Assembly: GCF_000787575.1 (NCBI RefSeq) | Contig: NW_012236514.1 | Coordinates: 124,001-188,000, forward strand | DNA: 64,000 nt | From: Acytostelium subglobosum LB1 | Taxonomy: Eukaryota > Evosea > Eumycetozoa > Acytosteliales > Acytosteliaceae | Direction of reading: 5' to 3' | Part shown: positions 1 to 64,000 of the stretch, piece after piece | Position numbering within the stretch: position 1 is the first letter of the stretch | Layout of the letters: the number at the start of each line of letters is the position of its first letter | Notes under the pieces: generated by a model | Told to the model about the DNA's origin: nothing | Seen by the model: only the letters and a program-made list of their open reading frames with translations | Database searches by the model: none | Position numbers and translations under genes: made by a program

Positions 1-2252
1 GTACAACAAAGTGTGGAGAATAAGTTTGTAAGATAGGTAGGCAGGTAGGAATAGAGGAATGTAATGTTATTGGATAATGGCAATGAGTGGAGTGGAGGAG
101 TGACCTCGAGGTAATAGGTGATCACAAGTGAGAAATGAGGGTTATAGACTATTGTCAATGTGAAACCATCAGGTGCAATGGAATTAATTAATGGATTGGA
201 AAAGGAATGGGGACGAAGTTGTTTGTTTGATTGATTGATTGCTTGAATTGAATGAGAATGGAGTGAAGAGAGTGAGAGCTTGGCTTTGGGTGGAGCGATG
301 TGGTGCATGTTCAACGAAGAGCGTGTCTCTTTCTCTGGCAGGCCTGGCAACACAATCACACTCTTACACTCACACTCAGCAGTCAGGTGATGATGGTGGT
401 GGTGGTTCTTGGTTTGGTTGGATGTGATGACAGCACGATCATGATATATTTACCAAGAGCAAGACTTGGCACCAACAACTACATTGAGCATCATCACCAC
501 CATCATACCAATCATAATGAGCTCATGATTAGAAGAGAGGCGACGATTACGAGTGGTTAACAACAATTGTTGTATTTAAAGAATGGTGATGAGTGGCTGA
601 GCTCAGGGGAGGACGTGGAATGGAACACTAATGTTTGAACAAACTAATACGCGATCAAGAAAGTACTCACAATACTCACACACCCATTCATTCATCAATC
701 ATGTGACTTCATAGTGAGTGCTGTGGGTGGTGAATGGGAGTTGTTGTTGTGTGATGTGGTGGATGGCTGCGACTTAGTAGTTGTCTTGCCGTTATGCCAA
801 TGCACAGTAGTGTTGCTATTACTATGATTGATGGGGGAAAGGTGTTTATGTGTTGTTGAGCAGCAATATGGAGTTGATGCTCGAGCATCAAACAATGTAC
901 ACACACACAAGCTTCGAATGTAAGTACGTGTCGTCCATCCATTCATTCATTCTTTCATTCACCTCTAGCAACTCCAACGGTCAACGAGCAATGGAGTGAA
1001 AGCCTTGAGTAGTTGGGGCGAGAACAATACAAGTCCACCTACTACTAAAGGTGGTCGGAAACAAAATTTGTATGGTATCACATGATCCAGTTATAATAAT
1101 ATTATAACCAGGTAAACACTCGTCTGTTGCACTTTACCTACCCTATAATTATTATTGATGATGTTATATTATTAACCTGTTCATATGATGATGATCTGGT
1201 ACCTAGTTGATTCGAACTAAACTAATTAATGTCTAAGTCTATATATTATTATTATTATTATTATTTAGATGATAGAAGAGTGATTGGAAATGCCAGCCAG
1301 TCACTGATGATCAATCAAATAGTGGGATTTATGATAAGTGACAATGATGATGAAGATGATGAAGATGATGTTTGTGGAATCCACAAATACCATCGTACAT
1401 ATTATTGATGGTCCAACAACAAGAACAACAACAACAACAACAACAACATACAACACATCACATTTATGTTGTTGATTGAAACATACCAAAGATGGATGGA
1501 TATTGACGAGACGGAAAAGGACACATCATACCATACTTGCAAGCACCTTTTCAAAGTGACACTGGAGTGAACCGGCCGGCCTGAGATGAGATGCCCTGGC
1601 CGTGATCATCCACAAGTGTATGGTTGTAATGGGCGAGTGTGAGTGATTAAAAGATTGATTGATTGATTGGTATGATATGTTATGTTGGAGTAAGTGATTG
1701 AATGAGTTGAGCTCAGTGAGTGGCTGTGATCGTAAGCAATGGAGACCATGGCAACAGGTTCTCTCACTACCATATCGGTGGTGGCCTGTACGTGATGCGT
1801 AGCTGATGTGTGATCTCATCTCCGATGCTGATTAGAAAATTGATACCAATTGTATTAGGTTGATAGGATAACATAAGATATGATATGATACTGATGAGAT
1901 GTGATGAGTTATTGATTGGTGGTGTGTAAGTGTGTGTGCGTGTGTGAGAGTTAGAGGTGATTGCCACATTGAGTGGATGTGGGATGCATTGGCAATGGCA
2001 ACTTGTGGAACGCATATGATGTTGCAAGATAGATGAGATTGTGTATTTGTGTGATGTGATGATGTAAGTGATCGTGTGAATGGATATAGATTGTATATAG
2101 ATCCCTTATCTATATAAGTTGCTTTGATTGATTGATTGATTGATTGATTGATNNNNNNNNNNNNNNNNNNNNNNNNNNNNNNNNNNNNNNNNNNNNNNNN
2201 NNNNNNNNNNNNNNNNNNNNNNNNNNNNNNNNNNNNNNNNNNNNNNNNNNNN

Positions 2253-2285
<33 letters not shown>

Positions 2286-3644
2286 GGCTGGGCTTGGAGG
2301 GTTATCCCTCACACAATGATTTTGTTGCGCCTGGAGGCACAAAGAATATATGTTGTTGATGTTATGGAAGTTGATGGTTGTAGTTGGATTGAAGAATGAA
2401 CTGGTTGAAGTTGGAATGTGAACCCTACCTATTATTATAATAAATTAAAACTACACTACTAAACTATTTTTATTATATATATGTATGAATGTATATATAC
2501 TTATAAATATATCTAGATCGATATATTACAATGACCAGGTGTCTGGGTAGATGGAGACCCTACATCGTCCGTGATGAACATTGGGAGTTGCAATGAATTA
2601 TCCAGGAACAAGGCTTTTGTTAATTATTGAGCCATGACTTTGTGCCTCACTTCCTCACCAACCTTGCACAGACCGTAGCATCACTGGGCATTCTAGGTCA
2701 GCATGATGTTGTTAGTTACATCACGATCAAGGGTATGGTATCATGTTCATTCTTTTTCATTCTCTCATGTGATCAATTATCAAACATTCGGAATGACTGA
2801 CTCTGATGAGGTCCACACATTGAACTTTAAGGGCGTTCCGATTGCGCTGGATCGTTAGCTGAGCTGAGGGGCACCACATGATTGATCTTTTTTGTCTCTC
2901 TCTCGTTCAGTAATCAATCAATCATTCACATTTATATGATCAAGAGTCACGACCAAAGTGACAACCAATCAACAAATAGGGAGGTGGACAAGTGCTCGTC
3001 CAAGTAGCGTCGTCCTCGGATGGATGTGGTGGGGTGGGTTTTGGTGCGTGAGGGTTTATGCCCTACCAACGCAAAACAAGGCCCTTGTTGGGGGCTTGCT
3101 GGAGATCACCCCGACATGACCCATGCGTGTGTTGCGACCAACGTGGGTAATTGATTGGATGGACGGATGGTTGGTCTGGGCGACTGTTGCCTCAGCCAAT
3201 CAATCGCTAACGATTGGGCACCGTTAAATCGCTCAAAAAGTAATAGGCGTTCACCTACTCACTACAACTTCTGCATTCGTATTATCATTCAATCAACCAA
3301 TCATTCAATCATTCAGTCAATCACACTTCGCTTCACTGCACTTCACTCTTGAATAACTGTTTGACCTTTCATGGGTTCCTGTTCGTCGTCGACAAGTGGG
3401 AAGCGCTGCGAGATCAGGAGCATAGCACTCTTGTGATCAGTCGCGAATAACTCGCTTCGTTGTCGTCCATTTATTCGATTCTACATAATATCCACAATGG
3501 CAATGGATAAGGGTACTGACTATGAGCGAGTCAGTAGAATGGGTGATCACTCACTTCGAGAGGCGCGAGCGAGTGCAAGAGAGATATTGGGGACCGTTGG
3601 TTGGTTGACCAGTCTAGTGCGACCACAAATGCTATCGCGACAGT
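1..3644. other. Long gene-poor, repeat-rich spacer
   Basis: I see no convincing gene here. Open frames are short, rich in His/Thr/Ser from CA and TC repeats, and resemble no family I know. The stretch holds (ATT)n near 1242-1266, (CAA)n near 1426-1446, TTGA runs around the assembly gap, and a possible hairpin near 3196-3217 (CCAATC paired with GATTGG). No T-arm-like tRNA signal is visible. The part from about 2,520 to 3,640 is less repetitive and could hold promoter sequence or a non-coding RNA, but nothing in it identifies one. Confidence 0.5.
2123..2284. repeat. (TTGA)n tetranucleotide tract interrupted by a 100-N assembly gap
   Basis: TTGA/ATTG units run into the unknown bases at 2153-2252 from both sides, in the same register and orientation. 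The gap is exactly 100 N, which is usually a placeholder, so the true array length is unknown. The assembler probably broke on this repeat. Confidence 0.9.
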
Positions 3645-6600
3645 TCATAGTACCTTGCACATGCACACTCTGAAGTCCTTCCTTGTGAACCACGCTCGCT
3701 TAAGCTCAAGGGCAAGGTCCTCAAGCTTGACGGGTTTGGCCAGATACTGACACATACCGCTCAAGAGACACTTGTCCTTGTCCTCGCTGAAGGCGTTCGC
3801 GGTCATTCCAACGATATGGGGCCCGCTGTTGGGGAACATCTGTCGAATCTTGGAAGTAGCACCGCAGCCATCCAACTCGGGCATCTGCATGTCCATGAGT
3901 ACGACGTCCACCATCTCGTTCTTTTCCAGATACTCGACGGCTTCCTTTCCATTCACAACAAACACAATCTCATCACCGTCATATCCCATTCTGGTCAAGT
4001 ATCTCTTTGCTACCTTTTGATTCACGAGACTGTCCTCAGCACTATAATTGATTGATTGAACAGTTAGTAACTGTTTGATTGATTGATTGATTGATCGACC
4101 AATTATACATACACCATGATCTTCAGGGGATACTTCCCACCGATTTGTTCGAGAGGTACTTCGTTGTCAAGGTTAAAGGAGTTCTTGCGGTTGGGTGATT
4201 GGCTGCTGTCAAAGGTAAATTGAGGTAGGACAAGTCCAGGCGATTGGATCAATGGTGATGGAGAGAAGTTGCAACTGATGCTATCGTAGATGGCCAATGG
4301 TGAGCATCTCCTCGCGCGCTTGAATGTGGGTACAGGTGATGAGTCGTCGAAAGTGTCGTCAGATTCTTCTTCATTATCGTCTTCATCCAACCTGTGCTTG
4401 ACCTGTGGGTTTGGTCGAGATTGCTGATGTTGTTGTTGTTGCTGTATCTGTAGCTGTTGTTGTTGTTGCTCATGGGATAGAGCGTCGCCGCCACCCCCAC
4501 CACCACCGAGACTGGCGAGGGAACCAGGACTCTGGAAGGTGATGATTGGCGGCAGCTCAATAGCATTGCTCTTGGTAAAGTATAGTAGGTTGGTCTCCAA
4601 CATCTCTCTGAGTGTCTTGTTCTTGATTGGTCTCTTTAGCAATGGCATGAGTTGCGATGGTTTGTTGTATCCGACCAAGATCGGCTTAAAGTTGGTATTG
4701 GTGTCATTGGTGTATCGCACCAACAGGTCCTGCTGGGATGAGTCTTCGGCAACATTCTTCCATTCGGGTTCGTCGATGAGGAATGCCACATCGAGTTTCT
4801 TTCCAACCTGTACATTGGCCTTGAGTTCATCAATGACCGTCGACATCTCGGCGATGGACGTTACAACGTTTGTGCCCAGCTCCCACTCGCGGGTCCACCC
4901 AGTTACCATCGCTGCAAACTCCTGTCGCGTCGTCATGAGTATGACCTGTGACTGCTTGTTGCCAGACTGCGACACCATCGTGGGGCTCTGTTGCAGTATG
5001 TTTGGGTCAGGGAGAAGGGGTGAGCGCCTGGCTGGGACTGCGGCCAGACACTTGAGGAAGGGACTGTTGTTGGCGTCAGGGAAGAACACCTGCACTGTAA
5101 AGTTGAACACCGAGCCCTTCTTTGGCTCGCTTCTGAACCAGATGTCTCCGCCAAGTACCTGTGTCAGACGCTTGGAGATGGCCAGTCCCAGACCACTGCC
5201 ACCATACTTGCGGGACATGGACGCGTCGTACTGTGAAAAGGCCTGGAAGAGCTTCTCGCGTCCCGCCTCAGGTATGCCAATGCCAGTGTCCTCAACCCAG
5301 AACTGTATCTTGCCATAGCGACCGCCCATGTGGCGTGAGGTCAGGTGAGATGATGACTGTGACAGGGACAGCGGGTCGAACGAGCAGCCGACCCGAATGG
5401 TGCCGCCCTCTGGCGTGAACTTGACAGAGTTGGACAGCAGGTTGGTCATGACCTGAATGATTCGATAGTAGTCGCCAACGACCACGGGTAGCGTGTTGAA
5501 GTCAATCTGATAGATGATCTCCAGATTCTTCTTCTCAACGAGTGCGGCCACAATGTCCACGCTGTCCTCCACGATCTTGTTTGGCGTGAACTCTGCCTCT
5601 TCGAGTGTTATCTTGTTCTCCTCGAGCTTGCTTAGGTCCAGGATGTTGGTGATCAGTTTGAGCAGTGCATCGGCACACATGTTTACAGTCTTGCAGCAGT
5701 CCAGTTGATCGGAGGACAACGTCTCTGAACTGATCAACCATGAGTTCATTCCAATGATGCCGGCCAGTGGTGTCCTCATCTCGTGTGACATGGTCTGCAA
5801 GAAGATGGCCTTGCACTTCTCGGCCTTCTCAATGCGATCCTGTGCGGTCTTTTGGTCGTGCGTGTCGGTACACGAGCCAATCCAACGCACGGGTCCGCCA
5901 CTTGTCTCGCGGTACGGCTCAGCGCGAACCAGGAACCAGCGGTCGCTACCGCCTGCTGGACTGTTGAGGAGGATCTCGGCCTCGAATCGCTTGGTGTTCA
6001 CGAGACAGTCGACCCAAAGGCGGTCGGTGGCTTCGCCCGAGCCGCTGACATCGCTCGCCAGCGAGGCCCAGGACAGTCGCTGTCCGGGCGCGTCAACGCC
6101 AAGGAAGTCGATCCACTTTCTATTTACAAACTCGATGACGCCTCGCGAGTCCGTCACCCATACGATCTGTGGAATGGACTCGAGTATGTACTTGAGTCTG
6201 ATCTCTGTGCAATGATCGACGCGCTGCTCTATGTTGCTCTGGAGTGACTCGAGCTTGTTGCGGTACTCGCGCTCCAATGCCAATGTCTTGTACTTGGTGA
6301 CGCCCTCTTTGATGACCTCCTCGGCCATGAAGTAGAAGCGTGGCGCACCCGTCGACGAGCGGCCCATCATATCAATGGTACAACGCTTCCAGATGACCTG
6401 GTCTGTGAATAAATCGTCCTCCTTTGGCACGTAGCCCGAGTGGACGTATCTAGGATATGAGAACTTGACCATCTTTCCATTCTTTAAACACTTGACCATA
6501 TTCTTTGTCCACAAAGTCAAGAAGTACTCTGGCAACTCCAATTCCTCTCTCGCCAAATATCCATCCAATGTCTTCTTCACAACGTCCTTGATTGGTGAGA

Positions 6601-6992
6601 ACTTTCCAAGTGTTTCCTTTGTGGCTATTCATGAGTGCGTGTCTGTGTCAGCGCGACCATGCTACGCCATGCCGTGTCAATCAATCAAACATACCTTTGT
6701 TTGACGCTATAAATCTAAAGTCGTAGCGTTTGTGAATTGGCAGTGATTGGTCTGCGCTGGTTTTGTACAGGTCGACGATGCCAACCATCGATGGTAGATT
6801 GTCAAAGAATACATAGATCATTTCATGTTGTTCCTCGGATTGATAATGTTCGGACAATTCACAAGTCTCTACTGAGCTCCAATCTGCAGCCTGTCCAGAA
6901 CTACATAAACTATTATTATTTCCATTATAACCTCCACTTCCACTTCCATTATTACTACTAGATGATGTTGTTGTTGGTATTAAAATCTCCAT
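3645..6992 (-). CDS. Hybrid histidine kinase (PAS-PAS-HisKA-HATPase-pseudoreceiver-receiver)
   Basis: This is a phosphorelay sensor kinase of about 1068 aa in three exons: 6992-6695, 6624-4113 and 4041-3645. Both introns begin GTATGT and the phases agree. The order of domains is a Ser/Asn/Gly-rich start, a PAS-like region (about 58-230), a second PAS (about 244-354), and a HisKA domain with the SHEMRTPL H-box (phosphorylated His near 380). A HATPase domain follows with N-box NLLSNSVKF, G1 DTGIGIP and G2 GGSGLGLA. Next is a receiver-like stretch ending in KRPIKN but with no obvious phospho-acceptor. After an acidic, Gln-rich linker comes a C-terminal receiver with an ED acid pair (939-940), phospho-acceptor Asp987 in VVLMDMQMPELDG, and the conserved Lys in AKPVK. 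No transmembrane helix is evident, so it is probably cytosolic. It belongs to the dictyostelid Dhk/DokA group, but I cannot assign the ortholog. All catalytic motifs are intact. Confidence 0.93.
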
Positions 6993-8717
6993 TGTTGTGT
7001 TGTTCTTGTGTATATATATATATATTGATTGTTGAATGATTGAATGGTTGATTGATTGATTGATTGTTTCCTCGAGGAATAAATAATAATAAAGTTGAGC
7101 TGGGATTAATCCAGTGATGTGAACCTTGTTAACTTATCATATAGATAATATGATAAATAAGATTATAAAAAGTACAGGTATAATTGGGAAAAAGAAGAAG
7201 TATAGGATGAATGAAGTTGACTGAATAACTGGCTGACTGAGTGAGATGTGACAATTCAAGTCTGTTGCGCAACACTGTTACTAGTACTAGTATTATTGTT
7301 GTTGTTGTTTTGTTGGTGGGAACACTTCAGCTGAAGGTGTGGAAGTGTGCGTGTGAATGTTGTGGGTGTGTTTGGAAGAATCTTAATAACTACAAAACTA
7401 TAAAACTATCTTGAAAGAGTGAAAGGATGGGGAGGAAGAGGAGGGTGTGTGAAAAAGAAAGTGCTCTTCACAAAGAGGTGTGTGTGAAGTGAAGTTGGTG
7501 AGGATGGATGGATGACGGAGACGTCTTAGAACTAGTTGGATGTATGGTTGGATGTATGACGATAAGTGTAGTGTCGATTGCAAAAAGGTGAAAATCACCA
7601 TGTGCAGGTAGGTATGGTCGTCGGTGATGTTGAGAGAGCTCAATGTTCCTTGAGGGAAAGGGTGGAGGCCCAGGCTGGAAGTGAAATGATAATGGCGGTT
7701 GGACGACTGTGTGTGAATGTGTGCGTGTTGAAGAAGGTGGGCGACGTGTGGTTGTTGTATCTCTTTTTTTGTACCCTAGTTGTATTTGTTTGAAACAACA
7801 AGAACAACTGTTAATCAAAACACGTGACGTTGGTTGAGTCGGTTGGTTGCTTTGGTTGGTTCGTTCGATGGATGGATGTGTTGGTTTACTCTCTCGCAAT
7901 ACTCTATCGAATGGGTGTAGTGTTTGATTGATGATGGATGCTGCTGTTTAGACTGAGCCCGTTCGAATCTATGTCCGCATCTGTGTGTGTCTCTCTCGTC
8001 TTTTCGTTGTAATACTAGTGGGTATGGAATGCTGGTATGATCTATCTGATTGGTGCAACTATGTACATGTGTGTTGATGGTGGTTTTATAAAAATAAGAC
8101 CTTTGGTTGGATGGTCACCAATAAAGAGGAGGTGAACACACTTTTGTTGTTGTCAATGGATGAACCATCCACAAACATACACAAAGTCTCCGATACCCAT
8201 TTTGCAAAACATTAACAAAAACAATGTTATAACCCTAAAAGGCAATTTTTATAGATTCCTTTTGTTGATTGGGCAACCCATAGATAGAACAAAACGACCA
8301 TTATCTAATCATGATTTTAAAATAATAATAAATAGACAACTAAACAGATATATTTATTTTTATAACCATGTTAATAACAATGAGTTGTTGATTGTGTTGT
8401 TGTGTCATGATGAGTTGTGTTAATTACAATTTGTTTCCCGTACTTATTACCACATTCATTTATATCACCTGACATTCATACAAATATACATCATTGATGT
8501 CGATGTCCGCATCAAATGTCCGCATTACTAATGAATTGAACGGGGTGGGGGTTTCCATTGATGGTAAACACTCTTTATTTATCACTATCATCATAATGTT
8601 GAACATCATGTTTATGTCATTAGGATAATCCTATAAATACAAGTCAATTGTCGTGTCTTTGGATTATTATTATTTTTCATTCTAAATATATTTATTTATA
8701 ATATTAATATATTAATA
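6993..8717. other. Intergenic region between divergent kinase and methyltransferase genes
   Basis: This is a shared upstream region for two divergent genes. Next to the kinase start is a (TA)n tract followed by TTGA repeats. The middle is low-complexity TG/GT-rich DNA. The last 600 bp turn very AT-rich, as expected for a dictyostelid promoter and leader. Open frames here are shadows of the simple sequence. No RNA gene was recognised. Confidence 0.5.
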
Positions 8718-9864
8718 ATGCAATCAAATAATAATATTTATAAATCAACAACAATGTTGAGTGAAGGTCCAGCAAAGTTATTGGATATCATCAATGGTAT
8801 GGCAAAGACTCGTGCTTTGTATACTGCGGCAAAGTTGAATGTAGCACATGCCATACCAATTGATGGAAAGAGATCAAGTGATGAGATTGCCAATGAGGTT
8901 GGCTGTGACAAATCAGCACTCTATCGTTTACTTCGCGCATTGACTCAGATTGGTGTATTCCACGAGTGTGAAGATCAAGATGGTGTATTTGAACACAACT
9001 CTGCTTCATTGGGACTACTTCAAGAGAATCTACGAGACTATGTATTGTTCAATGGTCAATCGGCGACATACCGTGCATGGGAGGTGTTGCCCGTGAGTAT
9101 CGAGACTGGCACATCTAGTTTGTCCAAGGCACTGGATGGACTCGAATTCTTTGACTACCTTGAGACGCGTCCAGAGGAAGCATTGGTCTTTGGTCGCGCA
9201 ATGACTGCCATAACAACAAAGATGGCGCCACATCTTGTTGCCAGGACTGACTTTAGTGGCTTTGACACTGTTGCCGACCTTGGCGGATCAGAGGGCATCC
9301 TTCTGAATGCCGTACTCAAGGCCAATCCATCGATCAAGACTGGTATCAACTTTGACCTGCCCAACTTGATTGCCAAGTACCAAGCCTTACCCTCACGCCA
9401 AGCGTCACTTGACCCACGCTTCAAAGATGTTGGTGGATCATTCTTTGACTCGGTACCTCAGGCTGACCTGTACATGCTCAAGAACATCCTTCATGATTGG
9501 AATGACGAGAGTGTGATCAACATCTTCAAGACCATCATCAAGTCCATGAAGCCATCATCCAAGATCTATGTATTCGACTACCTAGTTGGCAACGAGAAGA
9601 ATGAGAATCAGACAACGGTCGTTTGGATGGACTTGAGTATGTGTCTGTGTGTCTGTGTGTCTGGGTGGGAGGTGTTGGTCGATGGGATAGTTCCATATTC
9701 ATATACTAACAATATATCAATCAAACATAGAGATGCTCAACTTTAACAATGGCAAAGAGAGGACTGTGAAGGATTGGCAAGAGATTGCCAAACAAACTGG
9801 ATTGACTGTTGAGCGAGTTGAGACTTCCCCAATGGTTCCAGCTTTGATTGTATTTAGAAAGTAG
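8718..9864 (+). CDS. SAM-dependent O-methyltransferase (plant-type / DIF methyltransferase family)
   Basis: The protein is 350 aa from exons 8718-9636 and 9731-9864, joined in phase 1 across a GTATGT...TAG intron with a TACTAAC box at 9704-9710. It has an N-terminal winged-helix dimerisation region (about 20-100), the SAM-binding motif I VADLGGSEG at 185-193, and the catalytic His of NILHDW (His259). It ends in the usual TSPMVPALIVFRK-type strand. The family transfers a methyl group from SAM to phenolic hydroxyls; in Dictyostelium a relative (DmtA) makes the last step of DIF-1 signal synthesis, and several paralogs exist. The true substrate cannot be read from sequence. A second in-frame Met at 8754 (MLSEGPAK) is an alternative start. 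Without the second exon the C-terminal strand would be lost, which supports the splice. Confidence 0.92.
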
Positions 9865-10201
9865 ACATTCTACTTATGTTTTGGAAGGTACCTGTGTACA
9901 TATATATATATTTATCACAAAAGAATTAAGATAACATCCTTGTGTTTGATCCAAAATAGTAATAAAACAATTTGCGCCAAAATTCAAATTCAAAAACTTA
10001 ACGGTTATTCAACTGTCACAATCAATTTCCGTGACCGTTGTTTGTCCACTTCAATCAATCACATAACAAAATCATACATGTAGAGTTAGACAAATAGTAC
10101 AACACAACTATATATATATTGATTGAACAAACAGACAACATAACATTCGCCTTCAAGCGACAATCAATCAATCAATCTATCACAAGGTGTGACATATAAG
10201 A
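9865..10201. other. Intergenic spacer, methyltransferase to Mps1-like kinase
   Basis: AT-rich, with AATAAAAC near 9960 that may serve as a polyadenylation signal for the upstream gene. TTGA/TCAA repeats and a (TA)n tract near 10112 probably mark the leader of the kinase gene. No gene is visible. Confidence 0.5.
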
Positions 10202-13032
10202 ATGTCCACAATCACTACTCGTATGCCAATGAGAGGCAACAATGAGAACTATAACCCCAACATAGGTGGTGCTGCATCAACAGCAACCCTTCAGGCAAAG
10301 TCACCAGACCAGCCTCATCAATATCCAAACAGCCATGCGCTGAGGACTCCAATGGGTCCACCATCATACCCTGCATCACATAGTCATGGTACGGCAGCCG
10401 GTCAATCACATCATCACGACCAACAACAGCATCAACAACAAGTGGCAGACCATCCAGCAACTGCACTCTCGCCAATCACAATGGCAGTGCGTGATGCTTC
10501 ACAACAGGATGTCTCACATCCTACATGGTGGCTTCAGATCATTACACAAGAGCTCGACAAGTTACCACAGGAAATGCCAGTGCACAGCATACAAAGAATG
10601 CTAAACATATTCCAGAGTGCTGTTGCCAACATCATTCACACCGATCACAAACAATCCAACGACTTCTCAACCATCCTCTTAAAGTCTGCCTACTTTCAGA
10701 TGTATGTTATAACACTCCCTATTTGATTGATTGATCATATGTTAACACCTTCCCTAATCCCCACCGGAATCATTCCATCAATCAATCCAACATGGATACC
10801 AGACGCACTCAAAACTTGGAGGATGCAAGGGGAACGCTGAAGTTGATGAAGGCCCATCACATTGGCCTCCAACGTGCTGATTATTATACGACATTCGCAT
10901 TGTTGGAGATGGTCAGTACCAACTTTGACAAAGCCAAGGCAAAGATACAGGAGGGTCTGGACAAGGGCGCCACACCAATCGATCAACTCCAAAATTGCCT
11001 TCAGATGATCTGTCGCGAGGAGTTGGCAATCCAGCAACAGCAACAACAACAACAACAACAGCAGAACAACTCCATTCCGAGCGGTACACCAACCGTCGAG
11101 CATTCACAAATTGTGCACTTATCGCCATCCGACTCATCCATATCATCCAACAACACTACTCCATCGCCAATGTCCATGTCTCATCAGGCCAAGACAGCAC
11201 TCCAGTCCAATCATACTCATTCTCAGACACAAGTCCAGCCATCACAGACACAGACACATACCCAAACACATACACTTACACCATCAACAACAACAACAAG
11301 GACTGTTATAACAGGTTCCACAACATTACCATCCAATTCTAATGTCGCCGAGATGATCAACACTCAACGAATCTCGCGAATGTCTGTATCAAACCTACCG
11401 TTGGGCTCCACTCCATCCAACAAGCCCGCCTCAACGCGATCACAATCAATTCGCCCATTGGGTCTTGGCATGTCAACGAGCCTGATGCTCAGGCGTGTGC
11501 CAACAACAACCGATACCAGCACATCTTCGGACAACTCCACAACAGTTGTCGATGAGCCGTCACGTCCTGCCGTCGACGAGGAGATGGCGTCGGCGGAGGA
11601 ACAAGGCAGGTCCGTGTCGCCCTCGCCCGCAACATCTCCACGATCTCGATCGCCATCCACTGCCACTGACCATCTTCTCGAGGACCTTGACCTGTCTGAC
11701 AACTCTGACGAGTCCACTCCTCATGTGCATACGAGTAGTGTCAAGCCAAACAACACACCTGCGGCCGCACCAACAACACACCATCATCAATCCACCTCAC
11801 TACCAACTCCGCCTGGCCCACCAAGCCAATCTCGACCATCCATATCACTCGCACAACAACCCAGTCGCCACCCATTATACACCAAGCAAGACACGTTACA
11901 AATACAGGAGAAGTTACAAAGACAGATCAAGAAGCCACCTCTTCAACAACAACAACCGGCTGTTGTTGCGCCACAGCCCCTGGCCACTGCCAAAGTATCG
12001 CATATCCCTCCATTGCAAGCCCCATCCAGGACCCAGCCCCATGTCCAACCTCTCCCCCAGCAACAACAATCGGCCAGACAAGTACAGCAGCAACAACAAC
12101 AACAGCAACAACAACAACAGCATCAGCAATCACAAGGCGATGATGAACATATTAATAGATCACAAGCATATGAGGTTGCAAAGGGATGGAGCGAGACTAC
12201 AACGGTCAATGGAAAGTCATATTTGAAGATAGAGTTCATTGGCAAGGGTGGCAGCGGCAAGGTGTACAAGGTGCTGAGCCAGGACCTCAAGATCTACGCG
12301 CTCAAGTATGTGTGTCTAAAGTCGGGCGACAGCGAGGTGGAGTCGCAGATCAACGAGATTGAGATGCTAAAGAAGCTGGTGCACTATGACAACATCATCA
12401 AACTGATCGACAATGAGGTGGACCTGAGGCGCGGCGTCATCCACCTGGTTCTGGAGCTGGGCGACATTGACCTGGCGCGCTTGCTGCAAAAGCAGCAGCA
12501 GGCCAGCGGCCTCAACGAGAACTTGATGCGCATCTACTGGCAGCAGATGCTTGGCGCCGTGCACACGATCCACGAGGAGCGCATCATTCACGGCGACCTC
12601 AAGCCGGCCAACTTTGTCTCGGTGCAGGGCCATCTCAAGCTGATCGACTTTGGCATTGCCAAGGCCATCCAGAACGACACGACCAACATTGTGCGCGACA
12701 GCCACATCGGCACGCTTAACTACATCTCTCCAGAGGCCCTTATCGACACGGGCGGCAACCACTCGTCGCCCCTGATGAAGCTGGGGCGTGCCAGCGACAT
12801 CTGGTCATTGGGCTGCATCCTCTACGAGATGGCCTATGGCTTCTCGCCGTTCAAACAGTTCACCAACATCATGACCAAGTACCAGGCCATTGTCAATCCC
12901 AACCACAAGATATCCTACCCACCACATCGCAACGCCGCGCTCCTGGACGTTCTAAAACGATGTCTACAGCGTGATCCCTTGGCTCGACCCAGCATCCCAG
13001 AGTTATTAGCACATCCATTCCTCAACTGTTAA
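10202..13032 (+). CDS. mps1: Mps1/TTK-type spindle-checkpoint protein kinase
   Basis: The protein is 909 aa from exons 10202-10701 and 10803-13032, joined in phase 2 (GTATGT donor). Residues about 110-260 form a helical region with a WWLQII...RADYYTTFALLE pattern that matches the N-terminal TPR-like domain of Mps1. A long Gln/Ser/Thr/Pro-rich linker with several poly-Gln runs follows. The C-terminal kinase domain (about 640-909) has the Gly loop GKGGSGKV (647-654), the catalytic loop HGDLKPAN (Asp765, Lys767), and DFG at 782-784. The HGDLKPANFV, LKLIDFGIAKAIQ and HIGTLNYISPEAL blocks are signatures of TTK/Mps1, including the 'DTTNIVRDSHIGT' activation loop. The family monitors kinetochore attachment and acts at the spindle assembly checkpoint. 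The kinase part is markedly GC-richer than the linker. All catalytic residues are present. Confidence 0.93.
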
Positions 13033-13194
13033 CAGTTGATTGATTGATGGGCTGGATGGATGGATGGACGCGAACACTCACACACTCACTTGATCAATCA
13101 ATCACTCATTCAATTACTGGATACTACATTCCATGACTGTACTTTATTATTTAGAATGTAATAAATACCTTTGGAGTATGTCCAGTCCTGTTAT

Positions 13195-15002
13195 TTATAC
13201 ATGTAATAACTTCTTGGACATCCATTGTATGATGTTCTTCAAGGATGAAGATGATGTGGATGGTGAGGATGATGAAGACCTTGACTCCTCATTCCCCATG
13301 TCAATCGAATATATCTTGGAATGTTCTTTAAGATGACTGTGTACATGTTGTGCTTGGCACCATGCACGTCCATCATTCATCCTCCTAATGTTCAATGTCT
13401 CAATCAAACATAGTTCACATACCAAGTCCACATTAATATTCTTTACACCTGGATATATTACTGTGAGCAAGTGTTTGACATAGTCATTGGTCGGTGCAGA
13501 CTCCTTCTGCATTCCAATCTTAATAGTGATTGATGTCAATGCTTGAACAAATGGTGGAACGGACTCAATCGATGAATACTTGTATGCAACTAACAGATGT
13601 GCAATGTGAATGGGTATGATTGTATCTTGGTCCAACTTGTACACTGTCAATGTCTTGACACTAGATGGTAAGTTTAGCATTGAACCTTGGTAGGACTTGC
13701 CCAACCTCAGTGACTTGAGTGTATTGGGCAGCGAGTCTGGCTGAATGGACTTGTTGAACGCATCGCCCATCACCAGATTTTTGAGATTGGCAGGAAGCAC
13801 ATTGATGTCCAACTCCCTGTTGAACTTTGATCGAAATGTCAATGACTTCAAAGTAGTTGATTGATGTAATGATACTCCCAATGGGAATCTAGGTATTTGT
13901 CCTGTATCTCCAAACACCAATGTAGTCACCTGCGCTGGTATGTCTGGCATCTCTTCAATGATGCCACATGTGATTGTGAGTGAGGTGATGGATAGTGGAA
14001 GGACGTCTATGAGTGAATAGGCTTCATAAGGTATATCAAGTGAGTTGATGAATGCCAGGCGAACTAGGCCTAGCTGTCCCAGGAAGTCACGCCCTAGTCT
14101 CAAAGATTTGATGGATGGTGGAAGTGCATAGTCCACATTCTGATTGAACATCGTACCAAAGGTAAGTGATGTGATTGTGGTGGGCAAGGTATCGTGTTCA
14201 ATAGGTTGATTGAAGCGGTGTCCAAATGTCAATGTGATCAGTGATCTGGGCAACATATCGGTCGATATGAGAGGTTTATTGAACAATGAACCAAACTCTA
14301 AATGACAAAGTGATTGTGGAAGTATCCCAGGTGTGATTGATTGATTGAAGTGATAACCAATTGTCAATGATACTAATGTATCTGGAATAGTTCCGGGCAT
14401 GATTGGTTGATTGAATAATGGACCAAGTATAAGTCGAGTGAGTGTTGGTGGCAAGGACATTGGTTCAATCTTATGATTGAACAGATCTCCACAGTCTAAA
14501 GTAGTGATCAAAGGTGATTTGGGCAATGTATTCTGATTGATGTCACTCCTGATTGATGGGAACAGCAATGTAGTGACGTTGGGCGGCAGTATCTTTGACC
14601 GATCATATCTATGATAGGCACGATCGGCTCGGGACCATATCGGTGATGCATTGCCATTGCCAATCCTTGTTTGGTCAGTCGATGATACATATGTTGTTCC
14701 GACACGTATTGATTGAGTTGTTGTTGTGATTGCAGTCTTTGTTCATTCTCCAATTCAATGATGTTCACACCAAAGCTTGGACCTTGTACTTGTAGATCAG
14801 CTGTTTCAAAGAATGATGGTGATGCCAGATGTACCAATCTCAACTGATTGTTATACTGACTGATAATCTTTGACACAACATTCCAATATCCTTTACAAGT
14901 GAGTGCCAAGCTCCATGAATCCAGAGCACCTCCATTCCTTCCATCACTATTCCATAATAAATCAATCAACTGTTTGATCACTAGTTGTGATAGTTGTGGC
15001 AT
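13195..15002 (-). CDS. FNIP-repeat protein with F-box-like N terminus
   Basis: About 575 aa. The N-terminal part (QLVIKQLIDLL...LALTCKGYWNVVS) resembles the degenerate F-box that opens many dictyostelid FNIP proteins. From about residue 115 on there are some 15 leucine-rich FNIP units of about 22 residues, each with a FNQPI-like turn followed by LPxSLxxLxFG. Such proteins are lineage-expanded in dictyostelids and probably act as substrate receptors or binding scaffolds. The two open parts are in different frames. I join them as exons 15002-14690+14689 and 14608-13195, removing an 80-bp GTATCA...CATAG intron in phase 2. That intron has a weaker donor than others here and no well-placed branch box, so a frameshift at the same place is an alternative. 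Confidence 0.8.
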
Positions 15003-17055
15003 TAATTATCTCTCCCTTTTTATATCTTACCATTATGTTATTGATGTCGTCCATGATCACGACAAACTATTACTTGTTTAATCGTCCAATATAATTTATC
15101 TTTAACTTTTCTTAATTCTCGAAGTTAGTCCCTCGAGGTCGCTATCTTGAATAATGGAGTCTGGATGGTCCTTTTACAACAACAAGGTCAATCCATCATC
15201 AAACACACACAAACAATTTGATTGAATCAGGGATAACAGAACGTATGTTATTCTCATGATGACCATCATGGACCTCTAGAGCTCATTGGGTGAACATCTT
15301 AAGATGAATGGGCTACACAGTGAGTGAAGAGAATGGGACTCTTTTTTGCAATCCCACCTCTTGCAAGTGTTGGCAATGTGTGAGTTTGTAACATTCATTG
15401 TTCGCACACACTCTCTCAATCACTACCCTAGGGCTCACTCTCGAATACTAATAACAATCACTAACTCACATTCTAGCTGGCTCAAGCACTCATAGAGAGA
15501 GAGAGATGGGTGCATGGATTGTAGGATGTAATGTATGGTTGGTACAAACGGCCAATGATGTATGGTACATCTTCATCATGATGTTACCCTATATCTTCAT
15601 CATCCTCCTTTCTTTCTTAACATTAATATTAATGTTTCCAAATATTAGTAACTGGAAACAAATGGTCTTGGGACCATCATCGACAGTGTATAGTATGTAT
15701 TAAAGTTGGTGACAATCCTTAATCAATCATTCAGTCAATCAAGGATGAATGATGTTCACAACATGCTGCTTGTTAAAATGGATGGATAGTGATGAGGAAC
15801 AGGAACACGTACCTCAACTATGACAACATAGTTAGAGAGAGTCATAATCATTGTTAGATGGATTGAGTCTATTGGATAATGATCAGTCTATCGACACATC
15901 ACCAATCAACCAACCAACTACACCATTAACATCATCCAATCTCATAAACAATAACATCTTCATCATCATCATTATCATCATCCACATTCAATTTGAACCT
16001 GTACTGCAGCAGGTATTTATAAATCATTCCAACTCATTTATCTGAATTACCCTAATAATATATATATATATCACATTTATAATTATATATTTAAAAGAGA
16101 GAGAGTGATCAATCAAATACTTAACAGTGTGAATACATTGTGTTGCCCATCACCCCTCACACACACACTCAATACTGATCAATCAAACAAACACACTGTT
16201 TGATATTGATCATAGGGTGGACAAGAATAGCTAAACAACAACAACACCCACTATTCTACCACATGTCCGACCTTCCATTCATCTCACAATCAACCATAAC
16301 AACAACATCATTAACAAATACAACATACATACACACACAATATATAACGGTAGTTGTGATGATCATCAGTCTCTTTCCCACCCCACCCACATACCCACCC
16401 ACTCCCACCATCAATCCAAGGCGGGCACTTGATGAAGTCGACCCTAGCATAAGTGACCAAGTGGAACTGTGTCCATCTCTCGTGCGGTAGAGATGTGTTT
16501 CGCATCACATCCATCACACAATCTCATGTTCTCTCACTATCGCTCTCTCTCTCTCTCTCTCTCTCTCTATTCACTCACTCATGTAATAGTGCATCCATCC
16601 TGTTTGTTTGATTACCACATTTATACATCTATGGGCATTGCCGCCACCTCTCTCTCATCACTCCACTCTTGCTCTTGGTATAGTCATCCACTCTCACTTT
16701 GCGCGCATATATATCCATCTGCCAACAACTCGGCTACAAGTATAACAGCAGGAGCATCAGAAGCAGCAGCAGCAGCAGCGGCTGCGGATTGATTGATGGA
16801 TGCATGCATGCTTGCTTGCTTGATCATGCTCAGATGATATATAATTTAAAGATATCGACCATCCTTCCTTTCCATCCGATTGTATTTAATTAATTAATAC
16901 TCCAACAACAACATCCCTATGGTCCATCATCCATCCAACTATTGGGACAACAACAATAACAATAATAATATTGTTTATAATATATAATATATATACTTTT
17001 AAAATATTTCCATCAACCAATAATCCATTCCACCGACATCACACTATTACCGAAC
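15003..17055. other. Two-kilobase spacer between divergent FNIP and kelch genes
   Basis: No gene is supported. The open frames are low-complexity (poly-Ile from ATC repeats, Ser-Leu from CT repeats). The region contains a 26-bp (CT)n tract at 16543-16568, (GA)n, (CA)n, a GCA run encoding nothing convincing near 16770, and strongly AT-rich sequence at 16880-17030 just before the kelch start, as in a promoter and leader. Confidence 0.5.
16543..16568. repeat. (CT)n dinucleotide microsatellite
   Basis: Thirteen uninterrupted CT units in the spacer upstream of the kelch gene. Polypyrimidine tracts like this are often length-polymorphic. No function can be inferred. Confidence 0.9.
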
Positions 17056-18870
17056 ATGCCTGTACTGACAAGAAAGTCCAAGAAGATGTCCAACTTGATA
17101 CATAATCATTCTTCATCTTCGATTCCACCATCATCCCCATCATCACCTTTGTCACCGACACGTACAAGTAGTTTTTATAATTTATGGGATAGTCTAATGC
17201 TTAAACTTAAATCTCCCAAAGATTCCTCCAACAATAATAATAGTAATAATAGTAATAGTAATAGATCAACGGCACCAGCTGGTGGACTCCTACATCACAC
17301 TACAAGTGTTGAATCAGGTCTTGGCGTAGACTCGCCGCGAAATTCCCCGCCTGCCACTCCCAAACTTTCGCGAACCAACACATTGCGCAACAAATTTATG
17401 TCCTCGCCATCCAGTTTCTTCAACTTTAGCCATCCAAGCAACAACAATATCAGCAGTAGTTGTAGTAGTAGCAGTAGCAGCAGCAGCAATAACTTATGGA
17501 ACAAATCCATTATCACGTACAACAACAATAATAATAGTGATAGCACAGAGTTTGACGACTCGGAGATGCTGGCGGATGAGGAGTTGAATGGTGCTGGCGC
17601 ATCATCATTCCCATTGAGACAACTGCCAGAAGAGTTGCTGATAAAGGTCGCCCAGGATTTCTCCCTCGGCATGCTTTTCCATGTGAGCTTGGTGTCTCGC
17701 GACTTTTACCGCCTGATGCAGGACGTTGGATTGTGGAAACACAAGGTGGAGAACAAGTGGACGCCAACTGCCAACAGTAGCTCAATGTTGCTAAAGTGCG
17801 TGACGGAGTTTAGGTGGCAGAGCTACTACCATTTGCGCGACGCAATGTCCCGCCGCCACGCCATCGCATCGACGACGATACGTCCGCGCGGCACCGTACC
17901 CTCAGCACGCTACCAGCACACTGGAACTGCGGTCGGCTCCACCATCTATTACATTGGCGGACAAGAGACTCAACTGCGCCGCTTCAACGATATCTACAGC
18001 TTCAACACCGAGACCCACCGCTTTGCCAGAGTTGAGGTGCATGGAAACGTGCCCAAGTTTGCCCGCCACACAGCCGTCGCGTTTGGCCACCGTATCTTTG
18101 TGTTTGGTGGCTTTGATGGTTCGGGTATCTACTTTGATCTGGCCATCTTTGACACGGATCAGGGTATCTGGTACAATCCCATCGTGCACGGCAACCCTCC
18201 CCGCTCAAGAACCAACCATGGATCGGCCGTGATTGGAAACAAGTTCTATGTGTTTGGCGGCATCAATCGAGATAGACGCTGGGAGCTACAGGACCTGGAC
18301 GAGTTCTACGTGTTTGACACGGACACCATGACCTGGAGTGAGGTGGAGTGCACTGGCGACAAACCATCACCGCGATGTGGACATCGATTAGTTTCGATTG
18401 GACATCAACTCTATTTGTTTGGCGGTGGTGCTGGCGACTCATGGCGCGAGCGCTTCAACGACATACATATATTCAACACCGAGACGAGCTCATGGCGTCG
18501 CGTACCCTCGACAATAGTGCGTGTCTGTACTTTCTGCAGCGTCTTTGTTGTGGGCACACTTGTGGCGGTGTTTGGCGGCCAACATCTAATCAAGGGCAAG
18601 GTGACACGCAAGCTCTACTTCTTCGACACGATCTCGGAGAGTTGGCACAAGCAGGAGTTCTCGCAGGGTGGACCGAACCCGCGCGACATGGCCAGCACCG
18701 AAGTTGTAGGCGACAGAATCTATATGTTTGGCGGCTACGATGGTCGTGCCATGGACGACATGAACGTCATCACTCTCTCCAGCGAGCTTCGCACCCTACT
18801 AGGACATTTCAAGACTCCTCTCGGCGTCGCCAATCACTCCTATTCAGAGCTCACTAATAAACAAGATTGA
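17056..18870 (+). CDS. F-box and kelch-repeat protein
   Basis: This is a single-exon gene of 604 aa. The first 180 residues are Ser/Asn/Pro-rich and probably disordered. An F-box follows at about 188-235 (LPEELLIKVAQDFSLGMLF, then LVSRDF and LWKHKVENKW), the motif that docks to Skp1 in SCF ubiquitin ligases. Six kelch blades occupy about 280-590, recognisable by the double glycines in YYIGGQ, FVFGGFDG, YVFGGIN, YLFGGGAG, VAVFGGQ and YMFGGYDG, with matching upstream Trp/Arg positions. These should fold as a beta-propeller that binds a target. The likely role is substrate recruitment to an SCF ligase. The target is unknown. No defect is visible, and base composition rises in GC across the propeller as in neighbouring genes. 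Confidence 0.92.
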   Translation: MPVLTRKSKKMSNLIHNHSSSSIPPSSPSSPLSPTRTSSFYNLWDSLMLKLKSPKDSSNNNNSNNSNSNRSTAPAGGLLHHTTSVESGLGVDSPRNSPPATPKLSRTNTLRNKFMSSPSSFFNFSHPSNNNISSSCSSSSSSSSNNLWNKSIITYNNNNNSDSTEFDDSEMLADEELNGAGASSFPLRQLPEELLIKVAQDFSLGMLFHVSLVSRDFYRLMQDVGLWKHKVENKWTPTANSSSMLLKCVTEFRWQSYYHLRDAMSRRHAIASTTIRPRGTVPSARYQHTGTAVGSTIYYIGGQETQLRRFNDIYSFNTETHRFARVEVHGNVPKFARHTAVAFGHRIFVFGGFDGSGIYFDLAIFDTDQGIWYNPIVHGNPPRSRTNHGSAVIGNKFYVFGGINRDRRWELQDLDEFYVFDTDTMTWSEVECTGDKPSPRCGHRLVSIGHQLYLFGGGAGDSWRERFNDIHIFNTETSSWRRVPSTIVRVCTFCSVFVVGTLVAVFGGQHLIKGKVTRKLYFFDTISESWHKQEFSQGGPNPRDMASTEVVGDRIYMFGGYDGRAMDDMNVITLSSELRTLLGHFKTPLGVANHSYSELTNKQD

Positions 18871-19498
18871 TTGCTAGCGAGACAAAATGGAACGATGCAT
18901 TCATCCCCCAAAAAGGACCTCCCATTCCCAAAAATCATGTCCAAATCTCGATGAGAATTAGTGATGAGCTGTGATCGGTCAGAACAGTGTTCTGTGCTAA
19001 GGGTGGGTGTGATGGGGGAGCGATCAGAGTCAGTTGATAGTGTTTTTGACCATCAGAATAGTGTGTGTGTGTGTGTTGTGATTAGTGATTAAACATCGAC
19101 CAATTTGATAGGTCCCATACACCTCAATCAATCATTACTTACATTACCCACTAAATAGTGTTAATATAACAAGATATTCAATTATCTATCTATCTATCTA
19201 TCTTTATTTATATCTTACAACATTATAACGAACGAGTTGTGCCATCACTACTACACTCTAACTCTCACATTCTTACACACATCATCAAACATCGTCATCA
19301 TCGTCGGAATCACACACGCCATCACACACAGATACACACTCACAGATACACACACACACACCTGCGCGCCATCAACCTTAATCAATCCAGTCTCCAGTCC
19401 CTTTAACAATCACTAAATCAATCACAAGTCCAACTGGTATCCACAAGATATATATACATATATAGTTAGTTTGGAAACACATCAACAACAAACAAATA
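18871..19498. other. Intergenic spacer, kelch gene to CH-domain gene
   Basis: Tandem genes are separated by simple sequence: (GT)n near 19060-19076, (TATC)n at 19188-19203, and CA/AC-rich DNA typical of a dictyostelid leader up to the ATG at 19499. No gene is seen. Confidence 0.5.
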
Positions 19499-22400
19499 AT
19501 GGCTACAGCTGGAAACCCGGCAAGACGTTTGGTTAGGACTGATACACGTGATCTGAGTGTAGTCCACTCTTACCATGATGAGGAGAAACAAGGACTCGTC
19601 GAGCATCTCAACTTCCTGTTGCGCGATGACCAATGGCTCAAATCAAGAATACCCATCAACCCAAAGTCCGACCTTATCTTTGACTCACTCAATGATGGTA
19701 TCATACTAAGGTAGGTAGTGATGTGGAGGTGTCTGGACTGGACTTCTGATGGGACAACTCACTCACTCAATCAATCACTCCACTCAATCGCAGCAAGATG
19801 ATCAATGCCATCAAGCCAGGAACAATTGGAGAGTCATCAAAGATTGGCCAGGTGAAGGTGGCAGCCAAGCTCAATCTGTTTGAGATGAATGTTAACTTGG
19901 ATATATGTTTGAGAGCAGCCAAAGCGATTGGTTGTCGCACGATCAATATTGGTCCAGTCGATTTCCAAGAGGGCAAGCGTCATTTGATCCTGGCCGTACT
20001 GTGGCAGCTGGTCAAGATTGACCTGCTCAACAAGGTCAGCAGACTGGCATCGCGCGTCAAAGCTGAGATATTGGATCTGGGCGAGAAGGAGCGCGTCGAG
20101 GAGCTGGTTCCCGACGAGATCTTGGTGCGATGGGTCAATCATCACTTGGCCGCCGCCGGCTCAGACCGTCGCGTGTCAACATTCTCCAGCGACATCAAGG
20201 ACTCTGTGGCATACATCATCCTTCTCAACCAATTGGCGCCCAGATCATGTGGCCTTGAGGCCCTAGAGGAGGCCGACCTGACACGTCGTGCCACACTCTT
20301 CCTCGAGACGGCCGATCGCATTAACTGCCGCAAGTTCATCAATACTGACGACATTGTCAGCGGCAATGGGAGACTCAACGTCGCCTTTGTTGCATTCATC
20401 TTCAACAAGTTCAATCAGGCTGCTGAGGAGCCGCCCGTGATCGCATCCGAGGTGATCAAGGGCGCAGAGCAGCGCATCCAGGAGAACACACAGGAGATCG
20501 CCAGCATCGACAGCGAAATCCGTTCGTACCAAGAGCGTCACCACGAGAGCAAGGAGCGCATTGAGGAGATCCGCGCACAGATAGAGGAGCGCCGCGTAGC
20601 TGACAAGGAGTTTGAGATCGTTGTGGAGGAGCGCATCGTCGAGCAAAAGGTCGAGTGGGAGGGCCAACGCGACGACAAGATAGCAATGATCGAGCAGCTT
20701 CAGGAGCAGCTTGCACAGCTACAGCAGCAACAGAGCGAGTCCACGCAGTTGGTCGAGGAGCTGCAACGCGAACAAGAGTTATATACACAGCTTCAGGACC
20801 AGCTTCAGCTGGACCAAGGTGCGCTCAGTGCCGACCAGGAGCTGATCAAGCACGAGCTGACCGTTCTGGCGGCCGCCCGCGCCAACCAAGAGCAGATGCA
20901 TGACGAGGCAAAGAAGGAGCTGGCCGAGGAGCAGGCAGTACTGCAAACCGAGATCGACGCCCTCCAGAAGAAGGTGGATGCCACTGGACTCACCTCTGTC
21001 AAGACTGAGCTCGCAGAGGTGCGCGCTCAGACACAGCAGCTGGAGACATCGATCGTTCATCTCAAGACCGAGGAGAAGCAACTCACTATGGCATTGGGTG
21101 ATGCGCGTGAGGACAAGCAGCGCATTGCAAGTGCCAAGAAGAAGATCCAGGATCAGCTCTCACAGGCCAAGGACAGCACAGATCGCGTGGTCAGGACGCG
21201 CGTCGAGACCGAGCGTGTGATTGACAAGGCGACCAAACAGGTGAAGGACATGCGCTACGAGGTCGACCGCATCAAGAACGACCGCGTGTACGTACAGCGC
21301 CAGACCGAGGTGATACGCGTGGAGACGGGCGAGATCGAGGAGCAGCTGGAAGACCTGCATGTCGAGAAGAAGAGGCTGGCGACAAAGCGTGTGGAGATCA
21401 CCGAGGAGTTGCTGGAGCGCGAGGTCGAGTTGGAGGAGGTGATCTCTGAGAAGACAGAACGCGTCGACACCAAGAAGAAGGAGATCCGTGAGGCAGTCGA
21501 CAAGATGAAGCGTGTGTTTGTCACAGAGAAGACCGAGCTGTATGAAGAGCGCACCATAGTCAAAGAGCAGATGGTGCAGGCACAGACAGACCTGCTACGC
21601 GAAGCCTACGCCACAGAATCAGTGAAACGCGAGGCCGAGTTGCTGGAACAGAACAACAGATCATATCGCCTGGACATACGCATGGAGAGCATCGAGACAC
21701 AGGTGCTTGAAGAGAAGATTGAGCGATTGGAGCGTGAGAAGTCCAAGACAGAGGGCGCCATCGCCGAGGAGCGTGCGGCTAATCGCCAGCTGGAAGAGGC
21801 CACCACCGACCTGATCGATCAGAAGACCGAGCTAAGACAACACCTGAACAAACAGAGCGAAGAGACCCAGCGCCTCGAGAATGACGCGCACCACATTGCC
21901 ACCGAGATTGACGTTATCGCGGACGAGCTCGATGGTAACCACTCGGTCGAGCGACGTTTGCAGCTGGGTGCGATCGACGATGAGGCAGACCTCGAGACCA
22001 AGATGAGCGAGCTCAAGGACGAGAAGCACAGACTGAAGACCTTCCAGCAGGAGAAGGAGGACCTACAACGCCAGGAGATCGAACGCATTGACTCACAGTA
22101 TGAGCGTGAGATCCTTCGTCTGCAGACCCTTGAGGAGATGCGCAAGAAGGAGTTGATCGACGTCACCGACCAGGTTGAGACGATGGATATCAAACAGCAG
22201 CGACTGGAGGAGCGACTTGAGCGCACAAAGCGAGAGCTGATTGGCAAGGCCGAGCGTGTCGAGGTGGCCGCTCGCGAAAAAAATCGCAGCGAGGAGAAGA
22301 AGAAGCAGCTGGAGAACCAGCTGTCCAAAGCAATGGAGCTGCTCGACTCGGGCAAGAAGAACAAGGACGATGCCGACAAGGACTATCAGCTGACGGCCAT

Positions 22401-22944
22401 GCGTCTGAAGAAGCTGAAGGATGCCAACACGGCCAAGGCCAAACTGGAAGCCGAGGCCAAGAAGAAGAGTCTGGAGGAGAAGATGCAGCTCACCAAGAAG
22501 GAGATGACTGAGAAGGAGCTCGAGGCCAAACAGCTCAAGGAGGAAGTCGATCGCAAGGCCAAGCTGGAGCTGGCGCGTCTGAAAGCAGAGCTTCTTAAGG
22601 ACTCGGACAAGCAGTTGGAGAAGATTGAGCGCGAGTTTTTGGACAAGGAAGCCGAGGTGCTCAAGAAGCGCGAGGCACAGATCAACAGATTGAATACAAA
22701 CAACGAGAAGATTCACAAGGAGATGGAGCGAGTGGCCGAGCGCAAGGAGAAGGAGCGCGAGGAGGAGCGTCTGATCCAGGAGAAGCTGAAGAGACAGAAG
22801 GATAGGAAGGCCAAACGCGACGAGAAGCTTCACAAGCCCGATGTTGACCTGGTGGTCGTTGATAATGCCGCCGTAGCCAACAGCATGTCAGTGGTGGTGG
22901 AGTTGGATGGTGCAAATATCCATCCAGATCATCATGATGATTAG
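19499..22944 (+). CDS. Fimbrin-type double calponin-homology protein with long coiled coil
   Basis: 1120 aa from exons 19499-19710 and 19794-22944 (phase 2). The join gives IILSKMINAIKPGTI, matching the fimbrin/plastin pattern ILCKMINxxxPxTI, which confirms it. Residues about 26-148 and 174-278 are two CH domains closest to the first actin-binding pair of plastins (AIGCRTINIGPVDFQEGKRHLILAVLWQLVKI; FSSDIKDSVAYIILLNQLAP). The remaining roughly 800 residues are a nearly unbroken Glu/Lys/Arg/Gln-rich coiled coil, ending in a short acidic His-Asp tail. Plastins normally carry EF hands and a second CH pair; here these are absent and replaced by the coil. The likely job is dimeric actin-filament binding or cross-linking. 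The coil is codon-biased to GC and throws long shadow frames on the other strand. Confidence 0.93.
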
Positions 22945-23099
22945 ATTATTTAGTTGTTGTTTCAGACACATTTAATCAATCACCCAATCACATCACTGCC
23001 AAGTGTGCAGTGTATAACTTTAATAATAACAAAGTCCCACAATTGTATATCTAGATAGACAAGACGACAGAGTTGAGTAATTGTTTATCATCACGGCGA

Positions 23100-23466
23100 C
23101 CAGAGGTGCCTTGGACTCAAGTGATGATTGTTGTTCCAAAAAGATGTTACCATAGCCCTGGATGAAGTTCCAGTCCAACAGAGATACTTAGGTTTGTAAG
23201 GGCATGTGGAAACTGAACAAAGAGCGATGACTTCTGTTCTAGTACCATGAAAGTAGTCAACTGACTGTTGACTGTGGGTGCCGATGCTGGACCCAATGTT
23301 ACTTCACTGCCACTACCAACATATGTGCTGCCCATGATGACACCACCTTGGCAATCAACTGTGATCACACCGTTGTTGTTGGCGTTGGTGGCGATGTTGC
23401 TGGCACTGGATGCTGTGTTGTTGAAGATCAACTTGGAGTGGTCTTGTGAGACTAGTGTGAAGTTAT
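23100..23466 (-). pseudogene. Adhesin-like gene fragment (mosaic piece 1)
   Basis: Read on the minus strand, this encodes pieces like NNGVITVDCQGGVIMGSTYVG and GSGSEVTLGPASAPTVNSQ. These are nearly the same as the repeat unit of the decayed gene at 30985-34956 (its 31840-32110 part). The first 50 bp match another part of that gene (31541-31600). There is no start, no membrane anchor and the frame closes quickly. It is a copied fragment, not a gene. Confidence 0.85.
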
Positions 23467-23887
23467 AACTAACAACAGTTTTGGATTGTCTGCTTCAGCA
23501 GCAACGGCATCAAATGGCAACGATATCATGGATACCTCACACTTCTCTCTTCTATTGGAACAGCGCTCAACATTGGAGAACCCCCCTTTCTTGGTTAACG
23601 TCAACGCCAACATCACAGTCGATCGGGCCACTTTGCTCATCTCTGGAAGTGGAGTGTCTGGCAATCTAATGGTGAAGAATGGTGGCAGTCTTACTATCTC
23701 TGACAATGATGCCTCCACAGTCACGCTCTCGGGCACTGGCGCCAACTCCAATTTGATATACATCAACTCTGCACTCCAGAGCTCAACAATCAATATTCAA
23801 ACATTTGACAAATCCACGATCACAGCAAATTGTTCAGTTGGCGCTATCCTTGCCGACACACATATGTTGGTGGCGGCAGTGCTGTAA
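23467..23887 (+). pseudogene. Inverted adhesin-like gene fragment (mosaic piece 2)
   Basis: Homologous to the same adhesin family but on the opposite strand to its neighbours. The plus strand reads ITVDRATLLISGSGVSGN, GGSLTISDNDASTVTLSG and SSTINIQTFDKSTITANC. It corresponds to roughly 28240-28560 of the intact gene and 32340-32600 of the decayed one. An open frame of 133 codons survives but has no signal peptide or anchor, so expression as a protein is unlikely. Confidence 0.85.
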
Positions 23888-24385
23888 ATAACGCTGTCAC
23901 CGTCGAACACACAATAGGGACATCCAATTCTGATGGATGAACTGTTTGACAAGTTGACAGACACACTTGTACGGTTGGTGGCAGAGTTGTGGTAGCTCAT
24001 TTACGAGTTGCATCACCAATCAAATTGACACTGGCCGGTGTGTCGTCAACAATTGAAAGGGTGTTGTCTTTATCGCTAACATGGAATGTGCCACTGAGTC
24101 CACTGGCAGGGATGTTCAACGTGCTCTGACCACTGACACTAACAATGGCCTGCCGCCAAGTGGTGAGAGGAAATTCAGTTGTGATTGCTGCCTCACACTG
24201 ATCGTGAGACTACTGTTTGCCTTGTCAAACATACAGCAAGTGCTTATACTTGTAACAGTTATAATTTCACAGAGTAGGCGCTCAAGCCATCATTTTTGGA
24301 GAAGGAGGACGAGCAGTCGAATGCACTACCAGTGATAGTGACGGACAAGGCTGGACTGGATGTCAACGTCATGTTTGGATAGGTT
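23888..24385 (-). pseudogene. Adhesin-like gene fragments (mosaic pieces 3 and 4)
   Basis: Back on the minus strand, the segment resembles the family blocks with SNSSSIRIGCPYC, the Asn-rich turn and GTFxVSDxST (compare 28680-28930 of the intact gene), broken by stops and frame changes. From about 24246 it continues with a further Ser/Thr-rich adhesin-like piece ending near 24385, where it joins the condensin-derived fragment. Confidence 0.75.
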
Positions 24386-24575
24386 ACGTAATGAATGTCC
24401 GGTGGAAGGATGGTCGATATCTCTGATGCTTGGGCGTTGGCTGTGAGCACGGTGGATTGACGACCGCGTGGTGGCTCAAACATTGAGTCTGGAGGTGGCG
24501 GTGCATCAAAGTCTATAGTGGTCTGTGTCTTCTTCTTGGATGACGTCTTCTTCTTCTTGTGTCCATTGTGCTGAT
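24386..24575 (-). pseudogene. Duplicated fragment of the condensin CAP-H gene
   Basis: About 190 bp match 35875-36085, inside exon 2 of the condensin subunit gene, on the same strand. The shared peptide starts MFEPPRGRQSTVLTANA and runs to STILPPDIHY. Relative to the source it lost 6 bp (a Leu-Lys-Lys stretch) and carries scattered substitutions. It is fused in frame to adhesin-derived sequence (HYVTYPNMTLTSSPALSV), giving a short chimeric frame of 74 codons. Nothing suggests expression. It shows that material from the neighbouring gene was copied about 11 kb away. Confidence 0.9.
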
Positions 24576-24763
24576 CATCTAAGTAATCTAATCATCACAT
24601 CAAATGAATTGTGAAGAGTCTGATTTTCTCACCATTGTCCATCTATCCTTTTATTAGATGGTTCTCTGATATTATGTACTTTCTTCATCGCCATGGAGCA
24701 CATTGAATTAATAAATCTATTTGTCGACACTACCATCATTCAGAGTGTCGTCCGTCCACTGTA

Positions 24764-26576
24764 TCATATATTCTTGCACACTGCGCAGTGCAGCACATTC
24801 ATTTGTAGACCATACTGCCTGACATGTCTCTCAAAGGCACTTTCGCAGTTCCACATGTCTCCATTGCGGGCGACATCCATCAGGTGTCGGTAATAGGGGC
24901 TGAGATAATGTTGGTAAATGTTTGTCCAAACTTTAAGAAGATCATAATGGCAGTATTTATGTACAGTATGAACCATGTTATCCACTTCTCGTACAGTCAA
25001 GATGATGAGTGTCTTGACGAATGACTCCAAATCGTCCGCCTTTGTCGACAAGATATTGAATTTATCATCAGCAAGATATTGGAGAACTCTGTTTGATGCA
25101 GTGTAGATGGTCCCTTCATAGGGGGTGGGAGATAAGGTGTCGGATATTGACGATGACCAGACAATGAGAATCGGACCAACATAGATAATGATGTTGGACG
25201 GTCGGATATCTCTATGAATGATACCTTTTTTGTGGGCCGAGATGATGGTATCCAGGATCTGAGAGAAGGTTGAATGTCAGTGTTGGTATATTTCACAGGC
25301 ATTCGCCACAACATTGATATTACCATGGGGAAAATGTTGAACTTTGTTGTGGAGTCAACCACCTTGCCAGCTGGTGAAATGATGATCCAATTGGAGCCTT
25401 CTGCCTTGATTGTTGGGACTCGAGGACCAGTGAGCTCCTTCAAGACTGTTACTTCCCGGGTTTGGTCCGATTGCTTCTTGTATACTTTAACGATAACATC
25501 CATTGGTCCCATCATTGCTGTGTAGACGAAGGATGACAATCCGGAGGTCTTGTACTTCAGGGTATCGAGTATGGGTTGTGGGACATCTGGGATGTTGATA
25601 TGAGTAGCTGGTCCACGTAGCATTGCCATCAAGAGGTCGAATCCTATGGTCTTCTCTTTCTTCGTCTGAAACGAGAGAAGGTGTGGACCATTTCGCAGAT
25701 ATGTAAACTCTCCATGATCATTCTTTGTCACTCTCCAGAAGCAGATGTGTTTGCCAGATGTGAGGAAGGCATCGATTGAAAGATGGAACGAGTTCTTCAA
25801 GGTGAACTCCGCATAGTAGAGGACTTGACCTGAGTCAGCGGGTGTTGGAAAGTTGGAGCCCTCAACCTTGGTGTCTCCAACGACAATGAACCATGTCGGA
25901 TCGAGAGGTTTGTTGTCATCGTGAATAACCCAATCGGGTACATATTGATGGGATTCTGCATCGAGAAATGGGCGTTGAGATGTATCGACAATGGCCAAGA
26001 GCGGTTTTTTGACCATCTTGTTGTACGCTCTGTTAAACTCATCCACTAGATATTCATGTAGCCTTTTCTCTTTGGCGTACTCATACTTGCCAAAACTGCT
26101 ACAAAAGTCATCCAAGGCAAAGGAATAGTTGGTGTTGTGCCAAAATGAGTACGAATCAACCTTCACAATATGCGGAGAAATTCGCTCGTGGAACTGTGCA
26201 TATGATACAGATGATGTTGGTCGATGGGCCTTCGAAACGAAGTTCTTCACCATCTTAATATCGTCGACAATCTGATCAATCTTATCAGATTCTTGGTTGT
26301 GTATGTATGTTAGTATTGAAGACATTGTGCCGATATTGTTTGTACTTACGAGTTTGGGAACTTGTGCCAGTGATCTCTGCAATCGCATCCAAGATATCAT
26401 CAATTACAGCATCCTTGAATACGTAAGGAGGAATCAAAAGTCTTGCTCTGGTCAACCTGATGAAGTTCTTTCCTGCGATATCTTGATCCCAGAGCTTTGA
26501 TTACAGCACCATCAAAGTTCTTGTGCTTGAGCCAAGCACTGACTTGATCTGGTGATGATTCTTTGGTGAGTGACAT
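24764..26576 (-). pseudogene. SAM domain / nuclease-like / protein kinase-like protein, probably disrupted
   Basis: Exons 26576-26350, 26291-25324 and 25258-24764 give about 562 aa if one extra base near 26,490 is ignored; as read, that base breaks the frame after FDGAVI. The start is a SAM-like domain (SPDQVSAWLKHKNFDGAVI then KLWDQDIAGKNFIRLTR). Residues about 100-300 include VPDWV and VVGDTKVEG, reminiscent of a PD-(D/E)XK fold as found before the kinase in fungal FunK1 and Crinkler-type proteins. The C-terminal kinase has VIVKVYKK, the hinge IISPAG and HRDIRPSNI. The DFG position reads LIVWSSS, so the metal-binding Asp is Val (25160-25162). Both introns have GTAAGT or GTAATA donors and ACTRAC boxes. 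Frameshift plus lost Asp point to a decaying gene or a pseudokinase; a sequencing error could explain the first but not the second. Confidence 0.7.
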
Positions 26577-27384
26577 GGCGGAGTGATAGTGAAAGGAGAG
26601 TTGTGCAAGTGATAAATGTAAGTTGGGAAGAATGATGTTCAGTGATAAAAGTAAAGTGAAATATTTTTGTAGTATTTGTTGCTTGATGTTATAAAATGAA
26701 TGATGAATAGCATCAATGATCCTTAACACACCATCAATGCTGTACTATCATCTTTGTTAATGTTGCTAATGCAGCTCATTTCTTCTTTAAATTAATATAA
26801 AGATGATGAATGAATATGTTGTTATAATAGTGATATATAGATAGTTAAGGTTATCACTTTGTGAAATGATGTATGTTTGTGTATCTGTATGTGTAAGTAT
26901 GTTTGACTCTGAAATGAATGAATGAATAATGGTGTGTTAAGGGATCTGTTGTTCATTGTACCACACCAAATAAATAAAATTAATTATATAATTAATGGGG
27001 TATTGTCACTTGTTGTGAGGAGGGTTCGGATCGGACTATCCGGAGTTCATAGAAAGACACAAGAATGTTCTACATACATATAAACATGTTTCTGTACAGT
27101 TGACGTATTGGTGTTCTTGGAAATGTATACTCCAAAAACCACCACTGTGCAAGAAGTAAAGAAAGACCTCAATCAACAGAACGTGGTGGTATGATCCCAG
27201 AATCAGTCATCCAAACGATCAATCATAAAACGAACAAATCTTGATTGCCTGGATGGCGACCTTGCTGAGGACAAATTGTGCATCAACCGATATGTAGAGA
27301 AGAATTGGGTGATTCAACAATTCTATCCAAGTTATGGACTCATGACTATGGCACTGCAGTGTGGTATCAATCAAGGATTAATAT
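26577..27384. other. Intergenic spacer in the accessory island
   Basis: AT-rich upstream DNA of the SAM/kinase gene (to about 27,000), then moderately GC sequence with no clear gene. A 23-codon frame at 27123-27194 (MYTPKTTTVQEVKKDLNQQN...) has non-repetitive composition and could be a remnant of something coding, but I do not recognise it. Confidence 0.4.
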
Positions 27385-30300
27385 TCATTTATCATCGTTG
27401 ATTATTGAGTATCCTTCATTTGGACATCGAGTCTTCTTCCATCGACGATAGAACAGGAACACAGCACCGACGACCAGCACAGCAAATGCCACCGCACTTC
27501 CAACAAGGATTCCAATGAAACTACCCATGGTCATACCATGGATGTTCAAAGTCATTCGGTTGTTGGTAAAGTCAACAGAGAACTTGGTGGGGAAGGTCAA
27601 CGTCGGAGCCACATCGGTCGACTTGGGCCACACCATGGTGTAGGGCGTACTTTGTGGCATGGTCACATCAATCAGACGGTAGGTGTCATGCGCTGGGTTC
27701 TTTGAGTCGAAGCTCACAATAGCTTGGCCATGGAAGAGGAACGACTCGGAAGTGCAGGTCATCGTGGCAGCTGAGAACGATGATGATGAGAATGGGTTCT
27801 TGAACTCGATTGAACTGTCTTCAGAGACTGTGACGAATGATCCAATGTTTGGAACAGGGTTGGCAACCACGAGGATTGTTCCATCTAGTTGCATCTTTGA
27901 TCCAGAGAGGAGAGTGAGGTTGGCAGCGACCAGATGTGCTTTGGACACAAGTGATGATTGTTGTTCCAAGACGATGTTTCCATAGCCTGTGGCAGAGACA
28001 GACTTGGCATTGTCGAGTGTGACTGTGCTGTAGTTCTGTTGACGTCCACCACCTGGGCAATCAATGGTGATCACACTGTTGTTTGTGGCGTTGATGGAGA
28101 TTTTGCTGAAACTGGAAGTGTTCGTGAGGGACACGGTGGACTGGTCATTGACCTTGATATCAAGGCTTGTAAGGGCAAGAGGGAACTGAACCAAGAGAGA
28201 TGACTTTTGTTCAACTTCCATGAGAATAGTCGACTGACTGTTGGCCGATGTTGCCGATGCTGGACCCAATGTTACTTCACTGCCACCACCAACATAGATG
28301 TTGCCAAGGATAGCGCCATTTGAACAATTGGTAGTGATCGTGGATTGATCCAACGCTTGGACATTGATTGTTGCGCTTTTATCTGCAGTGTTGGTGTAGT
28401 TCAGGAGGGAGTTGGCACCCGAGCCCGAGAGCAAGACTGTGGCATCATCATTGTCAGAGATTGAAAGACTGCCACCATTCATGACAGTGAAGTTACCCGA
28501 CACACTAGTACCAATGATGGCCAGAGTGGATTGATCAACTGTGATGACCGCACTGACATTGTACAAAGGCGGATGATTCACCAGTGTTGAGTTCGGTCCC
28601 AAGAGAAGTGATATGTTAACTCGGACGTCGTAGTACTGTATCTGTATAGAGTCTCCAAAGTACACGTTACTATTTCCAGTGATGACACTGTCGTTGTAGA
28701 GTTGACATCCTTGGCATTCAATGTTGATTGATGAGCTGTTCGATACGTTGACATTTACAAAGTTTACATATGGTGAATTGTTACTGTAGCTCATGTACGA
28801 GTTGGCATCAGCGATCAGGTTGACACTGGTCATGATCGGAAACGTGTCAAAGATTGAGAGGGTACTGCCTTGATCGCTCACTTGAAATGTGCCGCCGAGT
28901 CCAAAGGCAGGAAGGTTCAACGTACTCTGTCCACTAACCTTGATATTGACCAAGCCGCTAAATTGAGGTGTGATTATCAGATTGGATTGTTTCTCCACAA
29001 CAATGCCGCATGGGCTGGGTCCAGCAGCTCTTATTATTTGATCGGGACATGAAACATAGATTGATGAGTTGTTAGAGACGTTGACCATTGCCAAATTGAT
29101 AGGCAGACCACCTATTGTACCATTGCTGATGTAGCTAAGGTGCGAGTTTCCATCGGCATTTAGATTGAGATAGGCCCATTGGTTGCCAGCGACGTAGACC
29201 GTGCTTTGATCACTCACTTGGAAGTTGCCTCTGAGCATTGGTGCTGTTATATTCAAGGAGGAGTGGCCACTGACCGTGATATTGATGTTACCCGAAACAG
29301 GTGGGAGTATAGTTGCATTTGATTGAAGCACCACAATGCTAGAGAACGTGTAAACACTCCTCAATATCGATGATTGATTGATTGCCAATGCGCTGTTGTT
29401 GACCATGATGCTGTCAAAGTCGGCATTGATAGCGAGTGGAATGTTGATGGACGAGTGGTCAGAGGACGATACGCTCAAAGTTAATTGATTGAAAACGTCA
29501 ACGAATTGGAAGTTGATGGTCGAGTAGGTGCTGGCGATCAAGTTGATGGTAGGGGGTAATGAGATTAAGGGTTGAACAAGTTCCACTGATATTGAGCTCC
29601 TTTGATCGGCCTCCAACGTACCAGAGAATGCATTACCAATGATCGACATAATGGCATTGTCCGATGTTTTGATCGCCATTCCATTTTGATCGAATGAAAT
29701 ATACGTCTGGCCGCCAGACGTGGTCATGTTATTCTGGTCATAACCATTGTCATATGTCAGCATAGGTACGTTGGCGTTGGATAACTCCAAGCAGTTGGAT
29801 GTCATCGAGATCCGACTGTTTACTTGGTCATACACTTGGAATCTACCGGTTATAAGATTGCCTACACTTAGGTTGAGTGTTGCATTGCCACCAGTGAGCG
29901 AAAAAGACGAGTTTGTGTCCATATATAGATCTAAGATCGTAAGCTGGTTGTTGTTGGCGGGAATTGACATCGATGTGTTGAACAAACCGATTGAGCCCAA
30001 GTACAAGTCGGTAATCAGGGGTGTGATTACAACGTCCATATAAAGATTGATGACAGTGTCGGCAGTTGATTGATCAAAGGAAAGGGTGATTGGATGGATG
30101 AGTTCAAAGTCGGGAACCCGGTTTACAGTAATTGAAGCCATTGAACAATTGGCGAATCTAATAAAGTAGTTGGCAAGCTGGTTTGGGTCCCTAAAGGAGA
30201 TGACAAATTGGTCCTGAGAATTGGTGCATGATGGTACATTCCCATCCGTCCAAAAGTCACCTGGATACACCGGTTGGTTGGAATCGAATACACATGAGTT

Positions 30301-30589
30301 TGGATCATTACAATTATCTGCGATTGCCCAGTAACTACCTCCTACATCAGATTGATTGATTGATTGATTGATTGATGGATGTGATGATGTCAATACAGTG
30401 TCAAGTCGACTGACCGACGGATTGGCAGAATGATCACTTACCATTAGCAACAGTGTTGTTGTCCAAGTTCGCTTTGTTGTAGTTGATATTATTACTTTTC
30501 CCATTGCATTGATGAAGTAGACACAATATCAACAACAAAGTTATTGAATTCAATAACTTTGTTATATTATGTATTTGTATACCTGCCAT
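27385..30589 (-). CDS. Large secreted single-pass membrane protein with beta-helix-like repeats (adhesin-like)
   Basis: 1034 aa from exons 30589-30442 and 30341-27385. The long downstream open frame begins inside the intron in a different frame. The true start is MAGIQIHNITKLL followed by the hydrophobic ITLLLILCLL and then Gly-Lys-Ser, a signal peptide, joined in phase 1 (GTAAGT donor). The extracellular part is Asn/Ser/Thr-rich, with many N-glycosylation sites and repeats of the kind 'GTFQVSDQSTxxI', 'NSSxIxIxC' and 'VNLIADANSYMSYSNN', which look like coils of a right-handed beta helix. A single transmembrane helix (about 988-1015, GSFIGILVGSAVAFAVLVVGAVFLFY) and the short basic tail RRWKK end it. 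Probably a cell-surface or sheath protein. Family unknown to me by name. The decayed paralog lies next to it. Confidence 0.82.
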
Positions 30590-30984
30590 ACTTCTTTTGA
30601 CATGTGCAAGAATGACTTGTAATTAATCAGATATTTGTTTGTTCTGTCTATCCTGGAGTGTAGAGTTGAACTACTGGGGAAGACATTCGAATATAGTCCT
30701 GGTGATTGGTGTTCAAGATGGAACGACAAGTTATTGTTGTTGACCGTCCAAGTAGATACTATCATACTGAGGGGTCTGGGATATAATTAACACCACGATG
30801 CCACTCGGAGTGATTGGACCTTTTAAGGTATGGGAGGCCTTGTGGTCCCACACCCAATAACTAAGATGGAGTCAAATTTGAAACAGATTTATATAGCACA
30901 ATCTGTTTTTGATGAGAAAGCACAAACCATCAAGTCTGATTGAACACATCAACACCAATACGACGACCAATAGTAACTCATCAT
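30590..30984. other. Spacer between the two adhesin-like copies
   Basis: It contains the promoter of the intact copy and the 3' flank of the decayed copy. AT content is raised near 30540-30600. No gene is seen. The short open frames do not resemble the flanking family. Confidence 0.5.
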
Positions 30985-33900
30985 TTATTCTTCATCATCA
31001 GCGTTGATTATTGGAACCTTTGAGTATCCATCCTTTTGATTCTTCTTCCATCGACGATAGAACAGGAACACAGCACCGACGACCAGCACAGCAAATGCCA
31101 CCGCACTTCCAACAAGGATTCCAATGAAACTACCCATGGTCATACCATGGATGTTCAAAGTCATTCGGTTGTTGGTAAAGTCAACAGAGAACTTGGTGGG
31201 GAAGGTCAACGTCGGAGCCACATCGGTCGACTTGGGCCACACCATGGTGTAGGGCGTACTTTGTGGCATGGTCACATCAATCAGACAGTAGGTGTCATGC
31301 GCTGGGTTCTTTGAGTTGTAGCTCACAATAGCTTGGCCATGGAAGAGGAACGACTCGGAGGTGCAGGTCATCGTGGCAGCTGAGAACGATGATGATGAGA
31401 ATGGGTTCTTGAACTCGATTGAACTGTCGCCAGAGACTGAGACGAATGATCCAATGTTTGGATGAGGGCTGACCACCGCGAGGATTGTTCCATCTAGTTG
31501 CATCTTTGATCCAGAGAGGAGAGTGAGGTTGGCCGCCGTCAGAGGTGCCTTGGACTCAAGTGATGATTGTTGTTCCAAGACGATGTTTCCATAGCCTGTG
31601 GCAGAGACAGACTTGGCAATGTCGAGTGTGACTGTGCTGTGGTCACCAACATAGACGTCACCAAGAAGTACACCACCTGGGCAATCAATCGTGATCACAC
31701 CATTGTTTGTGGCGTTGATGGCGATGTTGCTTAAACTGGAAGCTGTGTTGTTGAACATCAACTTTGAGTTGTCAAGTGAGACCAGTGTGAAGTTGCCTGC
31801 AACAGTGTTCGTGATGGACATGGTTGACTGGTCATCAACTGTGATACCAAGGTTTGAAAGTGCAAGTGGGAACTGGACCAGGAGCGATGATTTCTCCTCA
31901 ACTACCATGAGAATAGTCGACTGACTGTTGACTGTGGGTGCCGATGCTGGACCCAATGTTACTTCACTGCCACTACCGACATAGGTGCTGCCCATGATGA
32001 CACCACCTGGGCAATCAACTGTGATCACTCCATTGTTGGTGGCGTTGATGGAGATGAAGCTGGAGATTGATGCTGTGTTGTTGAAGATCAACTTTGAGTC
32101 GGATAGTGAGACAAGGGAAAAGTTGCCTGCCTGTGTGTTTGTGATGGAGGCGATGGACTGGTCTTCAACATAAATGCCAATGTTGGTATTGCCAACAGAC
32201 TGAACAAAGAGTGATGACTGCTGCTCCACCACCACTCGGGAGTTGGTCTGGCTGCTAGCAGTGGGTGCCAATGATGAGCTAATTGATACAGCACTACTGC
32301 CACCAACATATGTGTCGGCAAGGATAATGCCAACTGAACAATTGTGATTGAGGATTGTTGAAGCGCTTGAACATTGATTGTTGAGCTTTGTAATGCAGTG
32401 TTGGTGTAGTTTATGTGAGAGTTGGCGCCTGAACTAAGCAGCATAACTGTGGCTGCCTCATTGTCTGAAAGTGAAAGATTACCACCATTCATGACGGTGA
32501 AGCTGCCAGACACACCTTGGCCAGAGAGGACCAAGTTGGATTGATCGATGGTGATGATGGCATCAATGATGTTGATCAAAGGAGGGGGATTGACCAATGT
32601 TGAGTTCTGTCCCAAGTTCATCGAGATGTTAAACTGGAATTCTAAGTTGGATGGCGAAGGGTTTCCAAAGACCACAATGCTATTGCCAGTGATGACGTTG
32701 TCGTTGCACAGGTAACATGAGGGACATTCAATGTCGATCGTTGAACTGTTCGACACCTGGAGAGATATTAGGCTACTAATACTGGTATCATTGTTGCTGT
32801 ATCTCATATATGAGTTGGTATCGGCAATCAGATTGACTTGGGCAGCAGATATGTCAAAGATTGAAAGGGTGCTTCCAGGGTCACTAACTTGGAATGTACC
32901 AGAGAGTGCCATAGCAGGTATGTTGAAGGTGCTCTGTCCACTAATCTTAACATTGGCCGTACCCTGGCCGAAAGGAGTCTTTGTCAAGTTGGACTGATGC
33001 CGCACCACAATGTTGGACACATCATATATCATTAGTACTTGAGTACATGAAATATTGATTGATGAGTTGTTGGAGACACTGATGTTTCCCAAATGTGCTA
33101 ATTGACTAGTGTGGCTCAGATGAGAGTTGTTATCAGCATTGAAATTGATTTGGGTCTGAGTTTGGGTGACCCAATAAGTGTCAATGATGGAGAGAGTGCT
33201 TTGATCAATGACTTGGAAGGTTCCCATCAGCTGATGTCCAGTTAAGTTCACTGCAGACTGGCCACTGACCATGATGTAGGCACTGCCAGTAAGAGTGGGG
33301 AGTGAAATGGAACTTTGTTGTTTCACTACAAAGCTGGTGTTATATACTCAATGAAGATGATGGATTGATTGAAATATCACTATTGTTGCTGACTGTTAGG
33401 CTGTTGATGACGGCATCGATAAAATGTGGAATGATGATGGACGAGTGGTCTGAAGCAGAGGCATTCAATACTATTTGTTGTGACCACCCAGCAGCCTTTC
33501 CATAATTGAAGTTGATCGTCGAGTTGGAGTTGGCGATCAAAGTGAAGTTGGATTGAAAAACTGAGTATTCTTGTACATCCATAAATATTTTGCTCATTTG
33601 ATTGGCTTGCACTGTTCCAGAGAATGCATCACCATTGATCGACATGACAGCATTGCCGATGCTTCAATGAAGGAAAATCCATTCTGTCGATCGAATGATA
33701 TATTCGTGTTTCCACCAGATGATGACAGGCTAGTGTTGCCATAGCCATCAAAATATGCCAGTAGTGGTATGTTGGCGTTGTACGACTCCAGTGTGTTGGG
33801 AGTAATCGAGATACTACTGTTGGCCTGGTCATAGACCTGGAATGTGCCAGAAATCACAAATCCTCTCCCAAGGTTTAGTGTGGCATAGTCTGTGAGTGAT

Positions 33901-34716
33901 AAGTTGTAGTCTTGAAGGTTGGACATGATGATGGTGATGTTGGACTGGTGGGCGATCAGGACTGCGGTGATGCCAGACTTGGGCCCATTCAAAATGGCGA
34001 TGTTGAAGTGGCCGGACAGGTGTGATTCCCAATGAGGACACAATGACCGAGGTTAAGTGTTACCCAATGTACTGGAAAGACTGACGACGGCTGTTGAGGC
34101 GGAGAAATCATAAGAGAAACAAGGGATATCTACAATGGTGATGGAGGTGGCAGAGTTGAAGGCAATCGAGATGTTGGGTGATATTGAGGCTTGGATGTTC
34201 GAGGGCGACCATGAGATTGAGTCATCAATGACGATTAGTGTCGAACCAGATTCAAGGGCATTGGACTGAGTTGCCAAGAAATCCGATGCACTCTGTGGCT
34301 TGATTGTTCCATAGATGGTGGCGTTCCCGAGGAAGATGCTCTTCATACTCAAAATACCATTCACCATAGCACCATCGGTAACTGTGATCAAACAACTTGG
34401 GCAATCCTCGATAATAGAGTTGTTGTTCATGGTGAGTGTTTGGATTTTAAGCGAGGTGTTGAACGGCAATGACATGGTTGGGAGATAATGTGATTGAGGC
34501 AAGTGAACATTTGGCGAATCTAACAAAGTAATTATCATCCGGGTTTGCTGAATTCTGAAAGCCGATCACCACTTGGTCATTTGGATTGGTGCATGAAGGG
34601 CCATTTGTCCCATCATTCAAGAAGAACATTGGATACCTAAAATTGACGGCATCGAGAACACAACTATATTGATTAATGCAGTTATCAATGATAGCTGTAT
34701 AGATTCTACCTGACCC

Positions 34717-34783
<67 letters not shown>

Positions 34784-34956
34784 CCAAATGTTATTATGAT
34801 GATGTTGAATGATTGATCAATTCTCAGACAAGTCTGATCGTCTGCCTGACCTACTTACCTGTCACAGAGGTGTCATTGCTTTCACCAGTACATAGATGTA
34901 ATAGTAGTATTAACAACAAAGTTATTTTATATTTGTTTCAATTGTTAACAATCCAT
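30985..34956 (-). pseudogene. Decayed paralog of the adhesin-like membrane protein
   Basis: The whole architecture of the neighbouring 1034-aa gene is present: a signal-peptide exon (ITLLLILLLHLC near 34,900), an intron with GTAAGT at about 34,858, the Cys-containing N-terminal block (AIIDNC...SCTNPNDQVVIGF), the repeats, and the membrane anchor with tail (GSFIGILVGSAVAFAVLVVG, RRWKKNQKDGYS). The coding sequence, however, changes frame near 34,490, 34,045, 33,640, 33,330 and 32,340. The ATG matching the start of the intact gene (34956-34954) is followed at once by a stop and is out of frame with the signal peptide. The last 600 bp are almost identical to the intact copy and stay open, while the 5' half is diverged. 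Hence a pseudogene whose 3' end was recently duplicated or gene-converted. Expression of the anchor portion alone cannot be excluded. Confidence 0.85.
34717..34783. repeat. (TTGA)n tetranucleotide array in the pseudogene intron
   Basis: Nearly 17 uninterrupted TGAT units, the longest such array in the window, inside the first intron of the decayed adhesin-like copy. The intact copy has about four units at the same place (30354-30374). Confidence 0.95.
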
Positions 34957-35130
34957 ACTTATAATAAAACCGAGAATAATGGCCCAACAACATCAATTGA
35001 GCTCATTTGACGATCGATCCCAAACAAAAACCTTTCCCTCATTAGCCTGATCTGATCGATCTCAAATATCTTTCCCTCATTTGCCTGATCGAATACGTTT
35101 TACTCGTTAGGTACCTAAAAATAATATAAT

Positions 35131-37818
35131 TCACTTGTGAATGGCAAAGTTACCAAGTTGTTCTTCTGTCTTGCTAGGTTGTACAAGGGATAGTCCTTTC
35201 TCATTCGCTAGATGTAGCACACAGATGAAGGCCAGCGCCACAGAGACATTGCTGGTCTGTGCTCCAATGTTCAATCCATCAATAACCTCTGCGAACTGAT
35301 TGCTTGTCGTTGTTGTTGTTCGTGTATCTTGCGTCGTCTCGGTTGTGTCTATCAGTCGCCACACAGAGGTCTTGAGCTCCTTGACATCAATCCTCTTTGC
35401 AACCTTCTCATAGGCAATGTCCAACTTGGCAACCTTGTTTGGTATGTCCACAAGCTTGCCACCATTGATACCAATGGCCGCAGCGTCGGACATGGCACCA
35501 CCATCGCCACCATTGTCAAAGTCGGGTTCGAAGCCACCTCCTCCCATGTCATAGTCGCCTCCGCCCATGTCACCACCGACTGCATCGTCAAAAGAGTCGT
35601 CGTGATCGCCACCGCCGCCTCCTCCAAAGTCATCATTCAAGCACTGAGAGCTTGGGAAGTCATATTCACTGCTGTTGTCTATCTGTCTATCATTCACCCC
35701 ACCTTGGCCAGTCTGTTCTCTTGAGTATAGTCTCTTGAAGAACTGATCTCTCTTGCTCAACTAAGGGCGATGGGTCAGTATGGACGCGATGCTCCGCACA
35801 CGTATGACCTCGATACTTACAGGTGGTATGATCCATTGTGGCTTGTTGAATAGTCGACTGAGTTGTGATTGATCGTAATGAATGTCAGGTGGAAGGATGG
35901 TCGATATCTCTGATGCTTTCTTTAGGGCGTTTGCTGTGAGTACGGTGGATTGACGACCGCGTGGTGGCTCAAACATTGAGTCTGGAGGTGGCGGTGCATC
36001 AAAGTCTATAGTGGTCTGTGTCTTCTTCTTGGATGATGTCTTCTTCTTCTTGTGTCCAATGTCATCGTCACTGTCCTGATCATTTGCTGCTGTGGACTTG
36101 AGTGATGATCTTGATGCTGATGAGTTGGCTTTGAACTTCCAGTGCTCTGGTCCCAGCCAGTTCTGATGATCAAAGAATCCAAACTCCTCCCAGTTGTCCG
36201 AGTTGACGATGTTTGGTGTCCTAATGTCATCGCCGCCGCCGCCCTGGTCGTCATCAAAGTCGCCACCGCCGCCACCACCCATGTCATACTCAAAGTGGTC
36301 TCCGCCACCGCCACCAAAGTAGTTGTCTGGCACAGCGTCGTCGTTGTCCTCTCTGTCGCTCAGGTGGTCATTGTCGAATGCGATGTTGTCCTCGACGTCC
36401 AAGTCGATCTGGCCGGCATTGTCGTATACGTCCTCCTCGTCCATGGCCTTGGTCACCGTGCTCTTGGTGCCCCAATCACTAAACAGGGAGAACGTCGGAC
36501 AGATCACTGTGTCACCCTTTCCGCCCGCCTGACCAGTGGGCAGTGGGGCAAACAATCGCTTCCAACTCGCTAGATTGATTGAGATGCCTGCTGCTGATTG
36601 AGAGGATGACGACGCTGTTCGATCGGGCGTGGATGTGGTGCTCTTCCTTGAGTCCTGGCTGATGATAATACCATCATTGTCCATCTCCATTGCGTCGTAG
36701 TGTGTTGTTGCTGGACGTGGTCCACTGCTTGTACTGTTGATGGCGTCATTGGAATCGAATACCAACTTGCAATCGCCATAAATGGACAGCTTGTTGAGCA
36801 GCAATCCCTTGGCACCGCCCTCATCAAATGCGGCCGATGTCTTGCCAAACAGGGGATCAAAGAAGAACTGCAGGTCAAACTTCTTGCTGTTGATATTGTC
36901 AATGTTGGCCTCGAGCGTGTTGATTCCCTTCTTCTTCTTCTTGAGCTTCTTCTCGCCATTGGCATCCTCTGCATTGTCAGCGTTGGGACGGTCTGCATCC
37001 TGGTCGCTGGCGTCATTCTCCGCGTCGCTGCTCTCCTTCTCGGCGTGTGACAGACCGCCCAGCATCCTGAATGTCTCTGTGTGGACCGAGTCGACACGAG
37101 TCGAGTAAATCTTGACACTGGCGTCCAATGTACACGAAGCCTTTTGGAAGTTTGTCATATCATCTTCCTCAACATTGTTCTCCAATACATCGCTAATGTG
37201 ATCAATCAAACTCAGTTGCCATGTATTCTTTGTATTGATTTTCTGATTGATTGATTGAAGTTAGTATGGAACTATCCTTGAATTTGGAGGTGTGACACAA
37301 CATACGTTCTCGTTGGACAACTTGATACAATTGGCGTAGATCTCTGTTATTTGATCGTTGGATAGCATTCGTTTGGACACTGCTGCTGGTTGTTTGTGTG
37401 TAGGCATCACTGACTTCCTCTTCATAGATGGTACTGCAGACAATTGCATGTTTGGTTGTAGATTCTTTGAAGTAGTACCAGCACCAGTGTTTGTTGTTGT
37501 TGTTGTCGATGTTGTTGACTTTGACTTTGTCACAGGCTTTGATGTTTCATCGTTGTCATCATCATCATCAACAACAACATTCAAGGGCTGCTTTGCAACT
37601 GCTTGTCTCTGCTGTTGTTGTTGACTGGCCAATGCAGCCATTGAGCTTGATGATATACTCTTTCTCTTCAACACCTTCTTCTCGGCCTCATCATCATTGA
37701 GCATCGCAACAGATTGTCTAGGTTGTTGTTGTTGTTGTTGTGGCTGTGTCTGTTGTTGCTTTGTACCATTTGTAATAGGATTTGGTACAGTAGATAGTCT
37801 CTTTTTCTTTATATCCAT
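35131..37818 (-). CDS. ncaph: Condensin complex subunit 2 (CAP-H / barren kleisin)
   Basis: 854 aa from exons 37818-37306, 37242-35821 and 35760-35131, all joined in phase 0, with TACTAAC and TACTGAC boxes in the introns. After a disordered Gln/Thr-rich start comes the kleisin N-terminal block. The join gives NENKINTKNTWQLSLIDHI, and further on TLDASVKIYSTRVDSVH and MLGGL; these match the conserved CAP-H pattern. The centre is acidic with Asp-Gly runs. The C-terminal part (FFKRLYS, KVAKLDIAYEKVAKRIDVKELK, then HLANEKGL) is the winged-helix region that closes the SMC ring. Kleisins bridge the SMC2-SMC4 heads in mitotic chromosome condensation. I start at the Met of MDIKKKRLSTV; an in-frame upstream Met at 37929 is less likely because the spacer there is leader-like. 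A 190-bp copy of exon 2 lies at 24386-24575. Confidence 0.95.
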
Positions 37819-38035
37819 TATTGTTGTAATATATATATCTTTATCTGTACACAGATAATATTGAAGTCGAATGTTGACAACTAAAGTACAAGACTTTGAA
37901 AAAGAGCGCGATTCTTCAATTCCAAGCAAAATTCATAACTTTTTCAGATTTTGTGTGGATGAACTCATTTCCGATGATCACACATTGAGATCACAGATAA
38001 AGATACAGATACAGATATATATACATAGATACAAG

Positions 38036-39041
38036 ATGGCAAGCAACAAGAGTTCAAAGATTGTTATGGGTGAGGAGGATGAGGATGATGAGGAGTATGA
38101 TGAGGAGGAGGATGATGATGTTCCTGTTGTAGTCGAGAAGAAGTCTACTTCAACACCAGTAGCTACAACTCAAGCTACTCCAACAACAACACCAGCAGCA
38201 GTTCAATCAAAACCTAGTGCTACTGTTGCTGCTGCTGCTACAGTGGTACCAGCATATGTCGCACAATCAACTGCCCCTGCTGCCACACCCTCAAGTGTTG
38301 TCTCTGCGTCAACAACAACAAACCCAACAAACAATGCTACACTACAACTCAATCGATCACAGTCATTGGAGTTCAATGCAACTAATGTAACACAAACAAT
38401 AGTAGGCGATCTGTCAAAAGACAAGCAACTATTATCATCTTCCACCTCAGACACGGCACAGATCAAAGCTGCCACATCAACAACTCCAACATCAACCAAG
38501 GCAAGCACTGGTACTGTGTCTTCCACCAACACCAACCAGCTTCTATTCCCAAGACCATCACAATCATCACAGACTAGAGTGCCGTATGTAACATAACAAC
38601 ATCACGATCAATCATCATTTCATTGATACTAACGACACACTGTGACCTTTCATCAATGTAGACTGAGCTTAGGTGACGGAAAACTGAGTATGTTCGATTG
38701 ATTGATTAAGTAAGATTGTTGATGTTGTTGACAACTACTAACACGACTTGATCATCATAACAGGAGAATTGAACGAGGCATTAAGGAGGTCATACTGTAT
38801 AAAGACTCACTCCACCTTTTATAATATCAACCGAACACTTGGCAACAATAACCTACCTACAATGATAGACGTTGCAAAGGTATGTTGAGGACATATGACA
38901 CATCATGTCCATGGACATCAAGACTAACATACTTACATGAACCCAATGCAGTCGATACAACATAACATCAGACAGTACAATGACGACATTGCACAACTGA
39001 TTGAAAAGCTGGAGCAAACAGAATGGTCACTGCACTGTTGA
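38036..39041 (+). CDS. Acidic, Ser/Thr/Ala-rich protein with short conserved-looking C-terminal helical domain
   Basis: 259 aa from four exons: 38036-38583, 38662-38687 (a 26-base microexon), 38764-38879 and 38952-39041. Donors are GTATGT in all three introns and the phases match throughout. The first two introns have ACTAAC boxes. Residues 12-40 are an acidic block of Asp/Glu. The middle to about 180 is low-complexity Thr/Ser/Ala. The last 75 residues (LGDGKLRELNEALRRSY..., then NIRQYNDDIAQLIEKLEQTE) are non-repetitive and helical, perhaps a small coiled coil. I do not recognise the family. It is divergently arranged with the condensin gene across 217 bp. An upstream in-frame Met at 37871 exists, but the ATG at 38036 follows an AT-rich leader. 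Confidence 0.75.
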
Positions 39042-39138
39042 TTGCATTGGAATGGATCAATCGTGGAAAGTACAAACAAACAAACAAATACACAGTATAA
39101 TTGATATGATGATACGACACATGACAGCCTCGATTCGT

Positions 39139-41617
39139 TTATTGCCATGATGCTTCCTCATTACCAACACCACCTTGTTGTGAATCATTACGTTTCATCT
39201 GGCGCTTGGTCACAATCCTGGATGGCTTGAACACCTTCTTCTCTCTCATCTTGACTCCGACACCAAGACGCTTTGCTCTCTTCTTGTCAAAGCCCTCGAT
39301 GACTGCCTCGTATCTGCCCTCCTCAAAGTCGGTGATGGGCGGCAGGTCGAGGATCTCACCCTTCCTGTCGATCTTGAGCTTGGACATCTTTCTGTTCTTC
39401 ACCTTGGCGTTTGGATTGAAACGCACTCTTGGCATGCCATCCATGGACTTGGGGCCCTTGTAAGTCTCCAAGATATTCTTCTGAATGAGCAGGTCGGCCA
39501 CTGCCTTGTTCTCCTTTCGTTGATGATGTCTCTGTTCTTTGTCCATTGTGTAGTCGCCAGTTGTAGTTGATGATTCGTTATGATCCTGTTGTTGTTGTTG
39601 ATGTTGTTGATGTTGATGTGGATGATCGTCGTAAGGTCTATCTTCTGACTTGACTCTGATGTCGTGGTCTAGCTCTTCACCTCCCTCTTCGACCCATGGG
39701 CCAGGCACCTTGGAGAACCTGACGTCCTTGGCCATCACCTTCTCAATGTTTGACACCAAGTGCTTCTCGTCCAATCCAACTGTTCGCTTGCCAACCTCAA
39801 ACACCAGCTTTTGACGCGACACGAATGTTAGAGCGAAGCCTTGTTGGCCAAGGCGACCAGCACGTCCAATCCTGTGTAGGTAGTCCTCCGACACGTGAGG
39901 CACATCAAAGTTGACGACTGCGTCCAGGTTCTCAATGTGCACGCCACGCGCCATGACATCAGTGGCCACCAACACCTGATACTCATCAGACTTGAACTTC
40001 TCAACGGCTTCCGCTCGCTTGGCCGGCGAGAAGTCTGCATGGATACTGATGGCCTTGATCTTGTTCTCCTCCAACGCGCGACATAGGTTCTCCACACGCT
40101 GCTGCGTCCTCGCAAAGATCAGCACCTTGGCATGCTTGAGCGATGTCTTGCCCTTGCTCCTCCTAAAGAAGTACAGCAAAAGACTCCTCTTCTTGCGGTA
40201 GCTCACGTGATAGAAATGTTGGCGCACTTGGCTTGGCGCCTGCAGCTCGGGGTTGAGGTTGACCATTGTATGATTGGGCGAGAAACGAGAGATCAGTCCA
40301 TCGTGCTTCTCGTGCATCACAGTGGCCGAGATCAGCACTGTCTGCATGCCATCCCTGCTCCTGTTCTGGATGAGGGGCAGACTGTCAAACAGCTCCTTGG
40401 TGTCGGGGAAGAAGCCATAGTTGAACAGCTTGTCAAACTCGTCAATGACCGTGATGTGCACCTGGCGTAGATTGAGCTGACCGTCCTTGACCAGTTGCAG
40501 TATGCGGCCGGGCGTGCCGACCACAATGTCGACGCCCAGCCCGATGTTCTTGAGTTGTGTGTGCTCGCCCACGCCGCCAAAGATGGTCTGGACGCGCAGG
40601 TCCATGTGCTGCGACAGCGTGCTGACCTCCTCGCTCACCTGAATGGCTAGCTCACGACTTGGCACGATCACCAGACCGAGTGGATCGTTGCCATTCAGCT
40701 TCTTCTCTGTTACAATGACTGGTATATGAGTGGGGCTATTGCCACCCTCTGATGCTGCTGCCTCTGTTGTCTCCACTCCACTTGCTATCTTCTTCTTGAT
40801 GCTATGTACAATCTGGATCATTGGTATCGCGTACGAAGCAGTCTTGCCACTTCCAGTCTTTGATGATGCCAGTATCTAGAGATGGGGATTGATGTATCAG
40901 TGTCAATCACAACTTCCGAGACCAATCAATCAATCAATTAATCATACTTACATTCCTACACTTGAGTATGTTTGGTATCAGCTCGAGTTGTATATCGGTT
41001 GGTGCACTCCATTGCATCTGTTCGATGACTCGCCACACATCATTGTCCATCAGATTTCGAAGTGGATGCCAATGTCTACGTTGAAGTTTCTTCTCATTGC
41101 CATCGATGTCCTTTACTTGTTGTTGTAGTTGAGTGGTATCATCGTCATCATTATCCTCACTGATGTATTTGCTGTCCTCGCCTTCATCTTCATCGTCATT
41201 GTCGTATCGTCTTGTAGCTGTCTTTGTCTGTGTCTGTGTTCGTGGCTGTAATTGTGACTGTTTATATGAGTCTATTATGACCTCTCTTGATGAGGATGAT
41301 CTCTGTTGTGATGGTCCACCTCGGGATGATCCGCCATGACCACCTCTGCTGCCTCTGTTGCCACCACCACGACCACCTCCGCCTCTTGTATTGTTGTTGT
41401 CATAGTCATTTGAGTCGATTGAGTATGAAGTGGAGTAGTTGAGTGATGACTGTGATGTACTATTGTTGAGTAAGTTGAGTGCGCGTGATGTAAGTGATGT
41501 TAAACCGAATGCATTATTATTGATCAGAGGATTTAACAACGATGTAGTTGATGTTGATGATGATATAAATGTTGTTGATCGACATGTCGATGTTATAAAT
41601 CTACTCAGATTCAACAT
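39139..41617 (-). CDS. DEAD-box RNA helicase, probably mitochondrial
   Basis: 800 aa from exons 41617-40952 and 40875-39139 (phase 0, GTAAGT donor). The N terminus (MLNLSRFITSTCRSTTFIS) is rich in Arg/Ser/Leu without acids, as in a mitochondrial presequence, followed by Gly-Arg-rich (RGG-like) and acidic stretches. The helicase core shows the Q motif APTDIQLELIP, Walker A SSKTGSGKT (just after the splice), PSREL, TPGR, motif II as DEFD (about 367-370, a variant of DEAD), SAT (405-407) and HRIGRAGR (556-563). The C-terminal tail is basic. It should unwind or remodel RNA with ATP, possibly for mitochondrial ribosome assembly like DDX28/Mrh4, but that is inference. It is convergent with the preceding gene. 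Confidence 0.93.
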
Positions 41618-41776
41618 ATCTATATCTATCTATCTATGTTATATTGATTGAGTGTCAATGATAATAATGACAATAGCATTCGTTCGTCTTTTTAGAATGT
41701 ATGTGTGTCTTTGAGTGCACTAATAATTTGATCAAACTATCGATCACAATCATTCATTCCAACAACTACAATAACA

Positions 41777-43873
41777 ATGATACAAACATTGCCAAATGTA
41801 TTATTAAGACAAGTGATTGACATGCTTGGTGACATTGATGTACTTTGCTTCTTACTCACATGTAAACAACTATATCAACAACGTTTTAAACTACTTCATC
41901 AATTGGAAGAACTTGACGATCAGTCCAAATACATCTTTCCAAGGTTCAACCTACTGCCATATATAACGAAACTATCATCACCATCATCATTGAATGACAA
42001 AGATGTCAAGCAACTGTCAAACCTGTCCACATTATCACTCTATCCTCACTTTGATCGACCTATTCTGAATGGCGACCTGCCTAGCTCACTTCGATGTTTA
42101 TTCTTGGGACCATATTACAACGTGCCACTTGTACCACATTCATTGCCAGATGGACTACAACAAATACACTTTGGTTACGCCTACAATCAACAACTCGAGG
42201 AACATAGTCTGCCGGCATCAATCACACTAATCAAGTTTGGTCACATGTTCAACAAACCAGTTGAGCCTGGAATCATCCCATCATCAGTGATCGAGTTATA
42301 CTTTGGATGGAGATTCAATCAACCATTGCGAATTGGTTCATTACCATCTGGACTGATCAATCTCTCAATGGGCGGGTACTACAAACATACGATCACGCAA
42401 GGAATACTACCCGAGTCACTCATTCGTCTGCGTCTAAGCGACAAGTATGACCTGCCTATCAGCACCCCACCATCACTGACCATCCTTCAATGTGGCTCAT
42501 TCTTCAATCAACCTATTGGTACCGATTGGATATCACGCTCCCCGTTAAGATCATTGGAGTTTGGAGGTAGATTTGACCAACCTTTGATCAGAGGAAGTCT
42601 TGGCCCCACATTGATCAATCTCAAGTTTGGACGACTATTCAATCAAAGACTTGAACCTGGTGTGCTTCCCAACTCTATAACTAGTATATGGTTTGGAGAG
42701 CGATTCAATCAAAACATTGAACCTGGCGTCCTGCCCTCATCACTCAGACACCTAGTCTTTGGCGAATGCTTCAACGGTGCTCTCTGTGCACTACCATCGA
42801 GCTTGGTATCAATACACTTTGGGAGACTCTTCGAAACAAATTTGACGGCTGCCATTCTACCATCATCAATCCAATCACTCATATTCAACCGAATGACATT
42901 GATCAATTACTATCCACCATCACTCAGGAATATTGTATTTGGAACATACTTTAATGAATCATTGGCCACCAATCCGCTCCCGCCAAGCCTGACCTCATTG
43001 ACCTTTGGAAGCAGGGTCAATTTCAACATTGAGCCAGGACTTCTACCTTCATCCCTCACGACTCTGCGGTTTGGTACGCACTTTAGAGGCTATATACGGC
43101 CTGGTTCACTTCCGGCCTCACTCACAAGATTGGATTTAGGCCACAGCTTTAACAACTATGTTGAACAAGGAGTATTGCCAATCAATCTCAAAGACTTCAG
43201 GGTTGGACCTCAATTCAATAAGGATGTTGCCAAGGTTTTGAGTACACTATCACTGACCAGTCTACGTTTTGGAGGTGACTTCCTTCAAACCTTGGGCCGG
43301 GGTGCTCTACCCGCCTCACTCACAACACTCTATCTCGGATATCATTGTTATCCTTTAGTCCAGCGAGGTGACATCATCCTAAAAACATTGATCAACCTCA
43401 CAAAGTTAGTCTTTATCTTCCATCATAGGTATGGAATGGATGTCACTCTCGAAAATATGTTATGGCATCAACAGGGAAACACTCCTCTGCCCACGGCCAT
43501 GTCCAAGACGAGGATAATTGTCAAGTTTGAACAAATGTTTGGCGCGGAATCATTGAGAAAGTCAGAGGTTATACAATCAATATTCCATAATAGTAGGACG
43601 ACTGATATATCGGATTATATAATTAAGAATCATCAGAAGAAACATTATTATATTAGGATTGTGGATAAGATCAAAGGCATGGCTTTGATCAACTTCAACA
43701 ACAATGGACAGACTCAATCAAAGTTGATATATCGTAATCAAAAACAAGTTGATAGTCACTATTCCATCTTTTACAGTAACTTCAAATGTTCCACCGGATA
43801 CTCTAATCATATGGAACTATCCCAACCCATTTATATGCGTCCATTTCCAGACTTGGCTAATTCAGAAAATTGA
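41777..43873 (+). CDS. FNIP-repeat protein with F-box-like N terminus (second in window)
   Basis: Single exon, 698 aa. The start MIQTLPNVLLRQVIDMLGDID and the nearby LLTCKQLYQQ form an F-box-like module. Residues about 85-540 carry roughly 20 FNIP-type units of 22 residues (FNQPLxxGxLPxSLxxLxFG), including RFNQPLRIGSLPSGL and RFNQNIEPGVLPSSL. The remainder is a non-repeat C-terminal domain with positive charge, similar in place to that of the other FNIP protein at 13195-15002. Probably a ligase adaptor or binding scaffold. Intact, with no intron, unlike the other one. It shares a divergent 160-bp promoter region with the helicase gene. Confidence 0.93.
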   Translation: MIQTLPNVLLRQVIDMLGDIDVLCFLLTCKQLYQQRFKLLHQLEELDDQSKYIFPRFNLLPYITKLSSPSSLNDKDVKQLSNLSTLSLYPHFDRPILNGDLPSSLRCLFLGPYYNVPLVPHSLPDGLQQIHFGYAYNQQLEEHSLPASITLIKFGHMFNKPVEPGIIPSSVIELYFGWRFNQPLRIGSLPSGLINLSMGGYYKHTITQGILPESLIRLRLSDKYDLPISTPPSLTILQCGSFFNQPIGTDWISRSPLRSLEFGGRFDQPLIRGSLGPTLINLKFGRLFNQRLEPGVLPNSITSIWFGERFNQNIEPGVLPSSLRHLVFGECFNGALCALPSSLVSIHFGRLFETNLTAAILPSSIQSLIFNRMTLINYYPPSLRNIVFGTYFNESLATNPLPPSLTSLTFGSRVNFNIEPGLLPSSLTTLRFGTHFRGYIRPGSLPASLTRLDLGHSFNNYVEQGVLPINLKDFRVGPQFNKDVAKVLSTLSLTSLRFGGDFLQTLGRGALPASLTTLYLGYHCYPLVQRGDIILKTLINLTKLVFIFHHRYGMDVTLENMLWHQQGNTPLPTAMSKTRIIVKFEQMFGAESLRKSEVIQSIFHNSRTTDISDYIIKNHQKKHYYIRIVDKIKGMALINFNNNGQTQSKLIYRNQKQVDSHYSIFYSNFKCSTGYSNHMELSQPIYMRPFPDLANSEN

Positions 43874-44030
43874 ATAAAACATCCCTTAACTTAGTTAACT
43901 TTTGCTCGATTTTTGAAAGTTTGTCAAAGTGAGCTTCACAAATCAATGACATGGAGTCGATTGTTAGATTGCGCCCTTTATTGTTGTAATTGAGAAGTAT
44001 ACAGATAATATATAATATAGTGATAAAGCA

Positions 44031-45749
44031 ATGTCTACGAGAACAATAAATGCAAAGAGTGTATTTGGTATGTGATTTGATTGAATGAATGATTGATTGA
44101 ATGATCATATTAACTTACTCATTTGAATCAATGAATGAAAGTTGGAAATATACCTTATGATGCATCAGAGAAGGAGTTGATTGATATATTCTCAGAGGTT
44201 GGAAGAGTGGTCTCGTTCAGACTTGTGGAGGATAGGGACACAAAGAAGTCCAAAGGTTATGGATTCTGCGAGTACTTGGATGCAGAGACAGCACAGAGCG
44301 CAATACGTAATCTAAACAATCGAGAGTATAGCAAGAGAAACCTAAGAGTGTCATACGCTGACAATGACAAGGCAAATGAGATGGCATCACCGCCACCCAA
44401 TGACCCGCGTCTAGGTGGTGGCGGCGGAGGTGGCGGTGGAGGTGGAGTTGGAGGTGGTGGTGTACCAAACCAATGGAGGGTATGTTATCGAGATCACTCG
44501 CTCACTCAATCAACGTCATCTAGACGATCAACTAACATTCATACACATTCATTCATTCATTCATTCAGAAGGATGATATGAACATGGGAGGTGGAGGTGG
44601 ACCAATCTACATGGATCAACAACAGCAACAACAACAACAACAACAGATGCAACAGATGCAACAAATACAAATGCAACAGATGCAGGGCAAGAAGGTAAGC
44701 GAGAGATTGATTGACTGATAATGAATGAGTGATCGAGATGACACTGATCCTAACGAGCAACCCTCACATGATGATAGGATGGTCTGCAAAGTCTCATTGA
44801 GAGTGTAAACCCTGCGGACCTCTTTGAAGCGATGTCAAAGATGAAGCTGATGATACAACAGAACCCTGATCGAGCAAGGGCAATGCTGATGTCGAACCCT
44901 CAACTGGCGCTTGGTCTGCTACATGCTCAGGTGGTACTGGGCATGATCGGCCAAAACACAGTTCAACAGCTAATAGCAATGAGCCTAAAGGGCCAGCAAC
45001 CACAGCAACAGCAGCCAATAAACCAGCAACAACAACCACAGACGCCACAACAACAACAACAACCACAGTTTAATCAACAACAGAACTCACCGATGTTCCA
45101 AGCACAGATGGGCGGACCCTCACAGCAAGTACAGATGGGCGGTCCTCAGATGGGCGGCCCACAGATGGGTGGACCAATGAACATGCCACCTCAGATGGGT
45201 GGTCCACAGATGGGCGGCCCAATGAACATGCCACCTCAGATGGGCGGTCCAATGAACATGCCGCCACAGATGGGCAGCCCGATGGGTGGTCCGCAACAGA
45301 TGGGAGGCGCGCCATGGAACATGAATATGAATGCGCCACGAGGTCCGATGAACATGCCTCCGCAGATGGGTGGCCCACAACAGATGGGCGGTCCAATGGG
45401 TGGTCCTATGGGTGGTGGCCCCATGCCGCCACAGATGGGTGGACCTCAACAGATGGGCGGACCAATGGGCGGCGGTCCAATGAACATGCCAATGGGAGGT
45501 GGACAAATGATGGACAACAATATGCAAGGTGGTGGAATGAATATGCCTATGGGTGGACCGATAAATGTACCGCCACCTCCTCCCAACTTAACGCCACAGG
45601 CCATGGCCAATTGGAATTTGATGCCGCCACAACACAAACAGTTTGTACACTACGTTCTGGGACTGTCGCCACAACAAATACAAAAGGATATACCTCTACA
45701 ACAACGCGATAAGGTGCTCAACATTATCGCACAGTACCGAGGAAACTAA
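44031..45749 (+). CDS. cstf2: Cleavage stimulation factor 64 kDa subunit (CstF64), pre-mRNA 3' processing
   Basis: 490 aa from exons 44031-44067, 44142-44479, 44569-44694 and 44778-45749. The first 37-base exon supplies [12 protein letters not shown] and completes RNP2 as [16 protein letters not shown]. The RRM (about 10-88) has RNP1 KGYGFCEY. The hinge domain, which binds CstF77/symplekin, is seen as [18 protein letters not shown] and [20 protein letters not shown]. The middle is Gln-rich and then a long Met/Gly/Pro array of GPQMGG-like units. The C-terminal helical domain ([20 protein letters not shown]) closes the protein. CstF64 binds the GU-rich element downstream of the poly(A) site. 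All three introns fit GT-AG with matching phases. Confidence 0.95.
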
Positions 45750-45926
45750 ACCATTAAATCATTGAAACGACGTCATATATGTACACATCACAGATCGATC
45801 AATCGAATAAAATTAATGGATTCGGAACTTTGCATTACCACTGCCCAACATTGGTGTGTCGTTTCATTCAACTTCATTTCATTCAATAAACATACATATA
45901 CTAGTATTAGAGATAGATAGATAGAT

Positions 45927-46871
45927 ATGTCAACAAAGAAAGTTTGTGTAATAACAGGAGGCAATAATGGTATTGGAAAGGAGACGATCAAGTTGATCGC
46001 AAAGCAACATCCAACAGACTTGAAGATAATACTTTGTTGTCGTACAATACAAAGAGGTGAAGAGGTTGTCAATGAGATCAAAGAGTTCTCAAACAATCAA
46101 GATATCAATGTAATGCAACTTGACTTGTCATCATTCCAAGTATGTAAAAGATATTGATTGAATGATTGATTGAATGATTGAATGAACGACTAACTAATGA
46201 TCCATCATTAGTCAATCAGAGACTTTGTAAAGAACTTTAAGGAACTCGGTCTACCTTTGAATTACTTGATTGATTGTGCTGGAGTTGTGCATCATGAGTC
46301 AACGTTGACGGCGGATGGATATGAGGGAATGTTTGGAACGAATCATCTTGGCCACTTCTTATTGACAAACTCATTGTTGGATGTAATGGAGAAGAGTGAT
46401 GAACCAAGGATAACAGTAGTCTCATCTCGTGCACATACAAGTGCCAACCTCAAGCTGGAGGAACTTCCCAAGCAGCCAGTTGGTTTCCGTGGTTATGCCA
46501 ACTCCAAACTATGCAACATTATGTATACATACGAGTTGCAACGACGTCTGGATGAGAAGGGATCAAAGATTGTGGTCAACACTCTACATCCAGGCAGTGT
46601 ACACGAGACAGAGTTGAACAGAAGCAGCTGGATCGTTCAAAAGGTGTTCCCACTCTTTGCACCATTCATCACATCGTTGAGGGATAGTGCCATTGCGGTA
46701 AGTGAACTGTCTTTGGGCGAGCGTGACGATCTCCGCGGAGTCAAGGGTAAATACTTCTTCCTTCGCGAGCAGTACAACTCCAACAACTTCTCCAAGAAGC
46801 CCGAGAACTGGTTACAACTATGGAACAAATCAGCAGAGTATACAGGTATTCCATCAGATATACAACTATAA
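45927..46871 (+). CDS. Short-chain dehydrogenase/reductase (retinol dehydrogenase-like)
   Basis: 290 aa from exons 45927-46139 and 46212-46871 (phase 0). It shows a classical Rossmann SDR with cofactor motif TGGNNGIG (10-17), active-site Ser in VVSSRAH (about 142-143) and YANSK (Tyr166, Lys170). An Arg in CCRT near the end of the second strand suggests NADP(H). The usual NNAG after the fourth strand reads DCAG, a tolerated variant. The pattern YANSKLCNIMYTYELQRRL and the PGSVHETEL block are typical of the RDH/WW-oxidoreductase subgroup. The substrate is unknown; lipid alcohols or aldehydes are common. The start follows a short GATA repeat leader. Confidence 0.92.
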
Positions 46872-47184
46872 AGTGATCACTTGATACATCCAGGACCAAT
46901 AATGTGTTGAATGAATGAAGTTCAAGGATTTGAACTGATCAAACCATAAATTCAAATTTTGAATCAGTCCGTTGGAGAATGATCACACATTGGCACTGTA
47001 CTTGCTTCATTTAAGTATTAGATACATATAACAAATAAATATATATATATATAACTATATCATCATAGTTGTGGCAGGCAAGATCACCAGCAATCTACGT
47101 CATTCATTCAATAATCAATCAATCAATCAATCATATAATTGACCTAAAGAGAGAGAACTAGATAACGAATGAATGAATGAATGA
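46872..47184. other. Spacer, dehydrogenase to Spt7-like gene
   Basis: AT-rich with (TA)n at 47039-47052, TCAA repeats, and an (ATGA)n run leading into the start at 47185. No gene is seen. Confidence 0.5.
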
Positions 47185-50100
47185 ATGTCTGATAGTAATA
47201 GTATAATGACATCATCATCATCATCATCATATGATAGTAGTAGTAATAGTGATAGTTTGATGACGACAACAACATCAACAACATCGACATTTGAAATGGA
47301 CATCAACTCAATCAAGTCATATAGTCTGCTGGAGGATGTCAATGATGTGTTGGAGCAATCACTCGATGATCGTTACTACTCATTGGAGATTGACGCAGAG
47401 GATTATGAGCGATACCTATACGAGTTGGCAAAGCAACAGGATCGAGACCGAGTGGACAGACTGATCGAGGAGGAGCGCCAGCGTCGTCTGCAGTTCGTGC
47501 AGGAGGCCGAGCAGCGGCGGTCCACCATGATGAAGCGCGCCACACATCTAGAGGACGTGCGTGTCATCAACCGCAACCTCAATCAACGTCTCGAAGAGCT
47601 GACAGCATTGTTATCTCGACGACAGGAGCAGAGCGAACGCATCGCTCATTATAAAGAGCTATGTAGGATCAAGCAGGAGCAGGCGACACAAGCTGCCCGG
47701 CGTCGGGCAGAGGCTGAGGAGGCAGCGCGACAAGAGATAGAGCGAAAGCGCAGAGAGGAGGATGCCAAGAAGAAGAGGACGAGGAACCCCGCCAGCAGGG
47801 TGATACGCAGTCTGCTCACAGATGTCAAGACATCGTCCAAGAAGTGGGCTGGCGTCAAATACGATGGACAGGAAGAGCTGTACGACTCACTGGAGAAGGT
47901 GCTCACTGCGCTGCGAGAGGACGGTGAGAACAGCTATCCCTTCCTTCAAAAGGTCAAGGCGTCTGAGGCGCCCAACTACTACGACATCATCAAGCGGCCA
48001 ATGGATCTTGGACTAATGACAAAGAAACTGAAGAAGTCAGAGTATGTCGGACGCGGGTGTTGTTGTGTTCGTTACATCAGCCCAGCTCACTGACCGCCCT
48101 CTCCCGTCTCCTCCTATCCACCACCAACAGGTACACAAGCAAGGCAGAGTTCCAATTGGACTTGAACCTTATATTCACCAATTGTAGGATATACAATACC
48201 GATCCATCGAGCAGGATATACGTAGACCATGCGAATCAGTTGGAGAAGCGCGCAAAGGAACTTATGAGATCGGTTCGCGACGTCGACTTCTCGATCGAGA
48301 AAGATCCACCACCACCATCATCAAAGACTGGCGCTATGACACCTCAGTCAATGTCAACGCCACCATTGCCACTGAGCGACATTGACGAACACCATCAACA
48401 ACAACAACCAAAGACAACAGTTAGAACGCCACGCGGGAAAGGCCGATCGACGGCTACACCAACCATCACACCTCCAATAACGCCCACACCTATCATCTCA
48501 TCACCTTCATCGCCCATGTCAACTCCAGCATCACCGGCACAGTCCAACACCTACCAGTCACCCTTCCACTCGTCGGTGGGACAGTCGTCGCCACAGCTTA
48601 TGGAGAACTTTGTAGACGACGTCATTGTGGATGGCAGCGAGAACCCCAACAACAGCAATCAAGAGGAGGAGATTGTGCTGCCCGAGGCGCCCATCGAGGA
48701 GATCACACAAACCGAGTCAGAGATACAGACATCGATCGACAGGGTGCAGAAGGAGCTGCACGACTACCAACACAGGTATCAAGACATTGATGGCGAGCTG
48801 AGGCGACTCGAGGAGAACCTGTCGCCTCCCGTCACGCTCGACGAGTCAGAGATCGTCGTGCCACTTCAAGAGTTCCCAGCGATCGTCACCGAGGAGGAGA
48901 CTTCGTTCAAGGTGGCCAGCTGGCGCACGCTCACTAAGCAGGCGCGTGTCAAGCGAATGGAGCACTTTGTGGCGCAGTCCAAGCTGCCGTTCCCTCATCA
49001 GGACGCATTCCTGCGCACGCCACTACACATGTCCTCCTACCACTATCTGTCACAGCTGCAATCACCGACGATACGCCAGCTGCAACAAGGACAGCTGGCC
49101 CAGCGACAACATTCAAACTACCTGCGACAAGTTGCCATTGCACCGAGCAATGGCTCAATCACACCGATACAACTGCACGACCTGGAGTTTGTCCGACTCG
49201 GCGTCGGCTTCTTCCCCGAGTACACTCATCTGTGCAACTCGATGCCAAACGTGGAGCCCGCCGAGCCCTCCACCTGTACACTCTCATCCTCCTCCACACA
49301 ACCCTCGCACACGCAGCCCGACAGCGGCGGCATCGTCCAGTTCACCTCGGCCAAGCGTGTCAGTGCACTGCTCATTCAATCGATCACAACACAACTACAG
49401 TCGGCTGGCTTTGTCGGCGCAAATCAAGAGGCTCTCAATGTTCTTACAGACATTGCGGGCACGTACATATCGACTATTGGCAAGTTGTTGAGCTCACATC
49501 TCTCAAACTATGGCGCGACCAAGAGTGTTGCCGACACGGCCATGCTCCTTGGCCTTGTGTTCCGTCAGCTAGGCATCAAGAACATTGCCGTGCTGAAGGA
49601 CTTTAAAGCTCACGCCAACACAATGGTCATTCACGACAATGACGACGTGTCGAGCGAGTGGTCCACCGAAGGTCTGTTTGGCCGCGGCTACCCCAAGCAC
49701 ATTGACGAGCCTGGCGAGTTCTCATTGTTTGTCGACACGAAGCTGCAGCAACAACAACAGCTACAACAACAGCAACTGCACCAACAGCAACAGCTACAGC
49801 TACAGCAGCAACAACAGCAGCACGGCTCGACACTCAAGCCCATCTCCAACTTCCAGCCCACCGCACAACATCACCAAGCACATTTGCAACCTGTATCCTC
49901 ATCACACAAGCCAGCCGGCAACATTCAATTTCATCCGAATCAACAACAACACCAACATCTATTACATCAACAACAGCAACAGCAACACCAGCAACAACAA
50001 CAACAGTTACAACAGAAGCAAGCGATACCTGGTCAGCAACCCATCCAGCCGCTGCAGCCACTTCCCACACAGCCAACCACAGTGCCACCATCAGCCACAC

Positions 50101-50645
50101 CAACACCCACCGCCAAGACAGAGACAGCAAGTGGTAGCAGTAGTAGTACCTCCAAAAGGAAGAAAGCATCGTCTTCGTCATCATCATCGACTTCAGAAAC
50201 AAAGACAAAGGCATCGAAGCCAAAGAAACCTAGAAAGTCTGATACAAAGGCTAGCACGCCTCAGTTGGATTCATCGACGTCGTCAACAACAGCAACAACA
50301 CCGGCAATGGCACCAGTGGCAGCCACTACTACCGCTGTTGGTGGAGGTGCCACATCACATCTACCATCAATCAATCTTCAAGTGCAATCAGCTACAGCCG
50401 CTCAACAACAACCAATTTTTGCAAATCCACATGCCACGCCACTACCGCAGCCACCAGCAGTTCAATCAGTATCCAAACCAGTGGTTGTGGCCCCGCCTGC
50501 AGTAGCATCTCCAGTGACACCATCAGCAAGTGAAACCGACCCCAGTCGGCCCGTCCCACCGATGCCCGTAGACGTGAAGGAGAAAAAGAAGCGAGGTAGA
50601 CCTCACAAGAAGCCACCCCCAGCGTCATCAGGGCAGAGTGAGTGA
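47185..50645 (+). CDS. Spt7-like SAGA subunit (bromodomain plus histone-fold)
   Basis: 1123 aa from exons 47185-48041 and 48131-50645. The splice (phase 2, GTATGT donor) restores the bromodomain across the join as LKKSEYTSKAEFQLDLNLIF. The order is a Ser-rich start, an Arg/Glu-rich coiled coil (about 70-215), and a bromodomain (about 235-335) with APNYYDIIKRPMDLGLM and CRIYNTDPSS. A Pro/Thr-rich linker leads to a second structured part and a Bromo-TP/TAF-like histone fold (about 690-790: AKRVSALLIQSITTQL, GTYISTIGKLLSSHL). The C-terminal third is poly-Gln/Pro/Ala low complexity. Bromodomain followed by histone fold is the signature of yeast Spt7 (human SUPT7L lacks the bromodomain). The role would be acetyl-histone reading and scaffolding in SAGA. 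The repeated ATGA before the start also allows other Met codons. Confidence 0.87.
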
Positions 50646-50931
50646 GTGCGTGTCACGTGACAGATGTACATTAATCATTAGGCCTGCAGCCAATCATGCC
50701 CATTAAAAAACGTTGACTGAACCTTTTGGGGTTCCTTTCCATGCACAACAAATTTGCAATAACTTTGCCATTGACCAATTTTTTGCAAACTCGTCTATGT
50801 GGTTGATGATCACACTCACTCATCACTCATCCCTTCTGTCAATCAAAATATCTTCAAAGTTGATTGACCAAAGATTAATTATTATTACTTTTATTACTTA
50901 TATATATTTAATATATATTAATAATATTAAT

Positions 50932-53548
50932 ATGGATCATATATTTAATCTTTTATCTAGTCCGAATTTAATTGAAATACATGAATACCTTCTTATCGCC
51001 CAAGGAAAGTTACCAACAAAGGCAGGAGAACCAAGAGATGAAGAAAAAAATATCAATATCAGGGACAAGTTAATAGGCAAGACAGTTTGGCTAGTGAGTG
51101 ACCCAGCAGATATCAAGATTGTATTCTTGAAGAAACTATGTAGAGCAGTAGGAACAAAAAAAGTAAGTATAAACACTATTTATTGATTCATTGAAATCAT
51201 ATACTAATTATTTATTTAGCAACTGTTTAAAGATTCCTATGATGTGGTAGAGGCTTTGACAAGGATATCAGAGCAATATTATATCAAAGAGAAGAAGGAA
51301 GGGGAGGAGAAGGATGTTCTTAAACGAACATACCAACGTGGATTCAATATTGTCCTAAACACTGTAGAGAAGAAATTCACACTCTTCAACTATCATCCTG
51401 TAAGTAAATATATATATAATATAATATTAATAAATTTCTTTTAAGTAATTAACTAATATTATATTTAGTACCCTCTCTTAAAACAGTTCATTCCAAACTC
51501 TTTAGAGAACTCCTACCTATATTTCGCCGATCCTCAATCATTCCATGTAAGATTGTTTTAAAATTGATAGATAAAGTTGAATGGTCAATTACTAATATAA
51601 TTGATATATAGAGTTTATTGAGGAAGATATTCACTAAGCATGAGACTAATGAGGAGTATAAGTTCATTAGCAAGTTATTTGAATATCTTCTATATCTTAG
51701 AAGTCCAACAGTAGGCAACCTCAATGATATAGAGATATTTTTTAATTGTCTTCCTGGTATGCTTACCTCCCTCCAGGATAACAATGATAACTTGTTAATC
51801 TTCACAGCAGGTAAGTTATACAACTTGGAACTCTCTAACTATCATATACTAATATTAATATGTTTTTTCAATGATATCAGAGTTATACTTTGTAGCTGTA
51901 CATTATGTAGTCCAGTATATCAACGATCACATATTGAATAGTTTACAATTTAAAGAGGATTGTCCAGAGGTAGTTGTAGACTACTCCCCATATCGTGCCA
52001 ACTCTGTGGCTCGCCCCTTCAACAGGAACATGATGGACAACATGTATATTTATGAGCAGATCCAAAAGTCATTTGACCACTTGCTCGGGTGGCCTGAGAG
52101 ACCAGAGATTACAACTGCCATGAAACAAATTCGAGAGTTTGAACTTGGAAACAAGGGATCAACTCTTAGAGTCGAGCACTCCAACTCTCCCAAGGTAAGT
52201 TCTATTATAATATTTTTAACTTTGAAAGAGACCAATCAATATAACTAACAATATTCATTTAAATAGGGTGCATTCCATTATAACATGATGATGCCTTCTA
52301 CGGGCAAAGACTTGTTGAAGAATCTAATGGGACATCATATTCTGACATCATTTATGACTTTGCATTCGTGTGCTGACGACATGAACTTGGTCAAGACTTT
52401 GTTTCCAAAGAAGAATACTCGAATAGTAATCGACCATGTCTATCTACCTGCAGATTCTCCGAGTTCCAACTCTGACTTCCTAATGGCCCAATTGGTAAGC
52501 TGTGGATTGAGCAGCCAAGCTCTTCTAAATTGGAGGCCTCCAATACCAAATCATCCAAATGCCAATGTTGCTCCCGTAGAGGTCCTAGAACAACAACAAG
52601 ACAACGGACTCAAGGTGGACCATGGTCAATCATTCATTCACTCAGTCAATCAGTCAATCAGTCAAACTCAAGGGATTACTGAGTCACATCATCAAGAACA
52701 GGGACTCCAGGTCCAAACTCAGGTGGATAGGTATAATCCCCTTGAGTCTATTATTGATAGTTCTGCCATATCACAACAAAATGTGTTTGGACAATCGCAA
52801 TACCCATCAGAAGTAATCCCAGAGTACATTGACCAGCTGATTGAAGAGGAGATAGACATTCAATCAAGGGCACTTCTACTGCTTGCCAAGATGGAAGATA
52901 TCTCTCATTGGACCTGTAAACATATCTTTAGCAGGTTTGATCGGTGCTTGGACCTCCTGGGTCCACTTGTCAGCCACAGGAGTCTAGACAACATGTTCCA
53001 AACATTGCTCATCATGTTGAATTTGGACAACAAGAGGTACTTCAAATCATATCTTAACAAAGTATGTACATCATACATTCATTCACTCCTTTGCTTACTA
53101 ACTCATAATCATTCGATTGTGTACTTAGGATGAGTATTATATTGATATGTTCATATATTCATTGGACTATAATAGGGATGACAAGAACAGAGTCGTCCTG
53201 CTAATTTTGTTCTTATTGATCCGGAAAGGAGTGTTCAGTACTGCACTTATAACATCTAAGATGCAGAGTCCTTTGGACACCTTGTTCGAAGAGGCTGTCA
53301 AGAAGCAAAACCAAGACAGTCTAGATATGTGTTTGGCCGTTTACCGAGATGAACATATCAACTACTACTACAATGTTGATGACTATAGTGACCTTCACAC
53401 TGGTAACTATATTAATGATCCCGATGATGAAGATTATTATGATGATGATGCAATGGACGACGAGCTAGGAGTGCCTGAAGAGTACTCTGGTGGTATCCAC
53501 ACAGGTGATGATGATGGCCAACAAGGTTCATCTTCAATGTTTACATGA
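50932..53548 (+). CDS. Unrecognised 738-aa protein encoded by a seven-exon AT-rich gene
   Basis: Exons are 50932-51162, 51220-51399, 51469-51546, 51612-51810, 51881-52194, 52267-53061 and 53129-53548. Every join keeps the frame, most donors are GTAAGT, and several introns have ACTAAY boxes. The protein opens MDHIFNLLSSPNLIEIHEYL and is mainly helical and non-repetitive to about residue 480. A Gln/Ser-rich segment follows, then a helical stretch (TLLIMLNLDNKRYFKSYLNK, LDYNRDDKNRVVLLILFLLI) and a very acidic tail rich in Asp and Tyr. I see no catalytic motif. The arrangement suggests an alpha-solenoid scaffold, but the family is unknown to me. The gene is more AT-rich and has more introns than its neighbours, which may mean an older or slowly biased gene rather than transfer. 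Confidence 0.8.
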
Positions 53549-53696
53549 TTACAATATTAATAAACTAGTTTACATCAATATCCTAAATCCTGGACTTGGC
53601 TTAGCTTGGGGAAATAGTGGCGCGCCAACATTGACGCGAGACAAACACACAAGCACAGAGGGTGGCAGCGACCCAAAGGCAGGTGAGGATGATAGT

Positions 53697-55631
53697 TTAT
53701 ACACCGAGACACTTGTCAAAGAGTTGTGAAGTGACTCCAAAGATCTCACAAGTCCATGTCTTGCGACAGTTGTCATCGCATGCATGTGGTGGACCATAGG
53801 GCGAGTTGTACAGGAATTGATAATAGTTGTTGAACAACGTGGCGTTGGTCTTGAACTCCTGCGCCAGGTTGTACCAGGACTGTGGCGAGAGGTCCGGCAG
53901 GTTGTACAGCTCCTTGGCCGTGTAGGCCAGACGGAAGGTCATGTTGCCGTTGGCATTCCACTCGCGAATGTCAGTGACGTACTGCTGGTAGTTGAGCACC
54001 TCGTTGGTGGTAAAGTCGTACTCGTACAGACGGAACGACGGCATGTGCTTGAGGAGTGTGGTGATGCACGGCGAAACGTAGTTCATGCCCGTGGCCTTGG
54101 AGTTGGTGGCCGCGTCCGTAAAGACCACCAGCTGGTCCTTGTGGGTGTGGCCGTAGAACTGCGCCGCGATGATGGTCGAGAAGCGCTCGACGATCGACGC
54201 GTACAGCGAGCACCAATGGTCGTTGACGCTGGACTTGAGTGTGCAAGGGATGTGGCCGACGATGATGACCTTCTCCGAGTTGGCCTCGGCCTGCTCCATC
54301 ACGTTGATCAACCAATCCGACTGGTTGTGCTTGATGTTCATGTTGGAGTGCTCGAGCAAGTTGTACAAGTTGAACAGGTCCGAGTCGTACGAGTTGATCG
54401 AGACCACGCGCAGACCCTTCTGCACCAACATGGTGTAGTAGCCGCCCTTCTTGACGGTCTCGAGCTCGGCCTTGTCGAGCCATGGCGACCAGGATGTCTC
54501 GAGAGCGTCCAGCAGCCACTGGTTCTTGGGCAGGATGAACTCCTCAGAGGGCCAGCTCTCGTGATTGCCAACACTGGGCAACACGACAAAGTCGTGGAAG
54601 TAGTCGTTGATCAGCTTGGAGACGACCTCGGTCGACTCGACCTGGCGCGGGATGGACTGGTTCCAGATGTCGTGGGGTGGGTTATCACCAGTGTACACGA
54701 CGAGCGAGATGGGGTAGGTCTTGTGCACCTCGAGGATCTGCTCAAAGATCAAGCCGACCGAGTGGAGGGGAATGTCGCACAGGTAGTCGCCGTAGAAGCC
54801 GGCGTCACCGGTGCCATCACGGCAGCATGCGCCTGGACGACCACAGTCGGGGTTGGAGCCGACGACGTAGTATGGGTCGGTGTGGATATCGGCCAACTGC
54901 AAGATATATCCAACGCCAGTGAATGGCTCCTTTAGACGTGGCTCCTGTGGCTTGACGTCTTTGTAGTTGGGTTTGTCCAGGAGGTTGGAACCAAACGATG
55001 CCATACGATCCAGTTGATTAAAGTGTTCATAAGTATTCTCCTTGGCCATGCACATCTTCAACTTTGTGCATATCATCCTTGGTTCCAATGCAGACTCGAT
55101 CAATACATCATATACAACAGGGGCATAAGCAAACATGAGGCCATGGCACTATATCCATTGATTGTTTGTTTGTTTGAGGTTAGTGTCATGTCCACATGGA
55201 ATGATTCCAATCACTCACTCACACTCGATTAATCACTTGGTATACATACGACTTCAGGTTGCTCGATCTTTAGTGTATTACACACGTCAGTCGTGGTCTT
55301 GATAACCTCTTCTGTGGTGGCATTCCTCTGTGATGGTGTGGAAGTGTCAGTGTCAGCGTATGATCGATTGATCCAGCCACTCACTCACTCAATCACTCAA
55401 ACATGTACATACCTCGAGGAAACCTTCAAAGAGGACGGCAGCTAGCTCACACATCTCACATGAGACTAGACCAGCGGCAGACCAACTACCAATTGCTTTT
55501 AGTTTCTCTGTAGATTCTGGACTTAGTCTACGTTCAGTCTCGTGGGCACTTGAGATTTGTGAACCAAGTATAAGTAGGAGTAGCAGTACTGCAGGGCCAA
55601 GAAGTGTGGCCATTCGTAACATCTTTGACAT
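53697..55631 (-). CDS. Saposin-domain acid sphingomyelinase (sphingomyelin phosphodiesterase)
   Basis: 582 aa from exons 55631-55413, 55327-55250 and 55148-53697, all in phase 0. A signal peptide (MATLLGPAVLLLLLILG then SQISSAHE) leads to a saposin-B domain with Cys pairs, VSCEMCELAAVLFEGFLE, VCNTLKIEQPEV and VCHGLMFAYAP, which only assembles when both small introns are removed. The metallophosphoesterase domain has ligands in LADIHTDPYY, YTGDNPPHD, GNHE, VGHIP and YGHTHKDQ, matching the two-zinc centre of ASM. A C-terminal Cys-rich part (CDDNCRKTWTC) follows. It cleaves sphingomyelin to ceramide and phosphocholine in lysosomes or outside the cell; dictyostelids have several (sgm genes). Ligands are complete, so it should be active. 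A long open frame on the other strand is a shadow. Confidence 0.95.
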
Positions 55632-56058
55632 GTAATGATTGTTATTGTTTGTTTGTTGTTGTTGTAAATATATACTGTTTTCTAGAATGAGTCGATCCTT
55701 TATATAAGCTATGTCTTTTGATTTAAAGATGTATTTGATGGACGGTCAAAGATGGCAGTTCCCGAGTCATTGTACATTAGACAGACTTCAAAACACTATC
55801 AATCACCTTCCATCACTACTTCTTTAGAAGAGCACTATTTCGAATCTTTCAAAGTAAGTATCACTTGGAGCAAGGTGACTTTGAGATGTGACAAACTTGG
55901 TCCACGCCCATCAATCAAAACGATCATCGGAAGTGTCGTTTAATCAAAATCCATCTCACCCACACTCTGAACTTGATCAATTAATCTCATTATTAATCAA
56001 TAATACAAGTACATAATTAGTCTAAGATAAAGACAGAGATAGAGTTATATATTATAAG
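55632..56058. other. Divergent promoter region, sphingomyelinase and CorA genes
   Basis: AT-rich upstream DNA for two divergent genes. A 63-codon frame at 55752-55943 (MAVPESLYIRQTSK...) has fair composition, but no leader, intron signal or family support, so I do not call it. Confidence 0.5.
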
Positions 56059-57516
56059 ATGTTTGTAGGGTATCCATCACAAAGATCATCATCATATTAT
56101 ATTGATAATGAACCATTACTTACTAATGGCAAGGTATGTTTGTTTGTTTCTCTGGTTATCAATGACAAAAGCACTAACAATGACATCATCATCATTATCT
56201 CCAGCATATAGTACTGTCAATGACCTCTACACATAGAAGTAGATCATTAACATATGATGAGTTGATGGGTATGTCCATGGCAATCATTCATTCAATCAAT
56301 CAATCATACATAGACTGACATCCATCGCATCATCATAACCAGTGTTCTTAAAGGATAGAGCTGATAAGGATATTGCTAATTTGAAGGATTGTTGGATTGA
56401 TTGTCAAGCATTGGATGAGAAGGAGATCAATGATATTTGTAATGAACTTGGTGTACACTACCTCACAAAGAAGGACATCATAAGTCAGAGTAAGTTATGT
56501 TGGTCAGTGCACTGTCAATCAATCATTCAATCAACTAACTAATGATTCAACATAATATAGCAACAAGAGAGAAGTGCGAGTTCTTTAACAATCATGTATT
56601 TGTTGTTGTAAATGAGATACATTATGAAGAGTCATCGAATAACTTGGTTAATGGACGACTTAATCTAATATTGTTCCCAAAGATGATGTTGACCATACAT
56701 GTTCGTCCACTGATCAGTACCAAACAAGTTCTTCGAATGATTAGTTACTCCCCAACATCAAAGTTTGTCCATACTCCCAAGCTAGGTGGCAGCAGTAGAA
56801 CAAGCACAAGCACGACCAGCACGACAAGCACTACCAACACCAAAGGCACAAGCCTATCAGTACCAACGTCAAATGACCCGGGCTCGCCACAAGTCAACTC
56901 ATTGCCATCAGCACCATTCATACTTTACTCATACTTGGATGTGATCGTGGACATCTACACTGATCTGGTGGATAAGATCATGTATGAGATTAGATCGTTG
57001 GACGACATTGTGATGGTTCTGTCCGGTATGCGACAGGAGGAGTTGAACATGCGACTGGGCCTGGCCAGTAAGCGCGTCACCAACCTGAACAATGGTGTCT
57101 TTGGCAAGAGTGACATCATCTCGGTGTTGCTGCGCGTGGACGAGCGATTCATACCAAAGAGCACGCTGCGATATCTGCGCAATGTACAAGATCACACCGT
57201 GCGTCTGCTTCAAAAGTTGACGCTGTCTCAGAAGCTCTTGAGCAACTTGAACAACATATATATGGCACGCGTCTCCCTTGAGGTCAGCAACTCTAGCAAC
57301 AACATCGATAAGAGCATGAGGAAGTTCACTGCGATCAGCACCATCTTTACACCAGTCACACTGATTGCCGCCATCATGGGAATGAACGTTCGCTACCCTG
57401 GTATCTATGGTGAGCCTGGTGGCGACAACTTCTACACATTCATTGGCGTCCTATCCTTCATGGCATTGTTTGCAACAATCATTGCACTACTATTCAAGAG
57501 ATATGGATGGCTTTGA
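56059..57516 (+). CDS. CorA-type magnesium channel/transporter
   Basis: 413 aa from exons 56059-56133, 56205-56268, 56343-56489 and 56561-57516; phases agree at every join. The N-terminal half is cytosolic mixed alpha/beta, interrupted by a Ser/Thr/Lys-rich insertion (about 185-220). A long stalk helix leads to the two C-terminal membrane helices. The signature Gly-Met-Asn lies at 369-371 (IMGMNVRYPGIYG), at the end of the first helix; the second runs YTFIGVLSFMALFATIIALLF and the chain ends in a basic KRYGWL. CorA/Mrs2/Alr1 proteins form pentameric Mg2+ channels gated by Mg2+ binding to the cytosolic part. Absence of a presequence favours plasma membrane or endomembrane over mitochondria. 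The intact GMN motif suggests function. Confidence 0.93.
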
Positions 57517-59145
57517 CAACATTGGTCTCTCATTCATTCATTCATTGTGATGTGAAGCGAAGACCTTTGCACACCATCAACAACAAACAACAATCAATCA
57601 ATCTCCCAAGCCAATCACAATCAACGGCGGTCGTTACATCAACACGTAGCAATGTTGGTTGGTTGGTAACCTAAGTTACCAAAATAGGATATCCACTACA
57701 ACAACAACATGGAAGTGCTCTTGCCCCAGGTCCCTGAGTTACCACGATATCGAGGAGGATGAGGAGGAGGTGAAGGTGGAGGTTGAGTAACTCAATCTCA
57801 ACCAACCAACCAATCAGATTCAGATAAGGTCGCGATAATGGGACCTCCCGCCCATCTCCAATCAATCTCCCCTCGACCACATTGGCCCTCCAACTTCCAA
57901 AAGCGGGCATGCCTAAGGACTGCCAATAGTGGGGTCGTTGGAGATGAAGAGGCTGTGTGTGTTTATGTATAATAATAATAATACAATCACACACAAGTTG
58001 TACATGGCAGCTGCCCCACTATCCAAACAACTCAACTACCATCATCATCCATCCAATTAATTTAAAGTAGTTGTTGTAGTTGTGATTGTGATCATGAGGC
58101 ATCTAACCCGCCAGAGTAATTAAGTTAATGAGCATAAGTTATTAATTTATAACTCTCATTCATTCATTCTCTTTTGATTTGTTTATTGATTGATTGATTG
58201 ATTGATAACACCAGGTAACATATGCATGCTGGCCATGTGAGGTTGATGATGTAGAATACACCCGTCACACCTTGAGTGATCAGCTGATCAATCACTATTC
58301 CCCCTCACCACACTACCCCATAACCCCGTCCTCTTTATCTCTTCAACACTCTCTCACCTGATTGATGTGTTAGAGTATGTACATACCCTACCTTGTACAA
58401 TTAATCAAACCTATCTCTCTCACTCTCTTTTGAAAGTATGTATTCATACCAATCAATCAAAGGGGTGTATATACTCATATCAACATGTGGTAGACGATAT
58501 TGTCAACATCATCGCCTGGAAGGGCAACTTGGCGCCAATCAGTTGCTATAAATACATGTGTGTCGACAAGTAGTGGTTGTTGTTGGGCATTCAAACAGAC
58601 ACACACTCACCAAGTGACATACTAAACTCACTCAGTAATACATCAATCAATCTGGATGTGTGCTCCTCTCTTAAGAACATCTTACCGCTCTATCAACCAC
58701 CAACCAATAGCAAGGGTAAAGGTCGACGTCGTCTATAAATTATAAGTATCCAATCAATCATCCAAATCCACCTTCACCTCAAATAACTACCATCAAACAA
58801 ACAAACAAACAAACAAACAAACAAACAATCCATCTACTACCAACTTTAAATCGACCACCATCCGGTTTATATCTTCACAGTACCAACCCATCTCTGAACC
58901 CATCACCGTCCATCATCCATCACCAAACTTACACAATTACATCTTCACTTTGGAATTATTCGTCTTAACAACCAAAATCAATCAATCAATCATTCATTCA
59001 ACTTACACCTGTCACCACCAGTTGGACATAACTACAATCACACATTGTCCAATCACCTAATCAATCAATCAATCAATCAACCAAGCAAACTATCCACCCA
59101 AATTCAACAAATTTAATTAATTACTACTACAACTAATTCAACAAC
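57517..59145. other. Low-complexity spacer and long leader of the small myristoylated protein gene
   Basis: Contains TTGA repeats, an (AAAC)n array at 58793-58827, and CA-rich, G-poor DNA from about 58,760 to the ATG at 59146 that looks like a long untranslated leader. No tRNA or other RNA gene was recognised. A CCCATAA octamer-like site near 58,314 resembles the upstream element of Dictyostelium small RNA genes, but no known RNA follows. Confidence 0.45.
58793..58827. repeat. (AAAC)n tetranucleotide tract
   Basis: About nine AAAC/CAAA units within the probable leader of the gene starting at 59146. Confidence 0.9.
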
Positions 59146-59370
59146 ATGGGAATTCCAATGTCCAAAGTATCTACATCGAATGATGATGTCCAAGACACTG
59201 CAGAGTTCTTCAACACCAACAAGACGACTGAGAACATTCTCAGGGTGTTCCATGAATACATGATCCAGGCCAACAACATCAACAACCAGACCATATCCAG
59301 TTACTGCTGTGCACCGAGCACTGAGCACTCCAACACGTCAATGTCATCCGGAATCACAGTAGAATCCTGA
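59146..59370 (+). CDS. Small protein with N-myristoylation signal
   Basis: A 74-aa protein with no intron. The start MGIPMSKVS fits the N-myristoylation rule (Gly2, Ser6, Lys7), and a Cys-Cys pair at about 54-55 (SSYCCAPS) could be palmitoylated, so it may sit on a membrane. The centre (AEFFNTNKTTENILRVFHEYM) is probably one amphipathic helix. Codon use is non-repetitive and GC3-rich like the surrounding genes, and a leader-like CA/AT-rich stretch precedes the ATG. I know no family. It ends 200 bp before the convergent Rap-GAP gene. Confidence 0.65.
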   Translation: MGIPMSKVSTSNDDVQDTAEFFNTNKTTENILRVFHEYMIQANNINNQTISSYCCAPSTEHSNTSMSSGITVES

Positions 59371-59571
59371 TAGGTGTAGTGTAATCAATGATCGATCGAA
59401 CATTACACTTATATATTATATTTACATAAATAAACAATGTATCCATAACCCCTTTATTTATCAATTACAAAGACAAGAGATACTTATGGATTGTACATTG
59501 GATGTGGATGGTTGGTTAGTTGGGTGTGGTTGGATGGTTCGATGGATGGATAGTTGGTTTGTTTGTTTCCA

Positions 59572-62361
59572 TTAACTATCCAGGTAGTCATTGGTGTAGG
59601 ACTGCAAGAACTCGCGTCTGGACCTAACAATCTTATGTGAGAACACTGGTGAGTTTAGTACCCATCTCTCTCCATTGATCACTATAATTTTTTGATTGAT
59701 TAAATGTGGTTAATATATATGATTGGAACTATCCCACCTGATGGATCACATCTGATCAACTTACTCTTTGCCATCAGGAAATCCTTTAGCTCTTCTTTTG
59801 AGAAACTGTAGTACTTGGGGAATTGTGGACCGAATGAGGTGATCTCATCTTTGCTCGCCACGGTGAGGTGGTAGTAGGTGTCGCCATGGGTGGATTGCTG
59901 TCGGTCCACTTGGACCACGGCAAAGATGTGATTAAAGTTCGACTTGAAGATGGCGGGACTGATGGGTGCATCGCCCTCCTTGAATATAATAATAACAATG
60001 TCGTTGCCAAGATGTCGCTTCCTGTCCACCTGCTGCACGTCGTCGGGCTTGGGCGGAATCATCGTGGCCACATGGAACATGATCTCATAGTTGCGCCACT
60101 TTCTAAACACAGAGTGCGTGCCAGTGAGATCCTCGCGCACGTCTAGACCGCCGCGATACGCCGTCCAGCCCTTGAGTGGGACGCGTTCGCCCAGCACCTC
60201 GAGGAAGTCGTTGTAGTCGCGGCTGCTGTCGTCGTGGTTGTTGCCGTATAGGTCGTTCTCCTCGGTCTGGCCGTCGCGACAATAGAGCACGCCAAACTTG
60301 AAGCGGCACTGTAGGGTGTTCTTGGCCTCAAAGTCGAGCAAGTGGTTCATTAGCGCCTCGTCACGCACGTCCTTGATCTTGAAGTTCTGGTACTGTGGAC
60401 GCGCCTTCTTGAGCATCTTGATCATGTCCTTGGACGAGCAGTCCTTGGTGCGCGCCAACGTGAACCGCAGGCGCTCGTCGCCCTCTTGCGTTCGAATAAT
60501 GTACAACAGCTCGGTGTCGCCCGACTCGAGCAGGTAGTGGCAGATCGAGATAGCCACTGGTGTCTTGTCAGCCGTCTTGCTCACGCCGAGGAAGTTGATG
60601 TGATTGCGCTGCAAGAAGTCCTCACGGAAGAACATGTCGTCGTTATGAGCATCCTTCACCATGAAGTGATCCAGGTCGCCCAGAAGTGAGAGTGATGCAC
60701 GGCCAGCATCAGTCTTGAAGCCACGTACCTCTTGAAGGTGGCCGCAACCAGCCTGTGCAGCATGGCTTGGGTCGTATCGCTCCCACTCTCCGGCAACATC
60801 CAGCTCGCTGCTGCCCAGCGTGCCGCTGCTGAGATTGAGAACGGGTGGCACCATTGAGAGTGGTACGTTGGCCGAGGAGGCCGAGGGCGAGGATGCGTGA
60901 TGCAGCTTGTAGAAGCGATTGACGCGCTCCACTGAAGGGTTGGGGATGGCCTGTTCGACAGCCATCTGTGCGTCCGAGTATGAGCGTGACTTGCCCGGCG
61001 TCAAGAAGTGACTCTTGAGCTTGTCAACAGGCGTGCGAGCGCCACTGTGAAGTGCCTCGGGCGACTTTGGAGAGTCGTACGAGCCAGAGTGAATGAGCGG
61101 CGAGCCGTTGCCAATCGAGTTGCGCTTCGATCCACCGTGATGTTTACCCACGCCAGCACCCATCTCGCCATCGCGACCCGACGCTCCGCCGTCGTCGCTC
61201 TGGGTGATGAGACGCGTGCGACGCTTCTCGAGCAGCTCGTTGCGGAATGCTACGGGGTCCTCCTTCATCTGGAAAGCGCGTTGCGAGATCATCTCGCGGA
61301 ACACGCTGACCTTGTCGCTGCTTGAGATTGATTTGCTCTGAATTGCGTGGTCGACCATTGTGTTGGTCGAGTCCATGATCTCGCGTGGCGCCTTGGACAG
61401 CACGGGCTTTTGAGGCTTGGGCGCCGTGGCAAAGAGTTTGCGATTGAGGTTGGGGTCCACCTCGTCCATAGCCCTGATATAGTGCTCGCATTGGTTCTGT
61501 GTGAAGCAGTTCTTGGCGTCGCGTATACTTAGCGCAACGACAAACAACTTTTGAAGGTCAGTGTTGGAGGCCAGCACAAACTCCTTTAAAATGGACAACT
61601 TTGAGATGATCTCCCAGATCAACAAGTCCATCTGTGCTCTAAACTCCCTCAGCTTTGGCAACTGACTAAGTGCTGATGGTAGTGGTCTTGGTATATATCC
61701 CATACCCTTTGGGTATTCCTTGAGTATCTGTTTGTTTGTGTTTGAGTGGGAGAGGCCGAGGCGGGGGCGGGAATAGTTCCAGTCGAGGGAGGAAATGAGT
61801 GTGTTAGCCAACTTGTGTGATTGATAGGATTGGATTGATTGAGAGAAGGTATACCTTTGAGAGTCCGATGAGTAGCTGGCATGATGAACGCTTCTCGGTG
61901 AGGTCGTCCAGGTTGAATATGCTGGTGATGTCTGTTTCGGCTTCTTCGACGCCGATCATGAGACATGGGATGGTTGATGAAAGTAGTTGTTTGAGTTCCG
62001 CTCTACGCTCTTCTTCTGTGAGCATGATTCCACCTGCCGCCTGGTCGACTGGGGGCGGGCTGAATGATATCTAAAGTTGAGTAATAGAGTGTGAGTTAGT
62101 AAGTGGAAGGGAAGTGGCAGTGATTGTGATTGGATTCATTCCATCAATCAATCATACATTTGGTACGCTATTCTTTGAATTATTATTATTATTATAGTCT
62201 ATTGTTGTGGCCATTGTGCTATATATGCTCGTTTTGTCCTTTGGACCACCGACTATTATAACGTTCCTTGGTCCAAATTGTAAGCCTGCCGATAATATTG
62301 GCTTCTTATTATTGCTGTTGTTATTAACAGGTGATGGTATATTACTGCTCCTATAATACAT
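59572..62361 (-). CDS. Rap GTPase-activating protein
   Basis: 867 aa from exons 62361-62158, 62070-61855, 61811-59738 and 59681-59572. The first two joins are clean (phase 0, GTATGA and GTATAC donors, TACTAAC box in the first intron). The last join is less sure: I use CAG/GTGGGA to reach VINGERWVLNSPVFSHK, but a GTGATC donor 15 bp upstream also keeps frame; without it the protein would stop at 59700. The N-terminal half is helical and then Ser/Arg-rich. The Rap/Ran-GAP domain (about 530-830) has TLQCRFKFGVLYCRDGQTEE, YNDFLEVLGERVPLKGW, and the catalytic Asn of KRHLGNDIVIIIF (about Asn743), which supplies the 'Asn thumb' that drives GTP hydrolysis on Rap1. Rap1 controls adhesion and leading-edge dynamics in dictyostelids. 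The exact ortholog is not decided. Confidence 0.9.
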
Positions 62362-63617
62362 TGTTGGATTGTTTGTTTGTTTGTTAATATTGTAATGAAT
62401 GTTTGAATGATTGTAAGATTATGTATGAATGATTGATTGAATGAATGAATGGAGAGTAGAGTTGGAATATGGGATGGTCCAGGCACCATGTTGTTGATAT
62501 CAATGGAGGCCGCTTAGCCATAACCACATATATTAGGTAGAACATACTCGCTCACTCACGCTCAATCAATCAATCATACACAACATGATTGGATAGTGTG
62601 TGAATGAGATGGTGAAAGTGTATGTTGGTGTGTGTGTATCTATGTAATCGATCACACGGACCACGATCGTGGTCCTCTGACCCCACCCCCTTTATCTCAC
62701 ACACTAGGTGTTGCAATGTGATGAGCAGTGGACCCTGGGGTTTGTTGACCTGACATCACTTGACCTGAAGCGTCAAGACAAGACATTCGTGAAGGTGTTG
62801 CATTGTCTACTAACCTGTTGTTGTTGTTGTTGTTGGGTCAATGAATGCTTGGTCTTGGGTCCGGTAACTTTAAAGTACAACTGTCTTTGTCAGATTGATA
62901 AAGATATAGAGATTGATAGAGATAGAGATAGAGAGTTGCTTACACAAGTGTGTGTGTGTGTGTATATGTGTATGATTATGTGTATGTGTAAGTGTAAGTG
63001 TATTGGTTATAGGAGTAGTAGAAGTAGAGTGACCTCTCGCCTCCTAACTTTCTCCTTCCAACACAAACACACCACACACAACACGACACTCTGACATTGT
63101 TTCCTTTGAATGAATCAAATCACACAACCCATCAAGACATCCTGTCAAATCGGGTGATTGGTTGGAGCACCACGCTGCCCATCGTGATGGCCCTAAAATG
63201 AATGAATGAAACAGTTGTGTATGCACCACACTCACATCGAATCTAGATACAGATATGCGTGCCCGTGTGTTCCCATCCAAACCAAAGTCTAAAAAAAAAA
63301 ACACAAACTTTGATCAAAGGCCTCAGAAACGGCCCAATCTTGTTTCCATTAGAAAAGACGATGTTCTGATCAATCTAGCTACCTAGATTTATGATAATGT
63401 TGGGGTGGACTTGGCCTACATTGTCTTTGCATTGTTGATTTGAGTGATTGGATGGATGGGCCAGTGATCAGGACGGACGTTTCGGTGTTAGTTTAGGTCC
63501 TTCCGAACATTGCCAACTTGAGTACGATTGTGTGGAGTAATGTATTCCACGTTGTGAATGGCCATTGGCGCGACTGCATGGCCTTGCCTTTGGATTGATT
63601 GACTTGATCACTTCACC
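62362..63617. other. Intergenic spacer, Rap-GAP upstream region to the last gene
   Basis: Mostly simple sequence: TTGA/ATGA repeats, a GATA/GAGATA tract near 62897-62937, (TG)n at 62949-62963 and an A10 run near 63289. No gene is supported. The open frames are composed of these repeats. Confidence 0.5.
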
Positions 63618-64000
63618 TCACTTTCCACATCGCTTCTCGATTCGTCCATAAGTTTGCAATACATGTAAGTACTTCTCAAGATACATTTGATTGAAGTTAT
63701 CAACCTTGCTGTAATATCATTGGAATGATTGAATGAATGAAAGTTAGTATGTGATTGAATGATTGGTCGAATGAATGATTGTATGTTACTTACATGAACT
63801 CTGTCAATTTGACATGCCAGGGTAGGAATCCACTTAGGATGTTGCGTTCGGTGAAGTCCATTGCTATCTCGGGCTCACTGCCCTCGCCTCCAATGTGACG
63901 TGGCAGGTTTGATTGAATGTAATGCTCATTGAGCTCTAGTGACTCATCCAGCTTGCGCTCCTTTGTATACTTCTTTGTAATATTGACCAGCTCCAACTTT
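63618..64000 (-). CDS. 3' end of an unrecognised gene running off the window
   Basis: Two exons are visible: 64000-63794 (open at the window edge) and 63708-63618. The intron has a GTAAGT donor, a TACTAAC box and a TTACAG acceptor, and joins in phase 2 to read ...SGFLPWHVKLTEFIKVDNF and on to RIEKRCGK before TGA. Without splicing the frame would stop right after LTEFM. About 98 C-terminal residues are seen, charged and helical (NITKKYTKERKLDESLELNE). The visible part is too little to name a family. Confidence 0.7.

What the first reader, a model, noticed from the sequence alone, without database searches (positions are those of the whole stretch)
23100..24575. Scrambled mosaic of adhesin-gene and condensin-gene fragments
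Within 1.5 kb, at least four pieces of the adhesin-like family sit side by side, one inverted, and are fused to a 190-bp copy of condensin CAP-H exon 2. Both sources lie 3-13 kb downstream. Seen directly: matching sequence and the opposite orientation of the middle piece. Inference: repeated template switching or end-joining repair near this island, making a graveyard of local gene fragments. No transposon ends are visible at the joints.
Basis: partly seen in the sequence, partly recalled or inferred. Interest (0 to 1): 0.8.

Follow-up and report, generated by a model that had tools for sequence, protein, structure and literature searches.

The report
Decayed adhesin-like gene with captured fragments
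In a social amoeba, what looks like a scramble of gene pieces is mostly one dead third copy of a neighbouring gene with a small internal flip, next to several short DNA pieces captured from other genes: an instructive but largely ordinary relic, probably of broken-DNA repair.

Summary
The genome is Acytostelium subglobosum LB1. The four adhesin-like pieces (23096-24197) keep the order of the open paralogue 27385-30528, except one segment, about 23466-23887, flipped in place: turning it back raises the alignment score from 213 to 505. Piece-by-piece synonymous divergence (0.3-0.8) is about that between the two remaining paralogues (0.4-1.3). So this is a third, similarly old tandem copy that died, not four fresh copies. 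The CAP-H piece (24387-24569, 94%) is a later arrival.

Two junction pairs carry short inverted repeats (windows set after seeing them). Repeated template switching is not needed for the adhesin pieces; break repair with captured filler is inferred for the rest. Misassembly is unlikely but not excluded.

The parts
23096..23157 (-). Piece A: remnant of the adhesin-like gene (paralogue 1 residues 848-868)
   Evidence: 90% to 27926-27987, 95% to 31540-31596
23176..23465 (-). Piece B: remnant of the adhesin-like gene (paralogue 1 residues about 706-793), open frame
   Evidence: 85% to 31836-32124; Ks 0.34, Ka/Ks 0.34
23466..23887 (+). Piece C: about 422-bp segment inverted in place (paralogue 1 residues 640-746 aligned); frame open to 23887 with a 2-bp frameshift near its end; ends good to about 10 bp
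   Evidence: 73% to 28611-28272 minus; turned back, it aligns continuously with D
23888..24197 (-). Piece D: remnant of the adhesin-like gene (paralogue 1 residues about 529-616), with a frame change and a stop
   Evidence: 67.5% to 28682-28999
24198..24386 (.). Unassigned spacer between adhesin remnant and CAP-H piece
   Evidence: no other match found in the genome as DNA or (24262-24390) protein, no Pfam match; weak similarity not excluded
24257..24271 (-). 15-nt inverted copy (14 of 15) of the sequence spanning the left inversion joint (23456-23470)
24387..24569 (-). Captured piece of the condensin CAP-H gene (donor 35874-36062); possibly reaches 24578
   Evidence: 94%, 5 substitutions (4 synonymous), in-frame 6-bp deletion
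24683..24772 (+). Captured 3' end of a HAD-hydrolase gene on another contig (C45:78959-79049)
   Evidence: 85 of 91, 93%
24764..26744 (-). Open frames of a kinase-like gene and a SAM-domain exon between the captured pieces; the annotated protein 086530 (P0003) covers the kinase-like part only, so that they form one gene is assumed
   Evidence: 26297-26703 is 82% like a SAM gene on C54
26739..26936 (-). Captured 5' end (upstream region plus first codons) of an ArfGAP gene, C38:32656-32861
   Evidence: 189 of 207, 91%
26721..26734 (+). Left arm of a perfect 14-bp inverted repeat flanking the ArfGAP piece (right arm 26929-26942)
27113..27379 (+). Decayed captured exon of an unnamed gene at C38:51239-51597; firm blocks 27212-27236 (25/25) and 27291-27335 (43/45), the rest weak
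27385..30528 (-). Paralogue 1 of the adhesin-like family, one open frame (086540)
30985..34854 (-). Paralogue 2 (086550), spread over several frames
35131..37932 (-). Condensin CAP-H gene, donor of the 24387-24569 piece (37261-37932 taken as its first part, without a Pfam match)

Best explanation
23096-24197 is the remnant of a third tandem copy of the adhesin-like gene, about as old as the two remaining copies. It lost both ends (about 528 residues before D and 179 after A, in the open frame of paralogue 1), gained frame changes and a stop, and had one segment of about 422 bp (23466-23887) flipped in place. Separately, short pieces copied from other genes (CAP-H next door, HAD on another contig, ArfGAP and an unnamed gene about 100 kb away) came to lie between this dead copy and paralogue 1. 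Shown: order, orientation, divergence, donors. Inferred: that the inversion and the captured pieces arose by double-strand-break repair through end joining with fold-back or captured filler DNA, rather than by transposition or serial template switching.
For: Collinear order in paralogue 1 residues: D 529-616, C 640-746, B 706-793, A 848-868. Turning C back raises the alignment score to paralogue 1 from 213 to 505 and to paralogue 2 from 186.5 to 470; of a 20 by 20 grid of boundaries around these ends, 23466/23887 had the best summed score, 975.0 against 974.5 for the next. Ks of pieces to paralogues 1 and 2 (B 0.31, 0.34; C 0.69, 0.79; 5' part of D 0.82, 0.74) is about that of paralogue to paralogue (0.38, 0.73, 1.28), with Ka/Ks 0.34-0.52. 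Disabling changes in D and at the end of C. Three further donors besides CAP-H, 91-100% in their firm blocks, against 0 of 4 control stretches with a non-self match of 45 bp or more at 90% or more. Inverted repeats between joints: scores 14 and 12 in 90 tests, largest in 200 shuffles 11.
Against: The windows at the D end and at the ArfGAP piece were set after these inverted repeats had been seen. No target-site duplication or poly(A) marks a mechanism either way, and microhomology between donor and target flanks was not tested statistically. Recent gene conversion in the 3' half of the paralogues (Ks 0.06) blurs the age of piece A. Repeat units within the genes make the assignment of B ambiguous, and C and B overlap in paralogue 1 residues. 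The Ks values rest on 44-101 codons each. Only four controls.
Confidence: 0.8

Rival explanations
1. One reading: each adhesin piece was copied separately from the downstream genes by repeated template switching or end joining, giving a true mosaic.
For: Pieces have different identities (95, 85, 73, 69%), and A and B resemble paralogue 2 most.
Against: A like gradient separates paralogue 1 from paralogue 2. Order is conserved and one flip restores a continuous alignment; separate copying would not be expected to give this.
Confidence: 0.08
2. The CAP-H piece is not a captured patch but the last remnant of a larger duplicated block (adhesin gene plus CAP-H), because order and orientation match paralogue 2 followed by CAP-H.
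For: Same order and strand as 31540-36062. Four of the five substitutions are synonymous and the 6-bp deletion is in frame, as expected of a once working second CAP-H.
Against: About 4 changes in 44 synonymous sites against Ks 0.69-0.82 for pieces C and D, so they did not part at one time. An internal loss of about 2.9 kb is needed. Three other isolated captured pieces lie nearby.
Confidence: 0.15
3. Assembly artefact joining reads of different loci.
For: Paralogues and repeat units can confuse assembly; no reads were available here.
Against: The pieces differ from the matching loci by 5-31% and no other copy of the spacer was found, so they are not misplaced copies. The assembly used Sanger read pairs from about 3-kb clones, Illumina reads and fosmid ends (PMC4334915, passages); 1.5 kb would fit inside one clone. 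The only run of N in the window is at 2153-2252.
Confidence: 0.04
4. The region holds a young chimeric gene made from the pieces, still coding.
For: B, most of C and the CAP-H piece keep open frames, and the CAP-H frame continues into the spacer as one 110-residue frame. The neighbours are numbered 086500 and 086530, so two locus numbers fall between, possibly gene models here. If a quarter of changes were synonymous by chance, four or more of five has probability 0.016 (of six, 0.038).
Against: The substitutions were not polarised and may lie in the constrained CAP-H parent. D is broken and C is antisense to B. No transcript evidence was available.
Confidence: 0.08

Closest known systems
Unprocessed (duplicated) pseudogene in a tandem gene array (recalled category)
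   Same: Homologous to neighbouring array members, same order, frame changes and stop, truncated at both ends
   Different: Carries a clean internal inversion of about 422 bp and lies beside captured pieces of other genes
Class 2 templated sequence insertion polymorphisms, described in humans (PMC5110952: abstract and passages seen)
   Same: Short pieces templated from other loci; no poly(A) run and no target-site duplication beyond chance at the three tested
   Different: Several pieces clustered within about 3 kb; an amoeba; no empty-site allele seen; RNA or DNA template not decided; junction microhomology not established
Short templated inverted insertions at breaks by fold-back (yeast, PMC11724301: search listing only)
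   Same: Inverted copies of about 5-34 bp at repaired breaks are described; here 14 and 15 bp at two joint pairs
   Different: Seen here only as old relics, from sequence
Inversions with breakpoint duplications from staggered breaks (Drosophila, PMC3355041: passages seen)
   Same: In-place inversion with a few shared letters at both ends (ATAAC)
   Different: Far smaller, and the shared letters are at most about 5 bp and partly palindromic

Membership tests
Duplicated (unprocessed) pseudogene | Homology to a neighbouring gene in conserved order | tested here: met
   one inversion is the exception
Duplicated (unprocessed) pseudogene | Disabling mutations or truncation | tested here: met
   frame change and stop in D, 2-bp frameshift near the end of C, both ends missing
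Duplicated (unprocessed) pseudogene | No working product | not testable with these tools
   no reads; locus numbering suggests gene models may exist here
Class 2 templated sequence insertion (CAP-H, HAD, ArfGAP pieces) | Sequence copied from another locus, donor still present | tested here: met
Class 2 templated sequence insertion (CAP-H, HAD, ArfGAP pieces) | No target-site duplication of 5 bp or more and no poly(A) | tested here: inconclusive
   longest words shared by left and right flank 3 (CAP-H), 5 (HAD), 3 (ArfGAP); 5 or more occurs in 266 of 2000 random pairs; no A or T run of 6 at the three; the fourth piece was not tested; old insertions may have lost such marks
Class 2 templated sequence insertion (CAP-H, HAD, ArfGAP pieces) | Junction marks of end joining (microhomology, small deletions, untemplated letters) | tested here: inconclusive
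   none evident by eye at the CAP-H edges, no statistical test of donor-target microhomology; inverted repeats at two joint pairs, one flanking the ArfGAP piece
Class 2 templated sequence insertion (CAP-H, HAD, ArfGAP pieces) | Empty-site allele | not testable with these tools
   one genome only
Transposon insertion | Terminal repeats shared by several copies, target-site duplication | tested here: inconclusive
   14-bp inverted repeat around the ArfGAP piece; its exact core only at this place among 42 loci; whole genome not searched for it; no target-site duplication beyond chance

The most novel reading that the evidence does not exclude
The captured pieces mark one episode tied to a gene family: the SAM/kinase-like gene (part of whose 5' region recurs at 35 further scored places besides its C54 relative) entered the adhesin array between the dead copy and paralogue 1 together with a string of host fragments, including an ArfGAP upstream region that now faces it, so that break repair built a new gene neighbourhood in one step. 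In favour: the HAD donor on C45 lies only about 0.4 kb from another copy of that recurring 5' region, and the divergences of three pieces (5/183, 5/90, 8/197) do not differ (chi-square p 0.51). Against: the ArfGAP and unnamed donors have no such neighbour listed, and the HAD piece lies at the other end of the gene here than on C45.
Probability: 0.15. Interest if true: 0.55.

Novelty: new member of a known kind. Interest (0 to 1): 0.3.

Why it matters
It shows, in a genome whose authors call it compact and rather static with transposons not abundant (PMC4334915, passages), a place where a dead tandem copy and several captured gene pieces accumulate without a recognised mobile element. If such clusters are typical of gene arrays here, social amoebae would be a convenient system for patch-type break repair. 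It also cautions that pieces side by side, one flipped, need not be a multi-step mosaic: one flip in a decayed paralogue explains most of it.

Tried and rejected
Separate copying of the four adhesin pieces was set aside on collinearity and like Ks. A source for 24198-24386 was sought by DNA, protein and Pfam and not found. The CAP-H line was computed in the wrong frame and is not used; one search gives the codons in the right frame (it lists six differing codons, one of which, K to Q, comes from the deletion). Two control searches of about 20 kb scored only 39 of 222 and 39 of 360 candidates and are not counted; they list gene-family matches and short repeats, none at 90% or more. The four counted controls were picked by low open-frame content; the window stretch 1-4400, second lowest, was passed over because it holds the run of N, and the other two are the lowest of six fetched C53 loci. 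The C47 cluster (L035) shows in its self-comparison only same-strand matches between tandem members. A 60-kb stretch of C53 shows one 54-bp tandem duplication at E 1e-10 and 50 bp or more. DNA folding of the ArfGAP piece was not unusual (z -1.2, 26 of 200 shuffles as good). A solved-structure search for paralogue 1 gave nothing below E 0.88. Literature searches listed the genome paper and general repair papers; no paper on this locus was seen in those listings.

Full report
What the genome is. A search with the open frame of paralogue 1 found two proteins, both of Acytostelium subglobosum LB1 (locus numbers 086540 and 086550), on a contig of 630,781 bases, the length of the contig that holds this window. 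The genome paper describes a hybrid assembly from Sanger read pairs of about 3-kb clones, Illumina reads and fosmid ends, 30.9 Mb in total, with transposons not abundant (PMC4334915, passages seen).

Checking the observation. A whole-genome search with 23100-24575 gave 11 matches, the place itself and ten others, all on the same contig and in the two downstream adhesin paralogues or the CAP-H gene. The CAP-H donor lies in an open frame that matches Pfam Cnd2. For 24198-24386, between the adhesin remnant and the CAP-H piece, no other match was found as DNA, as protein for 24262-24390, or in Pfam; weak similarity is not excluded, since one search also missed the D end included in its query.

The adhesin pieces are one gene. 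In the residue numbers of paralogue 1 the pieces run D 529-616, C 640-746, B 706-793, A 848-868, that is, in the gene's own order; C and B overlap, which I put down to repeated units in these genes. Only C is flipped. The match of D begins at 23888, directly after C ends at 23887. When C is turned back in a script, C plus D align as one continuous stretch: the score rises from 213 to 505 against paralogue 1 and from 186.5 to 470 against paralogue 2. Among the 20 by 20 boundary pairs tried around these ends, 23466/23887 has the best summed score (975.0), with near ties at 974.5 up to about 8 bp away, so the ends are good to about 10 bp. Against paralogue 2 about 160 bp (32125-32286) are missing at the B side of the flip; against paralogue 1 there is no gap. 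The simplest history is one in-place inversion with, at most, one small loss.

The pieces are old. Synonymous divergence between pieces and paralogues 1 and 2 (B 0.31 and 0.34, C 0.69 and 0.79, 5' part of D 0.82 and 0.74) is about that between the two paralogues over the same parts (0.38, 0.73, 1.28), and Ka/Ks is 0.34 to 0.52 (44-101 codons each). The falling identity from A to D, which suggested several copying events, is thus the family's own pattern: the 3' half of paralogues 1 and 2 has Ks 0.06 (Ka 0.07), which I read as recent gene conversion, while the 5' parts are far apart. Disabling changes are present: a 2-bp frameshift near the end of C, and a frame change and a stop in D; B and most of C stay open. 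This fits a third tandem copy that worked for much of its history and then died. Paralogue 2 is also spread over several frames; introns were not ruled out there.

The CAP-H piece is a later arrival. It differs from its donor by 5 substitutions (4 synonymous) and one in-frame 6-bp deletion, about 4 changes in 44 synonymous sites, far less than the neighbouring C and D pieces. An 8-bp match after a gap hints that it reaches 24578 (by eye); this is weak. Its order and strand equal those of paralogue 2 followed by CAP-H, so a decayed larger block is kept as a rival, but the unequal ages speak against it.

The graveyard continues. A genome search with 24500-27400 found three more donors (40 of 46 candidates scored): 24683-24772 is the 3' end of a HAD-hydrolase gene on contig C45 (85 of 91), 26739-26936 is the 5' end with upstream region of an ArfGAP gene at C38:32.7 kb (189 of 207), and about 27113-27379 is a decayed exon of an unnamed gene at C38:51.2-51.6 kb (firm blocks 25/25 and 43/45, the rest weak). 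The last two donors lie about 118 and 100 kb away on this contig. The pieces flank a SAM/kinase-like gene. Its annotated model, 086530, covers the kinase-like part only. The SAM region 26297-26703 is 82% identical to a SAM gene on C54, beside which lies a frame with a weak NTPase match. A short part, about 26297-26365, recurs at 35 further scored places, one of them about 0.4 kb from the HAD donor. Four intergenic-rich control stretches of 4.4 kb (picked; one candidate with a run of N passed over) had no non-self match of 45 bp or more at 90% or more (0 of 4; all candidates scored). Four controls are few.

Joints. Words shared by the left and right flanks of the CAP-H, HAD and ArfGAP pieces are no longer than chance, so no target-site duplication is evident, and no A or T run of six lies there. 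Microhomology between donor and target flanks was not tested statistically. Both ends of the inversion carry the letters ATAAC, at one end within the palindrome GTTATAAC. Among 90 comparisons of ten joint windows, two inverted matches stand out: 14 of 14 on the two sides of the ArfGAP piece, and 14 of 15 between the left inversion joint and 24257-24271; the largest score in 200 shuffles stayed below both. The windows at the D end and at the ArfGAP piece were set after these matches had been seen, so the test favours them. Short inverted copies at repaired breaks made by fold-back are described in yeast (PMC11724301, search listing only).

Verdict. Shown: a third, dead, tandem adhesin-like copy with one internal flip; a CAP-H piece; three further captured pieces nearby. 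Inferred: end-joining repair as the cause, and the timing. The divergences of three pieces are mutually compatible (p 0.51), which allows but does not prove a single episode. Without long reads or a second isolate the order of events stays open.

Noticed in passing
24764-26744: SAM-domain exon plus kinase-like/DUF6826 frames; the SAM part is shared with a C54 gene beside an NTPase-like frame, and 26297-26365 recurs at 35 further scored places: looks like a family with a shared header and variable C-terminal parts (resemblance to Crinkler-type genes is recalled, not tested).
   Followed up: partly
L032 (C45:77459-80549), 1013-1069 and 1501-1591: The HAD donor of the 24683-24772 piece lies about 0.4 kb from another copy of the recurring SAM-gene 5' region, a possible link between that family and the captured pieces.
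   Followed up: no
26721-26942: Perfect 14-bp inverted repeat enclosing the captured ArfGAP 5' end; the captured upstream region faces the SAM/kinase-like gene, a possible promoter capture.
   Followed up: partly
27388-28118 and 30988-31742: The 3' halves of the two adhesin-like paralogues are nearly identical at synonymous sites (Ks 0.06) while the 5' parts compared have Ks 0.7-1.3: recent gene conversion is likely.
   Followed up: partly
30985-34854: Paralogue 2 is split over several frames; dead or intron-rich, not resolved.
   Followed up: no
L035 (C47:239001-249000): Second cluster of distantly related family members in tandem, sharing the C-terminal membrane segment and tail.
   Followed up: partly
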